DNA of 64,000 nucleotides. It comes from Prochlorococcus sp. AG-409-L21. Its GTDB lineage: Bacteria > Cyanobacteriota > Cyanobacteriia > PCC-6307 > Cyanobiaceae. The notes beneath the pieces are model-generated. The model was not told where the DNA came from. It saw only the letters and a program-made list of their open reading frames with translations, and searched no databases. Position numbers and translations under genes: made by a program. Shown here one piece after another: positions 1-64,000 of the stretch; position 1 is the first letter of the stretch, and the number at the start of each line of letters is the position of its first letter. Location of the stretch: the NCBI GenBank assembly GCA_003215475.1, contig QCKH01000003.1, forward strand, positions 62,001 to 126,000. Reading direction: 5' to 3'.

Positions 1-2
1 AA

Positions 3-245
3 GCTTTGGCAGAATTGGAGAGTGACGGCTTGATGAAGTTGCTTTTCAGGAAAGATACAGGCGTGATTCTTGGAGCTCATATTTATGGACTACACGCAGC
101 TGATTTAATACAAGAGGTGGCTAATGCTTTAGCAAGGAAGCAGAGCGTAGCTGACTTGGCTATCGAGGTTCATACTCACCCAACATTAAGTGAAGTTGTT
201 GAAGTTGCTTACAAGCAAGCTGCTCAGCAATTAAAAAGCTCTTAG
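3..245 (+). CDS. lpd: Dihydrolipoamide dehydrogenase, C-terminal part (cut by window edge)
   Basis: The reading frame is open from the left edge, so this is the tail of a longer gene. The 80 visible residues form a pyridine-nucleotide-disulphide oxidoreductase dimerisation domain. It contains the phrase GVILGAHIYG and the catalytic-site signature HTHPTLSE, in which His and Glu act as the acid-base pair in E3 enzymes. E3 reoxidises the lipoyl groups of the pyruvate dehydrogenase complex (the E1 alpha gene is at 8945-10036) and of glycine cleavage H protein. The stop lies 31 bp before trpC on the same strand. Mercuric reductase-like paralogues share this domain, but the HTHPTLSE sequence fits lpd best. 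The FAD and NAD domains lie outside the window. Confidence 0.88.
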   Translation, partial: ALAELESDGLMKLLFRKDTGVILGAHIYGLHAADLIQEVANALARKQSVADLAIEVHTHPTLSEVVEVAYKQAAQQLKSS

Positions 246-276
246 AGCATTTTAATTAAAACCTATTGATTTTCAT

Positions 277-1161
277 ATGGAGATTCGCCGACGTCCTCCC
301 AACCCAACAGTTAAGGTAGCTAATCTTGAGTATGCGGTACCTCATGAAGAAGCAGCGCCTCGTAATATCCTTGAAAAAATAATTTGGGAAAAGGATAGAG
401 AAGTAAGTATTGCTCGTGAACATATACCTTTAGAAAAACTAATAGCAAAGATTGAAAAATCCCCTAAAGTTAAAAACTTTTTGCAGAAGTTAAAAAACTC
501 TTCTAATGCCCCTGCTGTGATTGCTGAGATTAAAAAAGCAAGCCCTAGCAAGGGGGTTATCCGAGAAAACTTTAATCCAGTTGAAATAGCCATTGCCTAT
601 CAAGAAGGAGGAGCTAGCTGTTTGTCAGTACTAACCGAAAGAAAATTCTTTCAAGGAGGCTTTGATGTACTTAGTGAAGTTAGAAAGAAAATTGAACTTC
701 CTTTGCTTTGCAAGGATTTTATCCTTCATCCCTATCAGATCTATCAAGCAAGAGCAGCGGGTGCAGATGCTGTTTTGTTAATAGCAGCGATTTTGTCTGA
801 TCAAGATTTGATTTACTTTAATAAAATAGCTTTAAGTCTTGATCTTTCAATATTAGTTGAGGTTCATGATTCTAATGAATTAGATAGGATTTTGCGACTT
901 GGTATATTCCCTTTGATCGGCATAAATAATCGTAATTTAAAAACTTTTGAAACTGATTTGGCGACTACAGAGAGAGTAATCAAAGAATGTTCAACTTCTA
1001 TTAAAAAACAAAATGTTTTAATCGTTAGCGAATCAGGCCTTTATACACGTGAGGATTTAGAAAAGGTTTCTGCTTTTGGTGCAAATGCAGTTCTTGTTGG
1101 GGAGTCATTAATGAGACAAGAAGATGTAACTTCCGCATTAAAGAAAATCCTTGAAAATTAA
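277..1161 (+). CDS. trpC: Indole-3-glycerol phosphate synthase
   Basis: This (beta/alpha)8-barrel enzyme closes the ring of CdRP to give indole-3-glycerol phosphate in tryptophan synthesis. The 294 residues contain the family motifs in order: [36 protein letters not shown] and VSESGL, which supply the catalytic lysines, glutamates and phosphate-binding glycines. An N-terminal extension of about 50 residues before the catalytic part is longer than in enteric TrpC and, from memory, is usual in marine picocyanobacteria. It starts at ATG. It is monofunctional, with no fused TrpF. It may be co-transcribed with lpd, but 82 bp separate it from the next gene. Confidence 0.96.
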
Positions 1162-1243
1162 GTCTCCAGAAAGTTGTTTTTTTCAAGAAAATATTCACAA
1201 ATCACTTGCTTTTGAGGCAGACTTAACACTGTGAATAAAAGAA

Positions 1244-1912
1244 ATGCTAGTTAGCGTATTTACTGGTTTTGTTGCTGGAACCCTTCACGTTTTAGCAGGT
1301 GCCGACCATTTGGTGGCAATGGCACCAAATGCTTTTCGCCAACCTTCATTAGCACTCAAGAATGGCTTGGCATGGGGTTTAGGACATTCGACAGGTGTAC
1401 TTCTTTTATCAGGCTTGGCAATGTTGGTTAAGGACTTTGCCCAAATTGAACGTTTATCTAGTTTTGCAGAATTCAGTGTTGGGTTATTCCTTTTGACCTT
1501 AGGAGTGTTAACTATTAGAACTTCTTTAGGACTTAATATTCATTCTCATAATCACAACCATGGTAATGGAGAAAAGCATCAACATTTTCATATACATTTA
1601 AGAGGAAGAGAAAAACATAACCGTCATTCTCATGCTTCAACGAGTTTAGGTTTGATTCATGGATTAGCAGGAGCAAGTCATTTGTTAGCTGTCATGCCAG
1701 CTTTAGCCTTGCCTCCTTTAGGAGCTTTTTTGTATTTAGCTTTTTACCTTCTTGGTTCAGTTTTTGCTATGGGTGCGGTGGTTTCTGCAATGTCTTTAGC
1801 AACATTGAAAGTTAGTCGAAGAATTATGCCTATGATTTTTGGCTTTACAGGTGCTCTTTCTTTTGTAACAGGTTTATTTTGGATTCATAAAACAACTAGT
1901 TATATTATTTGA
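1244..1912 (+). CDS. Nickel/cobalt permease-like membrane protein (NicO/UreH/NiCoT type)
   Basis: A 222-residue polytopic membrane protein with about six hydrophobic segments. The first helix carries His15 with Asp21-His22 (a variant of the NiCoT H-x4-DH signature), followed by the family phrase GLGHSTG. The middle loop (about residues 101-130) is extremely histidine-rich, as expected for a metal-gathering loop. A second copy of the helix motif (GLIHGLAGASHLL) follows the loop, giving a pseudo-repeat. The gene converges with sodX-sodN: the stop codons are 4 bp apart. From that context I infer that it imports nickel for Ni-SOD. Cobalt transport or an UreH-type accessory role cannot be excluded. 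Confidence 0.8.
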   Translation: MLVSVFTGFVAGTLHVLAGADHLVAMAPNAFRQPSLALKNGLAWGLGHSTGVLLLSGLAMLVKDFAQIERLSSFAEFSVGLFLLTLGVLTIRTSLGLNIHSHNHNHGNGEKHQHFHIHLRGREKHNRHSHASTSLGLIHGLAGASHLLAVMPALALPPLGAFLYLAFYLLGSVFAMGAVVSAMSLATLKVSRRIMPMIFGFTGALSFVTGLFWIHKTTSYII

Positions 1913-1916
1913 GGGA

Positions 1917-2303
1917 TTATTTATCTTTTGAGATTATCGTCTCTACGATTCCTTGTATTTGATTTTTATGAATTTTCCCAAACTGACGACTGTCAATACT
2001 TATAGATTCATTGTCTCCTAAGACTTCAATTTCTGAACAATCTATTTTAGAAATTCTCTTCACAATTAAGTTCTCCTTTTCAATAGGATGCTTTAAGACT
2101 ACTACTAGTCCTTCAGTTAATAAATCTTTTTGATCTTTAAAAGGTATGTAAATAATCAGGTCTCCTTTGTTTATTGCAGGACGCATTGAATTGCCAACAA
2201 CACGACAGTGTCGTCGTGAACCAATTAACAAAAGGAAAAGAGACTTTAGAAGATTTCCTTTAGAAAGATCTTTTTTAGCTAGCTGTAACCCAGGCGTCCC
2301 CAC
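1917..2303 (-). CDS. sodX: Nickel-type superoxide dismutase maturation protease (S24/S26 signal peptidase family)
   Basis: A small serine protease expected to remove the SodN leader and expose the N-terminal histidine that binds nickel. The peptidase core shows GNSMRP with nucleophile Ser39 (numbered from the listed start) and the general base Lys82 in LIVKRI, the Ser-Lys dyad of signal peptidase I and LexA-type enzymes. A short hydrophobic stretch (about residues 22-28) precedes the dyad. The listed start is GTG, which overlaps the end of sodN by 29 bp. No better start is visible in this frame, so the exact N terminus is uncertain. Overlap and order sodN-sodX imply translational coupling. 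Confidence 0.88.
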   Translation of the reverse strand: MGTPGLQLAKKDLSKGNLLKSLFLLLIGSRRHCRVVGNSMRPAINKGDLIIYIPFKDQKDLLTEGLVVVLKHPIEKENLIVKRISKIDCSEIEVLGDNESISIDSRQFGKIHKNQIQGIVETIISKDK

Positions 2304-2748
2304 GACCCTTTGATTTCCAAAACATATGGTGGATTTTTTCTACAGCTGCCATTAATTCTTCAGCTTTTGTTTGGTCAATATTTACTTTGCATGCACTACA
2401 AAGTTTTGCTGCTTTCCAGAAAGTGTCATGAAGATCTGGGTAAGTTGCTAGATGCTCTGGCTTGAAATAATCAGTCCAAAGAATCAATAGTTCTTTTTTG
2501 GTTTCTTGTGCTTGTTCTTCTTTGACTGATACAAATCTAGAAAAAGTGTTGTTATAGGTAGCCCATTCTGTTGGGTCATTACCTTCAGGAGGATTTAAGG
2601 CTAAAAGTTTTTTAGTCATAGAAAGTACTGCTTCTGCTGCTATGCGAGTGGATGCAGGATCGTAGACACCACATGGCCCATCACAATGTGCAAGAACTTT
2701 CTTGGCTGGTAGTCGCTTGAAAATTGCAGAGATGAACGAACGGAACAT
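2275..2748 (-). CDS. sodN: Nickel superoxide dismutase precursor
   Basis: Converts superoxide to oxygen and hydrogen peroxide. The 157-residue precursor has a 20-residue leader ending in KKVLA. It is followed by HCDGPCGVYDP, the nickel hook, in which His1, Cys2 and Cys6 of the mature enzyme ligate nickel. The remainder is a helical bundle that forms the hexamer. Processing before His21 is expected to be done by the overlapping sodX product. Marine picocyanobacteria often use Ni-SOD in place of Fe-SOD, which lowers iron demand. The start is ATG and is unambiguous because the leader length is normal. Confidence 0.97.
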   Translation of the reverse strand: MFRSFISAIFKRLPAKKVLAHCDGPCGVYDPASTRIAAEAVLSMTKKLLALNPPEGNDPTEWATYNNTFSRFVSVKEEQAQETKKELLILWTDYFKPEHLATYPDLHDTFWKAAKLCSACKVNIDQTKAEELMAAVEKIHHMFWKSKGRGDAWVTAS

Positions 2749-2845
2749 TTTTGATTAATAAAAACCCTTCTGCCACTTTACTTGGCTATCGCTATTTATG
2801 AAAAAAATTTGTGCACTTTAAGTTTTCATTATCTTTTCTTGAGCC

Positions 2846-3439
2846 CTATTGAACTTTGATTAAATCAACTTCAAAAATCAGAGTTGCATTGGGTGGTATT
2901 ACCTGGCCTGCTCCTCTTTCTCCATAACCTAAAGAGGGAGGAATAGTTAACTCTCTCTTGCCGCCTTCTTTCATCCCAGCAACACCTTCATCCCACCCTT
3001 TTATTACTCGTCCTTCTCCAAGCGGGAATGAGAATGGAGCTCTCCCATAACTACTGTCAAAGACCTTTCCGTTCTCAAGGCTTCCTTTGTAGTTAACTAC
3101 TACAGTTTTGCCTGCCACAGCTTCAGCTCCATCCCCTAAGACAAGATCAGTAATTCTGAGACCTGTTGTTGTCGTTTCTGTTTTTAAAGAACCACCAAGT
3201 GAGTTGCTTTGTGGACTTGTGTTGCTTGCCATAGTAAATAGAGAGGGATTGGATTCATCTGGATCTAATTCCAGAGGATTTTTAATTGTTTGATCATTTT
3301 GAACATTTCTTACATCAGCATTGAATTGTATTGATTGGCTATTTCCTGCAGCTGCTATTGATGGAGAAATAATCTGACTAGCTACTGCAATGATGATGCA
3401 AGCCAAAAAAATTGAGAAACTAATGAAGATGTCTTTCAC
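2846..3439 (-). CDS. FKBP-type peptidyl-prolyl cis-trans isomerase, membrane-anchored
   Basis: A 197-residue protein. Residues about 5-24 are a hydrophobic signal or anchor segment. A low-complexity linker follows, then a full FKBP domain from about residue 90 to the end ([48 protein letters not shown]). It should assist proline-limited folding of exported or thylakoid-lumen proteins. It starts at GTG. It lies on the same strand 97 bp upstream of sodN, so the isomerase and Ni-SOD genes may share a transcript; a functional link is only inferred. The upstream 136 bp to lnt must contain divergent promoters. Confidence 0.92.
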
Positions 3440-3575
3440 GGTAATTCCTAATTTATATATGCATTGATTCTTACAGAAGATTTGCTAATCAGGGCTGTTT
3501 TAGTTTTGGAAAATAATAGAAAACATGTAGAGAACATCTAATGAGTAAATTAAGCATATTAAGCCGTTAAAATAC

Positions 3576-5045
3576 GTGGTTTTTTTAATTGGGATAAGTG
3601 GAGGCATTCTTGCAGGAATAGGGCTTTCTCAAGGAGGAGTGATTTTTGTGTTCCTCTCTTTAGCTCTTCTATGGGAGGCAAAAACAAATCCATTAGCAGG
3701 ATCCCTTTGGGGATTTGTAGCTTTATTGATAAGTCATCGATGGCTATTAGCTCTTCATCCTTTGAATTGGTTAGGAATATCGGAAAACCTTAGCTTCCCA
3801 ATAGCATTATTGATTTGGAGTGGTTGTGGGCTTTTAGGAGCTTTTTTAGTTGGCTTTTGGTGCTTAATAGGAAAACTTCCCTTCTTTGTAAAAGGCTCTG
3901 AAATTTCTAAAAGACATCAGTTTTTGGCTGCTTTTTCGCTGTCATTAATATGGGGCCTTGCTGAAGTATTGCTGGCTAAAGGACCTCTTTTTTGGTTTGG
4001 TCTTGGTGGGAGTTTGCTCCCTGATGATAGATGGTTGGCTGGTTTGGCTAGATGGATTGGAGCAGGCGGTTTGGCGTCATTACAGCTCCTTATTGGTTGG
4101 TGGCTATGGAAAATGTTTTTAGCTTTAAAAAAAGGCCTCCCATGGCTTCGATTGTTTGCGATAGGTTGTCTGGCTATATCCTTTGCTCATATTCTTGGAT
4201 GGGGTCTTTTAGTTTCATATGATGACTTCTCAACTGCTAAACGGGTGGCTCTTTGGCAACCAAATATTCCCATAAGAAAGAAATTTTCAAGAGAACAATT
4301 AGATAATTTACCTATAGCTCTTCAGTCTTCTTTAGATAAAGCTTTGGAAGCTAAAGCTGACCTTATGGTTGCACCTGAAGGCACTTTATTTGCTGATCAG
4401 GAGCTTCTGAAAGAAGCTCCTATTGATTTACTTTCTGGGGGCTTTAGATGGGTTGAAAATAAACAAAGAAGCTCTGTGCTTGTTTTTAATCAAGGTGATA
4501 TTAGTCATATTAATGCTATTGATAAATATCGATTAGTTCCATTGGGAGAATGGATGCCTTCTTTTCCTGGGTTTTCTTTTAAAGGACTTTCTTTTGTAGG
4601 AAACCTTGAACCCGGAGAAGCTTCAAGATTATTGAAGTGGGAAGGATCACCTTTAGCAGTAGCAATTTGTTATGAAATTACTGATGGTAGCGCTATAGCA
4701 AAAGCAACACTTAATGGGGCTAAATGGATTTTGTCAATATCTAATCTTGATCCTTACCCTATTGCTCTTCAAAGACAGTTCCTTGCATTAGCGCAATTGA
4801 GAAGTATCGAATCAGGAAGAGAATTAATTTCTGTTGGAAATACAGGACCTTCTTCTTTAGTTTTGCGTTCTGGAAAAGTTCAACAAGTTCTAAATCCTTT
4901 TCAGGAAGGAGTTGGTATAACTGAGGTGCATTTTTCTAGAAAAATTAGTGGTTATGTTAGATGGGGAGAAATGCCATTAATAATTTCTCTGTGTTTTAGC
5001 CTTTTCGTTGTTTTCGTTAAGAATAAGAATTTAATTAGGGATTAA
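3576..5045 (+). CDS. lnt: Apolipoprotein N-acyltransferase
   Basis: Adds the third acyl chain to the N-terminal cysteine of lipoproteins in the inner membrane. The N-terminal half (about residues 1-225) has six to seven hydrophobic helices. The C-terminal half is a nitrilase-like catalytic domain whose triad can be placed near Glu265 (VAPEGTLF), Lys316 ([12 protein letters not shown]) and Cys364 (AICYEI). One final transmembrane helix closes the protein. The start is GTG. The 3' end overlaps that of mnmA by 11 bp on the opposite strand. At 489 residues it has normal family length. Confidence 0.93.
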
Positions 5046-6213
5046 TAATCCCTCCACCGAGAAGAACTTCCCCTTCATAAAAAACAGCAGCCTGGCCAGG
5101 GGTTATAGAGAATTGTTCTAAGTCAAATTTAAGAATGCATCGGAATGGTCTGTTGCTCTGTATGTCTTTTACAGAAGGCTCAATAGGAATAAGGTTTGCC
5201 ATAACAGGATCGCTCCTATAACGCAATTGAACTTCTATTTTTCTTTCTTTAAATGGTGGCTCAATAGATACCCAGTTGACTTCTCCAACTGTGCATTCTG
5301 ATTTGCTTGCTTCAGATCTTGGTGCAACGATAACTTTGTTTTTGTATCCTTCAATCGCTACTACATGTAGTGGCTCTTTCCATGCAACACCCAGGCCTTT
5401 CCTTTGGCCAATTGTAAAATGCTCAATGCCATCATGCTCGCCAATAACTTGGCCGTTTTTGAGTGTTATTTCTCCTTTCCTTGGGGGTAAATATTTGTCT
5501 AGAAAAGCCTTCATTGATCCATGGTGTTCAGCTAAACAAAGATCTTGACTTTCCGGTTTTTCAGCAGTTCTTAAACCAAGTTTAATAGCCTCTTCCCTGG
5601 TGTCTGATTTTTTTAGTTCTCCAAGAGGAAAAACTACTCTCCCGAGAATTTCTTGAGATAGGTCATATAGGAAGTAACTTTGATCTTTATTTCGATCGAG
5701 ACCTCTAAGAAGTTGATTGCGTTCTTGAGCATGTCTTATTCGTGCATAATGACCTGTAGCAATTCGATTAAGGCCAAGGTTTTTTTGAGCCCAATCAAGC
5801 ATTGGCGAGAACTTTACAAATCTATTGCACTTTGAACAAGGTGAAGGAGTTATTCCTTCTTGGTATCCCTTTACAAGAGATCCAATGATTTCTTGCTTAA
5901 ATGTTTCTCTAGAATCAACCACATGATGGGGAATACCTAGTTGTTCGCAAACACCTGCAGCATCAACAAGGCCATCTGTGCAGCATGAGCCTTTACCATC
6001 CATCAACCAAAGGGTTAATCCTTCTACTTCCCACCCTGCTTCTACCAGAAGAGCAGCAGTTAAAGAGCTGTCAACTCCTCCAGAGAGACCGACAGCAATA
6101 TTATGCATTCCTTTAAGCTTCTTTAATTTGGATAAAACCCTTTCTTTCTGTTGAGTTGAATTTAAATCCCAATGTGTAGATAAAGGTTTTGTATTCTTTG
6201 GTGTGATAATCAT
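5035..6213 (-). CDS. mnmA: tRNA-specific 2-thiouridylase
   Basis: Thiolates U34 of tRNA Glu, Gln and Lys. The PP-loop [11 protein letters not shown] lies near the N terminus. The two catalytic cysteines occur in PSPCSKCN and ESQDLCLAE, and IGQRKGLG with the C-terminal beta-barrel completes the family pattern. I place the start at ATG 6213 (392 residues). An in-frame start at 6288 exists but would overlap the divergent nnr gene and adds 25 residues not expected for the family. The last bases overlap the end of lnt. Confidence 0.94.
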
Positions 6214-6258
6214 TGCCGCATTAATTTCTCCATAGTGGGGGTAATACGGAGGACAGTT

Positions 6259-7830
6259 TTGCCCTGGCCTAATTTTGATGCTGATCATCTCATTGTCTCA
6301 TCTTCACAGATGAAAGAGATAGAGGCGAAACTTTTTTCCTTAGGAATGCCTGAAGAGGCATTAATGGAAAAAGTGGGTTTAGGAATTAAAGAATGGTTTT
6401 TGAATCGTTCGAAACTTTTAAAAGAAGGAGTGGTTGTTCTTGTTGGCCCAGGGAATAATGGAGGCGATGGCTTGGTTTTAGCAAGAGAACTTTTTTTGTC
6501 AGGAATTGATGTTTCTTTATGGTGCCCTATACCAATTAAGAGTTTATTAACAGCTAAGCATTTTTCTTATTGTAATTCTATTGGTATTAAATGCGTTAAA
6601 GATCTTCCAGATGTCTATTCCAATGCAATATGGGTTGAAGCGATCTTTGGTTTAGGACAAAGCAAGCCTATTCCTCATGATATAGGCTTGCTTCTAAGGG
6701 AAAGGGAAAGATTAAATCCAGGAAAATTAGTAAGTTTGGATGTGCCTGCTGGTATTTGTTCTGATACAGGCAAAAGAACTGGGGGTGATGCAGCCTTTGC
6801 TTCGTTTACCTTGACTGTAGGTTTATTTAAAGCAGGATTGCTTCAAGATATTGCAATACCCTATGTAGGCGATTTGCAAAGGATTGATATAGGTGTTCCA
6901 AAAAGTTTGCTTGAGCCTTTATGTGGTTTTGTTCCTTTAACAATTTCTGCAGATGATTGTTGTTCAGCAGAATTCCCCCAGTCAAGAAAAAATGCTAGCA
7001 AGTATGAACGAGGTAGATTGCTGTTTATAGGAGGCAGTCAAAAATTTAGAGGTGCATGTTTGTTAGCTTTGCGAGGTGCAATTTCTAGTGGTGTAGGTAG
7101 CATTCAAGCGGTTTTAACAAAACAAATTGCTGAGGTTCTTTGCCCATCAGTACCAGAAGTTATTTTTCATAATTCTTTTAATAATTTGCTAAATCAAGAG
7201 ATTTCTCTCAGCAAATCTTTTGCAAAAATTCAGTTAGATCGAATTGATTCTTTGGTTATTGGACCAGGGTTAGGAATATTAGATGAGAAATGGAATAATT
7301 TCGCGACACATTTTGAGGGTTTTCCAGGTTTATTAGTACTTGATGCAGATGGCCTAAATTGCCTTTCCCGATCATCAGAAGGCTGGGAATGGCTTCGCAA
7401 ACGAGAGGGGCCTACATGGATTACTCCTCACGTTAATGAGTTTCAGCGATTGTTTCCAGAAATTGATTCTTCTTGTCCCCTGGAAGCAGCCTCTTCAGCT
7501 GCTCGGATTAGTGGAGCAGGAGTATTGTTAAAAGGAGCCCATAGCGTTGTTGCTGATCCAGGTGGCTCGGTCTGGCAACTTAGAAAGACTTCTCACCTAG
7601 TTGCTCGTACAGGACTAGGTGATCTTTTAGCTGGTTTTCTAGGAGGGATTGGAGCTTTAAGTATCAGCTCCAACAAAAAAATAGACTCTACTCTTTTTGC
7701 TCTTGGTGTATTGATTCATGCTCAATCTGCATCTCTTTGCGAAGAAGGAACAAATGCAGATTCTATAGCAAAAACTTTAGGAAGATTTGTTAAGAGCATT
7801 CAAGCCGAAAAGGTTCGCTTTGATACATAA
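6259..7830 (+). CDS. nnr: Bifunctional NAD(P)H-hydrate epimerase / ADP-dependent NAD(P)H-hydrate dehydratase
   Basis: A metabolite-repair enzyme that restores hydrated NADH and NADPH. The N-terminal YjeF_N epimerase domain has [11 protein letters not shown] and SLDVPAG. The C-terminal ribokinase-like dehydratase domain has [29 protein letters not shown] and [10 protein letters not shown]. The frame opens at GTG 6235, but the homologous part begins with [11 protein letters not shown], so TTG 6259 is my preferred start (523 residues). That leaves 45 bp to the divergent mnmA start. The start assignment is moderately sure; the product is very sure. Confidence 0.93.
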
Positions 7831-7961
7831 CTGCGTGCTAAATGACGCTTTTCTTGAGAAATGTGTAGGTTTCAAGGCAAGAATCTGAAGGCTTTTTGAA
7901 GCATTGGGTTCTTTTGCAAAATCCGTAGGAAAGTCATCTACATAAGTTTGGGAAAAAAAAA

Positions 7962-8903
7962 ATGGTTTCATCAGCACCCAAACCTGCTGAAACGCAGAAA
8001 AGAAGAAGCACTGATCCAATTAGTTGGTATCTAGCCACTATTGGTAGGGTGCCTTTATTGACTCCTGCTGAGGAGATTGAACTAGGCAATCAAGTTCAAG
8101 TAATGATGAATTTGACTGAAGATGGAATGGTTGATGAAAAAACCAAGAAATTCACTTCACATGAACGTAGGTTGATTCGTATAGGTAGGAGGGCAAAAGA
8201 GCGAATGATGAAAGCAAATCTTCGCCTAGTTGTAAGTGTTGCAAAAAAATATCAAGGAAAAGGCTTAGAACTTCTCGATCTTGTGCAAGAAGGTTCGCTT
8301 GGTTTAGAGAGAGCGGTTGAAAAGTTTGACCCAACTCGTGGATATAAATTTTCTACTTATGCCTTTTGGTGGATTAGACAGAGTATGACTAGGGCTATTG
8401 CTTGCCAGTCTCGTACTATCCGCTTGCCAGTTCATTTAAGTGAAAGGTTAGCAACGATAAGAAAAGTAAGCCTTGATTTGGCTCATAAATTAGGCGCTAT
8501 GCCTAATCGAGTTGAAATAGCAGAGGAAATGGATATAGAAGTTGAAGAGCTTGATTCGATTTTGCGACAGGCTCTTACTACAAGCAGTCTTGATGCTCCT
8601 GTTAATGGAGATGATGGGCGCAGTTTTTTAGGGGATTTGATAGCTGATGGATCTGCTGAAGAACCTTTGGATAAAGTTGAACAGAGTATCCATCAAGAGC
8701 AGCTAGGGAGATGGCTGACTCATTTAAGTGAGCAAGAACAGCATGTTCTTAAGCTTAGATTTGGACTTGAAGGTCATGATAGACATACTCTTGCTGAGAT
8801 AGGACGTTTGCTTGAGGTATCCAGAGAAAGAGTACGTCAAGTTGAATTAAAGTCTTTGAGGAAGCTTAGAAACTTGACTCGTAAACTGCCTAGCGGGATA
8901 TAA
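7962..8903 (+). CDS. Group 2 sigma-70 family RNA polymerase sigma factor (cyanobacterial type II)
   Basis: A 313-residue alternative sigma factor lacking the long region 1.1 of RpoD. Region 1.2 (DPISWYLATIGRVPLLT) begins at about residue 18. Regions 2.2-2.4 include DLVQEGSLGLERAVEKFD and the -10-contacting stretch YAFWWIRQSMTRAI. Region 4.2 has the helix-turn-helix TLAEIGRLLEVSRERVRQVE. The near-identity of region 2.4 to primary sigma implies recognition of similar -10 elements. Such group 2 factors adjust cyanobacterial transcription to light, diel cycle and nutrients. I cannot say which of the several paralogues this is. It converges with pdhA. Confidence 0.93.
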   Translation: MVSSAPKPAETQKRRSTDPISWYLATIGRVPLLTPAEEIELGNQVQVMMNLTEDGMVDEKTKKFTSHERRLIRIGRRAKERMMKANLRLVVSVAKKYQGKGLELLDLVQEGSLGLERAVEKFDPTRGYKFSTYAFWWIRQSMTRAIACQSRTIRLPVHLSERLATIRKVSLDLAHKLGAMPNRVEIAEEMDIEVEELDSILRQALTTSSLDAPVNGDDGRSFLGDLIADGSAEEPLDKVEQSIHQEQLGRWLTHLSEQEQHVLKLRFGLEGHDRHTLAEIGRLLEVSRERVRQVELKSLRKLRNLTRKLPSGI

Positions 8904-8944
8904 ATTTCTAGCAAAAATTTAAAAGAAGATTGTTTTTTAGAACA

Positions 8945-10036
8945 TTATTCTTCTTCTGCCCAAATGTATTTTGTAAGTTCTTCTGATTTTGGATCATCTG
9001 CTGATAATGCAAACTCAACGGAGTCATTAACCTCTTGGTCAATTTCTTTTTCTATAGCTCTTAATTCTTGGCTGGAAACAAGGTTTTTTTCGGTAAGGGT
9101 TTTTTCAAGAAGCTTCAAGGGATCTCTCTTTGACCAAAAATCCTTTTCTTCTGCAGATCGGAGTTCATCTGGGTCCGCCAGAGAATGACCTCTGAAGCGA
9201 TAAGTAAGGCATTCAATAAGGGTTGGACCTTCCCCGGCTCTGGCTCTTTCAATTGCTCTTTGAGCGGCACCTCGGACCGCAAGAACATCCATGCCGTCAA
9301 CTTCTTCCCCTTTCATTCCAAATGCCTCTGCTTTTCTCCAGATTTCAGGATCGCTAGTCGCACGATCATGAGCCATTCCAATTGCCCATTTATTATTTTC
9401 AACAACAAAGAGTATGGGTAACTTCCAGAGTTGCGCCATGTTTAGGCACTCATAAAATTGACCAATATTGCATGTTCCATCTCCAAAGAATGCTGCTGTA
9501 ACAGAATCACTATTTTCTTCTTTTAAAGCTTCTTTCTTGTAACGACTAGTAAAGGCTGCTCCAAGGGCTACTGGAATTCCCTCTCCAATGAATGCATATC
9601 CTCCTAAAAGGTGATGCTCTTTTGAAAATAGATGCATTGATCCTCCTCTTCCTTTGCTGCAACCTGTTTCTTTCCCAAATAATTCACTCATAACTTCTTT
9701 TGCTGGAACGCCAGCACTTAGAGCATGAACATGGTCTCTGTATGTGCTGCAAAACCAATCATGCTTTTTTTTCATAGCTCCTATAACTCCAGTGCTCACT
9801 GCTTCTTGACCGTTATAAAGATGTACAAATCCAAACATTTTCCCTCGGTAATACATCTCTGCACATTTATCTTCAAATCTTCTCCCTAAGGTCATATCCC
9901 TAAATAGGTTGATCCCTGTTGCACGATCTGGTTTTGCTGGACTTTGATTTGAGAGTTTGTTAAGACGCTCTGCATGTGCTCCTTCCATAATTTGATTATT
10001 TGTTTTTTGTAGATGGGTTTCTTTTGTTGATTGCAT
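8945..10036 (-). CDS. pdhA: Pyruvate dehydrogenase E1 component, alpha subunit
   Basis: Thiamine diphosphate-dependent decarboxylase subunit of the pyruvate dehydrogenase complex. The 363 residues carry the TPP-binding motif beginning GDGTCNIG and ending VVENN (about residues 189-219). They also carry the phosphorylation-loop-like [13 protein letters not shown] and the E1 alpha phrase RGGSMHLF. About 40 polar residues precede the conserved [24 protein letters not shown]1 beta is not in this window. ATG start; 106 bp separate it from the divergent ftn2 gene. Confidence 0.96.
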
Positions 10037-10142
10037 GATTTAATCGACAATCTATCTATGTATGACTTTAAAGGGCTATGGGGAAATCATTGCAGAGATT
10101 TTTGTTCTGTCTAAAGTTTATTTCTAAATAGCTTGATATTGA

Positions 10143-12197
10143 TTGGAACTACCGATCGATCATTTTCGTTTACTTGGAGTTAGTCCTTCTTCTACTACTG
10201 AAGAAGTACTTAGATTCTTTCGTTTACGATTGGATCGCCCTCCTGAAGAGGGTTTTACTCCTGAGTTAATGGCTCAACGTTCTGAGTTGCTGCGTCGCTC
10301 TGCCGATTTGCTTTGTGATAAAGAGTCACGTGAAAAATATGAGACTGCTCTTTTAGGAGGTGCTTTAGGTCTTGAATTTTCATCAAATCGAGAAGTAGCT
10401 GGCTTAATACTTTTATGGGAAGCTGGTATTTCATATGAGGCCTTTAAATTAGCCCGCAAAGCACTTCAGCCTCCTCAAGCGCCAGCACTTGGTAGTGGCA
10501 GAGAGTCGGATCTAACTCTCTTGGCATCCCTTTCCTGCAGAGATGCAGCTTTACAAGAGCAAGAACAGAGGTATTACTCTTCTTCGGCAGAGCTTCTGGA
10601 AGAGGGGATCCAACTGCTTCAAAGAATGGGTAAGCTTCCAGAGCAGAGGCAGAATCTTGAACAAGAATTAGAAGCATTGTTGCCATATAGAATCCTTGAT
10701 TTGCTTAGTAGAGACTTGTCGGATCAAAAGTCTCATCAGATGGGCATTGATTTACTTGATGGTTTTGTTTTGAAGAGAGGTGGTTTAGAAGGAAAAAAAT
10801 TGACCAACTCCTCATCAGAATTAAAGCAAGTTGACTTTGAAATATTTTTTCAGCAAATTAGAAAGTTCTTAACTGTTCAGGAGCAGATAGATCTTTTTTA
10901 TCATTGGTATAAAAATGGATCTTCTGATGCTGGGTTTCTCTGTGTAATTGCTTTAGTTGCTTCAGGTTTTTATAGACGCAAGCCTGAAGCTTTGCAAAAA
11001 GCCAAAAAGCAGATTAATAAGTTGAATTTGCAAGGTCTTGATTCAATGTCCTTGCTTGGATGCATAAATCTTTTATTGGCAGATGTTCATAGGGCTGAGG
11101 AATCATTTAAAAACAGTCCTGATGTGAACCTAAAAGAATGGTTAGATACTTATCCAGGAGATAAATTGGCAGCTTTTTGTGATTACACTAGAAATTGGTT
11201 GTTAAGAGACGTTCTTCCTGGATTTAGAGATGTTGATGTTGAAACAGTTGACTTGGAGGCTTGGTTTGCTGATAGGGATGTACAGGAATATATAGAGAAA
11301 ATAGAGAGAAAAGGAACTCTAGGCATTGCAAGAGCAGGGTTCTCATTTATTTCTGGATTATCGCCAGAGAAATCCCAATCAACAGTTTCTTTAGAAAAAG
11401 ATTTTAATGATTCTTCTCTTTTTGAAGATGATTCATTTAAATCTGATTCAGATAGTGAAGAAATAATTGGAGAAGAAGCTAATAGAATTATGGCTATAAA
11501 GAAGTTTTATGGAAATTATAGAAATTTTATTAATAACTTGAAGCTTCCAATTATAAATAATTCAGATATTAGAAAGTTAATTAAAAGGAATGAGAAACCA
11601 GTTGTTAATTTTATATTTCTAAGCTTAATTCTTGCAGGAGGGTTTGTAGCTTGGGTTGGGATTAGGAATCAACCTCAAGAAAAAAAACTTGAAGATTCAC
11701 TTGTTATTCAAGAAAATGGATTGTCATCTGAGAAAAATGAGGCAAAAGAAACTATTACAGAGATTGAAGTTCCTTTAACTAATAAATCCAGGCTGAAATT
11801 TCAGTCTTTAAGTTCTGAAAAACCTTCGCAGGAAGAACTGCTTACTTTAATAGAGGCATGGTTAGAGGCTAAAGCGGATATACTTTCAGGCGTGGAAAAC
11901 ACTAATTTACCTAAGGTTGCAAGGCCTGCTCTAGTTAATATCGTTAATGAACAGAGAGAGAAAGATCAAGAATTAGGGGAGAAACAAATTGTAAATACTG
12001 AGATACTATCTTTAAAAATACAAGAACAGACCAGCAAACGTATTGAGATTAAAGTAAGTATTGCTTATCAGGATAAAAGGATAAAAGAATCTGGAGATTT
12101 GGTATCTGAAACCAGTATTCCTTCTCTTGGTGTTAACTATATTTTAGGAAGGAAAAAAGGATTATGGAAATTGATTGATTTTTCTAGCGGAACATAA
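10143..12197 (+). CDS. ftn2: Cell division protein Ftn2/ZipN (ARC6-like) with DnaJ-like N terminus and C-terminal IMS domain
   Basis: A membrane protein of the cyanobacterial divisome that tethers FtsZ. The N terminus (FRLLGVSPSSTTEEVLRFFRLRLD) is a degenerate J domain. Residues about 70-400 are helical repeats. An acidic, serine-rich linker follows at about 405-440. One transmembrane helix (about 489-506, NFIFLSLILAGGFVAWVGI) precedes a C-terminal IMS/DUF4101 domain with LLTLIEAWLEAKADIL and a closing KKGLWKLIDF. This is the domain order of cyanobacterial Ftn2 and plant ARC6. The start is TTG and puts the J-like segment right at the N terminus. The HPD motif needed for Hsp70 stimulation is absent. 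Confidence 0.85.
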   Translation: MELPIDHFRLLGVSPSSTTEEVLRFFRLRLDRPPEEGFTPELMAQRSELLRRSADLLCDKESREKYETALLGGALGLEFSSNREVAGLILLWEAGISYEAFKLARKALQPPQAPALGSGRESDLTLLASLSCRDAALQEQEQRYYSSSAELLEEGIQLLQRMGKLPEQRQNLEQELEALLPYRILDLLSRDLSDQKSHQMGIDLLDGFVLKRGGLEGKKLTNSSSELKQVDFEIFFQQIRKFLTVQEQIDLFYHWYKNGSSDAGFLCVIALVASGFYRRKPEALQKAKKQINKLNLQGLDSMSLLGCINLLLADVHRAEESFKNSPDVNLKEWLDTYPGDKLAAFCDYTRNWLLRDVLPGFRDVDVETVDLEAWFADRDVQEYIEKIERKGTLGIARAGFSFISGLSPEKSQSTVSLEKDFNDSSLFEDDSFKSDSDSEEIIGEEANRIMAIKKFYGNYRNFINNLKLPIINNSDIRKLIKRNEKPVVNFIFLSLILAGGFVAWVGIRNQPQEKKLEDSLVIQENGLSSEKNEAKETITEIEVPLTNKSRLKFQSLSSEKPSQEELLTLIEAWLEAKADILSGVENTNLPKVARPALVNIVNEQREKDQELGEKQIVNTEILSLKIQEQTSKRIEIKVSIAYQDKRIKESGDLVSETSIPSLGVNYILGRKKGLWKLIDFSSGT

Positions 12198-12273
12198 TTT
12201 CTTTGGTGTTTTATTCTGATTGGGTTGAATTTAGCTAGTCTATAAGTTAGTTAACTCAAAAAATCTAATTGAA

Positions 12274-13731
12274 ATGTTTGATGAGCTTTCGGCAAGTTTT
12301 GAAGATGCAGTTAAAAGCCTTAGAGGAGAAAATAAAATTAGTGAAGAAAATGTGGATATTGCTCTCAAGCAAGTTCGCAGAGCTTTATTAGAAGCGGATG
12401 TAAGCCTTTCTGTTGTTAAGGAATTTGTCGAAGAAGTTCGTGTTAAGGCTATTGGTGCAGAAGTAGTAAGAGGGGTCAAACCAGGACAAAAGTTTATTGA
12501 AATCATTCATCAAGAATTGGTTGAGGTAATGGGTGGAGGAAATTCTCCTTTATCTGAAGCGAAAAAAAAACCTTCTGTAATTCTTATGGCAGGTCTTCAA
12601 GGTGCTGGTAAAACTACTGCAACTGCAAAATTAGGACTTTATTTAAAGGAGCAAGGCCTTAAAACACTTTTGGTTGCTGCAGATGTTTATAGGCCCGCTG
12701 CTATAGATCAATTAAATACTTTGGGAAAGCAGATCGATGTTGAGGTTTTTAGTCTTGGAAAAGATTTAAAGCCTGAAGAAATTGCTGCTTCTGGTTTAGC
12801 TAAAGCAAAAGAAGAAGGTTTTGACAACTTAATAGTTGATACGGCTGGAAGATTACAAATAGACGAAGGAATGATGAATGAGATGGTTCGTATTAGGTCA
12901 GCTGTGGAACCAGATGATGTCTTATTAGTAGTAGATTCAATGATTGGTCAGGAAGCTGCTGACTTAACAAGAGCCTTTCATGAAAAAGTAGGTATTACAG
13001 GAGCGGTTCTTACAAAGTTAGATGGAGATTCAAGAGGTGGGGCTGCTCTTTCAATTAGAAAAATTAGTGGTCAACCTATCAAATTTATAGGAACAGGGGA
13101 GAAGGTTGAAGCTTTGCAGCCTTTTCACCCGGAAAGGATGGCGGGCCGAATCTTAGGAATGGGTGATGTTTTAACACTTGTTGAGAAGGCACAGAAAGAA
13201 GTTGAAATTGCTGATGCTGAAAAGATGCAGAAGAAATTTCAAGACGCAACTTTTGATTTCTCTGACTTTGTTAAACAAATGAGACTTATAAAAAGGATGG
13301 GATCTTTAGGAGGCTTAATGAAAATGATCCCAGGAATGAACAAAATTGATGATGGGATGCTTAAAAGTGGCGAAGATCAATTAAAAAAAATTGAGGCGAT
13401 GATTGGGTCTATGACTTTGACAGAGCAGAGACAGCCTGAGTTGCTGGCAGCTCAGCCTTCAAGAAGAAAAAGAGTTGCTTTAGGTAGTGGTCATAAGCCT
13501 TCAGAGGTTGACAAAGTCTTGGCAGATTTTCAGAAAATGCGAGGCCTTATGAAGCAAATGTCTAGTGGTGCTGGGTTACCTGGTATGGGTGGAATGCCAG
13601 GACTTGGAGGCCCTGGAGCTTTGCCTGGAATGGCACAAAATCAACATGGCTCCAGGCGTGGAGGAGGGGCAAGTGGTAGTCCTAAACGTCAGCGTCCCCA
13701 TAAGAAAAAGAAAGGTTTTGGAGACTTATGA
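12274..13731 (+). CDS. ffh: Signal recognition particle protein (SRP54)
   Basis: GTPase that binds signal sequences on nascent chains and delivers ribosomes to FtsY. The N domain covers about residues 1-95. The G domain has GLQGAGKTT, DTAGRLQIDE, TKLDGDSRGG and FIGTGEK. The methionine-rich M domain (about 300-435) has MRGLMKQM and ends in a Gly/Met-rich, then basic tail with PKRQRPHKKKKG. 485 residues is the normal cyanobacterial length. It is followed after 79 bp by rpsP on the same strand, a common pairing in bacteria. Confidence 0.97.
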   Translation: MFDELSASFEDAVKSLRGENKISEENVDIALKQVRRALLEADVSLSVVKEFVEEVRVKAIGAEVVRGVKPGQKFIEIIHQELVEVMGGGNSPLSEAKKKPSVILMAGLQGAGKTTATAKLGLYLKEQGLKTLLVAADVYRPAAIDQLNTLGKQIDVEVFSLGKDLKPEEIAASGLAKAKEEGFDNLIVDTAGRLQIDEGMMNEMVRIRSAVEPDDVLLVVDSMIGQEAADLTRAFHEKVGITGAVLTKLDGDSRGGAALSIRKISGQPIKFIGTGEKVEALQPFHPERMAGRILGMGDVLTLVEKAQKEVEIADAEKMQKKFQDATFDFSDFVKQMRLIKRMGSLGGLMKMIPGMNKIDDGMLKSGEDQLKKIEAMIGSMTLTEQRQPELLAAQPSRRKRVALGSGHKPSEVDKVLADFQKMRGLMKQMSSGAGLPGMGGMPGLGGPGALPGMAQNQHGSRRGGGASGSPKRQRPHKKKKGFGDL

Positions 13732-13810
13732 GCCCTCAACAAGCTAATGTGGTTATTTGGTAGTTGTTTAATCACTGCCTTGAACAATCCACCTTAGAAG
13801 TTAAGCGAAG

Positions 13811-14230
13811 ATGATCAAGCTCCGCCTCAAGCGGTTTGGAAAGAAGAAGGAAGCCAGCTTCCGCCTAGTTGCTTGCAATAGCACTTCGCGAAGGGATGGT
13901 AGGCCACTTCAGGAATTAGGTTTTTACAATCCGCGAACTAAGGAAACAAGACTTGATACAGAGGCTATTAGGTCACGATTAAGTCAAGGTGCCCAGCCAA
14001 CTGATGCTGTGCGCTCACTTCTTGAAAAAGGGGGTCTTCTCGAAAAGAGTATTCGCCCTGCTCAATTAATTGGGCAGAAAAAACAAGAAGAATTAAGAAA
14101 GTCAGGAGCTTCCAAAAAAGCTTCTTCTAAAGACTCTAAACAAGAAGTTGTTAATGGAACAGACTCAAAGGAGGCTTCTAAAGAAATAGAACAAGAAGAC
14201 TTGAAAGAGACAGATCCCCCTGAAGCTTAG
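13811..14230 (+). CDS. rpsP: 30S ribosomal protein S16 with acidic/lysine-rich tail
   Basis: The N-terminal 80 residues are classical S16 ([31 protein letters not shown]). The tail from about residue 85 to 139 is low-complexity, rich in Lys, Ser, Glu and Asp, and is not part of the ribosomal fold in well-studied S16 proteins of 80-90 residues. Similar tails of varying length are known in picocyanobacterial S16. ATG start, 7 bp before the PhoH-like gene, so the two are probably co-transcribed with ffh. Confidence 0.95.
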
Positions 14231-14237
14231 AAAATTT

Positions 14238-15209
14238 ATGGCAGGAGGTCAGTCTTCCGAAAGCTTTTCAATTGATTTGCCTGATTCAGAGGCTGCAATC
14301 GCTATTGCAGGAGCAGGACAAGCAACACTTCACCATTTACAAGATTTAACGGGAGCCTCCTTTGTTCTAAGAGGGTTACAACTTGAGATAAAAGGCCTTT
14401 CTAATCAAATTGAAAGGGCAGCAGCTTTAGTGGAGCTAGTTAGACCTGTTTGGGAAGAGGGACAGCTCGTGTCTCCTTTAGATATTAAGGCAGCTTTAAC
14501 TTCTCTTGATGCAGGAAGAAAGTCAGACCATGCTTTGCTAGGGGAACATGTCCTTGCTCGAAATCAAAGAGGGAACCTATTAAGACCAAGGACTCTTCGG
14601 CAAAAGGCTTATTTGGATGCAATGGAAGGTCATGACATTACCTTTTCTCTTGGACCTGCAGGAACTGGGAAAACATTTCTTGCAACATTATTGGCTATAC
14701 GTATGTTGACAGAAAAAAAAATCGAAAGAATTATTCTTACAAGACCAGCTGTTGAGGCAGGAGAACAATTGGGATTTCTTCCTGGTGATCTTCAGCAAAA
14801 AGTTGATCCTTATTTAAGGCCCCTTTATGACGCCTTACATATAGTGCTTGGCCTAGAAAAAACTTCATTATTATTTGAAAAAGGCGTTATAGAAATTGCT
14901 CCATTGGCATATATGAGAGGTAGAACTCTTGAAGATGCTTTTATTATCCTTGATGAGGCCCAAAATACTACTTCTGCACAAATGAGAATGGTGCTTACTC
15001 GTCTAGGCGAACGATCTCGGATGGTTGTAACAGGTGATATTACACAAATTGATCTTCCAAAAGGACAAGTGAGTGGTTTGGTTGAAGCTATAGAAGTGCT
15101 TAAAAATATTAAAGGAATTGCTACCTGTCACTTAACTTCAGCAGATATCGTTCGGCATCACCTTGTTCAACGTGTAGTTGATGCTTATGCTAAAAAAAAG
15201 AGAAATTAG
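14238..15209 (+). CDS. PhoH-like family ATPase
   Basis: A 323-residue PhoH-like P-loop ATPase. The Walker A motif GPAGTGKT lies at about residue 138 and Walker B FIILDEAQN at about 235, with SRMVVTGD downstream as the sensor. An N-terminal KH-like segment (about 1-100) precedes it, as in the PhoL group. Members are thought to act in RNA metabolism, often next to ybeY. Here the neighbours are ribosomal and SRP genes, which fits an RNA role. There is no sequence evidence for phosphate control at this locus. Confidence 0.92.
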   Translation: MAGGQSSESFSIDLPDSEAAIAIAGAGQATLHHLQDLTGASFVLRGLQLEIKGLSNQIERAAALVELVRPVWEEGQLVSPLDIKAALTSLDAGRKSDHALLGEHVLARNQRGNLLRPRTLRQKAYLDAMEGHDITFSLGPAGTGKTFLATLLAIRMLTEKKIERIILTRPAVEAGEQLGFLPGDLQQKVDPYLRPLYDALHIVLGLEKTSLLFEKGVIEIAPLAYMRGRTLEDAFIILDEAQNTTSAQMRMVLTRLGERSRMVVTGDITQIDLPKGQVSGLVEAIEVLKNIKGIATCHLTSADIVRHHLVQRVVDAYAKKKRN

Positions 15210-15281
15210 TGACATCCGCACTAAATAATTCGCGAAAAGAATTTTTTTCTGTCAAAGTATCTACTAATTACCTGGATAAAG

Positions 15282-16016
15282 ATGCCAGCAAGTAGCAATT
15301 TTCAACAAGCTATCCGCGAGGCTCAATCGAGCTCATTAGTTGGACCCAACGTTGTAAATAAGGCCCTGCCTTATGTAGGCGGTGGAATGGTTCTTACAGC
15401 TCTTGGAGTATTAAGTGGGTTGTCACTAATTTCTTCAAACCCAAGCTTGTTCCAACCTCTTTCTTTAGTTGCTTTCATTGCAGAATTAGTTCTGTTCTTT
15501 ATGGCAACTAGTGCAGCAAATAATGCAAATAATGCTAAGGCTTTACCTTTGTTAACTGCTTTTAGCTTGTTGACAGGTTTTACTCTTAGTGGAATTGTTT
15601 TTATTGCTCAATTAACAGTTGGACCTGGAGCAATAGGTACAGCTGCTTTTGCCACTGGAATAACTTTTGTAATAGCTTCTTTTGCTGGTAGACGCATGAG
15701 TGACAGCGTTGGACAAGCATTAAGCGGAGCTGTTGGTTTAGGGCTTATAGGTTTGGTTATAGCAATGGTCTTTCAGTTAATAGGAGGATTCTTTGCCCCC
15801 CAAATGTTCGGCGGAGGTTTTGAATTACTTATTGCTGGGTTTGGAACAGTTCTTTTTGTAGCTATGTCTTTTGTTGATTTTTATACAATGCCTCGTAGAT
15901 ATAACGATGAACAATATCTTGCAGGCGCTTTAGGGATGTATTTGACTTATATAAACTTGTTTGTTTTTATACTTCGATTAATCATTGCTCTTCAGGGCGG
16001 TGGACGTAGAGATTAG
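15282..16016 (+). CDS. Bax inhibitor-1/YccA family membrane protein
   Basis: A 244-residue polytopic protein with about seven transmembrane helices after a roughly 35-residue soluble N terminus. Helices include ALGVLSGLSLI, LSLVAFIAELVLFFM and FGTVLFVAMSFVDFYTMPRRY. The family is related to the pH-dependent calcium leak protein BsYetJ and to FtsH-interacting YccA; the function in cyanobacteria is not established. The final acidic residues match the usual Asp pair region only loosely by eye. A strong hairpin terminator follows directly. Confidence 0.87.
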   Translation: MPASSNFQQAIREAQSSSLVGPNVVNKALPYVGGGMVLTALGVLSGLSLISSNPSLFQPLSLVAFIAELVLFFMATSAANNANNAKALPLLTAFSLLTGFTLSGIVFIAQLTVGPGAIGTAAFATGITFVIASFAGRRMSDSVGQALSGAVGLGLIGLVIAMVFQLIGGFFAPQMFGGGFELLIAGFGTVLFVAMSFVDFYTMPRRYNDEQYLAGALGMYLTYINLFVFILRLIIALQGGGRRD

Positions 16017-16034
16017 GATTTAGAAAAATTAAAT

Positions 16035-16064
16035 AAAAAGGGAGGATTTATCCTCCTTTTTTTT
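16035..16064. terminator. Bidirectional Rho-independent terminator
   Basis: An A-run, then GGGAGGA, loop TTTA, TCCTCCT and a run of eight T form a strong hairpin. It sits exactly between the convergent stops at 16016 and 16067. It has T-tails in both directions, so it can serve both genes. Confidence 0.9.
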
Positions 16065-16066
16065 GT

Positions 16067-16585
16067 CTAATTTTCTGCGATTGAATTAATTGCTGAAGCT
16101 ATTTCTTGTATTTGAGCTTCGTCGTATTTCCAGTGATTAAAAAAATCAATATCTTTCCCTTCTCCTTGAGTGGCTTTTAAGAAACTTTCTAATCTCCTCT
16201 TTACTGAATTAGGCTCAAGTAATCTTAATAGTTCTTGGCACCTCCTCTTTATTTTATTTGACTGTAATCCCTCCTCTAGGTTGTTATTTCTTTGATGATG
16301 AACTGTCATTGCTGTACTCATTACTAGATTTTTGGCAGTAAGGTCCACAACAATTTCACCAGATCTTCTTAATTGAAAAATTAGGGCATCAGGTAGACGA
16401 TCCATTAAAGGCGAGTCACTTGAAAGACTAATTACAAAGAAACCCCTGGCTCCATTTATAGTTTCTAAAAGTTCAGATACTCTGTCTGCTAAAACTTCAT
16501 CACTAAGTTCACCTTCTTCCCAAGCTTTGCACCATAAAGATGCTGCATTAATAGCTTCTTCAAAATTCGGAGTTTGTTTTTTCAT
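16067..16585 (-). CDS. Conserved-looking hypothetical protein, 172 residues
   Basis: No family recognised. It is soluble and mostly helical: an N-terminal acidic helix pair (FEEAINAASLWCKAWEEGELSDEVLADRVSELL broken by turns) is followed by a beta-like segment (ARGFFVISLS), then basic helical segments (SNKIKRRCQELLRLLEP, SVKRRLESFL). No signal peptide, transmembrane segment or metal-binding cluster is visible. It reads like a coding gene in amino-acid composition and codon use, and it fills the interval between the terminator and the divergent era gene. ATG start. It may be a picocyanobacterial core hypothetical, but this is from context only. Confidence 0.75.
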   Translation of the reverse strand: MKKQTPNFEEAINAASLWCKAWEEGELSDEVLADRVSELLETINGARGFFVISLSSDSPLMDRLPDALIFQLRRSGEIVVDLTAKNLVMSTAMTVHHQRNNNLEEGLQSNKIKRRCQELLRLLEPNSVKRRLESFLKATQGEGKDIDFFNHWKYDEAQIQEIASAINSIAEN

Positions 16586-16631
16586 GATTTTGTTTTTTTG
16601 AGCCTCTTTATTTGAGCTAAGTTCTTAGATA

Positions 16632-17564
16632 ATGACAGTATTAGAAATTGCTCCAAAGAATTACCGGTCAGGGTTTGTTGCTTTGATTGGGAGACCTAAT
16701 GTTGGCAAGTCAACTTTGATAAATCAATTTCTTGGAAAGAAAATTGCAATAACTTCTCCTATTGCTCAGACAACTAGAAATAGATTAAGAGCTATTTTGA
16801 CTACTCCAAATGCGCAACTTGTATTGGTCGATACTCCTGGAATTCATAAGCCTCATCATTTGTTAGGTGAAAGGTTGGTAGCCAGTTCCAGAAAAGTTAT
16901 AGGAGAAGTGGACAGTGTTTTGTTGATTCTTGACGCCAGCGAAGCTCCTGGAAGAGGAGATTCTTTTATTGTCAGAATGCTTAAGAATCAATCAATTCCT
17001 GTAGTTATTGTTTTAAATAAATGGGATTTGGTAGCAAGAAAAGATCGTCTTGAAAGAATTAAAGAATATGAGAATCTCCTTGCTAATAATGAATGGCCAA
17101 TTTTCTGTTGCAGTGCAATGACTGGTAATGGCTGTGATGAATTAATAGATAATCTTTCTACGTCTTTGCCGGTGGGGCCTTACTTGTATCCTTCAACAAT
17201 TTCATCTGACCAGCCTGAAAATATTTTATTAAGCGAACTTATTCGCGAGCAAATCTTGTTAAATACAAGAGAAGAGGTCCCTCATAGTATTGCTGTTACT
17301 ATTGATCGAATAGAAGAGATTCCTAAAGGCTCAAGTGCTAAAAAGACTGCTGTATTAGCAACTATTTTCGTAGAGCGTAAAAGCCAGAAAGGCATTCTGA
17401 TTGGCAAGGGAGGATCTATGTTGAAGATAATAGGTAAAGCAGCAAGACTTCAAATGCAGAAAATTATAGATGGCCCTGTATATCTTGAACTTTTCGTCAA
17501 AGTTGTTCCTGATTGGCGAAGTAAACCAGCCATACTAGCTGAATTGGGATACAAGGGTAATTAA
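16632..17564 (+). CDS. era: GTPase Era
   Basis: Ribosome-assembly GTPase that binds 16S rRNA near its 3' end. G motifs are all present: GRPNVGKST (G1, about residues 20-28), TTRNR (G2), DTPGIHKP (G3) and NKWD (G4). A C-terminal KH domain contains GILIGKGGSMLKIIG, the GxxG loop that grips RNA. 310 residues is typical. The stop is 4 bp before the trmD start, so the pair is one operon of RNA-maturation genes. A divergent start of the hypothetical gene lies 46 bp upstream. Confidence 0.97.
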   Translation: MTVLEIAPKNYRSGFVALIGRPNVGKSTLINQFLGKKIAITSPIAQTTRNRLRAILTTPNAQLVLVDTPGIHKPHHLLGERLVASSRKVIGEVDSVLLILDASEAPGRGDSFIVRMLKNQSIPVVIVLNKWDLVARKDRLERIKEYENLLANNEWPIFCCSAMTGNGCDELIDNLSTSLPVGPYLYPSTISSDQPENILLSELIREQILLNTREEVPHSIAVTIDRIEEIPKGSSAKKTAVLATIFVERKSQKGILIGKGGSMLKIIGKAARLQMQKIIDGPVYLELFVKVVPDWRSKPAILAELGYKGN

Positions 17565-17568
17565 TGAG

Positions 17569-18294
17569 ATGACCGCTGCATATCGACTTGATGTTTTAAG
17601 CCTTCTTCCTAATTCTTTTAATAGTCTTAGTGGACTCGGTGTTATTGGACGCGCTTTCTCTACAGGTATTGCTGAGCTGAATGTATATAATCCAAGGGAT
17701 TTTACCAAGGATAGCTACCACAAAGTAGATGATGAGCCGTATGGAGGAGGAGTAGGAATGGTTCTAAAGCCTGAACCATTCTTTGATGCTTTTGAATCTA
17801 TACCTATTTCTCAAAACAGAAGGGTGTTATTGATGACTCCACAGGGAGCTCAATTGACTCAAAAAGATTTACGACGGTGGGCTAATGAATATGATCAGCT
17901 TGTATGTATATGTGGGCAATATGAAGGTTTTGACGAACGAATTAGAACACTTGCTGATGAAGAGGTTTCCCTTGGCGACTTTGTCTTAACAGGAGGCGAA
18001 TTAGCTGCGATGTCAATTATTAACGGAGTTGTACGTTTGTTGCCTGGTACTATTGGTAGAGCAGAGTCATTAATTGAAGAAAGTCATTCAGATTTATTGC
18101 TAGAGCACCCTCATTACACTCGCCCTCCTGAATTCCGAAACCTTAAAGTTCCTAAAGTTTTAAGAAGTGGTGATCATGCAGCTATAGCAAAATGGAGACA
18201 GCAACAGAGAGAATTGAGAACTAAGGAGCGTCGCCCAGAACTCTACGAACGTTGGGCTCAGAAAAAAGTTTCGCGTGACTTACCCAAGCAATAA
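17569..18294 (+). CDS. trmD: tRNA (guanine-N1-)-methyltransferase
   Basis: Methylates G37 of tRNAs reading CNN codons, preventing frameshifts. The SPOUT knot shows YGGGVGMVLKPEP, CGQYEGFDERI and the hallmark GDFVLTGGELAAM. The C-terminal helical domain carries HPHYTRPPEF. 241 residues is standard. Immediately downstream of era. Confidence 0.97.
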   Translation: MTAAYRLDVLSLLPNSFNSLSGLGVIGRAFSTGIAELNVYNPRDFTKDSYHKVDDEPYGGGVGMVLKPEPFFDAFESIPISQNRRVLLMTPQGAQLTQKDLRRWANEYDQLVCICGQYEGFDERIRTLADEEVSLGDFVLTGGELAAMSIINGVVRLLPGTIGRAESLIEESHSDLLLEHPHYTRPPEFRNLKVPKVLRSGDHAAIAKWRQQQRELRTKERRPELYERWAQKKVSRDLPKQ

Positions 18295-18428
18295 AACTTT
18301 TATATTAAATATATAGCTATAGTCTCTAAACTCTTTTCTTAAGAACAAGGACACGAACAGAAAAAAATATTTCTAAGGCTAAAGAAATAATTTTTTGAAA
18401 GCGGAACTTTTTAGAGACTCGCCTCACG

Positions 18429-18530
18429 GTGACTAGAAAAAAAATCTTTGCAGAATTTGCAAACCATGCAAAAGAACCTCTCCTAGACGATCTATGTCAT
18501 CTAGAGTATTCTAAAAAGAATAAGTTTTAG
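18429..18530 (+). CDS. Possible 33-residue small protein (weak)
   Basis: A short frame starting GTG and ending 11 bp before the histidine phosphatase gene. The product is basic at the start (MTRKKIFAEFANHAKEP) and has a central LLDDLCHLEYS. The 247-bp spacer between trmD and the phosphatase holds nothing else recognisable. It could be a leader peptide or chance; no ribosome-binding site stands out. Confidence 0.25.
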   Translation: MTRKKIFAEFANHAKEPLLDDLCHLEYSKKNKF

Positions 18531-18541
18531 TCTTTTTATTT

Positions 18542-19417
18542 GTGAAACAACGTCTTATAGGTCTTACTCTTACTTCCTTCTTGTCAGGTGCTTTGGTTGG
18601 CTCTTTTATAGATGGATATTTAATCTCTAGAATTAAGCCACTTGTAAAAGCTGCTATTCAAGGTGGTCAATTTGATAAATTTTATGACTCCAAAGCTTTA
18701 AATGAAAAATGGGCAAAAAATCTTGTTAAAGGTGGATACATTTTGCACATAAGACATGGAATGAGAGAGAAATTTAGCGGTTCAGTTACTACTTATGATG
18801 CAATAGAGATATTGAATAAAGATGATGCAAGGAATACGGACTACTATAGAGCTGTTTGTTTAACAGAAAGAGGGATATTAGACTCTAAGGTGATTGGAAA
18901 AACTTTTGATTTGGCTGGCATAAAAGTTTCTCATGTATTATCTAGCCCAAGTTGCAGAGCAAGGGAAACTGCAATCTTTGCATTTAATAGAATTGATCAA
19001 ATTGAACCATCAATTCTTCATAGATCAGCACAAATGACATCTCAGCATAAGAGGTTGGGAGATGAGTTAAGAGCAGCGGTAGATGCTGTTCCAATAAAAA
19101 AGGGAACAAATATTGTAGTCTCAGGTCATGTCTCTACCTTATCTTATGATCATAAAAATAAGACTGGAATAGTAGATATCAACGAAACTGATGGTGATCT
19201 TGATTCTAGGCTTGAAACTGGAATAGTTGTAATTGAAAGAAAAGGAAGTAAATATATAGCGAGACATAAATTCAAATCAATAAAGGAATTGTCTACTAAT
19301 ATTTTAGAACTACCAGTACAAAGCAATGGATTTGATAAATTTCTTTTTAAGCCAGGTGATAAATATAAGCCTGCCAAGGTAAATAGAGGCCTTATATATA
19401 ATCCAAATCATTTTTAA
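18542..19417 (+). CDS. Membrane-anchored histidine phosphatase superfamily protein
   Basis: The N terminus (LIGLTLTSFLSGALVGSFIDGY) is a hydrophobic anchor or signal segment. From about residue 62 the protein follows the histidine phosphatase fold. It has HIRHGMRE, with the phospho-accepting His near 70 and Arg on each side, then LSSPSCRARETA, and the second catalytic His in VVSGHVSTL (about 195). The C-terminal 60 residues are basic and less conserved. The substrate is unknown; a periplasmic phosphomonoesterase is plausible. GTG start. Flanked by two unusually long spacers (247 and 294 bp), suggesting an acquired or independently regulated gene. Confidence 0.75.
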   Translation: MKQRLIGLTLTSFLSGALVGSFIDGYLISRIKPLVKAAIQGGQFDKFYDSKALNEKWAKNLVKGGYILHIRHGMREKFSGSVTTYDAIEILNKDDARNTDYYRAVCLTERGILDSKVIGKTFDLAGIKVSHVLSSPSCRARETAIFAFNRIDQIEPSILHRSAQMTSQHKRLGDELRAAVDAVPIKKGTNIVVSGHVSTLSYDHKNKTGIVDINETDGDLDSRLETGIVVIERKGSKYIARHKFKSIKELSTNILELPVQSNGFDKFLFKPGDKYKPAKVNRGLIYNPNHF

Positions 19418-19661
19418 AAAAAATAATATAAATCCCTGATCTTCTTTGATTAAATTATTTTCTTCCTTAGAAGTGATCGAGAATTAATTTTTTCTTTTGT
19501 TGGATTTCTAATCGCTAAGATTGCTCTTTTATCTTTTGAAACTGGAAAAATTACTATTAGTTCTCCAAAGTTGAAAAAGGATCTTCACAGTCAATTGTCA
19601 TCACTATGATGTAATTAATTGCTAATTTGCTTCAGAAGCTTTCTTAACTAAATTTTCTTGC

Positions 19662-19682
19662 TGAAGTACAGTTGAAGTACAG
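19662..19682 (+). repeat. Tandem 10-bp direct repeat with 11-bp period upstream of ispF
   Basis: TGAAGTACAG occurs at 19662 and again at 19673, followed by a T run, ending 29 bp before the ispF ATG. Direct repeats spaced by one helical turn are typical of response-regulator sites, but no regulator is identified. Confidence 0.4.
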
Positions 19683-19711
19683 ATTTTTTTTGTCCCTCGA
19701 AACTCTCTGGT

Positions 19712-20212
19712 ATGACTAGCGCTAAGCCTCAGTTTCGTATAGGGAATGGTTATGATATTCATCGATTAGTTCTAGATAGGGATTTAATTATTGGTGGGGT
19801 CAGGCTGGACCATCCTGAAGGATTGGGCCTTGATGGACATAGTGATGCTGATGTCCTTGTGCATGCTCTAATGGACGCAATGCTTGGTGCTCTTGCTCTA
19901 GGAGATATTGGAAAGTATTTCCCTCCAGATAATTCTGAATGGAAAAATGCAGATAGTTTGAGTTTGCTGTGTAAAGTTTCAGCTTTGATAGCTAATAAAG
20001 GTTGGAAGGTGGTGAATATTGATTCAGTAGTAATTGCTGAGCGCCCTAAGTTAAAACCTCATATTGCTTTGATGCGTCAAAATATTTCTGAAAGCTTAGG
20101 TATTGATTTTAATACTGTTGCTATTAAAGCAACGACTAATGAGTTGCTTGGTGCTGAAGGTAGAGAAGAAGGTATTAGTAGTCATGCAATTGTTTTATTG
20201 GAAAAAATATGA
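19712..20212 (+). CDS. ispF: 2-C-methyl-D-erythritol 2,4-cyclodiphosphate synthase
   Basis: Fifth dedicated step of the MEP isoprenoid pathway that feeds carotenoids, chlorophyll phytol and quinones. Metal ligands appear in GYDIHRL and the family signature [30 protein letters not shown] and the C-terminal [13 protein letters not shown] are also present. 166 residues, ATG start. The stop overlaps the start of the next gene by four bases (ATGA), indicating translational coupling. The spacer upstream (294 bp) contains a small tandem repeat and no gene. Confidence 0.97.
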
Positions 20213-20664
20213 GGAGCTTTCTTTCTAAACTTGTAAGAAAAAATTTTTTCTCTTGTTTAACTTTCTTTCTTTTTGTAGTGATTACTTTTGTCGGTAATAA
20301 TGAATTTGTAGCTGCTGCTGTTCAGTCTAATTTGAAAAATTCTGATTCAACTGTTATTGAATATCTTAAACTTAGTGTTCCTGCTCAGAACAGGAAGGCT
20401 TGGTTATTAGCAGAGGAGAAAAGTTGGGGACCCTGGTTGAAAGAACAAAAAGGTTTTATCCAAAGACAGCTTCTTTGGGATCCAGAAATGGAGGAAGCTT
20501 TATTGCTTATTAGTTGGGCTTCTCGGAAAGACTGGAAAAATATCTCTCAGGTCGAAATTGATAGTGTGCAAGAACTTTTTGAGAAGATTGCTATTGAGGC
20601 AACAGGACAAAAGTTTGGTAATCCTTTCCCCATTCAATCGCAAGGTGAATTGGTACCTCAATGA
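20209..20664 (+). CDS. TIGR03792-like cyanobacterial protein with signal peptide
   Basis: A 151-residue protein. Residues about 12-37 form a signal or anchor ([16 protein letters not shown]). The mature part, [29 protein letters not shown] and on, matches my memory of the TIGR03792 family, a small ferredoxin-like (ABM-type) fold protein found in cyanobacteria. The function is not known. It is coupled by ATGA overlaps to ispF upstream and larB downstream, so the three genes form one operon. Confidence 0.72.
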
Positions 20665-21314
20665 ATAATAAGGAATTTAGACTTGACCTTGATCGATTAC
20701 AACGATTAGGAATGGTTGAGGCTGTTTGGGGCGAACATAAGTCATTTGAACAAATCAGTGAGATTCTAAGAAAGTTGGAATCTTCTTCCCAATTAGCTCT
20801 TATAACAAGAGTCACTTTTGAAAAAGCCTCAGATTTATTAAATCGCTTTAAAAATGCTGAATATCATTCTGCGGCTGCATGTTTAACTTTAGGAGTGCCA
20901 CTCATTCAAGATTCATCTTTAGGAGAAGTTTTAATTGTAAGTGGGGGGACTAGTGATGTGAGAGTTGCGGCAGAAGCTGAACTGGCTTTGCGTATGCATG
21001 GTATTAAAACAGAACTTATTTTGGATATAGGAGTCGCTGGCTTGCAAAGGCTCTTAGGAAGTTTAGAACGATTTGCAAATGCAAAGGTTGTGATTGTTTG
21101 TGCCGGAATGGAAGGCTCTCTCCCAACTGTTGTTGCAGGTTTGATTCCACAGCCAGTAATTGGCGTTCCAGTTTCAGTGGGGTATGGGGTAAGTGAAAAA
21201 GGTAAAGCAGCACTTTATGGAATGCTGGCAAGCTGCTCTCCTGGATTGTCGGTAGTTAACATTGATAATGGATATGGGGCAGCAATGGCAGCCTTACGTA
21301 TAATCAAATCTTGA
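20661..21314 (+). CDS. larB: LarB-like nickel-pincer cofactor carboxylase/hydrolase (PurE-related)
   Basis: A 217-residue protein with an N-terminal helical segment, then a PurE-like Rossmann domain with SGGTSD, EAELALRMHGI, VCAGMEGSLPTVVAGL and GVPVSVGYG. LarB carboxylates nicotinate adenine dinucleotide and cleaves its anhydride in lactate racemase cofactor synthesis. LarC and LarE, which add sulphur and nickel, are not in this window. It is often annotated as an AIR carboxylase, but the long N terminus separates it from PurE. Last gene of the ispF operon. Confidence 0.85.
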   Translation: MNNKEFRLDLDRLQRLGMVEAVWGEHKSFEQISEILRKLESSSQLALITRVTFEKASDLLNRFKNAEYHSAAACLTLGVPLIQDSSLGEVLIVSGGTSDVRVAAEAELALRMHGIKTELILDIGVAGLQRLLGSLERFANAKVVIVCAGMEGSLPTVVAGLIPQPVIGVPVSVGYGVSEKGKAALYGMLASCSPGLSVVNIDNGYGAAMAALRIIKS

Positions 21315-21342
21315 TTTTTAAGAGGTATAAATCAATAATTAA

Positions 21343-21474
21343 TCAAGTTTGCTCTGAGTTTAATTCTAGGATTTGTTCAATCCATAATTTTATGGAGTGT
21401 GAAAGTCTTCCCTCCTGATATCTTGCTAACGCTTCTACTAAAACAGGTGAGTTAACCCAGTTTATCGAGTGCAT
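21343..21474 (-). CDS. Small protein, 43 residues
   Basis: A short minus-strand gene starting ATG. The product begins MHSINWVNSPVLVEAL and continues with ARYQEGRLSHSIKLWIEQIL, giving a well-balanced amphipathic helical sequence with two Trp, unlike random translation. It runs tail to tail with larB (28 bp apart). An upstream in-frame TTG would add three residues. It is probably a conserved picocyanobacterial small protein; function unknown. Confidence 0.6.
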   Translation of the reverse strand: MHSINWVNSPVLVEALARYQEGRLSHSIKLWIEQILELNSEQT

Positions 21475-21554
21475 TGTTGCCAAAGAATATAATTTGATTG
21501 ATTCTTTAAAAGTGAATTATAAAAACGTTGTACGCAAGGGGTAAAAGCAAAAGA

Positions 21555-21722
21555 TTAATCTTGTGGGTCATTCTTTGTGCCAAGCCTGGAAAGTTCAGTG
21601 CTGTAACTTTTTGATTCAACATCAAGCAAACGATTTACAAGCTCAGAAAGATCCCTTTGAGCTAACTCACCATTGCTTTCCCACTTCATTGAGCGTGGCT
21701 CAGGTTGAGATGAGGAAGACAC
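21555..21722 (-). CDS. Small acidic protein, 55 residues
   Basis: A minus-strand frame starting GTG directly after an in-frame TAG. It has a Ser-rich start (SSSSQPEPRS), MKWESNGELAQRDLS, then ELVNRLLDVESKSYSTEL and a polar end. Composition and codon pattern look coding. An internal ATG at codon 12 is an alternative start (44 residues). It lies 80 bp upstream of the 43-residue gene on the same strand and may share its transcript. Family not recognised. Confidence 0.6.
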   Translation of the reverse strand: MSSSSQPEPRSMKWESNGELAQRDLSELVNRLLDVESKSYSTELSRLGTKNDPQD

Positions 21723-22001
21723 CTAAATAAGTAAAAAACGTACCCATAACTTACACTGTGTGCATGCGCTGACTCGCAAGATATTTCGATTTTTTAGCGG
21801 AAGAAAGTCTAAAGATTTTTAAAAAGAGGCTTTTTAAGCCTGATTTTTTATAAATACTTAAGATTTCTAGGGTCCGGGATGTCTTTGCCTAATTTTTTCG
21901 ATCTTTTTGAGCTGAGGTCTTGGTCTTGGTTCTTTCAGGTTTGGGGGAATCAGAGAATTTAGTTGATTTCTGAATTATTTAAATTCTCTAGCCGTTAGGC
22001 T
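21723..22001. other. Intergenic spacer with hairpin and no confident gene
   Basis: The spacer separates the small-gene pair from thiS. It contains a perfect AGGCTT-TTT-AAGCCT hairpin and a 27-residue plus-strand frame at 21879-21962 (start MSLPNFFDLFELRS, rich in Phe and Trp) that I do not trust. The promoter of the small genes probably lies at its left end. Confidence 0.5.
21827..21849. terminator. Candidate Rho-independent terminator
   Basis: The six-base perfect stem AGGCTT/AAGCCT with a three-T loop is followed by GA and six T on the plus strand; on the minus strand it is followed by C and five T. On the minus strand it would end a transcript from thiS, 160 bp upstream. Confidence 0.5.
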
Positions 22002-22214
22002 TTAAGAGCCTCCTCCGACAATTGTCACAATTTCAAGAATGTCTCCCTCTTGAACTATCTGACTCTTCCAGTTTTGTTTATCTAAAATTGCCCCGTTATA
22101 TTCAACAACTATAAGTTTCGGATTGAGTTCAAGCTTTTCAATTATTTCTTCCATGTTTGGATCTAGTTGACTTGTCTCAACAGACTTAAAATCTCCATTT
22201 ATTTTGAGGTTCAT
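22002..22214 (-). CDS. thiS: Sulfur carrier protein ThiS
   Basis: A 70-residue ubiquitin-fold protein ending in the required Gly-Gly near the C terminus (IVTIVGGGS). The glycine is thiocarboxylated and donates sulphur to the thiazole of thiamine. Here a Ser follows the Gly-Gly, whereas most ThiS proteins end in GG. Either the Ser is tolerated or the functional pair is one residue in, which should be noted. It overlaps the end of thiE by four bases and is translationally coupled to it. Confidence 0.88.
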   Translation of the reverse strand: MNLKINGDFKSVETSQLDPNMEEIIEKLELNPKLIVVEYNGAILDKQNWKSQIVQEGDILEIVTIVGGGS

Positions 22215-23248
22215 TTTAGCTTCTCCAAAAGTTCTTTGCTTGCTAAGTAGGGATCTTTTGCGTTCATAATTGCATTGATTACAGCTATTCGCTGAGCACC
22301 AGCATTATTTACTTCAGAAAGGTTGATTTTGTTAATTCCACCAATTGCGAACCAAGGAATATTGATATGCGGCTTTAGGTTTTTTAAGAAATTAACTCCC
22401 AGAGGTTCTTGTAATGGTTTTGAATTACTTTCATAAATTGGCCCCACTCCTATATAGTCGCAATCTTTGCTTTGGGCATGTTTAATTTGCTCCAACGAAT
22501 GTGTGCTCAGACCTATAATCTTTTCAGAACCAAGTATCTCTCTAGCTGTCTCGATAGGAAAATCTGTTTGTCCTAGGTGCACTCCATCAGCCTTCGATGC
22601 AAGTGCTATATCTATTCGGTCATTAATTATAAAAAGAGAGTTATATCGTTTGCAAATAGATGCTATGTCCTTTGCTTTTCTGAGAATCTCATTGTCAGGA
22701 CCTTCTTTGCATCGAAATTGAACCATATTTATTCCTGCTTTAACTGCTGCTAGTACAATGTCATGTTCTTCTCTATCAGGTTTAGTAATAAGGCATAGTT
22801 TGCATTCTTCAAGTTTTTCAATACGTTTTTTGCAATTGGAAGCTTTTAAAACAGTTATTTCTAGGTCGTAAAGCTCATATCTAATTCCTGCTGAGACTTT
22901 TGATAATTCCGGGTGAAAAACTCTACTAAATTCCTCTAGAACTCTTAAAGCTTCTTGTACTCGAGCAAAATTAGCAGATACTATCTCTTGAGCTTTGGTA
23001 CGTTTTATTTGATTTGGATGATTTAAACCTGCACCTTGATCAGAGCCTGCAGATCTAGCGCTTTTGTAGACCTCGTAATGATTGATTCCTAATTGTTGTC
23101 TCCAGTTCTTTAAGGTTAGAACTAAATCTTTGTCATTTAAGCCAAACCTGCACCAATCCTCTATTACTCGAAGTCCCTCTCTGGCTCGGTCAAGATTCGC
23201 ATCTATTAGCTGAGCTACATTTTTATCAATCTTAGGGATGACAGTCAT
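22211..23248 (-). CDS. thiE: ThiD2-ThiE fusion: HMP-phosphate kinase-like domain plus thiamine-phosphate synthase
   Basis: The 345-residue product has two parts. Residues about 10-140 contain LIDANLDRAREGLRVIEDWCRFG and VQEALRVLEEF, typical of the ThiD2 domain, a monofunctional HMP-phosphate kinase family fused to ThiE in cyanobacteria. Residues about 145-345 are ThiE, with VQFRCKEG, FIINDRIDIA, DGVHLGQTD, IGLSTHS, GVGPIYES and WFAIGGI. ThiE joins HMP-PP and thiazole phosphate to thiamine phosphate. The fusion would couple HMP-PP supply and use. thiS follows with overlap. No TPP riboswitch is visible in the 43 bp upstream spacer. Confidence 0.93.
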   Translation of the reverse strand: MTVIPKIDKNVAQLIDANLDRAREGLRVIEDWCRFGLNDKDLVLTLKNWRQQLGINHYEVYKSARSAGSDQGAGLNHPNQIKRTKAQEIVSANFARVQEALRVLEEFSRVFHPELSKVSAGIRYELYDLEITVLKASNCKKRIEKLEECKLCLITKPDREEHDIVLAAVKAGINMVQFRCKEGPDNEILRKAKDIASICKRYNSLFIINDRIDIALASKADGVHLGQTDFPIETAREILGSEKIIGLSTHSLEQIKHAQSKDCDYIGVGPIYESNSKPLQEPLGVNFLKNLKPHINIPWFAIGGINKINLSEVNNAGAQRIAVINAIMNAKDPYLASKELLEKLK

Positions 23249-23291
23249 CTATTTCGTGCCACCCTGAAGGAGCTTGTATAGGTGCTTTTTA

Positions 23292-23399
23292 ATGGAAGAA
23301 GCTGATTTTAATAGCACTAATGTGCTCATTTGGGGAATTCTTTTACTTGGAGGTATAGGTTTTTTTGTGGTTTGGGGTTTGGCTAATGCTTATCCCTAA
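23292..23399 (+). CDS. 35-residue single-pass membrane protein
   Basis: Encodes MEEADFNSTNVLIW, then a glycine-rich hydrophobic helix (GILLLGGIGFFVVWG) and a short polar end LANAYP. One transmembrane helix with an acidic N terminus is typical of the small subunits of cyanobacterial thylakoid complexes. It vaguely recalls NdhP-like subunits of NDH-1, but I cannot confirm that. It has an ATG start and sits between the divergent thiE start and the 3' end of ribF. The composition leaves little doubt that it is a gene. Confidence 0.7.
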   Translation: MEEADFNSTNVLIWGILLLGGIGFFVVWGLANAYP

Positions 23400-23416
23400 C
23401 TTTGCTAATTCTATAA

Positions 23417-24328
23417 CTAAGTCAATATTGAAAGAGCTTTTTCTGAATCTAATTTAATTTGATCACTTAGATCTTGTATGCTTTCAAATTTTTTCTGGTT
23501 TCTAATTTTTTCAACTGGCTCAATAATTAATTCTTTCCCTTCTAGGTTTACTTCCTTATTCAAAAGATGTACTTCTGTAGCTGAAGGAGCACTTGGATCG
23601 ATCGTAGGTTGAAGCCCTAGATTCATAACAGCAGGAACAAAGATCTGCGCATCAGATTCTTTGGCTAAAACAGCATAGACACCTGCCCCTGGAAGGAGTT
23701 TGCGACCATCAACTTGCAAATTTGCTGTTGGCCAACCGATTTGTTTACCTAATCCTTTCCCAGGCACAACTTTCCCAGTGAAAGTGTAAGACCTTCCTAA
23801 AAGATTATTAGTAATTTTTAAATCACCTGATTTAAGCGCTGATCTTATTCGACTACTACTCATTCGGCCTTGATTGTCTTCTAATATATCGACAATGATT
23901 ATTTCAACCTTTGATTTTTCCCCTAGTTTTATCAATGTAAAAGGATCGCCTTCTCTGTTTTTCCCAAACCTAAAGTTTGCTCCAACTGCTATCTGCTTTG
24001 CTTGTAGGTTTTTTATTAGGATTTGATTAAAGAACTCCTCTGCACTCAAAGATGCCAAAGCAATATTGAATGGCACTAAAACTAGTTGTTCAATTCCTAA
24101 AGGTTCAAGTAATAATGATTTTTCAGAGGGTAGGTCAAGACGTAGGCGTGATTCACCATAGAGGATTTCTCTGGGATGAGGCCAAAAACTTACGACTGTA
24201 GGAACCCCAACTTTTTTATTTATTATTTTGCTAATAACGCTTCTATGCCCTGCATGAAGACCGTCAAAACTTCCAAGAGCTAGGGCTGTAGGAAGGCGTG
24301 CTTGAAGTGGAGAGCAAACTGATATCAA
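23417..24328 (-). CDS. ribF: Bifunctional riboflavin kinase / FAD synthetase
   Basis: Makes FMN and FAD from riboflavin. The N-terminal nucleotidyltransferase domain has LGSFDGLHAGH, SFWPHP and GANFRFG. The C-terminal flavokinase domain has GKGLGKQIGWPTANL, GVYAV and NLGLQPT. The frame can start at TTG 24361 (314 residues), but homology begins at about ISVCSPLQARLPTALALG. I therefore prefer TTG 24328 (303 residues), which leaves 60 bp before the divergent DUF3611 gene. The start is uncertain, the function is not. Confidence 0.94.
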   Translation of the reverse strand: MISVCSPLQARLPTALALGSFDGLHAGHRSVISKIINKKVGVPTVVSFWPHPREILYGESRLRLDLPSEKSLLLEPLGIEQLVLVPFNIALASLSAEEFFNQILIKNLQAKQIAVGANFRFGKNREGDPFTLIKLGEKSKVEIIIVDILEDNQGRMSSSRIRSALKSGDLKITNNLLGRSYTFTGKVVPGKGLGKQIGWPTANLQVDGRKLLPGAGVYAVLAKESDAQIFVPAVMNLGLQPTIDPSAPSATEVHLLNKEVNLEGKELIIEPVEKIRNQKKFESIQDLSDQIKLDSEKALSILT

Positions 24329-24388
24329 GATGAACGTGCAATTTTCTTGATTAGGTGGCAAGTTTGAAGTAATGCCGTATTAATTTTG

Positions 24389-24955
24389 ATGGCTGAACAG
24401 CCTGATTTCCCCTTGCTTGCTTTAGGCATGCGTCGTATTGGCTGGATACGTTTTTGGATCCAGACAGTGCTTGGAGTTGTGGTAGTTGGAGTTTTGCTTT
24501 TTAACAATGTAGGAAGCAGCTTGGCTAGGAATTCAGAGAGAGCCTTGGGTTTAGGACCAGGATTGTCCTTAACCAGTTTGGCTTTTCTTTTATTGTTATA
24601 CAGCCTATGGCAGGGTTGGTTAATAGTCCTTACAGGAAGAGCTATCAATAGCCCTGCTCGTCCTAGTAGAGCAGAGACAAGTCGATTGATAAAGAGGGGT
24701 TTAACGATTGATCTTTTGGGGTTGGTTTTTTCATCTGTTGGGTATCAATCTTTAGCAGGTGCTCTTTTTGTGCAAGCCTCTATGCAGGCTCCAGGAATCT
24801 CAATTGGGGCGGGAGTTAGATCAATGGAAAATTATCCGATTACTTCTTTGGAAATGCTTTCTGTGCTTAGTAATACTCAGGTCCTATTTGCACATTTAAT
24901 CGGATTGATCTTCTCGCTTTGGTTGCTTCAAAGAATTTATAGAATTAGAAAATAA
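24389..24955 (+). CDS. DUF3611 family protein (TIC21/PIC1-like)
   Basis: A 188-residue membrane protein with four hydrophobic helices (WIQTVLGVVVVGVLLF, LTSLAFLLLLYSLWQGWLIVL, IDLLGLVFSSVGYQSLAGALF, VLFAHLIGLIFSLWLL). A LGMRRIGWIRFW start is typical of DUF3611. Plant relatives (TIC21/PIC1) sit in the chloroplast inner envelope and have been linked to protein import or iron transport. The cyanobacterial relative is thought to help iron uptake. ATG 24389 follows an in-frame TTG. The 3' end nearly meets surE (2 bp). Confidence 0.8.
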   Translation: MAEQPDFPLLALGMRRIGWIRFWIQTVLGVVVVGVLLFNNVGSSLARNSERALGLGPGLSLTSLAFLLLLYSLWQGWLIVLTGRAINSPARPSRAETSRLIKRGLTIDLLGLVFSSVGYQSLAGALFVQASMQAPGISIGAGVRSMENYPITSLEMLSVLSNTQVLFAHLIGLIFSLWLLQRIYRIRK

Positions 24956-24957
24956 CA

Positions 24958-25752
24958 TTATGAATTTATTATATTGGGCAATTTATCAATTGCTCCACGC
25001 CAGAATAAGTCTGGTTGTATGGGCGTAATAGAAGGTGAATTTGATGCTATTTGTGAGACGTCACTTGGCCATTCTAAGGGCCCATCCCCTGCTGTTTTCA
25101 AATCTTTAACTGCTTCTCCGGCCATCCAGTAATAGATATTTCCTCTTGGATCTCTTCTTTTACTAAATTGTTCTTGATATTGCCTAATTGAAAGCCTTGT
25201 CCAACGAATGTGACCCATTTCATTTGACTTGCATGGTGGAATATTCAAATTAAGTAATAAATTTTTGGGCCAGTTTTTTTGCAAAGCATTTTCAGCGACA
25301 TTTAATGCTATGTCTCCTGCAATATCGAATTCACGCCATTGAAAGCTGGCTATACTTACCGCTAAAGATGGAATACCTTCCAGAGTTCCCTCAAGTGCTG
25401 CTGCTACAGTCCCTGAGCAGAAAATATCTGTACCAAGATTTGGACCATGATTTATACCTGAAAGAATTAGATCTGGTTTTTCTTCAAGCAGTTCATTTAA
25501 AGCAAGCTTTACACAATCTGCGGGAGTTCCAGAACATCCCCATGCCTTAATGCCTTTAATAAATAATTCGTCGGCTCTTTCTGCTCTGATTGGAGCTTGT
25601 AAAGTAAGACCATGTCCTGTTGCAGATCTTTCTTGATCCGGGCAAACAACTGTTACATTATGGCCGCGACTTGCTGCAATAATTGCAAGTGATCGCATGC
25701 CTTCTGCAAATACTCCATCATCATTGCTAATTAAAATTCTCAAAGGTTTCAT
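24958..25752 (-). CDS. surE: 5'/3'-nucleotidase SurE
   Basis: Metal-dependent survival-protein phosphatase acting on nucleoside monophosphates. SurE motifs: [18 protein letters not shown] (metal-binding Asp-Asp), [40 protein letters not shown] and [15 protein letters not shown] [11 protein letters not shown] use ATG 25752, which places SNDDG at the N terminus as in the family. An in-frame start at 25788 adds twelve residues and would come within 2 bp of the divergent pheS frame. Confidence 0.95.
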
Positions 25753-25823
25753 TGATGCACTGTGATCTTTTTGAAAATTAGTACCCATGGATGTTTAAAG
25801 TTTGTATTCAATCTCTTTTTCTT

Positions 25824-26831
25824 GTGAGTCAAAACGTTTCTCTTAAAAAGCTAAATGATGACCTTGATGGGTTAGAGAAAGACGCTAGTAATGATATTAC
25901 TGTTGCAAGTGATCAAGAATCTCTAGAAAATCTGAGGATTCAATTACTTGGCAAGAAAGGACGCTTGTCCAAAATCCTTGGGTCTATGGGATCTCTAAGC
26001 GGATCTGATCGACCAGTGATTGGTCAAAGAGCAAATATATTAAAAAATCAATTACAAGGACTTATAACTGATCGATTAGAAGATTTAAAAGAAAAGGCTT
26101 TAAAAGAAAAAATTTCAAGTGAAACTATCGATGTATCAGCTCCTTCCTCAGGTATTCGATTTGGTCATCGTCACCCTTTAATTTCAACAACTGAGCAAAT
26201 ATTGGATTTATTTTGTGGTCTGGGTTATGAAGTTCAAGAAGGACCAGAAATAGAAACTGACTATTACAATTTTGAAGCCTTAAATATTCCAAAAGAGCAT
26301 CCAGCTAGAGACATGCAAGATACTTTTTATTTAGAAAATAATTTGCTTTTAAGAACTCATACTTCTCCCGTTCAGATTCGATGTTTAGAAAACAGCCCTC
26401 CTCCTATAAGGATTGTTGCGCCAGGAAGGGTTTATAGGCGTGATGCTGTTGATTCAACTCACTCACCTGTATTCCACCAGGTAGAAGTTTTAGCAATAGA
26501 TGAAGGATTGGATTTCTCGCATTTGCGAGGAACAGTGATGGCATTTTTAAAAGCGTTTTTTGGAGATTTGCCAATTCGTTTTAGGGCAAGTTATTTCCCT
26601 TTTACTGAGCCTTCTGCTGAGGTTGATGTCCAATGGAGAGGGAAATGGCTTGAAGTGATGGGCTGCGGTATGGTTGACCCTGCAGTTTTAGAGGGATTGG
26701 GGATTGATCCTGAAAGGTGGACTGGTTTTGCAGCCGGTTTAGGAGTGGAAAGATTTTGTATGGTTCGTCATGAAATAGATGATATTAGAAGGCTTTATAC
26801 AAGTGATCTTAGATTCCTAGAGCAGTTTTGA
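25824..26831 (+). CDS. pheS: Phenylalanyl-tRNA synthetase, alpha subunit
   Basis: Class II synthetase catalytic subunit. The N-terminal coiled-coil (about 70 residues) contains [13 protein letters not shown]. The catalytic domain has [31 protein letters not shown] in two blocks, [32 protein letters not shown] and GLGVERF (motif 3). GTG 25824 gives 335 residues and the expected N terminus; an upstream in-frame ATG at 25791 adds eleven unsupported residues. pheT is not adjacent, as is usual in cyanobacteria. Confidence 0.95.
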
Positions 26832-26913
26832 TTTTGTGGATATATTTATATTTGAAATATAGTTAGAATTGTATTAAAGATAATTTTTTAATTAAATTGA
26901 TTAAGTTGTTTGC

Positions 26914-27834
26914 ATGTATTTGTCAGTGCCTAGATTAGGACTGATTTTTAATGATGGTAAGGAGCTTTCTTTAAAGACAGCTCTTAGTATTCAAAAGAGG
27001 CTTGAAAATTCTGCTTATGAATTAGTCACTGCTAGCAGTTCAGGTGGAATGGTTGGCTTTGCTACTCCTGATAAACATATGCGAACACTTGGTTATAACG
27101 CATGTGTGCCTGAAGGTTTTGATTCTTCTATGAAATTAGCTATCGTTCTAGGTGGAGATGGAACAGTACTGTCTGCGGCTCGTCAAACCGCCCCGATAGG
27201 GGTTCCAATTCTTACAATTAATACTGGCCATTTAGGCTTCCTAGCAGAGACATATTTACCTGATCTTGATAGAGCTATACAACAAGTGCTTCTAGAGAAA
27301 TGGGAGATAGAAGAACGTTCTAGTCTTGTTGTAAGTGTAATGAGGGGTGATCAGAGGAGATGGGAGGCTCTTTGCCTTAACGAGATGGCACTTCATAGAG
27401 AACCTTTGACAAGTATGTGTCATTTTGAGATATCTATAGGAAGACATGCACCTGTTGATATCTCTGCTGATGGTGTAATTCTTTCAACTCCTACAGGATC
27501 AACAGCTTATTCACTTAGTGCGGGCGGACCAGTTATTACTCCAGATTGCCCTGTCCTTCAGTTAACCCCTATTGCTCCACATTCTTTAGCCTCTAGAGCG
27601 CTTGTATTTAGTGATTTAGAGCCCGTAACAGTTTTTCCAGCTACACCCGAAAGATTAATGATGGTTGTTGATGGAACAGCAGGATGTTATGTGTGGCCTG
27701 AAGATAGAGTTTTAATTAGAAAAAGCAATCATCCAGTGAGATTTGTCCGTTTGTCAGACCATGAGTTTTTTCAAGTACTTCGTAATAAATTAGGCTGGGG
27801 ATTGCCTCATGTAGCAAAGCCAAATAGAAACTAA
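26914..27834 (+). CDS. nadK: NAD kinase
   Basis: Phosphorylates NAD to NADP. The diagnostic [11 protein letters not shown] and the dinucleotide loop [16 protein letters not shown] are present, together with [10 protein letters not shown]. 306 residues, ATG start. Cyanobacteria usually carry two paralogues; which one this is cannot be told here. It converges with cobL, with 7 bp between stop codons. Confidence 0.95.
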
Positions 27835-27841
27835 ATGTATA

Positions 27842-29146
27842 TTATTTTAATTGGCCTCTAACAATAAATATTGGGTTCATTGGAAATAGCCTTGTCCCTT
27901 GATTTAAAGGTATACCCCGAAAATTTATATGCTGACTAATTTTTAAATCACATTTTCTTTTCTTTAAAAGATTTGTGATTTTCTCGAGATGTTCCAAAGT
28001 TGCTATTGGTACAACAACAATGCCTCCAGCCGTTAAGTGATTAAATATTTCATTTAAAAGACTTGTTTTGTCATGACTTCCCCCTCCAAGGATTACTCTG
28101 TTTGGTCTTAATAAGTTGTTTGGAATAGAACCACTTTTTAAAAACTCTATTGCTTCTCCTTCTATAATTTTTTCTGGATTCACTGAAAGTCGCTTTGCAT
28201 TTGCATTGATTAATTTCTCACCTCCAACACGCTTGTCTATAGAAAGTAATTTTAGGCTTGGCCTTATTCTGAGAGCTTCAAGGCCAATACTCCCAACTCC
28301 AGCTCCTATATCCCAAATAACTCCATTCTTGGGAAGTTCAAGATCTGCTAAAACCTGAATACGTATCTCTCTTTTTGTTAGAAGACCCGGCCTATCTTTA
28401 TATTGTATGTATGAATCATCTGGAAGACCAAATAATGGTAAATCTGTTTTGGTTGTAAAGGCTTCCTTTCTTTTTATTAAAATGACTAAATGTAATGGAT
28501 CTAAATTAGGAATTACTTGATTGGGAAATATTTGGAAAATTTGTTCTTTTTTATGACCTAGTCTTTCAAATATCCAAAAATCATATTGTTTTTCAAGATC
28601 ATTTGCACGAAGTAATTCTCTAACTTCTTTTGCACCCCCTTCGTTTGGGTCGACTAGAATTCCAATGATATTGGGTCGTCTTTGTAAGAGATTTAAAAGT
28701 GGGCTTATTTCTCTTCCATGAATGCTTATCCAGTCAGCATCTTGCCATGGTATGCCTATTCGAGAGAATGCCAATTGTAGAGATGTGGGCGATGAATGAA
28801 AAATGATTCGCTCAGGGGGAAAATGATCTAGCAAGAGTCTTCCTATCCCAAACCAAAGAGGATCTCCACTTGCTAATAAAACAGTTTGATCAGTTTGTTT
28901 CTTAAGCCAATCAATTAATACCTTTGGCTTATCACTAGGGAAAAGCTTTGGCAATGGTTTTTCTATCCCCTTAGTTCGCCACCAATCTTTAAATTCGTCT
29001 AAAATCCTTTTGGGCCCAGATAAATTTTTTGCAGAAATAATTAGTTTCTGCTTTTCCGATGGAAGATCTACAACTCCTGCAGCAGAAACACCAATTACAT
29101 TTATTGGCAGTGAGTTTTTTTCTTTATTTGTATTTTTTCTAACCAT
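27842..29146 (-). CDS. cobL: Precorrin-6Y C5,15-methyltransferase, fused CbiE-CbiT
   Basis: Double methylation and decarboxylation step of corrin ring synthesis toward cobamide (pseudocobalamin in picocyanobacteria). The N-terminal CbiE tetrapyrrole methylase domain (about 15-215) has INVIGVSAAG, LASGDPLWFGIGR and HSSPTSLQLAFSRIG. The C-terminal CbiT domain (about 235-420) has the SAM motif IWDIGAGVGSIGLEA and VILGGGSHD. Other cobalamin genes are not nearby. ATG start; the divergent 88-residue gene begins 60 bp away. No cobalamin riboswitch is visible. Confidence 0.93.
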   Translation of the reverse strand: MVRKNTNKEKNSLPINVIGVSAAGVVDLPSEKQKLIISAKNLSGPKRILDEFKDWWRTKGIEKPLPKLFPSDKPKVLIDWLKKQTDQTVLLASGDPLWFGIGRLLLDHFPPERIIFHSSPTSLQLAFSRIGIPWQDADWISIHGREISPLLNLLQRRPNIIGILVDPNEGGAKEVRELLRANDLEKQYDFWIFERLGHKKEQIFQIFPNQVIPNLDPLHLVILIKRKEAFTTKTDLPLFGLPDDSYIQYKDRPGLLTKREIRIQVLADLELPKNGVIWDIGAGVGSIGLEALRIRPSLKLLSIDKRVGGEKLINANAKRLSVNPEKIIEGEAIEFLKSGSIPNNLLRPNRVILGGGSHDKTSLLNEIFNHLTAGGIVVVPIATLEHLEKITNLLKKRKCDLKISQHINFRGIPLNQGTRLFPMNPIFIVRGQLK

Positions 29147-29206
29147 ATTAAAAAACTGCTTTAATAAATTGATTGATTAGATTTTTGTTGTTTCTTAGAG
29201 GTTGCA

Positions 29207-29473
29207 TTGGAAAAGTCAAACAGAAAAGTAAAAAAAGATCCTGTGCGGCGTCAACGTCAGCATGAGCTTTTGATCGCTCTAATTCAACAGCAAGATGATT
29301 TGGAATTAATGGATACTGAAGGCCCAACAATTGACTCTAGCGCTAGGAATGTCACTGATCCAGCAAAATGGTTGGACCGTAATCGACGTGTTTTAGCCAA
29401 ATACCAATCATTAGTATCTTCTTCTATCACATTGGATGCTCTGCTTGATTCCGAGGTGACAGATATTGATTAA
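29207..29473 (+). CDS. Hypothetical basic/acidic small protein, 88 residues
   Basis: Starts at TTG. The N-terminal third is strongly basic (NRKVKKDPVRRQRQHELL), the middle acidic (LELMDTEGP) and the C-terminal part helical (WLDRNRRVLAKYQSLVSSS). No domain is recognised. It overlaps the DUF3122 gene by 8 bp, and that one overlaps ribD by 11 bp, so three genes are translationally coupled. A nucleic-acid-binding role would fit the basic head but is only a guess. Confidence 0.65.
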   Translation: MEKSNRKVKKDPVRRQRQHELLIALIQQQDDLELMDTEGPTIDSSARNVTDPAKWLDRNRRVLAKYQSLVSSSITLDALLDSEVTDID

Positions 29474-29990
29474 ACAAGTTTTTAAAAAGATTTTTAAATC
29501 ATTTTTCACTTTTTTATTAACCTTGTTTTTGATTGTATTTTTAATTACTTTTCCTGCCGAAGCAAAAATAGAGGTTCTTTCAAATGATAGTGATATTGTC
29601 ATTCAAAGAAGTCTGGAGAGTTTGAGAGACCTTGATTTACAAACCTGGCAATTAATTGTTTATCCTAAAATAGGAAATGATAAGCAATTGATTTTACGAA
29701 TAGTTGGGTTTGTGGGTAGCTTGAGATTGAATCATCCAAAGCAACTAGAAGTGACATCAGGAATTAAAACTTGGGTGCTAGAGGACATAACTTTGAAAAA
29801 CCCAGAATTGGTTAATGATGCTCGTGATGCTGCTGCAGAATTTGCATTAGAACCTTTAATACAAGACCTTCAAAATAATCGCCCCTTACGATTATTTCTT
29901 GATGGAGGGTTTAATGAATTGCCAGTCCCTCCCTATGTTGTTAATGAATGGAGAACTATTAAGTCACTTTCTTTAGAAGATGGTTATTAA
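29466..29990 (+). CDS. DUF3122 family secreted/anchored protein
   Basis: A 174-residue protein with an N-terminal signal segment (about 8-34, FFTFLLTLFLIVFLITFPAEA, broken here only for length) followed by a likely cleavage site after PAEA. The mature part (VIQRSLESLRDLDLQTWQL, LRIVGFVGSLRL, RPLRLFLDGG) matches my memory of DUF3122, known only from cyanobacteria and of unknown role. TTG start; coupled to both neighbours by overlaps. Likely periplasmic or thylakoid-lumenal. Confidence 0.72.
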   Translation: MIKQVFKKIFKSFFTFLLTLFLIVFLITFPAEAKIEVLSNDSDIVIQRSLESLRDLDLQTWQLIVYPKIGNDKQLILRIVGFVGSLRLNHPKQLEVTSGIKTWVLEDITLKNPELVNDARDAAAEFALEPLIQDLQNNRPLRLFLDGGFNELPVPPYVVNEWRTIKSLSLEDGY

Positions 29991-31086
29991 TTCAAATATT
30001 CAAGATTGGGTCCCTTGGATGAGACGAGTTATTCGATTGGCATTATTAGCTGATGGACAAACCAGCCCAAATCCACTTGTTGGTGCAGTGATTTTAGATT
30101 CTAACAATAGAATTGTTGGCGAAGGGTTTCATTCTTTTGCAGGTAATCCTCATGCAGAGATTGAGGCTTTGTCACAGGCTGGCCCTTTGGCAAAAGGTGG
30201 GACACTTCTGGTTAATCTTGAACCTTGTTGTCATGATGGGAGGACTCCTCCCTGTACTGAGGCGATATTAAAATCAGGAGTATCTAGGGTTGTTGTTGCT
30301 ATGAATGACCCTGATCCCAGGGTCTCTGGCAAGGGGATTGACTTGTTAAAAAAGGCTGGAGTTGAAGTTATCACAGGAGTTCTAGAAGACGAAGCAGCTT
30401 TTCTTAATAGGGCATTTATTTTCCGCAATAAAACAGGGAGACCTTGGGGGATTTTGAAATGGGCAATGAGTTTTGATGGACGAATTGGACTACCTAATGG
30501 TGCAAGTAAATGGATAAGTCAAAAAAGTTCTAGAGAAAGAGTGCATGCTCTTCGAGCAAAATGTGATGCGGTTATTGTTGGAGGAGAAACAGTTCGTATT
30601 GACAACCCACTTTTAACAAGTAGAGGTATTAATAAAGTTGAGCCATTAAGGGTCGTTTTGAGTTCTTCTCTTAAATTGCCAATCAATGCTCAATTATGGA
30701 ACACGGAAAATGCTAAAACTTTGATTTGTTATGGACCAGAAAGTGATGTAGGACTATTGAAAAAGCTCCCAAATGGACCTGAAAAAGTTTTGCTCGATCA
30801 GAGTAGCCCTAGTAAATTATTGGAATTGCTCGCTCAAAAAGGATGTAACAAGGTGCTTTGGGAATGTGGCAGTTCTCTTGCTACTTCAGCAATAATTGAA
30901 AATTGTGTCCAGGAAATTGTTTGTTTTGTAGCTCCAAAATTGTTAGGTGGTGTTTCTGCCATGACGCCACTAGGGGACTTTGGATTTACTTCTTTAGAGC
31001 ATGTTATTCCTGTAAAGAAAGTCTCTACATATAAAAATGGTAATGACTTTGTCTTTACGATGTTGCTTAATGATAAGGACTTATAA
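29980..31086 (+). CDS. ribD: Bifunctional riboflavin-specific deaminase/reductase
   Basis: Second and third steps of riboflavin synthesis. The deaminase domain (about 1-150) has the zinc site NPHAEIEAL and EPCCHDGRTPPCTEAI. The reductase domain (about 155-368) has KWAMSFDGRIG, GGETVRIDNPLLT, LWECGSSLA and FVAPKLLGG. 368 residues, ATG start inside the end of the DUF3122 gene. ribF lies elsewhere in this window, so the flavin pathway is scattered. Confidence 0.95.
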   Translation: MVINSNIQDWVPWMRRVIRLALLADGQTSPNPLVGAVILDSNNRIVGEGFHSFAGNPHAEIEALSQAGPLAKGGTLLVNLEPCCHDGRTPPCTEAILKSGVSRVVVAMNDPDPRVSGKGIDLLKKAGVEVITGVLEDEAAFLNRAFIFRNKTGRPWGILKWAMSFDGRIGLPNGASKWISQKSSRERVHALRAKCDAVIVGGETVRIDNPLLTSRGINKVEPLRVVLSSSLKLPINAQLWNTENAKTLICYGPESDVGLLKKLPNGPEKVLLDQSSPSKLLELLAQKGCNKVLWECGSSLATSAIIENCVQEIVCFVAPKLLGGVSAMTPLGDFGFTSLEHVIPVKKVSTYKNGNDFVFTMLLNDKDL

Positions 31087-31183
31087 CTGGTTTTTTCTTA
31101 TCTCGTTCGGTTCTTACACCTAATTTTTCTTAATTGATCAGCTCATATTTGTTAGTTTTGTATTCAATTATTTTTTTCTTCTC

Positions 31184-33046
31184 ATGCCGATTCGACAAGA
31201 TGAAAATCAGCCGAATCGGCGTTTTGGAATAATCAATATTCTGTTGATCGGTTTTGGAGCGTTATTGCTTTTCAGCAGTTTCTTCCCGAATCAGAATATG
31301 CAAGTACCTCGTGTTCCTTATTCGCTATTTATAAATCAAGTTAATGATGGAGAGGTTAAAAGGGCATATATCACACAAGATCAGATTAGGTATGAACTTT
31401 CTGCACCTAAAGAAGGAGCTCCATCCGTTTTGGCTACAACGCCAATTTTCGATATGGATCTTCCACAGCGACTAGAAAATAAAGGGGTTGAATTTGCTGC
31501 TGCGCCTCCTAAGAAGCCTAATTTCTTTACAACAATATTGAGTTGGGTTGTACCACCATTGATCTTTATTTTGGTACTGCAATTTTTTGCTCGCAGGAGT
31601 ATGGGTGGTGGTGGAGCCCAAGGTGCTCTGAGCTTTACTAAAAGCAAAGCAAAAGTATATGTTCCAGATGAGGAGTCTAGAGTTACTTTTGATGATGTTG
31701 CTGGAGTTGATGAAGCTAAAGACGAATTGACAGAAATAGTTGACTTTCTAAAAAGACCTCAACGTTATTCAGATATTGGTGCACGTATACCTAAAGGTGT
31801 TTTACTCGTTGGCCCTCCAGGCACAGGTAAGACTTTGCTTTCAAAAGCAGTGGCAGGAGAAGCTGAGGTGCCTTTCTTTATTATATCTGGATCAGAATTT
31901 GTTGAACTGTTTGTTGGAGCTGGTGCTGCAAGAGTTAGAGATTTATTTGAGCAAGCCAAGAAAAAAGCCCCATGCATCATTTTTATTGATGAACTAGATG
32001 CCATTGGGAAGAGTAGATCTGGTTCGATGGGAGTTGTAGGCGGTAATGATGAAAGGGAGCAGACTCTTAATCAGCTTCTTACTGAAATGGATGGGTTTTC
32101 TTCTGCTGATAAGCCCGTAATTGTTTTAGCTGCTACTAATCAGCCTGAAGTGCTAGATGCAGCTTTATTAAGGCCAGGTCGTTTTGATAGACAAGTTTTA
32201 GTTGACAGACCTGATTTGTCTGGGCGAAAGACAATTTTGGATATATATACCAAAAAAGTAAAATTAGCTGAAAAAATTGATTTGGATTCAATTGCTCAAG
32301 CAACCAGTGGATTTGCAGGAGCAGATCTAGCAAATATGGTTAATGAGGCTGCTCTATTGGCAGCAAGAGCAAAAAGAACTTCTGTAGAACAACAAGATTT
32401 AAATGAAGCTATTGAAAGGGTTGTTGCTGGCTTGGAGAAAAAAAGTAGGGTCCTTCAAGATGATGAAAAGAAAGTAGTTGCTTATCATGAGGTAGGGCAT
32501 GCAATTGTTGGACATTTAATGCCTGGGGGCAGCAAGGTCGCAAAAATATCAATTGTCCCTAGAGGAATGAGTGCTTTAGGCTATACCCTTCAATTGCCTA
32601 CTGAGGAGAGATTCCTAAATTCAAAAGAAGAGTTAAAAGGTCAGATTGCCACCCTTTTAGGCGGCAGATCAGCAGAGGAAATTGTCTTTGGAAAAGTCAC
32701 GACTGGGGCTTCTAATGATCTACAAAGAGCAACTGATATTGCTGAACAGATGGTAGGAACTTATGGGATGAGCGATATTTTGGGACCTTTAGCATATGAC
32801 AAACAAGGTGGAGGACAATTTTTAGGTGGAAATAATAACCCACGCAGAATTGTTAGTGATGCTACAGCTCAGGCTATTGATAAAGAAGTACGAAGTCTTG
32901 TAGATGAAGCTCATGAAAATGCTTTGAATATTCTTAGGCAGAATTTACCTTTACTGGAAAGTATTGCTCAGAAAATTCTTGAGAAAGAAGTTATAGAGGG
33001 TGATGACTTAAAGGAAATGCTTTCTTCTAGCTCTATGCCTTCGTAA
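31184..33046 (+). CDS. ftsH: ATP-dependent zinc metalloprotease FtsH
   Basis: Membrane AAA+ protease that degrades damaged membrane proteins, in cyanobacteria notably photodamaged PsbA. Two transmembrane helices (about 14-33 and 118-138) flank a lumenal domain. The AAA module has GPPGTGKT (about residue 210), [10 protein letters not shown], the second region of homology [11 protein letters not shown] and the arginine fingers. The protease domain has the zinc motif HEVGH (about 435-439). 620 residues. Which of the four cyanobacterial paralogues it is was not determined. Confidence 0.97.
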
Positions 33047-33113
33047 TTCTTTTTTTAAATCACTTGACGAACCTACCCATAATCTCCGATAAAGAATCTT
33101 TGAGACTCCCAAA

Positions 33114-34070
33114 ATGGTTTCAGTCTCCTTTGGCATAGCCTCTAAACTTTCTCACCTTAAAGGTGCAGATTTTCTTTCATCTTCGGATTTATCTTCTGAA
33201 GAAATGAAAGCTTTATTTGACTTATCAATTCAATTTAAGGATGAAAATAGACGAATTGATTTAGGAAATAGAGTATTAGGACTAATTTTCAGCAAAGCTT
33301 CAACTAGAACAAGAGTTAGTTTTCAAGTTGCAATGGCAAGGTTGGGTGGTCAAACTATTGATTTAAACCCACAAATCTCTCAGTTAGGTAGAGGTGAGCC
33401 ATTAAAAGATACTGCAAGAGTTCTCAGTCGATATTGTGATGTATTAGCAATAAGAACTTACGCTCATCAAGGCTTAAAAGAATATGCTTCGTGGGCTTCT
33501 GTTCCAGTTATAAATGCACTTACTGATCTTGAACACCCATGCCAGGCTTTAGCTGATTATCTAACTATGTATGAATGCTTCGGTGAACTTCAAGGTCAGA
33601 CTATTGCTTATGTGGGGGATGGTAACAATGTCGCTAATTCTTTAATGATTTGTGGAGCCTTATTAGGGGTAAATGTTCAGATCGCTTCTCCGAAAGGCTT
33701 TGAGCCATTACCGTCCATAGTTAAGAAGGCTAGGCAGCTAATAAGCTCTGATTCAAAGATTAATTTGTCTAATAACCCTATTGATGCTGTTCGTGGGGCA
33801 AATGCAATTTATACAGATGTTTGGGCTTCGATGGGACAAGAAAAAGAAAAATTTGAAAGGTTAAATGCTTTTAAAAATTTCTGTGTAGGAAAAGAGATGC
33901 TAAATGAAGCAGAAAACAATGCAATTGTTATGCACTGCCTTCCTGCTCATAGGGGGGAAGAGATTAGTGAAGAGGTTTTTGAATGTGATGCAAGCAGGAT
34001 ATTTGATCAGGCCGAAAATCGCTTGCATGTCCAGCAAGCTTTGTTGGCAATTGTTTTAGGAGGACTTTGA
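33114..34070 (+). CDS. argF: Ornithine carbamoyltransferase
   Basis: Forms citrulline from ornithine and carbamoyl phosphate in arginine synthesis. Signature motifs: SKASTRTRVSF (carbamoyl phosphate loop STRTR), HPCQALADYLT, DVWASMGQE and HCLPAHRGEE (ornithine loop HCLP). 318 residues, ATG start. 49 bp separate it from lexA, and that gap holds the LexA-type palindrome. Confidence 0.97.
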   Translation: MVSVSFGIASKLSHLKGADFLSSSDLSSEEMKALFDLSIQFKDENRRIDLGNRVLGLIFSKASTRTRVSFQVAMARLGGQTIDLNPQISQLGRGEPLKDTARVLSRYCDVLAIRTYAHQGLKEYASWASVPVINALTDLEHPCQALADYLTMYECFGELQGQTIAYVGDGNNVANSLMICGALLGVNVQIASPKGFEPLPSIVKKARQLISSDSKINLSNNPIDAVRGANAIYTDVWASMGQEKEKFERLNAFKNFCVGKEMLNEAENNAIVMHCLPAHRGEEISEEVFECDASRIFDQAENRLHVQQALLAIVLGGL

Positions 34071-34093
34071 ACTTGCCTACACTCAATTTAGTA

Positions 34094-34107
34094 GGTACAT
34101 ATGTATT
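34094..34107 (+). promoter_or_regulatory. Candidate LexA (SOS) box upstream of lexA
   Basis: GGTACATATGTATT contains the perfect 10-bp palindrome TACATATGTA. It matches the cyanobacterial SOS-box consensus RGTACNNNDGTWCB with one mismatch. It lies 13-26 bp upstream of the lexA frame, where an autorepressor site is expected. No other copy was noticed in the window, but no systematic scan was possible. Confidence 0.6.
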
Positions 34108-34119
34108 AAGACTAATATT

Positions 34120-34746
34120 TTGACAGTGGTGCCAATTTCCGAAGAGACGCTAACTTCAGCTCAGAAAGAGCTTTATGACTGGTTGGCTGACTATATAAAT
34201 ACACATCATCATAGCCCTTCTATTAGGCAGATGATGCAGGCTATGGGGCTTCGTTCTCCCGCACCCATTCAAAGCAGATTGCGTCACCTTCAGGAGAAAG
34301 GTTGGATAAAATGGCAAGAAGGTCAAGCTAGGACCTTGCAGCTATTAGGTGATTTTGTTTCAAGGGGTGTTCCTGTTCTTGGTGCTATAGCCGCTGGAGG
34401 TCTAGTCGAAACTTTTGATGATATTCAAGAAACGCTGGATTTTGATCATGTACTTAAGACTCGAGGCTTGTTTGCATTGACAGTTAATGGAGACTCAATG
34501 GTTGACGCTTATATTGCTGATGGTGATGTTGTTTTAATGGAGCCAGTTCAAGAACCCTCTAGAATAAAAAATGGCACTGTGGTAAGCGCAATGGTTCCGG
34601 GTTCTGGAACTACTTTGAAGCATTTTTATAGAGAAGGTTCTTTAGTAAGACTAGAAGCTGCTAACCCTTCATATGAGCCTATAGAGATTTCAGCAGAAGA
34701 CGTACAAATACAAGGCAAGCTTCTTGCTGTATGGCGTCAAACCTAA
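34120..34746 (+). CDS. lexA: LexA repressor
   Basis: SOS regulator and self-cleaving S24 protease. The winged helix at the N terminus has ADYINTHHHSPSIRQMMQAMG and QSRLRHLQEKGWIKW. The cleavage site is the Ala-Gly bond in AIAAGGLVE. The catalytic dyad is Ser125 (NGDSMVDAYI) and Lys167 (TTLKHFY), numbered from TTG 34120. Both are present, so autocleavage should work, unlike LexA of some cyanobacteria that lack it. GTG 34126 or 34129 are alternative starts. It is the last core gene before the accessory region. Confidence 0.94.
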   Translation: MTVVPISEETLTSAQKELYDWLADYINTHHHSPSIRQMMQAMGLRSPAPIQSRLRHLQEKGWIKWQEGQARTLQLLGDFVSRGVPVLGAIAAGGLVETFDDIQETLDFDHVLKTRGLFALTVNGDSMVDAYIADGDVVLMEPVQEPSRIKNGTVVSAMVPGSGTTLKHFYREGSLVRLEAANPSYEPIEISAEDVQIQGKLLAVWRQT

Positions 34747-34883
34747 AAGTTTAATTAGCTTTTGGAATATATAAATTATATTTGAGATTAGAAAAAATTA
34801 TTGAATAATATTTTGTGCTTTATATGGAAGAAGTTTTGATCTAATAAAAAAATTACTTGATTGCTTCTTAAGAATTTTAAAAC

Positions 34884-35948
34884 TTAATTAGTTGAATCAA
34901 AAATAGATTTAAGCTTATATTTGTGATCATTAATTAATCTCTCATCCCAGTAATCAAGCAAATAGAAATGCTGATTTTCTATATTGCAGGACCATGGAGT
35001 TAGTTTATTCTTGCTATATCTCCTTTCCACTCCAAGTGCTTTTGCTATTAATATGTATGGTGTTGCAGAGAATAAAGCCGGCAGTATAATTCCACCACCT
35101 CTTAATTGTATAATTAAACTAGAAGACACAAGCAAACCTGCATCGAATAAGAAATCATCTTCTTTACTTATATCTTTCGAGTACATTAATCTGTAGTTAT
35201 CTTCTGGCTCAATAGATTTAAAGTAATTACATCCCAATATGTCTGAGACAAGAAGTATTGGGACATCTTTGAAATTATTAAATAAATAATCTCTAATTGA
35301 TATAAACTCGTTTTTACTAGTGTCTCTTTCTGATTCCTCACCTCCTGTATACCTACATACCCAGGTAATATATTTTTTGCCGTAAAGTGGATTTGTAGAA
35401 TGTGTTAAATCACCTAAGGATTTATTATTAATGTAGAAGTTATTATCTGAACTTAAAGGCTTTTCTTTATTGAATCTTACTATAAGCTCATAATAATATA
35501 GATAAGAAGGGACTTTATTTACTATAAAGCTCTTAAAAAGAATATTTTTACTACTCTTATATTGGGCTATAAATTCATTAAAGTTCAATTTTTCAAATTT
35601 GAATGAGTAATTTCTTAAGAGTGTGTTAAGGACATTTATTAAATCATCCTCTGCTACGTCATTCTCGTTAGTAACGCCACTCGATAGAAAGATAATTTTC
35701 ACACTCTGGCTTCTAAATATAATTACTTTGGCAAGCATACAGAAATAAATAAAGTCTCCATATCTATTGGAGGCTGTATAGCTATCGTAAACGAGAATTT
35801 TTTCGTTATCTTTTATACCCTTTAAACTGATGTATTCGACAATACCTATATACCTTCTTCCTAAATAATTTAAAGCTCTTCTTATACGTACAGAGTTAAC
35901 TTTTGAGATGACTTTGATAGGCCATAATTCAATGATATCTTTTACCAT
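34884..35948 (-). CDS. Unknown protein, possible glycosyltransferase-like (GT-B)
   Basis: Not recognised with confidence. 354 residues from ATG 35948; an in-frame TTG at 35963 is possible. The N-terminal half has alternating hydrophobic strands (KILVYDSYT, VKIIFLSSG). The C-terminal half has ITWVCRYTGGEESERDTS, VPILLVSDILGC and SSSLIIQLRGGGIILPALFSATPYILI. The last resembles the donor-binding end of two-domain glycosyltransferases and polysaccharide-modifying enzymes. Its strand, A+T-rich codon use and neighbours place it in surface-polysaccharide synthesis. Stops 137 bp after lexA on the opposite strand. Confidence 0.6.
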   Translation of the reverse strand: MVKDIIELWPIKVISKVNSVRIRRALNYLGRRYIGIVEYISLKGIKDNEKILVYDSYTASNRYGDFIYFCMLAKVIIFRSQSVKIIFLSSGVTNENDVAEDDLINVLNTLLRNYSFKFEKLNFNEFIAQYKSSKNILFKSFIVNKVPSYLYYYELIVRFNKEKPLSSDNNFYINNKSLGDLTHSTNPLYGKKYITWVCRYTGGEESERDTSKNEFISIRDYLFNNFKDVPILLVSDILGCNYFKSIEPEDNYRLMYSKDISKEDDFLFDAGLLVSSSLIIQLRGGGIILPALFSATPYILIAKALGVERRYSKNKLTPWSCNIENQHFYLLDYWDERLINDHKYKLKSIFDSTN

Positions 35949-35977
35949 AATTCTATCAGTCAAATAATAAGCTATTT

Positions 35978-37090
35978 TTATATGTATACGTTAATGTTAT
36001 TATTTCTAAGCCTATTAAAGATATCTTTGGAGTTGCTAAGAAATTTAGGAATAATAATCTTTTGATCTTTTATATCATTTATCTCCAGAACTATTTCTCC
36101 TAGGAACTTTTCATCTCCTTGAACATAATCTTTAGCAAACCCAACTTTCTTTTCAACTTGATGAGCAAGTAATGAACTATCAATTCCTGTGCCGAAAATT
36201 AGTCCTATATCATTTTCTTTCATTAATTTAGATTGATCTTTATAAATATTCCAAATTTTCTCCTTCTCATTTTTGATTGAAAATTGAGGATTATTAGTGA
36301 ATTCAGTATTTATCTTGCTTGGTAATGATTTACTTCCTATGACAATAGTTTCGTAGGGATGGTTTGGTAAAAAACCTGCTTCAATTAAATTATAGCCTAG
36401 ACTTTGAAGTAGCTTAGACTTTCCAGATATCGATGGATTGCTAATACAATCATCATAAAATAGTGTGGCGGGTCTATTTAGAGGGTTTTGACTAACAATG
36501 ATTATATTCTTTACATTTTCAGGATATGATTTGATAGCTGATATAAATTCTGAGTAGTCGGTCAAAACAAGAGCGTGAGAAGCTATTAGTAGATCTATGT
36601 GATTATTTTCTAAGGTTTCTGTAATACTTCCATACCACTTATAGCCATAATTGATGTCTTTAAAAAGCTCGATTTCTACTCCGACCTCTAACTCTGTATC
36701 ATATAAATTCTTCATAGCAGAAAGTAACTCTCCATTATTAGCTCCAAACTCACATATATTTTTAGCCCCTTGCATAAGGCTATGCCTGTCTATAGCATTT
36801 AAAATTTGAATATTTCTATGTGATAACGAATTAGGTAATTCTCCTTTCAGTTCTGTTTTGCTAGTTATTAAGTCAGAACTTGCTTTTGTTGGAAATCTAT
36901 CTAACTTTATGTAATCTGGATCTATAAATGAGGGAATGTTCTTATCAAGTCTAAAAATAGAGTTGCAACTATCACATATTGCATATATTTTCTCATTATG
37001 TATAAGCTGAAAATGATGATGATCTAAACCTAAATCGCTAATATGCTCTTCTCTTATCTCCTTGTTCCCACAAAATATGCAAGCTGTCAT
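35978..37090 (-). CDS. Zinc-finger SAM-dependent methyltransferase, C-methyltransferase-like
   Basis: The 370 residues follow the layout of sugar C-methyltransferases. An N-terminal zinc-binding part has CIFC and CDSC. A SAM domain has motif I NICEFGANNGELL (about residues 111-123) and DLLIASHALVLTDY. A C-terminal domain (about 270-370) looks like the Methyltransf_14 nucleoside-binding part, with LIFGTGIDSSLLAHQ in place of the usual GYGAAAKGN. It may methylate a nucleotide sugar, but the core is diverged from the clear example at 57734-58990. ATG start. Next gene in the same direction is the unknown protein at 34884. Confidence 0.65.
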   Translation of the reverse strand: MTACIFCGNKEIREEHISDLGLDHHHFQLIHNEKIYAICDSCNSIFRLDKNIPSFIDPDYIKLDRFPTKASSDLITSKTELKGELPNSLSHRNIQILNAIDRHSLMQGAKNICEFGANNGELLSAMKNLYDTELEVGVEIELFKDINYGYKWYGSITETLENNHIDLLIASHALVLTDYSEFISAIKSYPENVKNIIIVSQNPLNRPATLFYDDCISNPSISGKSKLLQSLGYNLIEAGFLPNHPYETIVIGSKSLPSKINTEFTNNPQFSIKNEKEKIWNIYKDQSKLMKENDIGLIFGTGIDSSLLAHQVEKKVGFAKDYVQGDEKFLGEIVLEINDIKDQKIIIPKFLSNSKDIFNRLRNNNINVYI

Positions 37091-37312
37091 TTATCAAAAA
37101 TTAGTAATCTAAAAAATACTATAGCATATTAAACAAATTTACCCTGGTAACTTTAGCTTATTAATGTTATTGTAAAATAATTTTGTGAATATTTTTTTGA
37201 AGTGAGAATTGATAAATAATTAAAACCCTTCTATTTAAAGATGAAGGATCTATATAATTCGAATAAGAAGTATTATTTAGCAAAGAAACTTGATATTTAT
37301 ACTGCTATGACA

Positions 37313-37810
37313 TTATATACTATTAGTCCATATGGTGTCATTGTCTTCAAATTTACCACTAGATATTTCAAGGAAAATTGAATCATCACTATTTGTTATT
37401 ATCCTTCTAAATATATTTTTAGGAATTGATAACATAGACAAATAATTATTTTGCGTGCTTTTAGCTTCACTAGATAGTTTGTATTCTCTTGTTCTATCTG
37501 ATGAAAGTATTATATCTATTTGCCCTTTTATAACATAGTAAAAAACTATTCCACCTTTAGGTTGGCAATGCCAATTAATAACTTGTGGATAATTATGAAA
37601 AATAACCATTTGTTGTAAAGCTGAATCATTATCAGAATGCAAGCAATACCTAAATTGTCTGATCCCCAGTTCCCGTGATTCCTTTTGCATGGCTGCTAAT
37701 TCTTCCTGAAGCAATTGCGAAGGCAATTCATTTGCTTGCCAAACTCTTTCATTCAATACTTTGCTTTTGCTGATGTTGGGAAAACTTTTAGAATTATTTC
37801 TTATATTCAC
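37313..37810 (-). CDS. WbuC-like cupin
   Basis: 165 residues. The core (RYCLHSDNDSALQQMVIF, WHCQPKGGIVFYYVIKGQIDIIL, LSIPKNIFRRIITNSDDSIFLEI) follows the small WbuC cupin family found in O-antigen clusters, in which a single beta-barrel binds metal. The metal ligands are only partly visible: an early His in WHCQPKG is kept, while a second His is less clear. The catalytic role of WbuC proteins is not known. GTG start. 222 bp of A+T-rich spacer separates it from the methyltransferase downstream. Confidence 0.65.
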   Translation of the reverse strand: MNIRNNSKSFPNISKSKVLNERVWQANELPSQLLQEELAAMQKESRELGIRQFRYCLHSDNDSALQQMVIFHNYPQVINWHCQPKGGIVFYYVIKGQIDIILSSDRTREYKLSSEAKSTQNNYLSMLSIPKNIFRRIITNSDDSIFLEISSGKFEDNDTIWTNSI

Positions 37811-37982
37811 TTTGTATAATTAAATTTTGTACCTTGATCATATAACAGATATGCTCGAAATTGATTAATTCTCTAATTAAGTTCTTTTCAATAAGAATAG
37901 GATTCCAGAACTAATCATATGAAAAACTTGATAAATCAACAGTAATGATATTCAATTGCAATTATTTTTCTTTTAAATCTGT

Positions 37983-38759
37983 TTAGATCTTTACTAACAT
38001 TGTAAACTCCATACTAATACGCGACTTGCTACCTTTATTTAATGCCCCACCATGTAGCAGGTCATCATGAAATACTATTACCTCACCCGGGGATCGATTA
38101 ATTAGCTGAGGGTTTAAATCAGATAAATTTGTATGTAGAACTGGTTTTTGTATATTATCTCTAAGTTCTCCTGACCATTTAATATCTTTCCTTTTATGTG
38201 AGTACTCCTCTAATAACAATCCATTTAAGCCAGGTTCAGTAATAATAGCTATCCACACTTTTATTCTCTTGAAATTGTAAGGCGGCCTTTTAAAGGATTT
38301 ATTTAGTTTCCAGAACCAAGAATCTCTATGTAGAGGTCCAATATCACTGGTTTGGTTTGGTCTTACTATACGCCAATAAAAGTTGGGCCAACCAAAGTGC
38401 TCTTCATCGGAAACGCTAAATTCTCCAAAATCTTGCTCTAATTTCTTGTAGAAGGATGTATTTGAAAACCAAGGTTCAAAACTTGGAGGAAGAATCCTAG
38501 AGACTTTGCTCCAAATATTTTTATTTTTAAGTTTATTCGAAATTAAATGATAATCTTCTAAGTCTATATCGTTTTCGTGAATGTAGGCTAGCAATTTTGC
38601 ATCCTCGACTTGTAACCTATAAATCCACTGATCTTTAATAAAAGTCTTTAGAATATTTAGATCCTCGATACATAATTTATAAGATAAGTCATAGCCTTTT
38701 TCTAATAAGGAAACACATGGATCAGTATTGATGGTTTTAGTATACGAATTATTTAACAT
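37983..38759 (-). CDS. Phytanoyl-CoA dioxygenase (PhyH)-like 2-oxoglutarate/Fe(II) oxygenase
   Basis: The double-stranded beta-helix core shows the iron triad: PLHRDSWFW (HxD) and the distal His in FHDDLLHGGALNKG. The following Arg in SRISMEF would bind 2-oxoglutarate. The N-terminal 90 residues are helical. 258 residues from ATG 38759; a GTG one codon earlier exists. PhyH-like enzymes in polysaccharide clusters hydroxylate small molecules or lipids; the substrate is unknown. It faces away from tRNA-Ala, across a 198-bp A+T-rich gap. Confidence 0.78.
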   Translation of the reverse strand: MLNNSYTKTINTDPCVSLLEKGYDLSYKLCIEDLNILKTFIKDQWIYRLQVEDAKLLAYIHENDIDLEDYHLISNKLKNKNIWSKVSRILPPSFEPWFSNTSFYKKLEQDFGEFSVSDEEHFGWPNFYWRIVRPNQTSDIGPLHRDSWFWKLNKSFKRPPYNFKRIKVWIAIITEPGLNGLLLEEYSHKRKDIKWSGELRDNIQKPVLHTNLSDLNPQLINRSPGEVIVFHDDLLHGGALNKGSKSRISMEFTMLVKI

Positions 38760-38901
38760 CACTGTTATTTTTTATATATATTACAAAGATCTATAGAAAT
38801 TATCTTCAGTATAATCTTTACTGTTACAAAGGCCTATATATAGTACTTTGTAGCTTAGATATAAAAGTCTATATAAGTTTCCTTTAGACTATCTTGACCA
38901 G

Positions 38902-38907
38902 TATAAT
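38902..38907 (+). promoter_or_regulatory. Candidate -10 element for tRNA-Ala
   Basis: TATAAT occurs 51 bp upstream of the tRNA, preceded by A+T-rich DNA without a clear -35. It is the best match to a sigma-70 -10 in the 195-bp spacer. Confidence 0.35.
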
Positions 38908-38957
38908 AGAAAAGTTCATTAAGATAGGCTGTAAGGCTATTTCAATTTAAAGATTTG

Positions 38958-39030
38958 GGGGCCATAGCTCAGCTGGTAGAGCACCTGCATGGCATGCAGG
39001 GGGTCAGCGGTTCGAGTCCGCTTGGCTCCA
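38958..39030 (+). tRNA. tRNA-Ala (anticodon GGC)
   Basis: A full cloverleaf can be drawn. Acceptor GGGGCCA pairs with TGGCTCC, with one G-U pair, and A is the discriminator. The D arm is GCTCAGCTGGTAGAGC, the anticodon arm is CCTGC-ATGGCAT-GCAGG with anticodon GGC, and the T arm contains GGTTCGAGTCC. The 3' CCA is not encoded as an addition. The anticodon arm is a perfect palindrome of CCTGCAT and ATGCAGG around GGC (38984-39000). A T-run follows and may terminate transcription. Two partial copies of this gene occur at 42847-42885 and 44375-44408. Confidence 0.97.
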
Positions 39031-39067
39031 TTTTTTTTATGATAATATATTATAAATTTAAAAAAAA

Positions 39068-40921
39068 GTGAGTTTTATATTAGGCATCTCAGCTTATTAT
39101 CATGACAGTGCTGCGACTTTAGTTAAGGATGGTGAAATATTAGTTGCTGTTCAAGAAGAAAGATTTTCAAGAAAAAAACATGATTCAAGTTTTCCTATAA
39201 ATTCCGTTCGTTATTGTCTTAAATCACAAAAAATTGATCTAAATTCTATTGATTATATTGTTTATTATGAAAAACCACTTTTAACATTTGAACGTCTTTT
39301 AGAGACTTATTTAGGGACTGCACCAAGAGGTGGAAGATCCTTTATCGCTGCAATGCAAATATGGTTAAAAGAAAAATTATTTTTAAAATCAGAACTTAAG
39401 AAACAATTTAAATTTTTACATAAAGAATTTGTGAAAGGTGATAAGACCTATTCACCAAATTTGCTTTTTGCTGAACATCATCAGTCCCATGCAGCCGCCG
39501 CCTTTTATCCAAGTCCTTTTGAAAAGGCCGCAATACTGTGCATGGATGGAGTAGGAGAGTGGGCTACAACATCTGCTTGGATTGGGGAAAACAATAAACT
39601 TAAGGCCTTATGGGAAATTAGTTTCCCTCATTCTTTAGGACTTTTATACTCTGCATTCACTTATTATTGCGGCTTTAAAGTAAATTCAGGAGAATACAAA
39701 TTGATGGGTTTAGCACCTTATGGTAAGCCTAAATATGTAAATATTATCAAAGAAAATCTTATAGATATTAAAGAAGATGGATCATTTAGATTAAACCTAA
39801 GTTACTTTAAATATCATCGTGGATTTAGAATGACGAGTACTAAATTCAACAAGATTTTTGGGGCTCCTCCTAGGAAAAGAGAAAAAGAACTTACGCAATT
39901 TCATATGGATTTAGCAGCTTCTATACAATTAGTTACAGAAGAAATTATTATAAAGTTAGCTAAATCGCTTCGTAAGGAAACAGGCCTCCAAAAGCTTTGT
40001 CTTGCTGGAGGGGTAGCACTTAATTGTGTTGCCAATGGAAAACTTTTAAAAGAAAAAATATTTGACGATTTATGGATACAACCTGCGAGTGGTGATGCTG
40101 GGTCTTCATTAGGAGCAGCATTAATTGGATGGCATGAATGGATGAATAAAGTGCGAAAAATTAATCCAAATGATTCTATGAAAGGCACTTATCTTGGATG
40201 TGAATTTTCTAATAGTGAGATTATTGATTACTTAAAAAATATAGATGCCCCTTTTCAGACAATAGATGATGATAATCTTTTTCAAAAGCTTGCTAGTTTT
40301 TTAGATGAAGGGAAAGTAATAGGTTGGTTCAATGGAGCAATGGAATTTGGGCCTAGAGCATTAGGGGCAAGATCAATTATTGGAGATCCTCGCAATCAAA
40401 AAATGCAAAGTACAATGAATTTGAAAATAAAATATAGGGAAAGTTTTCGTCCCTTTGCACCTTCTATATTAGAAGAAAGTGTTTCTACTCAGTTTGATAT
40501 GAATTGCAAAAGTCCCTATATGCTTTTAGTTGCTCCTGTAAAAAAAGAATTATGTAAAAATTTGACCAAGGATCAAAAAAACTTATTTGGCATCGAGAAA
40601 CTTAATATTCCAAAATCTTCACTTCCCGCCATAACTCATGTTGATTATTCAGCGAGAGTTCAAACAGTTAGTGAGAGAACTAATCCACGTTATTACAAAT
40701 TAATCAGTGCCTTTAGGGATAAAACAGGTTGTCCCACGATTATTAACACCTCATTTAACGTAAGAGGAGAACCAATTGTTTGTACCCCTCAAGATGCCTA
40801 TCGATGTTTTATGAGAACGGAAATGGACGTACTTGTTTTACAAAATCAGCTTTTATTTAAATCCGAACAGCCTAAAATTGAAAAAAAGGAAAAATGGAAA
40901 CAGGAGTTTGAGCTTGATTAA
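39068..40921 (+). CDS. Carbamoyltransferase (NodU/CmcH/SxtI family)
   Basis: Transfers a carbamoyl group from carbamoyl phosphate, through carbamoyl-AMP, to a hydroxyl of a sugar or small molecule. The N-terminal Kae1-like domain has SAYYHDSAATLV, EERFSRKKHD, the metal-binding AEHHQSHAAAAFY and CMDGVGEW. The C-terminal YrdC-like domain has GPRALGARSIIGDPR, INTSFNVRGEPIVCTP. 617 residues is normal. GTG start 37 bp downstream of tRNA-Ala. Followed within 2 bp by an SxtJ gene and then a DUF5989 gene, the same order as sxtI-sxtJ-sxtK. A surface glycan or lipid is the likely acceptor here. Confidence 0.93.
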   Translation: MSFILGISAYYHDSAATLVKDGEILVAVQEERFSRKKHDSSFPINSVRYCLKSQKIDLNSIDYIVYYEKPLLTFERLLETYLGTAPRGGRSFIAAMQIWLKEKLFLKSELKKQFKFLHKEFVKGDKTYSPNLLFAEHHQSHAAAAFYPSPFEKAAILCMDGVGEWATTSAWIGENNKLKALWEISFPHSLGLLYSAFTYYCGFKVNSGEYKLMGLAPYGKPKYVNIIKENLIDIKEDGSFRLNLSYFKYHRGFRMTSTKFNKIFGAPPRKREKELTQFHMDLAASIQLVTEEIIIKLAKSLRKETGLQKLCLAGGVALNCVANGKLLKEKIFDDLWIQPASGDAGSSLGAALIGWHEWMNKVRKINPNDSMKGTYLGCEFSNSEIIDYLKNIDAPFQTIDDDNLFQKLASFLDEGKVIGWFNGAMEFGPRALGARSIIGDPRNQKMQSTMNLKIKYRESFRPFAPSILEESVSTQFDMNCKSPYMLLVAPVKKELCKNLTKDQKNLFGIEKLNIPKSSLPAITHVDYSARVQTVSERTNPRYYKLISAFRDKTGCPTIINTSFNVRGEPIVCTPQDAYRCFMRTEMDVLVLQNQLLFKSEQPKIEKKEKWKQEFELD

Positions 40922-40923
40922 TT

Positions 40924-41322
40924 ATGAAAGAAAACATTTCAGAAAGGAAACTAAGAGAATTTGGATTACTAATTGGATTAGGGATTCCGATTATTATTGG
41001 ATGGCTTATTCCAGCAATTTGGGGGCATCTTTTTAGAGTATGGACTTTATGGATAGGTATTCCCTCATTAATTTTGGGAATAATAAAGCCTAATACTCTT
41101 TTTTATTTTTATAAAGCATGGATGGCACTCGGCCATGCTCTAGGTTGGTTAAACAGTCGTATTATTCTTGGATTGGTTTTTCTTATAGTTCTACAACCTA
41201 TTGCTTTGGTTATGAGGTTTTTTGGTCATGACCCTCTCAGACAAACTAAAAATGCAATAAATGAGAAATCCTTTAAAGAAATAAAGAAAAATCATAGAAT
41301 TGATTTGACACGTATTTTTTAA
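40924..41322 (+). CDS. SxtJ family membrane protein
   Basis: 132 residues with three to four hydrophobic helices (LLIGLGIPIIIGWLIPAIWG, LWIGIPSLILGIIKP, IILGLVFLIVLQPIALVM). A conserved-looking tail has MRFFGHDPLRQ. SxtJ proteins accompany carbamoyltransferases widely, but no activity is known; an anchor for the carbamoyltransferase at the membrane is my inference. ATG start 2 bp after the carbamoyltransferase stop. Confidence 0.82.
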   Translation: MKENISERKLREFGLLIGLGIPIIIGWLIPAIWGHLFRVWTLWIGIPSLILGIIKPNTLFYFYKAWMALGHALGWLNSRIILGLVFLIVLQPIALVMRFFGHDPLRQTKNAINEKSFKEIKKNHRIDLTRIF

Positions 41323-41325
41323 CAA

Positions 41326-41487
41326 ATGAATGATTTTATAGATTTAATAAAGGATATTTGGGACTTTCTAAAAGTTCGTAAGAAATATTGGTTAGCCCCT
41401 TTGATTGTTACTATTGTCCTAATGGGTGCACTAATTATTTTTACACAAGGATCCGTAGTAGCCCCTTTGCTATATTCCATATTCTAG
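41326..41487 (+). CDS. DUF5989 family small membrane protein (SxtK-like)
   Basis: 53 residues starting MNDFIDLIKDIWDFLKVRKK, then YWLAPLIVTIVL and one transmembrane helix, ending SVVAPLLYSIF. This matches DUF5989, the third member of the carbamoyltransferase-SxtJ-DUF5989 triad and the counterpart of SxtK. It starts 3 bp after the SxtJ stop, so all three genes form one translational unit. The amphipathic basic head suggests contact with a cytoplasmic partner. It is too short for many gene finders, and a longer out-of-frame stretch at 41388-41582 can mask it. Confidence 0.85.
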   Translation: MNDFIDLIKDIWDFLKVRKKYWLAPLIVTIVLMGALIIFTQGSVVAPLLYSIF

Positions 41488-41561
41488 GAAATTCAAGAAA
41501 GATATTTTTATTCTTTGTCAATTATAAGTTCTATTTAAAGTTGTTACATAACAACTTTAGA

Positions 41562-42668
41562 CTATTTTTGTATAACTCTTAGTATTTCTTCGGCCATTAC
41601 CTTGTTTCCGTATGGACCTAAATGTATGAAATCAAGAAAGATATTTTTTCGACCATTTAACCAATCAGTTGCATTGATAAAAGCGGCGCAGAAATCCTTA
41701 TCCTTTTTACAAATTTTTTCGACCTCTTCCAATATCAATGGATAAACAACTTTAAATTGCTTTTTAAGTTCAAATAGATTTTTCTTTTCACTTGGGTGAA
41801 AATACTCGAAATTTGTATTAGTTGTGAATAAAGTTGGTTGAAGTATTGCATAAAACTTTGCATCACGGGACCTTGATATCAAAAATGCTGAATGCCAGTT
41901 GGTTGCTAAGTGTTGAGCTATTAAGCGTGCTTTGTTTTTATCATTATTACAGTTGTAAAAAGATTGTCTTGAATCTGAGGCAGGAGAATCCTTGTTTAAC
42001 TTATAAGCAATAGCTTTGTAAGGTGCAAGAATAAAGTTTTTCAGTTTAGATTTTAATAATCCTCGCTTGAATATTTTTTGGATTTTAGCTTCACGAGCAT
42101 GTATCGGTATCGATGATATTTCAGTTCTACAGTAATACCCAACATCGTTTCCCCCATCATAAAATATTACAAATGAAGGCATATTTTGATCAGCAATCAC
42201 AGTGATTAACTGGTTCAAAGATTGCCTAGAAGTCCAACCAACATCACCAAAATTGTAAACAGGAATGTTTGTTATTGAGTTGTAGTAGCTAGGGATTGTT
42301 TGATAATCTGAAACTCCATGACCAAAAATTGTAGATCCACCAAAAAACCATGTTGAGCCGTTAATTCGCTCCCCGCTTGATTTTCTGGTGTTATATGGCC
42401 CACCGATATTTATAAACTGTGATTCAAGCTTACTAGTCTTCCAACCAATAAAACTCTTATATTCTGCATCAGTTTTTTTTTCATCATTCCAAACTTGTAT
42501 TGCAAAGTTCTTATTTTCATATGTTGGGTAAAATGCACGCTTATCAACTGTATCCAAATTTGCACGTGCTGTTTTTATCCTGTGCAATCGATAAAGTAAA
42601 CTAGGGGTAAGGAATAAAGCTGTCAGAACTGCCAGGTTGATTGATAAAACTCTAAATAAATTTTTCAT
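41562..42668 (-). CDS. SGNH/GDSL-type hydrolase family protein with N-terminal membrane anchor
   Basis: 368 residues. Residues about 6-26 are a hydrophobic anchor. The SGNH blocks are visible: FFGGSTIFGHG (block I-like, with Ser), a Gly in VYNFGDVGWTS, FVIFYDGGNDVGYY (block III Asn) and DFIHLGPYGN (block V Asp and His). Such proteins hydrolyse or transfer acyl esters on glycans. Hydrolases of this type are frequently encoded beside the carbamoyltransferase-SxtJ-DUF5989 triad, here convergent to it (74 bp between stops). I infer a role in the same surface modification. ATG start. Confidence 0.82.
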   Translation of the reverse strand: MKNLFRVLSINLAVLTALFLTPSLLYRLHRIKTARANLDTVDKRAFYPTYENKNFAIQVWNDEKKTDAEYKSFIGWKTSKLESQFINIGGPYNTRKSSGERINGSTWFFGGSTIFGHGVSDYQTIPSYYNSITNIPVYNFGDVGWTSRQSLNQLITVIADQNMPSFVIFYDGGNDVGYYCRTEISSIPIHAREAKIQKIFKRGLLKSKLKNFILAPYKAIAYKLNKDSPASDSRQSFYNCNNDKNKARLIAQHLATNWHSAFLISRSRDAKFYAILQPTLFTTNTNFEYFHPSEKKNLFELKKQFKVVYPLILEEVEKICKKDKDFCAAFINATDWLNGRKNIFLDFIHLGPYGNKVMAEEILRVIQK

Positions 42669-43246
42669 TATAAATAGTCAACAAATTTAAAGATTTCTAG
42701 AATTCTTTTTATAGTAAATTATTTATAGTAAAGACCTAAAATATTTAAGAAATACAACTTAACCATGTAACTTAATCCCTGCGAGAAACTCTGCGAGCAA
42801 ATGCTCAAAAATATCTGTAAAACTTAGTTATAGCTTAATTCGTTATCTGCATGCCATGCAGGTTCTCTACCAGCTCATCTATGGCAACAAATTCAAGACT
42901 TTAATTATATCAATCTTTTAAAGATTTTTTTAGAATCGTTGCTAATTTTTCAGTACTTTAAAGGGTTTAATTATTGAATTAATGATCTTAAAATTGACCA
43001 GGAGAATAACAAGTTGTAACATGACTTCTGGAGCTACTTTTAATAAATTCCTACTTTCTTATAAGTTATGTCGGATAAGATTTAAGAAAAAAATAAAGTA
43101 AGATTTTAGTAAGAGTTTCTTTTATGTTATTTCAGAAATAAGTGCCTTTGTAATAGATATTAATTTTGATATTGCAAGTACTTAAAGAATCTTATGCTAA
43201 AAATTTCGAAATAACTACTTCTTTAAAATCTTAAATTAAATATATT
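42669..43246. other. 578-bp non-coding spacer containing a tRNA-Ala remnant
   Basis: A+T-rich and without a credible gene. A 39-residue plus-strand frame (42982-43101, MILKLTRRITSCNM and a basic end) was not accepted. The only recognisable element is the tRNA-Ala 5' half at 42847-42885. A short tandem CTGCGAG repeat occurs near 42779-42800. The spacer is unusually long for this genome. Confidence 0.7.
42847..42885 (-). pseudogene. tRNA-Ala remnant, 5' half
   Basis: On the minus strand this stretch reads GCCATAG, three bases with two changes, then AGCTGGTAGAG and ACCTGCATGGCATGCAG. Thirty-six of 39 positions equal the intact tRNA-Ala from acceptor position 4 through the anticodon arm. Homology stops abruptly on both sides. 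It ends exactly in the palindromic anticodon arm. It cannot be a functional tRNA. Confidence 0.92.
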
Positions 43247-44131
43247 TCAATATCTATTCTTAATTGGAGGCTTTTTACGAGAAATTAGTCTGATTAAATG
43301 TTTTTTAAATTTAAAAAGTTTGTTCTTGAAGGGACTTTTCTTAATCAATGCCTTTAATTGAGATGAGAGAAAGGTTTTCTGTATTAATTCTTTTTCTGAG
43401 ATATTTTCATTGATATTAATATTCCAAGCCTTGACACAATCTCCCTGTTGAGGAATTTTATCAGATGTTGATTCACTTGTTTTTTGTACAGCAATCCAAG
43501 TATCTAGTATTTCAGACCAGCCTCCCATACTTAAATAATCAATGCATCCAGGAGTGTATTCTCTAATTAACCATTTTTTACCTCGTGGCGCTGCATCAAC
43601 CTCAATTAAGTATGATTGAATAATTTTAAAGTTATTAATTTTGTAGAAATCATAAAAGAATTGAGGGCTAAATTGTAAGTAACCATGATCGACTTGATTA
43701 TTGGTTGGGGAACTATGTACAGCTATTCCCCCAACTTTCAATAAATCACAAATGTTCTTTAAAGACTGATTGATATTAAAAATATGCTCAGTTGTACCTC
43801 CGTCAAATACAAGATTATATTTATTTCCGAAATCTTTCGGTAAAGGTTCATTAAAGTTATGAATTATTTCGGAACCTTCGTAATCACTATAATCTAGTGA
43901 AAAAACATTATCAAATCCTAAATAATTAAATAATTTATAAGAATCAATAAATGAATTATTCTTCTCATTAAATTCACATTTTATATTGAATTTCCTTAAT
44001 ATTCTTCTACATTCATAATCTTTTACATAACTATCTTGTTTGCCAAGTTGCAATGAGCTTCCTGAAAAGGGCTCCGGGCATAAATTGTTTAATTCGCACA
44101 AAAGTGAATATGCATTTCTTGTCAGTCCCAT
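43247..44131 (-). CDS. SAM-dependent methyltransferase-like protein
   Basis: 294 residues from ATG 44131 (a TTG four codons earlier is possible). Strands and helices of a class I methyltransferase can be followed: VFSLDYSDYEG, YNLVFDGGTTEHIFN, LLKVGGIAVHSSPTNN and FSPQFFYDFYKINNF. Motif I, which would bind SAM, is weak, so this is a distant member. The C-terminal 60 residues are very basic. Gene and flanks lie inside the segment bounded by the two tRNA-Ala remnants, and it is the only gene there. Substrate unknown. Confidence 0.7.
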   Translation of the reverse strand: MGLTRNAYSLLCELNNLCPEPFSGSSLQLGKQDSYVKDYECRRILRKFNIKCEFNEKNNSFIDSYKLFNYLGFDNVFSLDYSDYEGSEIIHNFNEPLPKDFGNKYNLVFDGGTTEHIFNINQSLKNICDLLKVGGIAVHSSPTNNQVDHGYLQFSPQFFYDFYKINNFKIIQSYLIEVDAAPRGKKWLIREYTPGCIDYLSMGGWSEILDTWIAVQKTSESTSDKIPQQGDCVKAWNININENISEKELIQKTFLSSQLKALIKKSPFKNKLFKFKKHLIRLISRKKPPIKNRY

Positions 44132-44143
44132 TTTGCAAGACAA

Positions 44144-44495
44144 TTATTTTTAATATAATACTAATATTTACGGCTTCTTAGTTAACAATAATACCTATAA
44201 TAACATTTGACTCTTAATCTAATGAATAATAGCACAACGGACGATATCTTAGAAACTGCAATGTGCCTTATACGCCATCAAGAAAGCGCACTATTTTCGC
44301 AATTTACAATTAGTTGTAATCTGTAACGCCTGCTATAGTAATGTGCCTCAACTATTTCTAGCCCTTCATAGTAAGCAGGGATTCAGCGTTTCAAGTCCGC
44401 TGTCTCCATTTACTGAAATTATTAAAAGCACTATTTTATAAACTATAGTGCGTTATCGATCATAATCTTTTTTTTAGAATGGAATCTTTTCGATT
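44144..44495. other. 352-bp spacer with tRNA-Ala 3' remnant and a hairpin
   Basis: No credible gene. It holds the 3' half of a decayed tRNA-Ala at 44375-44408 and, just after it, an inverted repeat GCACTAT/ATAGTGC (44428-44451) that lacks a T-tail. The remainder is A+T-rich and gave no match to known elements by eye. Confidence 0.65.
44375..44408 (+). pseudogene. tRNA-Ala remnant, 3' half
   Basis: From GCAGGG through TCAGCG and AGTCCGCT to CTCCA this follows the intact tRNA-Ala from the 3' side of its anticodon arm to the discriminator, with about five substitutions and one deletion. The T loop reads TTCAAGT instead of TTCGAGT. It begins in the same four bases (GCAG) in which the 5' remnant at 42847 ends. 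The order and orientation suggest the two were once one gene. Confidence 0.82.
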
Positions 44496-45323
44496 ATGAC
44501 TATAAACATTATATATACAGTTAATACTAATAATTATGATAAGATTATTTTATCTAAACAAATCTTAAATTTCTTAAAAAAAAGAAGTGATTTCAAGTTT
44601 ATTATATTTACAGATTTTCCTGCATTTTTTAACGATGTTGATTCCATAGAAACTGTTCATATCAAACCTATTTCTCTGGATAGATTTAAACTAATAGGTA
44701 ACTCCTTTTCAAAAAGTATTACTATCCCAAATGGGATAAGTCTTGATAGATATATTAAGATTAATCCAGTTCATGTTTTACCAACACATGATTTTTCAAT
44801 TTATCATGATGCGCGCGTTTCATTAAATACTAATTTTTTCCTCTTAATTGAATCTTTTAAGTCTTTTGATTGGATTTCAGTCCCTCATCGTTATAGGAAA
44901 ACATTTGTAGATGAAGCTAGAATTTGTTTTGCATATAGTAAAATCTCTTATAAGCAATACTCCCAATTAAAATCATATTCTAATGAAGTCGGATTTACTA
45001 GTGATAATAAGCAGAAATACCCTCTTTCTGAAAATGGTTTAATAATTAGAGCCAACAATGATAGAGTTTTAAAAGTTTGCGAGCAATGGACATACATTAC
45101 TTGTCTATTTCAATGTAGAGATCAATTATCCCTTTTGCTAGCTTTATATAACCTTAGGCATCTTAATCTAAGTAGAATTTTTTTACCTGAAAGTTTCAAT
45201 CGAAATAATTATTGGAAGCTTCACAAAAGAAGAACCTCTCTATCTAAAATGAGAATTCTTCTTAGAAAGTTTACTTATTTCCTAAGATATATATATATCT
45301 GTTTAAATGATATAAAGAGATAG
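44496..45323 (+). CDS. Glycosyltransferase-like protein (DUF616/TOD1-like)
   Basis: 275 residues. The pattern IYHDARVSL, FDWISVPHRYRKTFVDEARICF, PLSENGLIIRANN and EQWTYITCLFQCRDQLSLLLALYNL follows the DUF616 glycosyltransferase-like family, where an Asp-containing motif binds the nucleotide sugar. The C-terminal 45 residues are basic and aromatic (KRRTSLSKMRILLRKFTYFLRYIYIC), which could sit on the membrane. ATG start. It converges with the CapD-like gene, 10 bp between stops. First gene right of the tRNA remnants. Confidence 0.68.
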   Translation: MTINIIYTVNTNNYDKIILSKQILNFLKKRSDFKFIIFTDFPAFFNDVDSIETVHIKPISLDRFKLIGNSFSKSITIPNGISLDRYIKINPVHVLPTHDFSIYHDARVSLNTNFFLLIESFKSFDWISVPHRYRKTFVDEARICFAYSKISYKQYSQLKSYSNEVGFTSDNKQKYPLSENGLIIRANNDRVLKVCEQWTYITCLFQCRDQLSLLLALYNLRHLNLSRIFLPESFNRNNYWKLHKRRTSLSKMRILLRKFTYFLRYIYICLNDIKR

Positions 45324-45333
45324 AATAAAAACT

Positions 45334-47280
45334 TTAAAGAATATTCTGCTTGCTTTTCCAGTCTGGTACAATTTCAGCTAATATTCTTAGGCTATTTTCT
45401 AAATCATTAGATTTAAGTAAAGCCTCTAATTCTTTAACCTTGCTCCATAAATCTAAATCCTCGGAATAAGATTCAATAGCTTTGAAAATTAGAGGGTGCT
45501 TAGTTGGTAGCGACTCTCCATTAATAAGTAGCTCTTCATATAGCTTTTCCCCAGGCCTTAATCCAGTTTTAATTATTTCTATATCACCCTGAGGATTGGC
45601 TTCATTTTTTATAGTTAGACCACTTAGACTAATCATTTGCTTGGCAAGGTCAATTATCTTTACTGGTTCTCCCATCTCTAGAAGGAAGATCTCTCCTCCT
45701 GTTGACATTACAGCAGCTTGAAGTACGAGTTCTACTGCTTCTGAAATAGTCATAAAATATCTTATAACTTCTTCGTGAGTAACAGTTATAGGACCTCCAT
45801 TTGCAATTTGAGATTTAAATTTAGGAACAACAGATCCTGAAGATCCTAGAACATTGCCAAATCTAACTAAGGAATATGATGTACTACTTATATTGCTTTG
45901 ATGTTGAGAATACCCTTCTTCTTTTGCGTATTGATGAACTATTAATTCAGCTAACCTTTTAGATGCACCCATTATATTTGTTGGCCTTACTGCTTTATCT
46001 GTTGAAATAAAAATAGCTTTCTGTAATTTAGCTTCCCTAGCGGCTTCACAAATTGCTTTTGTTGACAATAAGTTATTAGAAATTCCTTGGACTGGGTTTG
46101 CTTCAACTAGAGGAACATGTTTATATGCTGCAGCATGAAAGACAACATTAATGTTTTCATTGGTAAATAGTTCCTTTACAAAATTTCCATCCGCCGCGTT
46201 ACCCAGAACAGGTTTAATAATAGTTTCTATTTCTAGATATTGATTATAGCTGCTTAATTCTTGATGTATTTTGTATAGATTTATTTCACTTATATCTAAT
46301 AAAATTATCTTTGTAGGCTGCAATTTAAGAACTTGCCTTGAAAGTTCACTTCCTATAGACCCCCCAGCACCAGTTATACATACTACCTTTCTTGAGATTA
46401 CTGATTCTACTAGATATGGGTTAGTATTAACAGAATTCCTGCCAAGTAGATCTTCAACTTCTATAGGTTTAAGAGAATCAATTTTAACTCTTCCATTAGT
46501 TAGGTCATCAATAGAAGGCATTTCATAAATATCAACACCTGATTTTCTAACCTGTTCAAATATTAGTCCTTTATTTTTATTGCTTAATGATGGAATAGCT
46601 AGGTAAACTTGTTCAATTCTTCCTCGAATCTTCTTAAATGATTTGAAAGGATATATTTTTATTCCATATAATGATCTTTGCCATAGGCTAGGGTCATCAT
46701 CAAGAAAAGCTTCTACTATATATTTACTAGTAAGTCTTAAGGAAGCTGCTAATTGTGCTCCTGATCTACCTGCACCATAAATAGCCACACGAATTAATTT
46801 GTTCTCTTTAGATTGTGAGAAGTAGTATAAAAGTATATCTCTTAAAATAAATCTAATAGTGCCATTTAAAGCGCTAAGAATAATCCATAGTGCAAACCAA
46901 AATCGCAAAGATAGTAGTTTATTAAATACAATATTGCTTATGAAAGCCAAAGCTAAAACAACAAGAACATTCCTTGCTAAAAGCTTGTATATCTCAATAC
47001 TTCCAATATACCTGGTAAGGCTTTTATATTGACCAGTTGATGGATATAGAATAGAAACTATAAATATAGATATTAAGAGTAAATTTGTAAAGTTAGATAT
47101 ATTATTTAATTGCAACCTGTCAAATACTAGCCATCTACTTAAATACATAGAAAACACGAGAAGAACTATATCTATTAGTAGAATTATGGTTTTTCTTTGA
47201 AGTAGATTAAGACTTGATAAAATACAAAATATTTGTTTCTGGTAAAATGAAAGGTTAAATAATTTTTTCATAATTAGCAT
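45334..47280 (-). CDS. FlaA1/CapD/WbpM-type nucleotide-sugar 4,6-dehydratase
   Basis: 648 residues. Four transmembrane helices occupy about residues 25-145. A CoA-binding-like Rossmann domain (VAIYGAGRSGAQLA, AFLDDDPSLW) follows, then the catalytic SDR domain with ITGAGGSIGSELSRQ, STDKAVRPTNIMGASKR and LEMGEPVKI. The position usually held by Tyr in YxxxK is Met (MGASK), as in long membrane dehydratases. These convert UDP-GlcNAc to the 4-keto-6-deoxy intermediate for QuiNAc, FucNAc or bacillosamine. Downstream end of the long minus operon that begins at 53951. Confidence 0.92.
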   Translation of the reverse strand: MLIMKKLFNLSFYQKQIFCILSSLNLLQRKTIILLIDIVLLVFSMYLSRWLVFDRLQLNNISNFTNLLLISIFIVSILYPSTGQYKSLTRYIGSIEIYKLLARNVLVVLALAFISNIVFNKLLSLRFWFALWIILSALNGTIRFILRDILLYYFSQSKENKLIRVAIYGAGRSGAQLAASLRLTSKYIVEAFLDDDPSLWQRSLYGIKIYPFKSFKKIRGRIEQVYLAIPSLSNKNKGLIFEQVRKSGVDIYEMPSIDDLTNGRVKIDSLKPIEVEDLLGRNSVNTNPYLVESVISRKVVCITGAGGSIGSELSRQVLKLQPTKIILLDISEINLYKIHQELSSYNQYLEIETIIKPVLGNAADGNFVKELFTNENINVVFHAAAYKHVPLVEANPVQGISNNLLSTKAICEAAREAKLQKAIFISTDKAVRPTNIMGASKRLAELIVHQYAKEEGYSQHQSNISSTSYSLVRFGNVLGSSGSVVPKFKSQIANGGPITVTHEEVIRYFMTISEAVELVLQAAVMSTGGEIFLLEMGEPVKIIDLAKQMISLSGLTIKNEANPQGDIEIIKTGLRPGEKLYEELLINGESLPTKHPLIFKAIESYSEDLDLWSKVKELEALLKSNDLENSLRILAEIVPDWKSKQNIL

Positions 47281-47291
47281 ATATGTCTTGA

Positions 47292-48242
47292 TCAGCTTGA
47301 TAAGAGATCAAATTGATTTGCTTTGGTTCTGTCAAGCCAGAATCCTATTATTAATTCTATTAATCCAGTTATCATAACTGATTTCAAATCAAATAAAATA
47401 TAAGTTACTCCCATAAACAGGCTTCCTGAAATATAAAGTGAAGATACTTGGCTATGGGACCAGCCTGCCTGATATAAGCGTTGGTATAGATGCAACTTAT
47501 GTGCTTTGAAGATATTTTGCCCTGCAAATAAACGTCTAAGTACGCAGATGCAAGCATCTGCAAGCATTGGCAGGGCAATTAAAACTATAGATATAGCCTC
47601 AAAATAACTTTTTGATTGCAAGGATATAAAGACTAACAGACCCCCTAGAAAAGTACTTCCAATATCTCCCATAAAAATCTTAGCTGGATGCCAGTTCCAC
47701 CAAAGAAAACCTAATAAACCACCAATAATTGGCCATAGATTCATTCCACTTGAGATTGAAAAAGTAGCTATTACCAGGCACATACATCCAGCAACTAGGC
47801 CATCGACTCCATCCATAAAATTAATGAAGTTGATAATTGCAGTAGAGGTAATAATAATTGTTATGTATTCAAAAAAAACAAATATTCCAGATCTTAGTAA
47901 ATCATCTGAATAAAGATTCGATGTTTTTATAAGAAAATATGAAGTAGTTAATTGAATAAGATATCTAAACCATCTTGGTACTACTTTTATATCATCAACA
48001 AATCCTACTAATGCCATAGGTAGTAAATATAAAACTTTTAAGCCACCTATAAATGGCAGCATTAGCAAGTAGGCACTAATAAAAGCTAACCCTCCCCCGG
48101 AAGGCGTTGGATTTTCGTGAGAGCTTCTATTGTTAGGGTTATCTAGGCAGTATAATCTTAATTTAGGAAGTAAAAGATATATTAAAATGCTCGAGAAAAT
48201 CCCTGATAATAAGAGAATTAATATATCGCTATAAATATTCAT
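47292..48242 (-). CDS. WecA/WbpL-like undecaprenyl-phosphate sugar-1-phosphate transferase
   Basis: A polytopic GT4 enzyme of about 316 residues that loads the first sugar phosphate on undecaprenyl phosphate. Motifs: SSHENPTPSGGG, LVGFVDDIKVVPRW (DD), NFMDGVDGLVAG and IFMGDIGSTFLGG, plus a His-containing KAHKLHLYQRLYQAG end. ATG 48242 is preferred; an in-frame ATG at 48260 overlaps the upstream gene by 32 bp. Together with the adjacent dehydratase it suggests that a FucNAc- or QuiNAc-type sugar starts the lipid-linked glycan. Confidence 0.92.
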   Translation of the reverse strand: MNIYSDILILLLSGIFSSILIYLLLPKLRLYCLDNPNNRSSHENPTPSGGGLAFISAYLLMLPFIGGLKVLYLLPMALVGFVDDIKVVPRWFRYLIQLTTSYFLIKTSNLYSDDLLRSGIFVFFEYITIIITSTAIINFINFMDGVDGLVAGCMCLVIATFSISSGMNLWPIIGGLLGFLWWNWHPAKIFMGDIGSTFLGGLLVFISLQSKSYFEAISIVLIALPMLADACICVLRRLFAGQNIFKAHKLHLYQRLYQAGWSHSQVSSLYISGSLFMGVTYILFDLKSVMITGLIELIIGFWLDRTKANQFDLLSS

Positions 48243-49395
48243 TTCGAGAAAGCAGTTCAATTAGTCTTTTCTTTACTTCATTATAGCTGAAATGATGATC
48301 AAAAATCCCCTTTGTTTGTTCATGATTAGAAGAAAGCTTTCTTGTAGATATCTTTTCAAATATTGACTTTAACTCATTATAATCTCTATAGAGTATTCCT
48401 ACCTTATTTTGTTTAGAAAAGGTAGCCATTTCATAACACCATTGAGGTACTATTGGAGTCAATCCTGCATTTAGGTATTCAGGGTACTTATTTGTTATAT
48501 GGTATTTAAATCTATAATCTTTTGAGGAATAAGGAAGTAAGCCATATGAGCATCTTAGTAGAATTGGTATATATTCTTTTTGTTTAAGAAATCCATGGAA
48601 TATTACTTTCTTTGACTTTATATATTTTTCTTTTAGTCCTTCTAGTTGGGGGCCTGAACCAATAATATGAAGTAGACATTTAGATTCAATTGCAAGGAAG
48701 TTATCAATCATTTCAATCGTATCAAAACTTTGTGTTAAGTTACCTAGGAACACTAAATCATTACTTCTTTCTAATTGATATTTATTATAATCTATTGGTT
48801 TCAAGCTCATTGGTATATAAGTATAATTTGATTTAATTAATTTTGACTTTTTATCTGGGAAGTTGAGATTTATATTTTCTCCTAAACCAATAAAATGATC
48901 AATTTTGTAGATCCAAATCTCTATTAGGATCCGCTCAAAAAAATTATAAGCGATGCCTTTTAAGGACTTTAAGCTTGTAAAGGGAGAGTCTCTTACGTCA
49001 ACTATTATTGAAATGTTCTTTCTTAATATCTTTACAAGTAGAATAGCTATTATTGAATAAGAATGAGGGTATGAAACTATCCAGACTTTATTCTTACTTC
49101 TAATTGCTTTTAAGAACAATGATATTGAAAAGCAAATATTTGAGATTATTCTTGCTATTGTTCGGTTCTTCTTATAAGATGTTGCGTTACATAGTTGTAT
49201 TGAATAAGTTGAATCAATCAATTTAAGTGAACTTTTTTTTCTAAAACTTTTTTTAAAGTGGTCAAAACTTGAAGTGAAGTATGTCGATTTATAACCTAGT
49301 TCACCAACAATATGACAAATTTGATGAGCCCTCCACTGTTTTTCACCTTCAAAAGGTAGAGGCTCCATATAATTAACTATACCAACTGAAATCAT
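48229..49395 (-). CDS. Glycosyltransferase family 4 protein
   Basis: 388 residues of GT-B fold. The N-terminal domain has WIVSYPHSYSIIA and IIVDVRDSPFTSLKSL. The C-terminal domain has VFLGNLTQSFDTI, LHIIGSGPQLEGL, FHGFLKQKEYIPILLRC and YLNAGLTPIVP. These match retaining GT4 enzymes that add a sugar from a nucleotide donor. Acceptor and donor are unknown; position beside the WecA-like gene suggests an early step. ATG start. 107 bp separate it from the next gene upstream. Confidence 0.87.
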   Translation of the reverse strand: MISVGIVNYMEPLPFEGEKQWRAHQICHIVGELGYKSTYFTSSFDHFKKSFRKKSSLKLIDSTYSIQLCNATSYKKNRTIARIISNICFSISLFLKAIRSKNKVWIVSYPHSYSIIAILLVKILRKNISIIVDVRDSPFTSLKSLKGIAYNFFERILIEIWIYKIDHFIGLGENINLNFPDKKSKLIKSNYTYIPMSLKPIDYNKYQLERSNDLVFLGNLTQSFDTIEMIDNFLAIESKCLLHIIGSGPQLEGLKEKYIKSKKVIFHGFLKQKEYIPILLRCSYGLLPYSSKDYRFKYHITNKYPEYLNAGLTPIVPQWCYEMATFSKQNKVGILYRDYNELKSIFEKISTRKLSSNHEQTKGIFDHHFSYNEVKKRLIELLSRNEYL

Positions 49396-49502
49396 TTTCT
49401 AGTCTCTCCTTTTGTAACTATAAGATCAAAAGTTCTATTACATCAAGCTAGTTTTTACATTTTCGAAATACCTCTATATAGTCACACTTAATTGCTTAGC
49501 AT

Positions 49503-50327
49503 CTATATTTCTTTTCTTAGTATAATCAAATAAAAATATCTTAATAATCTTGAATATATATAATTGTAGATCAGATTTTTTAGTTCTCTTAAATCGTGAA
49601 ATCTTATTCTATGCCTTTCATTATAAAGCTTTGGACCAAGCCTAACTCTAATTGTTTTAATATTGCAAGGCCAAATCTTTAAATTAGATTTTTTTACCGT
49701 AGCATATGAAAGCCATTCTCCGCTTAGATAGAAAGGATGAAGCTTTTCTCCTAATGCCATAGATTTTTTAACTAATGCTTCTGATTTATTAGATAAATCT
49801 ATAAATAGATTGGTAGGGCAGATGAAGAACCTTTCAAATACACCTCCTTCCCAGTCTAGGTAGCTAGTAACATAAAACTTCTTTGAATAACTTAATAGCT
49901 TATTGATATTTGGGTATTTAGTAATTAAGATGTCATCCCTGAGTATGATAACGGAATCATATTTCTTGATATTGACAATTTTTATAAATTCCTTAAACAT
50001 ATAGTTTTGGTTAAATAGATTTTTAAACGAATTATAATTATCCTTATATATATCAAATTTAACTATAGAGGAAAAGTCTATATATATATCTTTTTCAGGT
50101 AACTTTACCTCTATTCTCGTTTCAAAATCTAGGGAATCAGGAGTTTTGACTATTCCATGTTCTTTTGTTCTAGTGCTGTTTAATTTATCTACTTTTCTAT
50201 AAAGGTAATAGAAGTCAAAATCATTATCAATACTTTCTTTCAATTCTTTGTATAGTCCATTCTCTAGAAATGGAATTATTCTATTAGCCTCTCTACCTAT
50301 ACCATGTCTTATTACTGCAACTTTCAT
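49503..50327 (-). CDS. Unknown protein in the acidic-sugar module
   Basis: 274 residues, not recognised. It has a Rossmann-like start MKVAVIRHGIGREANRIIPFL, a central YDSVIILRDDILITKYPN whose RDD is like the DXD of GT-A enzymes, FYVTSYLDWEGGVFERFFICP and a basic C terminus (IYSRLLRYFYLIILRKEI). A glycosyltransferase is plausible from the DD motif and place. It starts 1 bp after the NeuB-like gene, so the two are coupled. Confidence 0.6.
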   Translation of the reverse strand: MKVAVIRHGIGREANRIIPFLENGLYKELKESIDNDFDFYYLYRKVDKLNSTRTKEHGIVKTPDSLDFETRIEVKLPEKDIYIDFSSIVKFDIYKDNYNSFKNLFNQNYMFKEFIKIVNIKKYDSVIILRDDILITKYPNINKLLSYSKKFYVTSYLDWEGGVFERFFICPTNLFIDLSNKSEALVKKSMALGEKLHPFYLSGEWLSYATVKKSNLKIWPCNIKTIRVRLGPKLYNERHRIRFHDLRELKNLIYNYIYSRLLRYFYLIILRKEI

Positions 50328-50328
50328 T

Positions 50329-51393
50329 TCAACTCATAACCTGATCATTCCTGATTCTCTCACTTGCCTCAATATCACAATTTACTTTAATAGGCTGATC
50401 ATAATTAGCAAAAATAAGCCCGGTAAGGTAGTGTCTTGGATCTCCAGCTGGTTGCTTTAAGAATACATTTTTACCAAGTTCTAGGGTATCTCCCTTTTTC
50501 AGACTCTCTTTTGAATATACACCTACATGGTAATTTTCCCGTGCCATTAGTTCTTCTTTTAGGATTTCCTTTTTTACACCTAATGAGCCCGTTATCTTAT
50601 CAATATGATCTCTTAGCTCACTTAGTTGTTCATATGTTAATGAAATTTTATGATCAAGACCTTCCATTGTTTTAGATAAAGTAACGTGTCTTTCAATCAA
50701 ACAAGCCCCTAGAGCAGAAGCAGCAATCGACTGTGAAATACCTTCTTCATGAGATGAAAAGCCTACAGGTATGTGGTACCTTTTGTTGAGATAATCAATA
50801 GTTCCAAGATAAGACAAATGCTTAGCGGTAGGATAAGAGGAAACACAGTGCATTAGAGCTAAATCAGTATCAGAAAGAATATTCACAGCCTTGTCTATTT
50901 CTTCGATTGAAGCACCCCCTGTACTCATTATGCTGGGCAACCTTGACTTATTTATCTCATTTAGTAATTCAGAATTGGTATTAGAATGAGAAGCTATCTT
51001 TATTATCTTACATTTACATTTTATCGCAAAATATAGGCTTGGTATATCAAATACAGATGTAAATAATAATGCTCCTAGAGAATCAGCGTAGTGCATTAAT
51101 TCATTAAATTCATCTTCATTAAACTCGTGCCTTTGTCTTACTTGAAGCTGTGTACTTCCAAATGCAGGGCATTTATCAAAACCTTCCTTTAGCATTTTTT
51201 CAGACGTTAGATCTAAAGGTGATCTCTTCTGAATTTTCAAGAATGAACAACCAGATAAAACAGCCTTTCTTAAGTTTTCTTTAGCTAATATTAGTGACCC
51301 ATTGTGGTTAAGACCTATTTCAGCTATCAAATGACAGTATTTATTTTGACTAAATTCAACTGTGGAATTTCTTGGGCCAGGGAATAAGACCAT
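50329..51393 (-). CDS. NeuB-type nonulosonate synthase with SAF domain
   Basis: Condenses phosphoenolpyruvate with a hexose or amino-hexose to a nine-carbon 2-keto-3-deoxy acid. The TIM-barrel has IAEIGLNHNGS, FLKIQKRSPLDL, IKIASHSNTN, STGGAS, HCVSSYPT and ERHVTLSKTMEGLDHKISL. The C-terminal SAF (antifreeze-like) domain, about 285-345, contains YSKESLKKGDTLEL. 354 residues. The product could be a sialic acid, legionaminate or a KDN-like sugar; sequence reading cannot decide. Upstream of it is the enolase-superfamily gene. Confidence 0.92.
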   Translation of the reverse strand: MVLFPGPRNSTVEFSQNKYCHLIAEIGLNHNGSLILAKENLRKAVLSGCSFLKIQKRSPLDLTSEKMLKEGFDKCPAFGSTQLQVRQRHEFNEDEFNELMHYADSLGALLFTSVFDIPSLYFAIKCKCKIIKIASHSNTNSELLNEINKSRLPSIMSTGGASIEEIDKAVNILSDTDLALMHCVSSYPTAKHLSYLGTIDYLNKRYHIPVGFSSHEEGISQSIAASALGACLIERHVTLSKTMEGLDHKISLTYEQLSELRDHIDKITGSLGVKKEILKEELMARENYHVGVYSKESLKKGDTLELGKNVFLKQPAGDPRHYLTGLIFANYDQPIKVNCDIEASERIRNDQVMS

Positions 51394-51495
51394 TATTTAG
51401 TTAGCCGTCTACTTATAACTATTTTATAATACATCATTTATTCACAGAAGTATAATTAAGTTTTTATCCTTAGATGTACGGAATGACTTCTTAAT

Positions 51496-52641
51496 CTAGC
51501 TGCTTGGCATAACGAAGCCTGAGTTTTTTATATATTTATTTTCTTCTTCTATTTTACTAAAATTATAATTGCTAAACCCTATCCTATCTATATATTCTCC
51601 TGTTTGTATATTTCTATTATAAAAGTCTAATTCAACCTCCTTGAAGCAATCTAATTTTACCCCTGGATATTCAATCCATATTGCATTTGGTAAAAGACTT
51701 GCAACTTGTATATTTGCGCAAAATGATAAAGGTGAACCCCAAACATGCATTGCTATTTGCTTGTTAGAAGTGATTAATTCAGGTAGTAAATCTAATATCG
51801 GTGATATCCCTCCAAGATGTGTTACATCAAGCTGGAGTATATCGAGATAATTGTTATTTAAATATGATCTGATTTCTAGCTTCCCTGTTAATGCTTCTCC
51901 AGTTGCTACTTGCGTAAATGAAAGAAGTTCTTTTATTGATTTTATATCCATTATATTATCTGGATCTATGGGCTCTTCTATCCAGTAAAGATCTAGGTCC
52001 TTTATTTTTTTACTAATAGACGCCCAGCTATTTACACTATAAGAAGGCCTTATAGTACCCATAATTGCATCTACCATTAATTTTTTATCCCATAAGCCTC
52101 TAGCTTTATTAATCCTTTTAAGATCAGCTTCAAAACCCTTTCTTCCAATCCTTATTTTATAACCATGAAATATAGAATCCTTTAGAGACTCTACTTCTTT
52201 AGTTATATCATTTTCATTGCAAGCAGCACTTCCACCGCTAAAGTATATTAATTTTTTTTTGTTCTTCGCTATTCCAAGCAAATCAGAAAGCGACTGGTTC
52301 TCTTCTTTACACCTTAAATCCCATAAAGCAATATCTAATGCTGACATCACAGAGGCTACTAATCCATTTCTTGAAACAAAAGGTGTAAATAACCTATTAT
52401 ATATTTCTCGTGGATCATTAAATTCAATATTAATTAGTCTGGGTAATAATTCATTAGCAATAGATTTAAATAACTCTGGCACATAAATTGCTACATATGA
52501 TTCCCCGTAACCTTTTATACCTGAATTTGAAGTAACTTCTATAATACCTATAGTTTTAACTCCTAGTGGTTGTCCAAGTACATTGTTGTCTCCATAATTC
52601 GAAGAAAGTAGTATCGGTCTTATAGATTCTATTCTCATCAA
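51496..52641 (-). CDS. Enolase superfamily sugar-acid dehydratase/racemase-like protein
   Basis: 381 residues of the mandelate racemase/muconate lactonising group. The capping N terminus has NVLGQPLGVKTIGIIEV. The barrel shows the base motif in YKIRIG (Lys-x-Arg, where Lys-x-Lys is commoner). It has metal ligands Asp in KLMVDAIMG, Glu in YWIEEPIDPDN and Glu in VATGEALTGK, and a His in MHVWGSPLSFC as in acid-sugar dehydratases. Family members dehydrate aldonic or aldaric acids to 2-keto-3-deoxy acids. That would fit an acidic-sugar route beside NeuB and a hydroxyacid dehydrogenase. It overlaps the glycosyltransferase gene upstream by 4 bp. Confidence 0.82.
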   Translation of the reverse strand: MMRIESIRPILLSSNYGDNNVLGQPLGVKTIGIIEVTSNSGIKGYGESYVAIYVPELFKSIANELLPRLINIEFNDPREIYNRLFTPFVSRNGLVASVMSALDIALWDLRCKEENQSLSDLLGIAKNKKKLIYFSGGSAACNENDITKEVESLKDSIFHGYKIRIGRKGFEADLKRINKARGLWDKKLMVDAIMGTIRPSYSVNSWASISKKIKDLDLYWIEEPIDPDNIMDIKSIKELLSFTQVATGEALTGKLEIRSYLNNNYLDILQLDVTHLGGISPILDLLPELITSNKQIAMHVWGSPLSFCANIQVASLLPNAIWIEYPGVKLDCFKEVELDFYNRNIQTGEYIDRIGFSNYNFSKIEEENKYIKNSGFVMPSS

Positions 52642-53951
52642 TCTCTGTCCCTAATTGTATAATCTTCGTCGTATATTTCGAAAATGCCAGAGATGTTATC
52701 AGATAAATCTGGATTTCTTATTAGTTGAGGAGTTAGAATGCTACCAAGACCATAATAGACGTTATATAATGGGTGTCTTTGAGTCTTAGGTGATAACAAA
52801 TCTTTTGCTACAGGACTATAACCATCATTTTGATTAAAGGACCATATACAATCATAGGTTTGTTTGCCAATATGTGTACTATCATTATTAGATTGTATAT
52901 GTGATGTTATTAGCTCTCTAATTAAGTTGCTATTAGAATGTCGATAAGTTGAATTTAGGTAAATATAATGATCTGGAACAGGCTGTTTTAACTCAATAAT
53001 ACTTACTATTTCTTTAAGTAATACTAAAAGGTCATCCTCTGAAGAGGTTTTAAGGGAATCACGTAGGAAAAATTTAACAAAATTATTATCTTTAAACTGT
53101 TTGCCATGTAAGCCTCTTGGTATAATAAAAAATATTTTTTTAATGGAACATTCCTCTTTAATTTGAGATTTAAACTTGATAATGAGTTCTTCAGTCCTTG
53201 CTTTCTGATAGTCAGGTATTATTACTATAGAATATAAAATAGCACCTTTATTAGTTAGTGAAATAGGAAAACTTACAAGATCTTTAGATATTCCTCTTTC
53301 TAATTGTTTAAGAACACCCGAAACTCTCTTTGGGGCATTACCTTGATGAAGCCCATGATGATGATATACCGCTGCATTTGATTTATAGGCTATTTTAAAT
53401 CCATTCTTTATAACTTCCTGACCCCAGAGATGATCCTCAGCATTTGTAGACTCATTATCAAATTGATATTGTTCAAAATATGTCCCTCTTACTGCACTAT
53501 TTGCATTATGAAAGAAACCATCTTTTTGTGATATTCTGCTTTCACAACTAAAGGTCATAAATAAATCTCGTTTATCTATATCTTCAGATGAAGGTAAGGG
53601 CAATTGCCTTCCATAGCAACCAGCTACCAACTTATCTTTTTGCAAATCATATATTAACTCTGATAACCAAAACTTGTCTACTGGGATACAATGAGAAGAA
53701 AGAAATACATAATATTCAGCTTTATTTATATTAACACCAATATTTAATGCTTTACCAGGTAAATATTTGTCTATAGATACTATTTCTTTGATTGGATATC
53801 TTTTTACAATATCCAAGGTCTTATCAGAACTATTATTGTCTACAATTATCACATCAAAATCACGCATTTCTTGCAGGAATACTTTCTCAAGACAATGTCT
53901 AATCCAACGTTCTTCATTGAAAGTTCTAATAACTATACTAGCCGTTTTCAA
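52638..53951 (-). CDS. Family 2 glycosyltransferase with C-terminal extension
   Basis: 437 residues. The first 230 form a GT-A domain: SIVIRTFNEERWIRHCLEKV, DVIIVDNNSSDKTLDI, YVFLSSHCIPVDKFW and TNAEDHLWGQEVIKNGF. The usual DXD at the metal site is replaced by SSHCIP, and ED in the later motif is kept. The C-terminal 200 residues are of unknown type. It is the first gene of the minus operon running to 45334. The promoter must lie in the 40 bp before the divergent dehydrogenase gene. Confidence 0.85.
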   Translation of the reverse strand: MKTASIVIRTFNEERWIRHCLEKVFLQEMRDFDVIIVDNNSSDKTLDIVKRYPIKEIVSIDKYLPGKALNIGVNINKAEYYVFLSSHCIPVDKFWLSELIYDLQKDKLVAGCYGRQLPLPSSEDIDKRDLFMTFSCESRISQKDGFFHNANSAVRGTYFEQYQFDNESTNAEDHLWGQEVIKNGFKIAYKSNAAVYHHHGLHQGNAPKRVSGVLKQLERGISKDLVSFPISLTNKGAILYSIVIIPDYQKARTEELIIKFKSQIKEECSIKKIFFIIPRGLHGKQFKDNNFVKFFLRDSLKTSSEDDLLVLLKEIVSIIELKQPVPDHYIYLNSTYRHSNSNLIRELITSHIQSNNDSTHIGKQTYDCIWSFNQNDGYSPVAKDLLSPKTQRHPLYNVYYGLGSILTPQLIRNPDLSDNISGIFEIYDEDYTIRDRD

Positions 53952-53991
53952 GGCTCTGTTAGAATAACTATATAATTAAAAGTATAGCATT

Positions 53992-54978
53992 TTGCCGAAA
54001 ATCTTATGTGATTTAGACCTCGATCTTTTTATGTATCGAGTTCCTAGTTCATTAAGAGACTTCTTGCAACAAAAATTTCCTAGACATACGATAACCTATA
54101 CAGCTTCACCTGAGCGGTTTTCTTCTGAAGAGATAGAGGTTTATTGGGGTAATAGATTACCACCAAATTTTTACCAACAGCTGACTAATTTGAAATGGAT
54201 CCATTTTGGATCAGTAGGGTTTGATAGATATGAAAAAAGCCGATCTTTCCTTGACCGTGACCTTTTGGTAACTAACAGTAGTGATATAGCTACAGATGCA
54301 ATAGAAACACATACAATGTATCAATTATTTTCTCTTATAAGGCAGTCAAGATCGATTGAAATAGCCAGACAAAATAACACTTTATCGCGCCTATCTTTTG
54401 AAAATTCATCTTCTAATATTAGGAACATAAGAGATTTATCTATTCTAATAGTTGGTTTCGGTAATATCGGGCGAAGACTAGCTAATTCGTTTTTGAGTTT
54501 AAAAGCTAATGTAAATGTTGTAAGTAACAAATTTTCTCTACAGATAGGCCAATTTCCTAATTATCATATTTCTCAATTAAGCGAGATAATTGGAAATTAT
54601 GATTGTATCATTTCAGTTCTGCCTTTTAAAGAAGAACTTATAGGTATTTTCGATGAAGGATTATTTAAAAATATGAGGAAAGGCTCATATTTTATTAATA
54701 ATGGAAGAGGATCTCATGTTAAAGAAATGGATCTTATTAAAGCATTAGAGGATACACTTGCTGGCGCAGCATTAGATGTTTTTGAGACTAATACCTTATA
54801 TAAAAATAACCCTTTATTTCTAAAAGAAAACGTTATACTTACACCTCATATAGGAGCTCTTGATTTGAATTATTGGACTAAGCAGAAGGAAATTTTTGTG
54901 TATAATCTAGAAAGGTATATTAATTTTGATTATAAGCATATGAAGAATATTTGTTATGGTGTAGCAGACTATGATTAA
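53992..54978 (+). CDS. D-isomer-specific 2-hydroxyacid dehydrogenase
   Basis: 328 residues, NAD(P)-dependent. The Rossmann fold has ILIVGFGNIGRRLA. The catalytic Arg lies in NNGRGSHV, Glu in LDVFETN and His in LTPHIGAL, all in the normal spacing. It would interconvert a 2-keto acid and a D-2-hydroxy acid. Start TTG 53992, the only one consistent with a full N-terminal domain. It overlaps the cytidylyltransferase gene by 8 bp, so both act together. The substrate is probably a sugar acid of this cluster. Confidence 0.9.
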   Translation: MPKILCDLDLDLFMYRVPSSLRDFLQQKFPRHTITYTASPERFSSEEIEVYWGNRLPPNFYQQLTNLKWIHFGSVGFDRYEKSRSFLDRDLLVTNSSDIATDAIETHTMYQLFSLIRQSRSIEIARQNNTLSRLSFENSSSNIRNIRDLSILIVGFGNIGRRLANSFLSLKANVNVVSNKFSLQIGQFPNYHISQLSEIIGNYDCIISVLPFKEELIGIFDEGLFKNMRKGSYFINNGRGSHVKEMDLIKALEDTLAGAALDVFETNTLYKNNPLFLKENVILTPHIGALDLNYWTKQKEIFVYNLERYINFDYKHMKNICYGVADYD

Positions 54979-55675
54979 TGTTTTAGGAATTGTTCCTGCC
55001 AGAGCTGGCTCTAAGGGAATAAAAAATAAAAATATTTCGCTTATAGATGGGAAACCTCTTATTTGCTATACCTTGGAAGCTGCTTTAGGTTCAAAGCATA
55101 TTAAAGATATTATAGTTAGTACAGACTCAGACAAGGTGATTTCAATATCAAGAACATATGGAATTAATGTAGAATCTAAAAGACCAGAAAATCTATCAGA
55201 TGATAAAGCTTTGACTATAGATGTAATTAATTATGAAATTGAAAAATTGGGAGATTCTATTGAAAATTATAGTCATATTATGTTGCTACAACCAACATGT
55301 CCTTTAAGAACAGCATCGCATATCGATAAATCAATTGAGGAACTCGTCAATCAAAATGGCCGTAGCCTCATTTCAGTAGTAGATGTATCAGGTACACACC
55401 CCTTGCGAATGAAGGTTATAAGGGGAAACCAGCTTTTCAATTATGTTGATACAGGTATTGAGGATATGAGGCCTAGGCAGGATTTACCTCAAGTATTTAT
55501 TCGCAATGGTGCAATATATTTAGCAGATATAAATGATGTAATTAATTATCAAACTTTATCTAGAGCACCCTGTATCCCTTTTGTAATGTCTAAGGATAAT
55601 TCTGTAAATATAGACCATCAAATGGACTTAATATTAGCAGAATATTTTATTAATCAAAATAAACGCATTAGTTAA
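54971..55675 (+). CDS. neuA: CMP-nonulosonate (acylneuraminate) cytidylyltransferase
   Basis: Activates 2-keto-3-deoxy sugar acids as CMP-sugars. The N-terminal signature GIVPARAGSKGIKNKN, then LQPTCPLRTASHI, RPRQDLPQVFIRNGAIY and the acidic end-motif SVNIDHQMDLILAE are all present. 234 residues. It pairs with the NeuB-type gene at 50329, although on the other strand. The specificity (Neu5Ac, legionaminate or another acid) cannot be read. Confidence 0.9.
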   Translation: MINVLGIVPARAGSKGIKNKNISLIDGKPLICYTLEAALGSKHIKDIIVSTDSDKVISISRTYGINVESKRPENLSDDKALTIDVINYEIEKLGDSIENYSHIMLLQPTCPLRTASHIDKSIEELVNQNGRSLISVVDVSGTHPLRMKVIRGNQLFNYVDTGIEDMRPRQDLPQVFIRNGAIYLADINDVINYQTLSRAPCIPFVMSKDNSVNIDHQMDLILAEYFINQNKRIS

Positions 55676-55845
55676 CAAACTTATTTTATAGATAAAATCA
55701 TTTTAAGTATTATATACTCTGTAAGAACTTCTAAGAATATAATTTAATGGAGCCTATTTTTTTAACTATAATTTAGATAGAAATTTTAAAGCTCTAATTA
55801 AGAATGAGTTCGTTAGCGTATACTTGAATGTGTTAAATACTTATT

Positions 55846-56829
55846 ATGACAATATTAATACTAGGCTCAGGATCCTTTGCGGGACAAGCTTTGTTTTCTG
55901 CATATTTGAAAAGAGGCTTGCCTATAATTGGAATCAATCGCAGCCTACCTAAAGATCAATTCGAATGGCCTTGGGTTTCTTCTTTAGATTTAAATCAAAA
56001 GTGGTTGTCTTATAACTTACTTGATTCGGTTGATTCTATGATAGAACAAATAAAAAATATAAATCCTGAGATTATAATAGATTTTATGGGACAAAGTATG
56101 GTAGCACCAAGTTGGCATCAGCCGGATTTATGGTATCACACGAATGTTGTAGCAAAGTCTAAACTTTTAGATTCTTTTTTGAACTTAACTAATTTTAAAA
56201 AGTATATTAAAGCAAGCACGCCAGAAGTCTATGGAAGCAATAATAAATATATTGAAGAGAGTGAACCTTTTAATCCCTCTACTCCATATGCAGTCTCCCA
56301 AGCAGCTATAGATTTTCATATTAGGTGCCTAGGCAAGCAATATGGTTTTCCTTATGTCATAGCCAGATTTGCAAACTATTATGGAGTAGGACAACAACTT
56401 TATAGAGTTATTCCACGCCTTTTTTTATCATGTTATACACGCCGAAAGTTTATTCTTGATGGAGGTGGCCACTCACTCAGATCATTTATTTTTAGCGACG
56501 ATATTGTTAAAGCATTTGATTCTATTATTGCCTCAAATGCGATTTGTGAGGAATATCACTTCAGTTCAGAAGAAGAAATCTCTATTACTAACTTAGTAGA
56601 TAAAATTTGTAAATTAACTAAGACAAATAGGAACGAGATTATTGAGGAAGGGCCAGAGCGGCCTGGAAAAGATAAATACTATAGACTTAATATTTCTAAA
56701 TCAGAGTTACTATTGGGCTGGAAGTCAGATTATAAACTAGATGATGGCCTAGAGGAAGTTAATAATTGGATATCTTCATGTTATAAAGAACTTTCATCTA
56801 GGAGTTGGGACTTTCATTTGCAGAAATGA
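55846..56829 (+). CDS. Extended SDR NAD(P)-dependent epimerase/dehydratase
   Basis: 327 residues. The N-terminal ILGSGSFAGQALFSAYL is a variant of the GxxGxxG loop. The catalytic motifs are KASTPEVYGSN and TPYAVSQAAIDFHI, in which the usual YxxxK is YAVSQ, so the Lys is replaced by Gln. The GDP-mannose 4,6-dehydratase-like features RFANYYG and SFIFSDDIVKAF follow. The altered Lys needs care: activity may be weak or different. ATG start 170 bp after neuA, same strand. Last plus-strand gene before the CDP-sugar operon. Confidence 0.8.
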   Translation: MTILILGSGSFAGQALFSAYLKRGLPIIGINRSLPKDQFEWPWVSSLDLNQKWLSYNLLDSVDSMIEQIKNINPEIIIDFMGQSMVAPSWHQPDLWYHTNVVAKSKLLDSFLNLTNFKKYIKASTPEVYGSNNKYIEESEPFNPSTPYAVSQAAIDFHIRCLGKQYGFPYVIARFANYYGVGQQLYRVIPRLFLSCYTRRKFILDGGGHSLRSFIFSDDIVKAFDSIIASNAICEEYHFSSEEEISITNLVDKICKLTKTNRNEIIEEGPERPGKDKYYRLNISKSELLLGWKSDYKLDDGLEEVNNWISSCYKELSSRSWDFHLQK

Positions 56830-56900
56830 AGCTTTAATTTATAAATAAAAATTTGTTGTTTAAGTTAGATTTATTTTTAGATATTAATAGAATTGAATTG

Positions 56901-57731
56901 TTAATTATTACACAGGTTTAGATTTTTCAAGGACTTGTTGATTTTATCTATATTAGCCCAGTATTCTTTAGGCTCATCTTCCCTAACGGGGTAAAATCCT
57001 TCTCTAATGTCTAATTGATACTTATAGAAGCTTAGTTGGCTTTTAATAAATTCAGAAATTGACAAAGGTTTTCCAGAGCCTATATTGTATATTCCAGAGG
57101 GAACTTGATATAAACATAGACTAACAATCATTTTCGATAAGCTATCTACATGGATAAAATCTCTTATAAGTTTAGAATTAGAGACATTGAAGTATTTTTC
57201 TTTTGTTTTAATTGCTTTTATTAAACTAGGGTAGAGTGAGTTAGGATTTTGTCCGATTCCATAAGGAAAAAATATTCTGCACCATATATGCTCAATTTTA
57301 TACTTTTTGCAAAGTATAGAACTTGCCTCTCTTAATGAATTTTTTGCAAGACTATAAAAGTTTTGAGGCCGAGCAGGGATTGATTCACTTAGGCATCCAT
57401 TTTGTAGACCATATTCATAACATGTTCCCAAGTATATAATTTTTTTTGCTCCATTTTCAATTAATTGTTCTGTAAGTTTTATTGATTGTGTTAAATCATA
57501 TTCTATGTGAGATAACTGATTGTATCCTGGAAGTGAAGGCCATGATACAAATAAAATATTTTTAGGCTCCATAGAGAGTAAATCTCTCCATGTGTTTTCT
57601 TTGTATAAATCAAAATTTCTATTAGGGTCAATTGACTTGCTACTCCACTTTCTAAATGGATTATCCTTTAACATTTTAGATTTAATTATAGACGAACCAA
57701 TGAAACCACCAGATCCAATTATATCAAGCAC
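56901..57731 (-). CDS. SDR reductase/epimerase, last gene of CDP-sugar operon
   Basis: About 276 residues from GTG 57731. The start is supported by a perfect GGAGG at 57740-57744, eight bases before GTG. A TTG at 57746 would place the ribosome site inside the gene. Motifs: IIGSGGFIGSSII, YLGTCYEYG, FYSLAKNSLREAS (YxxxK), IWCRIFFPYG and RDFIHVDSLSKMI. It most likely reduces or epimerises the 4-keto group of the CDP-sugar made by the preceding genes. Confidence 0.87.
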   Translation of the reverse strand: MLDIIGSGGFIGSSIIKSKMLKDNPFRKWSSKSIDPNRNFDLYKENTWRDLLSMEPKNILFVSWPSLPGYNQLSHIEYDLTQSIKLTEQLIENGAKKIIYLGTCYEYGLQNGCLSESIPARPQNFYSLAKNSLREASSILCKKYKIEHIWCRIFFPYGIGQNPNSLYPSLIKAIKTKEKYFNVSNSKLIRDFIHVDSLSKMIVSLCLYQVPSGIYNIGSGKPLSISEFIKSQLSFYKYQLDIREGFYPVREDEPKEYWANIDKINKSLKNLNLCNN

Positions 57732-57733
57732 TT

Positions 57734-58990
57734 TTATTTCCTCCAATAAGTTAATCGGGGCATTGCTGTTATAATTTCTTTTGAATCTATCAGTGGTATT
57801 ATTTCATTTATCAAATTCCAAGGTAATACAATAGTAGAGTCTATATCTTTATAATTGCAATTATCTTTAGCAATAACAGGAATATGGCTGCCTGGGAGAT
57901 ATTTACCCTGCTTGCTTTTTGCGTTATCTACTACAAAACTAAGTAGCTCTTTATTTATTTTACAGAAATTTAGTAAAGTGTTTCCTTTTGCCGCAGCTCC
58001 ATATCCAATTACATTTTTATTTTTAGACTTTAAAGCATATAAATACTCACATAATTCTTTCTTTACTAACTGAGCAGAGTTTTGTAAATTTCTATAAGCT
58101 CCTAAGTCTTTAGACTCTAGACTTTTTCCATGAAGTGGATTTGTTTCGAGCAAAATAAAATCTGAGACACTCTTATCTATTTTGTAAGCACCCTCTCTAC
58201 ATGCAAATACTCTTAGGCTACCCCCATGTACATTTAACTCTTCAATATCAAATACATCCAAACCATATTTTTTAAGCATCCTTCTAACAACTGACAAACT
58301 CAGGTAACTAAAATGTTCATGATAAATAGTATCAAAAAGATTATTATTTATTAGCTGAAGTAGATGTGGAAACTCAATGCTTATGATTCCTTTAGGAGAT
58401 ATTATATTAAATAGTCCCTCTATAAATGAGTTAATATCAGGAACATGAGCAAGTACATTGTTGGCAATTACCAGGTCAACCCCAGAATCTAACTTAGGGT
58501 ATTTATAAGTTAGAAGCTTAATATTCTTATCATTAAAAAAAATCTTCTCGGTATTAATGCCATTCCTAATTGCTATATTCCCCGCAAGTTCTGTAGGCTC
58601 TATGCCTAAACAAGGAATACTTTCCATAACAAAGTTTTTTAGAAGATATCCATCATTAGAAGCAACTTCAACAACAAATGAAGATTGATCTAAATTCAAT
58701 CTATTTATTATATTCTTACTAAATTCTCTAGCATGGTTTAACATGGTTTGTGAGGTACTTGATAAATAAACATATTCACCTGAAAATATTTCTTTAGCTT
58801 TTTTGTATTCTGGTAGTTGTACTAACCAGCATTTACTACAAACAAATACTTTAAGAGGAAATGTCTCCTGGGTGTTCTTAGTTTCATCAAGAGTTAGGAA
58901 TGAATTACTAGGAGGTTGATTTCCTAGGTCTAGAATTACATTGGTTAATTTTTCATCGCAATGGCGGCATTTAAAATTCATTTTCTTCAT
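57734..58990 (-). CDS. Nucleotide-sugar C-methyltransferase (zinc-binding N domain, SAM domain, C-terminal domain)
   Basis: 418 residues in the three-part layout of TylC3/TcaB9-like enzymes. The zinc module has CRHC and CSKCWLVQ. The SAM domain has VVEVASNDGYLLKNF, GIEPTELAGN, DLVIANNVLAHV and the catalytic YHEHFSYLS. The C-terminal nucleotide-binding part has VIGYGAAAKGNTLLNF. Such enzymes methylate a carbon (usually C3) next to a keto group of a 4-keto-6-deoxy sugar. ATG 58990 or 58981. It overlaps the epimerase gene by 20 bp, signalling tight coupling. Confidence 0.92.
   Translation of the reverse strand: MKKMNFKCRHCDEKLTNVILDLGNQPPSNSFLTLDETKNTQETFPLKVFVCSKCWLVQLPEYKKAKEIFSGEYVYLSSTSQTMLNHAREFSKNIINRLNLDQSSFVVEVASNDGYLLKNFVMESIPCLGIEPTELAGNIAIRNGINTEKIFFNDKNIKLLTYKYPKLDSGVDLVIANNVLAHVPDINSFIEGLFNIISPKGIISIEFPHLLQLINNNLFDTIYHEHFSYLSLSVVRRMLKKYGLDVFDIEELNVHGGSLRVFACREGAYKIDKSVSDFILLETNPLHGKSLESKDLGAYRNLQNSAQLVKKELCEYLYALKSKNKNVIGYGAAAKGNTLLNFCKINKELLSFVVDNAKSKQGKYLPGSHIPVIAKDNCNYKDIDSTIVLPWNLINEIIPLIDSKEIITAMPRLTYWRK
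57740..57744 (-). promoter_or_regulatory. Ribosome-binding site deciding the start of the SDR gene
   Basis: GGAGG on the minus strand, 8 bases upstream of GTG 57731 and within the last codons of the C-methyltransferase gene. Such a complete Shine-Dalgarno is rare in this window and marks the start. Confidence 0.7.
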
Positions 58991-59513
58991 TAAAACAAGG
59001 TAAGGTTTGGTCTTTGGAACTAATGTTTAAAGGGGTTAAAGGCCACTCTACCTTTAATTTTTGATCAGACCATCTAATACCACCTTCACTTTCCTTTACC
59101 CATTTTTTTGAATGAATATAGGAAAGTAGTACATTTTCTTCTGTTGTTTGAAATCCATGAGCACATCCTTCAGGTATAAAAATTGTATTTATCCCATCAG
59201 CATTAAGTCTCACGCCGTACCATTCCCCAAAGGTTTTCGATTGTCTTCTTAGGTCAACCACTACATCATAAATAGACCCTTTGAGGCATCTTATCAATTT
59301 TGCTTCACTATATTTACCAATTTGGTAATGTAATCCTCTGAGAGTAGCCTTTTCTGGATTTACTGATAAATTAACCTGTGCAATTTCTCGCGAATCCCAA
59401 ATCTCTTTTAGTTGTGTATGTATAGGTTTAACTTGATTAAAGAATGAACCCCTTTTATCAGAAAAATATTCAATCGTGTGAATGCTTACGCCTTTTATAG
59501 ACTTACAATTCAT
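58971..59513 (-). CDS. rfbC: dTDP-4-dehydrorhamnose 3,5-epimerase-like protein
   Basis: 180-residue cupin epimerase. Catalytic motifs: RGLHYQIG, KLIRCLKGSIYDVVVDLR, TFGEWYGV and FIPEGCAHGFQT. In a CDP-sugar operon it probably acts on CDP-4-keto-6-deoxyglucose, not the dTDP form, at C3 or C5. The overlap of 11 bp with the dehydratase gene upstream supports a shared pathway. ATG start. Confidence 0.9.
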   Translation of the reverse strand: MNCKSIKGVSIHTIEYFSDKRGSFFNQVKPIHTQLKEIWDSREIAQVNLSVNPEKATLRGLHYQIGKYSEAKLIRCLKGSIYDVVVDLRRQSKTFGEWYGVRLNADGINTIFIPEGCAHGFQTTEENVLLSYIHSKKWVKESEGGIRWSDQKLKVEWPLTPLNISSKDQTLPCFNEENEF

Positions 59514-60576
59514 GTTGCTTTTTGAAATTCATAATATCATTCGATATACATTCAAAGCAACTTCTTCCAGCAAGCACTTCCTTATACCAATTAACTGTTG
59601 AGATAATTGTTTTGTCAAAATTCCATCTAGGTTGCCATCCTAATTCCTTTGTTGCTTTTTCTATATCCAAACTAAGGAAAGAAGACTCGTGTTCTTTTTC
59701 TTTTTTATATTCAATTTGAACTTCCTCTCCCCAGTGATAGGTTACTCTTTTTATTAATTCTTTAACAGATATGTATTCTGATATTTTTGGACCAAAGTTA
59801 TAAGAATAACTTGTATGATTATTTATTTGCTTTTCTGCAAGCATTATATAACCAAAGAGAGGATCTAAAACATGCTGCCATGGTCTAATGGCATTTGGAT
59901 ATCTTATAGAAAGCTTTTCTTTAGAGATTATTGATTTGATAATATCAGGGATTATTCTGTTTTCAGACCAGTCTCCTCCTCCGATCACGTTTCCAGCTCT
60001 AGCAGTTGATATTATTAAATTATCATTATAAAAAGATTTTCTCCAACTGTTAACAACTAGTTCTACGGCAGCTTTACTAGAGCTATAAGGATCTAAACCT
60101 CCTAAATGATCACTCTCCTTAAAACTATATTCCGAGTCAATATTCTCATAGACTTTATCAGTTGTAATGATAACAATTGAACATTTATTTAACTCCCTAA
60201 GGGCCTCAAGTAAATTTATAGTACCAATTACATTTGTTTCCCATGTACTTACAGGTGTTAAATAACTTTGACGAACAAGTGGCTGTGCAGCAAGATGAAA
60301 AATTATGTCTGGATTTATATCCAATACAAGATCCTTTAATTTATTTCGGCAATTTATATCTAAATCAGCATGTATGTACTTATTGTTTAATGTAAATTGA
60401 TTGAACTCCTTATCTTTAATAAGCTTCTTATGTAAGAAGTATTTGTCGTCAGGTTCTAGGGAAACTCCATATACATAACAATCTGATTTAAGCAATATGC
60501 AAGTTAGCCAAGATCCTTTGAACCCAGTATCACCTGTAATTAGAACTTTCTTTTTTTTCCAAAAGTTATTTACCAT
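59503..60576 (-). CDS. rfbG: CDP-glucose 4,6-dehydratase
   Basis: 357-residue extended SDR. The NAD loop is GDTGFKGSWLT, typical of RfbG. Further motifs are AAQPLVRQSYLTPVSTWETNVIG, TTDKVYEN, DPYSSSKAAVEL (YxxxK) and RAGNVIGGGDWSENRI. It makes CDP-4-keto-6-deoxy-D-glucose. It overlaps rfbF by 7 bp. ATG start. Confidence 0.95.
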   Translation of the reverse strand: MVNNFWKKKKVLITGDTGFKGSWLTCILLKSDCYVYGVSLEPDDKYFLHKKLIKDKEFNQFTLNNKYIHADLDINCRNKLKDLVLDINPDIIFHLAAQPLVRQSYLTPVSTWETNVIGTINLLEALRELNKCSIVIITTDKVYENIDSEYSFKESDHLGGLDPYSSSKAAVELVVNSWRKSFYNDNLIISTARAGNVIGGGDWSENRIIPDIIKSIISKEKLSIRYPNAIRPWQHVLDPLFGYIMLAEKQINNHTSYSYNFGPKISEYISVKELIKRVTYHWGEEVQIEYKKEKEHESSFLSLDIEKATKELGWQPRWNFDKTIISTVNWYKEVLAGRSCFECISNDIMNFKKQHEL

Positions 60577-61343
60577 GACTTCCAGGGTGCATCACCTTCT
60601 TGCCAATATTTTTCTAACTTGTTCTTATCTCTAAGAGTATCCATACATTGCCAGAAGCCCTTATGCTTGTAGCAAGCCACTTTACCGGAAGCTGCTAACT
60701 TTGGTATTACATCATTTTCCCATGTATCATTAGAACTTTTTATAAATTTAAAAATATCTGGCTCAACCACAAAAAAACCACCATTTACCCAAGATTTATC
60801 TCCTGCTGGTTTTTCTAGGAATCCGGTGATTTTATTGTTGTCTTTAATTTCTACAGATCCGAATCGTCCCGGTGGTTGTATTGCCGTCAAAGTAACAAGA
60901 GAATTTAATTGATTATGTTGGTTAATAACTTCTCTTATATTTATATCTGATAGTCCATCTCCATAAGTAAAGCAGAACCTTTCATGACCTAGAAATGACT
61001 TTACTTTTGCTAGCCTTCCAGCAGTTTGAGTCTCAAGTCCAGTATCTACCAAAGTGACCTTCCATGGTTCTGATGATTTGTTATGAATAATAGGAAGATT
61101 ATTCTTAGATAAGTCAAAGGTTATATCACATGTGTGATATAGATAATTGGCAAAATATTCCTTAATCATATAGCCTTTATATCCACAACAAATAACAAAA
61201 TCATTAATCCCATAACTTGAATATATTTTCATGATATGCCAAATAATTGGCATTCCACCAATTTCTACCATTGGCTTAGGTTTGAGATGAGTTTCTTCGG
61301 AGATCCTTGTCCCAAAACCACCTGCTAAGATTACACATTTCAT
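60570..61343 (-). CDS. rfbF: Glucose-1-phosphate cytidylyltransferase
   Basis: 257 residues making CDP-glucose from CTP and glucose 1-phosphate. The nucleotide-binding loop LAGGFGTRISEETHLKPKPM and the later FCFTYGDGLSDI, TAIQPPGRFG and NGGFFVVEPDIF are all typical. First committed step of the CDP-sugar operon. ATG start, 88 bp downstream of the SDR gene that precedes it. Confidence 0.96.
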   Translation of the reverse strand: MKCVILAGGFGTRISEETHLKPKPMVEIGGMPIIWHIMKIYSSYGINDFVICCGYKGYMIKEYFANYLYHTCDITFDLSKNNLPIIHNKSSEPWKVTLVDTGLETQTAGRLAKVKSFLGHERFCFTYGDGLSDINIREVINQHNQLNSLVTLTAIQPPGRFGSVEIKDNNKITGFLEKPAGDKSWVNGGFFVVEPDIFKFIKSSNDTWENDVIPKLAASGKVACYKHKGFWQCMDTLRDKNKLEKYWQEGDAPWKSW

Positions 61344-61431
61344 TGAATCTTTACTTTATTTAAAAATATTTTAAAGTACTTATAAAATTTTGCATAGCTC
61401 TATCTTATGGTATTTAAGAATAATTTCTAAA

Positions 61432-62379
61432 CTAATTTTTATCCAAGTTTAATTTCTTCATCCATTTTACTGTAAAACAGTTATCTAAATCTTCAAAGTC
61501 TCCAGTCATGTAATTATACTTGATCTCCTTAATAGCATCTTTAATTCCATACTTAGGAATAAAGCCAGTCCCTAAGAGTTTCGAAGAATCTTGTCTATAT
61601 GAACGCGGGTCATTTGATTCGCTCACAATAATTTCAGAAGGTATCTCAGTTTGAACAAGCTCTGCAATCTTTAATATAGATATATTCTCAAACCCTGCAT
61701 TATAACAACCAGATGATAAATTATCATTAGAAATAAAGTGTCTATATGTATTTGATAAATCTTTAATATGTATATTTGGCCTAGTCTGATTCCCTCCAAA
61801 TACAGTTATTTTTCCATTCTTTAATGCTTGATATGTCAACATATTTACACTAACATCTAGGCGCATTCTTGGGGATAAACCACAAACCGTTGCAGGTCGG
61901 ATGCAGAATACTTTCATTTTATCCTTATAAGAAAGGAATATCCTTTCAGCCACCATTTTAGTCTTGTTATATGTAGAGATAGGAACTAAAGGAAGCTCTT
62001 CTGTAACGTTAGGCTCTGTTTTTACTCCATAAACACTTCCTGAGCTTGCAAAAATAAATTTTTTCACGCCAGATCTCATGCATTTATCTGCTAGCTGCTG
62101 ACTGGCAAGTACATTTACCTCCCAGCTGAGATTGGGATTTAGCTCTACAGCAGGATCATTGGCGATATTTGCAAGATGAATAACAATATCTACCTTTTCC
62201 AAAGGTATCTCGTTTAGGTTACGAATATCAACCTTTAGATTCTGAAGACTTCGATTGACTGGCAAATGATTCCCAAACCATTGGGTATCTACAGAAATTA
62301 CTTCATGATTATCATCAAGAAGAAGAGGAATAAGTACAGAGCCAACGTAGCCACAGCCACCAGTAACTAATATTCTCAA
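61432..62379 (-). CDS. NAD-dependent epimerase/dehydratase (extended SDR)
   Basis: 315 residues. GxxGxxG as VTGGCGYVGSVL, the catalytic Ser in FASSGSVYG, and YNKTKMVAE as YxxxK. RPATVCG and TRPNIHIKDLS complete the pattern. Family members epimerise C4 or reduce sugars; which one cannot be said. It lies first in the minus operon that contains rfbFG, and may act on the same or another precursor. ATG start with 206 bp of A+T-rich DNA upstream holding the likely promoter. Confidence 0.87.
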   Translation of the reverse strand: MRILVTGGCGYVGSVLIPLLLDDNHEVISVDTQWFGNHLPVNRSLQNLKVDIRNLNEIPLEKVDIVIHLANIANDPAVELNPNLSWEVNVLASQQLADKCMRSGVKKFIFASSGSVYGVKTEPNVTEELPLVPISTYNKTKMVAERIFLSYKDKMKVFCIRPATVCGLSPRMRLDVSVNMLTYQALKNGKITVFGGNQTRPNIHIKDLSNTYRHFISNDNLSSGCYNAGFENISILKIAELVQTEIPSEIIVSESNDPRSYRQDSSKLLGTGFIPKYGIKDAIKEIKYNYMTGDFEDLDNCFTVKWMKKLNLDKN

Positions 62380-62585
62380 AATTATTTCCTAAGTTGTTTA
62401 AACTAAATTAGCATTTAGAGACTTCTTTTTTCTATAAATTAAGTTTGCCACTCGAATATAAAATTTTTTGATCCCTTTGAAACTCAATAAAAGGATAAAC
62501 TTGCTGTCTCGTCATTAAATTAAATAGCAGTATTTTGTAGTATTTCTAAAAAAACAATCTTTACCTAAATAAAATTTTAGAACTT

Positions 62586-64000
62586 TTAATCCAAAATATC
62601 TTTTACAAAATTAATTAGAGATTCTTTATCAATGGGACTATTACCCATGTTTTCTACGGCTAATGATGCCATGCAGCATCCTAATGCAGAAGTTGCCATG
62701 ACCTCTTGTTTACTTGCAATGCCAGTGGCCATTACTGCCAATAATGAATCTCCTGCACCTGCAACATCAACAGGATTTACTGAAAGCGCTGGAAATGGTT
62801 GGCTTCTTGGTAGACCTTTGCTTCTTTTTCGGTCATATGAAATAAAACCTTCTGAACCTAGTTTCATTATTAACCGATTGGTTCGAGTTGATTCCATTAA
62901 TTTTGTGCTTAATTTTTCAAGACCAGAATCTTTATCTTGAAGGGCTATCCGTGCTTCTCTTTCATTAGGACAGAGCAATGAAAAGTTTTTGAAACGAGCA
63001 ATTGAACCAACTTGACTACTGCATTGAACATCACCAAATAAGAATAAATCTAATGATTTAGCTAATTCGTATACCTTTTCTAAAACTCTGTCTGTAATTA
63101 CTCCATAAACAAAGTCTGAAATGACTATTCCATCTGCCTTTACTGAAACTCTTTCAAGAGTATCTATTATTTTATCTTCAATTTCTTCGTCAACATTATG
63201 TTCTTCTAACCGACTAACTCTAAATAATTTTTGATTTTCGACTAGATATCTTTTTTTAAAAGTTGTTGGACGAGACCTATCTTTAATTAAATTCCGTTCA
63301 ATATCTCTTTCCTTTAATGTATTTTCTACTATTTGAGATACATCATCATCACCTACTACTGATATGAATTGGCATTTTGCACCTAATGCTCGAATATGAG
63401 AAGCGACAACTGCTGCACCTCCAATAAAGTTCTTTGTTTCTAATTCTTTAACAACAATTACGGGCGCTTCGGCACTCATTCCAACTGCTTCACACGCAGC
63501 ATATTGATCAACAATAGTATCACCTAGCACTATAAGATTTGTAGATTCCCAATGCTTTATTGACTCAAGTAATGTTTTTCTATTTAGATTTTGTCTTTTA
63601 CATGAGCTCAAAAATTGATTTCTTCTTTTTTCTGATAACTTCTTCTCAGAACCAAGAAGTAATTCAGTAGAAGCATATTGTATTTCTCCAGAGTGGAAAA
63701 TTACTTTGCCTCCATTTTGGCGCTGTTCTAAAATAGCTTTAGAAACTTCAGCATGATTACTCTCTTGGTATTCAATACCTAAGAATAATGCTTTAGGCTT
63801 AACTCTCTGTATTGCTAATGATAATTCATCGTAATCTAGTAAAATTATATAGCTAGCTAGTGATAGAAGACTAAGTGCCTCTGCCCTTTCTTTTTGGGTA
63901 TATTCAAATTTAGAATTATTTTTATTATCACCATCTCCTAATAATGTGATTATTAAATTATCACCTTGATCTTTTGCATGCTTTAAATAACGTATATGAC
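62586..64000 (-). CDS. Nucleotidyltransferase-PfkB sugar kinase fusion (HldE-like, domains in reverse order), cut by window edge
   Basis: The frame is open from the right edge to the stop at 62586, so a start at TTG 63611 is only internal. The edge-side part (about 128 residues) reads HIRYLKHAKDQGD, YTQKERAEALSLL and PKALFLGIEYQ, a cytidylyltransferase-like fold resembling RfaE2, entered at the last His of its HxGH motif. The remainder (from about 63590) is a PfkB kinase with LGDTIVDQY, GGAAVVASHIRALG, CPNEREARIAL and DVAGAGDSLLAVM, as in HldE kinase. E. coli HldE has kinase first; here the transferase is first. It likely makes an ADP- or similar activated sugar such as heptose. Confidence 0.85.
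   Translation of the reverse strand, partial: HIRYLKHAKDQGDNLIITLLGDGDNKNNSKFEYTQKERAEALSLLSLASYIILLDYDELSLAIQRVKPKALFLGIEYQESNHAEVSKAILEQRQNGGKVIFHSGEIQYASTELLLGSEKKLSEKRRNQFLSSCKRQNLNRKTLLESIKHWESTNLIVLGDTIVDQYAACEAVGMSAEAPVIVVKELETKNFIGGAAVVASHIRALGAKCQFISVVGDDDVSQIVENTLKERDIERNLIKDRSRPTTFKKRYLVENQKLFRVSRLEEHNVDEEIEDKIIDTLERVSVKADGIVISDFVYGVITDRVLEKVYELAKSLDLFLFGDVQCSSQVGSIARFKNFSLLCPNEREARIALQDKDSGLEKLSTKLMESTRTNRLIMKLGSEGFISYDRKRSKGLPRSQPFPALSVNPVDVAGAGDSLLAVMATGIASKQEVMATSALGCCMASLAVENMGNSPIDKESLINFVKDILD

Follow-up and report, generated by a model that had tools for sequence, protein, structure and literature searches.

A head-to-head tRNA-Ala junction in a Prochlorococcus island, likely formed by wrong-orientation integration at a palindromic anticodon arm

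Results

The tRNA-Ala island and its two tRNA fragments

We analysed a window of 64,000 nucleotides from the genome of Prochlorococcus sp. AG-409-L21 (G000 in our set; 1.34 Mb in 27 contigs, completeness 70%), in which an island with surface-sugar genes lies downstream of lexA (34120-34746). An intact tRNA-Ala(GGC) gene was identified by ARAGORN on the plus strand at 38958-39030. Its anticodon arm (38984-39000, plus strand), which reads CCTGC-ATGGCAT-GCAGG, forms a palindromic core by the symmetry of arm and loop, as an earlier note on this DNA had pointed out: the stem is self-complementary at 5/5 positions and the loop at 3/3 around the centre base. Loop symmetry is likewise 3/3 for tRNA-Gly(GCC) (loop TTGCCAA), 2/3 for tRNA-Thr(GGT), and 1/3 for both tRNA-Pro(TGG) (loop TTTGGGA) and tRNA-Arg(TCT). 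The neighbouring island segment E1 (39031-42779) encodes a NodU-like carbamoyltransferase that scores below the family cut-off (39068-40921, plus), a small protein that appears membrane-bound by eye (40924-41322, plus) and a GDSL-type protein with a match to Pfam GDSL (41562-42668, minus). The closest named relatives of the carbamoyltransferase are in Prochlorococcus single-cell genomes, and we noted that the pair formed by this gene and that of the small protein (39068-41322) recurs in the tRNA-Ala island of genome G029 (L142:3390-5644). On the other side of the tRNA, four genes (34884-38762) part it from lexA. The tRNA and lexA lie side by side in G051, G024 and several Synechococcus-like genomes and are apart in G002, G004 and G006 of the same genus. 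A 5'-type insertion at 34884-38762 would be expected to have left a decayed 5' half beside lexA (34746-34884); none was found there, and no tRNA fragment marks such an insertion.

Two fragments of tRNA-Ala lie beyond E1, as the earlier note had reported. A 5' half on the minus strand at 42847-42885 covers tRNA positions 4-42 and is identical to the intact gene at 36/39 positions. A 3' half on the plus strand, previously placed at 44375-44408, proved to extend left to 44363 through a decayed anticodon arm (44364-44378), so that the match at 44363-44408 spans tRNA positions 27-73 at 78.7% identity. When the window was scanned, scores were 33 for the inverted 5' half and 26 for the 3' half, whereas shuffled controls reached at most 13 and 15, respectively (15 queries for each half, scanned over 30001-64000). 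Both fragments are real and far above chance. No further tRNA-Ala half stood out in the window scan, and an Rfam scan of the window added nothing at either fragment.

Junction alignment places a copy of the palindromic core at 42847-42861, where the two sides meet head to head; read along the strand that carries the 5' half, its centre base (42854) gives GGC. To the left is an element end that we call X'1 (42780-42846, plus, 67 bp), a sequence that elsewhere, together with the core, joins the 3' half of tRNA-Ala. To the right of the 5' half follow a promoter-side flank (42886-43020, minus), which is similar to the sequence preceding the intact tRNA-Ala in several genomes of genus g17, and the decayed start of a tyrosine-recombinase gene (43021-43170, plus, ~50 codons), which was assigned by DNA alignment to genome G373 and reads away from the 5' half. 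Next is an ORF of 298 amino acids (43247-44143, minus), listed as cargo, which looks like a methyltransferase by eye and has no Pfam or NCBIfam match. A second element end, X'3 (44280-44363, plus), is joined to a core and the 3' half. The order in the window is thus X'1, core, inverted 5' half, flank, recombinase start, ORF, X'3, core, 3' half. No hallmark genes were found between 42847 and 44378, where this ORF is the one listed ORF of at least 60 amino acids. Distant relatives of the ORF share a contig with tRNA-Ala in three g17 genomes, where they lie downstream of the tRNA by ~8 kb (G363:C13), 4 kb (G358:C2) and 38 kb (G399:C2).

Affiliation of the 5' fragment

The 5' half, its flank and the recombinase start match G373 as one block, at 68.5% identity over 346 bp of DNA (L257:5371-5715, E 5e-42), and a second long match of the block is found in G029 (67.5% over 366 bp). 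The G373 match extends 168 bp into a gene for a 439-amino-acid recombinase (L257:5548-6864) with an intact frame, which starts ~136 bp from the 5' end of an intact tRNA-Ala and reads away from it. Since G373 carries a further tRNA-Ala 5' half 13 kb upstream, the recombinase beside its tRNA looks like part of an element that supplied a new 5' half. G029 has a recombinase relic on the 5' side of its intact tRNA-Ala (69 amino acids, 43% identity to the G373 recombinase). The relic in our window is weak as a protein (tblastn E 0.08), and it is the DNA match that carries the assignment. The sequence to the right of the 5' half, hereafter the window arm, matches the arm found on the 5' side in G373 (score 92, z 35.7). 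No match was obtained to the 5'-side arms of G412 (z -0.1) and G055 (z -0.9) or to the 3'-side arms of G289 (z 1.0) and G399 (z -0.7). As the left-side arms of G412 and G055 are missed too, the lack of a match to the right-side arms of G289 and G399 says little by itself; the 5' type is assigned from the matches to G373 and G029 together with the 5' half itself, and not from these misses. By sequence comparison, then, the 5' half corresponds to the end at which a tRNA-targeting mobile element carries its recombinase, here with the recombinase start in decay, in line with the tyrosine-recombinase context that the earlier note had suggested. We considered that the fragment might be a copy of the genome's own tRNA and ruled this out, as the flank of the 5' half is unlike that of the intact gene. 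No recombinase was found at the tRNA-Ala of this 70% complete genome. Full tyrosine-recombinase genes occupy the tRNA-side end in G373, G412, G055, G289 and G399; with Pfam Phage_integrase, the G289 protein falls just under the cut-off and those of G373, G412 and G055 have no match.

Element ends in related genomes

Searches for X'1 and X'3 covered 400 family genomes with at most two candidates scored per genome. X'1 was matched in 13 of them, its own included, a count that is a lower bound and leaves out G267 and G411, though both hold X'1-like ends. Nine of the 12 other genomes, among them G386, have the core after X'1, in some cases with mismatches, and all nine continue as the 3' half of tRNA-Ala; the remaining three (G011, G333 and G370) gave fragment matches without the core. 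The arrangement X'1-core-3' half is also present in G267, in G411 (two copies) and, for a second time, in G029. L093 has a weak match (70%, 54 bp) with neither core nor tRNA half behind it. When six X'1-core-3' half junctions were aligned with the window, positions 42776-42862 were colinear with them and divergence set in exactly after the core. Among the genomes found, only the window has an inverted 5' half after X'1 and core. X'3 was found in one other of the 400 genomes, G267 (85% over 78 bp), where it also runs straight into the 3' half. As the same continuity is seen here, the 3' fragment has the appearance of a normal remnant, and the wrong-way join would appear to concern the 5' fragment alone. 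X'3 may belong to a third element instead of forming the far end of the one that brought the 5' half.

These comparisons bear directly on the history proposed in the earlier note, which envisaged one tRNA-Ala split by inversion of 42847-44374. Its proposal of a crossover in the palindromic anticodon arm, with a head-to-head junction at 42847, agrees with the junction alignment, and the inverted junction and recombinase context likewise stand. We rejected the single split tRNA itself, on three counts. The 3' half has an element end of its own, continuous as in G267; the 5' half is part of another block, whose promoter flank and recombinase start resemble those of G373; and after inversion of 42847-44374 in silico ARAGORN recognised 0 tRNA genes, with 4/7 acceptor pairs that would remain. 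The uninverted form was not found (99 genomes; samples of 400, with few candidates scored per genome). The fragments are largely what the note had set against its own proposal, namely independent pieces with unrelated flanks. Nor does the interval resemble an invertible DNA switch: the uninverted orientation was not found among the relatives searched, and inversion did not restore a working product.

A related history in two steps, in which ordinary integration yielded a second complete tRNA-Ala and the 1.5-kb piece between the palindromic cores was inverted later, would give the same final order, and both the palindromic core and the overlap of the 5' and 3' fragments within the arm are as it requires. 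However, it needs one extra event, its uninverted form was not found in the genomes searched, and X'3 stands in its normal relation to the 3' half. Nor is a tRNA recognised once the sequence is inverted back, although decay could explain this. We regard the two-step history as unlikely.

Recombinases at tRNA genes

All recombinase rows counted in the relatives read away from the tRNA core, the one exception being the uncounted L143, a fragment row with an extrapolated start. At tRNA-Ala the recombinase lies on the 5' side at 14 sites (15 rows, L181 and L267 being one site) and on the 3' side at 5 sites. Eight of the 5'-side sites are beside an intact tRNA, one is beside a 5' half, and five, in a third layout, are beside a 3' half with no adjoining 5' half (G178 twice, G256 twice, G217). 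The 3'-side sites are in G289, G399, a fragment in G267 and the viral contigs L304 and L305. The last two, from IMG/VR, have the core and the tRNA-Ala 3' half followed by a recombinase match and are possibly packaged or free elements of the 3' type. At tRNA-Pro we counted seven recombinases to the left (5') and none to the right (3'); the side counts for Ala and Pro (14/5 versus 7/0) are too few to separate the two. There was one 3'-side case at tRNA-Thr(GGT), one 3'-side case at tRNA-Arg(TCT) and one 5'-side case at tRNA-Arg(CCT). The Thr(GGT) and Arg(TCT) cases indicate that a 3'-side position does not require a fully symmetric loop. The distance from the tRNA end to the recombinase start is ~136-138 bp on either side (G055, G373 and G412; G289, G399 and G267).

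In a tree of 21 recombinases, those at tRNA-Ala form one group with the Thr recombinase as its first branch, and the Arg(CCT) recombinase of our source genome falls among the Pro ones. The 3'-side pair G289 and G399 is nested inside the 5'-side G373 and G412 (support 100/100 and 99/98); the tree was midpoint-rooted, and this group is set off by the other Ala rows. Such nesting suggests that one recombinase lineage probably switched sides at tRNA-Ala.

Census of tRNA halves and head-to-head junctions

For a census of partial tRNA copies we used 46 genomes, hand-picked by genus and completeness of at least 99% from a larger number of such genomes, some of which had been examined earlier. They contain 16 3' partial copies of tRNA-Ala and, in four genomes, seven 5' partial copies; two more 3' copies (G325:C11:152051 and G029:C5:146166) also match part of the 5' side. 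The seven 5' halves end at tRNA position 41-42; among the 16 3' partials, 12 have their first position at 25-29 and the remaining four at 22, 22, 32 and 43. Element and target therefore share a segment in the anticodon arm, as in integrative elements that use this arm. Halves from tRNA-Pro(TGG) were counted separately, as an earlier list with an 84-bit cut cannot show 43-nt halves. Pro 5' halves occur in 7/46 genomes, with eight copies in the fetched loci, and all six that have the intact gene on the same stretch are in direct orientation. A prediction that 5' halves would occur only at palindromic loops failed, as they are also present upstream of tRNA-Pro(TGG) with its loop symmetry of 1/3; 5'-type elements thus need no palindrome. 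We also observed that tRNA-Pro(TGG) arrays can be large, with at least 20 matches in G325 (C9, C11 and C13; intact gene included), and that tRNA-Pro 3' halves are found in both orientations on one contig in G331 (C3) and likewise in G259 (C2).

Head-to-head junctions were sought among 12 Ala and eight Pro 5' halves, a set partly chosen with a 5'-half query and with four of the 12 Ala halves from G217, so that the results are counts and not frequencies. One Ala half and none of the Pro halves has such a junction, and that one is in the window. Its right arm matches the reverse complement of 3'-type ends with scores of 36, 33 and 32 (z at least 16.7); the right arms of the other 5' halves reach at best a score of 18 (z at most 6.2) in the same comparison. 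Two of the 12 Ala 5' halves, that of the window and one in G217, are inverted relative to the intact gene. The G217 copy (G217:C1:866232-866273; L183:4232-4273, minus) is otherwise a normal 5'-half junction. Its flank shares 99% identity over 400 bp with that of one direct copy (L182:3199), and its right arm is the same as in another (L182:8549), as if it had recombined at the tRNA. Among the arms that follow 5' halves, a TTGCAATCACT-like box (at least 7/11 letters) is the best match 21-23 bp from the core in 15/20. The box is common to tRNA-Ala and tRNA-Pro arms (L143, L182, L192, L193, L249-L255) and is a possible candidate for a recombinase or accessory-factor site. The window arm has no TTGCAATCACT-like box at 21-23 bp; at 10 bp it shares a box with several X'1 ends.

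Palindromes of 15-17 bp are classic substrates for template switching or hairpin-mediated repair, and one of that length is present here. An origin of the junction by either process, or by deletion between oppositely oriented tRNA-Ala relics, would involve no recombinase; such islands are rich in decayed pieces, and G217 has a whole 5'-half junction inverted. Against such an origin, the breakpoint keeps the whole core and both arms up to their edges, as a site-specific crossover would, and the joined pieces match the ends of recombinase-bearing elements. We consider it improbable.

Chimeras formed during amplification of single-cell genomes often join inverted pieces at short overlaps. The source genome is as partial as single-cell assemblies are (27 contigs, 70% complete), and four shorter blocks to the right of the island are inverted in the complete genome G002 (C3 131783-132217, 135564-137833, 160880-161341 and 166271-167065), so that an inverted chimera from whole-genome amplification had to be weighed. 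However, the long conserved stretches to the left (C3 60619-96747) and to the right (C3 123560-129325 and 138794-160294) of the island keep a common orientation and order in G002. With one inverted chimera alone, all sequence beyond it on the right would be reversed, yet both sides agree in G002, so that at least two chimeras would be needed. Moreover, G004 shows no inversion of the blocks 135564-136891, 160880-161386 and 166289-167085, although 130308-132218 is inverted there. We regard an amplification artefact as very improbable.

Discussion

Each piece of the junction matches an independent, normally built junction elsewhere, and the partner changes exactly at the edge of the core. In the relatives, recombinases occur beside tRNA-Ala on the 3' or the 5' side, and 3' and 5' halves are found in the same islands. 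We propose, with a probability of roughly 60%, that a 5'-type element inserted antiparallel, by way of the palindromic anticodon arm, into an older tRNA-Ala remnant that held the other, 3' half. The target would have been an older X'1-core-3' half remnant. The recombinase would have exchanged strands around the 7-bp anticodon loop ATGGCAT, and because this overlap is symmetric except for its centre base, the incoming 5'-type element could have paired with the target in the wrong orientation. The expected product, X'1-core-(inverted 5' half) and, further on, core-3' half, has the order seen in the window; the head-to-head product would then have decayed. Read on the 5'-half strand, the centre base at 42854 gives GGC, so this core copy was probably brought in by the incoming end. 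One intact tRNA-Ala(GGC) is kept beside the relic, so no tRNA need have been lost. Pairing in the wrong orientation owing to the symmetric loop is the likely explanation of this one case; with a single head-to-head junction known, dependence on the palindrome is not established statistically.

In site-specific integration an asymmetric overlap fixes the orientation, and a symmetric spacer, as in loxPsym, removes this control so that either orientation can be joined. Such loxPsym sites are engineered, being designed for Cre (PMC10850332), whereas the site here is a natural tRNA anticodon arm. Integrases at tRNA genes often exchange strands around the anticodon loop, and in bacterial and archaeal examples the loop serves as the 7-bp overlap with the stems matching the core sites (PMC8371274, in the part available to us). 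The elements described here share these features and differ from anticodon-loop integrases in general in that only the centre base breaks the symmetry of the 7-bp overlap. The pTN3-like integrases of Thermococcus catalyse inversions; they differ in being archaeal and in that the integrase gene is disrupted upon integration, and a palindromic-loop junction is not described in the accessible portions of PMC5495485 and PMC8371274. Among the matches listed in our literature search we found, in titles and abstract openings, no description of orientation-blind integration at a palindromic tRNA anticodon arm, which may nevertheless be published.

In their host and location these elements are also close to the tycheposons of Prochlorococcus, which were reportedly described by Hackl et al. 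in Cell in 2023. Shared features are marine picocyanobacterial hosts, an island at a tRNA gene, partial tRNA copies and, in the relatives, a divergent tyrosine recombinase beside the tRNA. Integration at a tRNA with a partial copy at the boundary is likewise seen in the core-bounded halves of the window and its relatives; further hallmark genes (replication or satellite) were not found at 42847-44378. In contrast to tycheposons, the relic in the window keeps the recombinase start alone, and its inverted 5' half is head to head with the end of another element. The tycheposon work of Hackl et al. is cited in the available part of PMC10872708.

Site-specific integration is thought to be directional owing to the asymmetry of the crossover segment. 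If a symmetric anticodon loop is used in the way proposed, islands could grow on both sides of the tRNA gene and elements could flip. This could explain how recombinases change the tRNA half on which they depend, and could also explain the reshuffling of cell-surface gene islands in ocean cyanobacteria.
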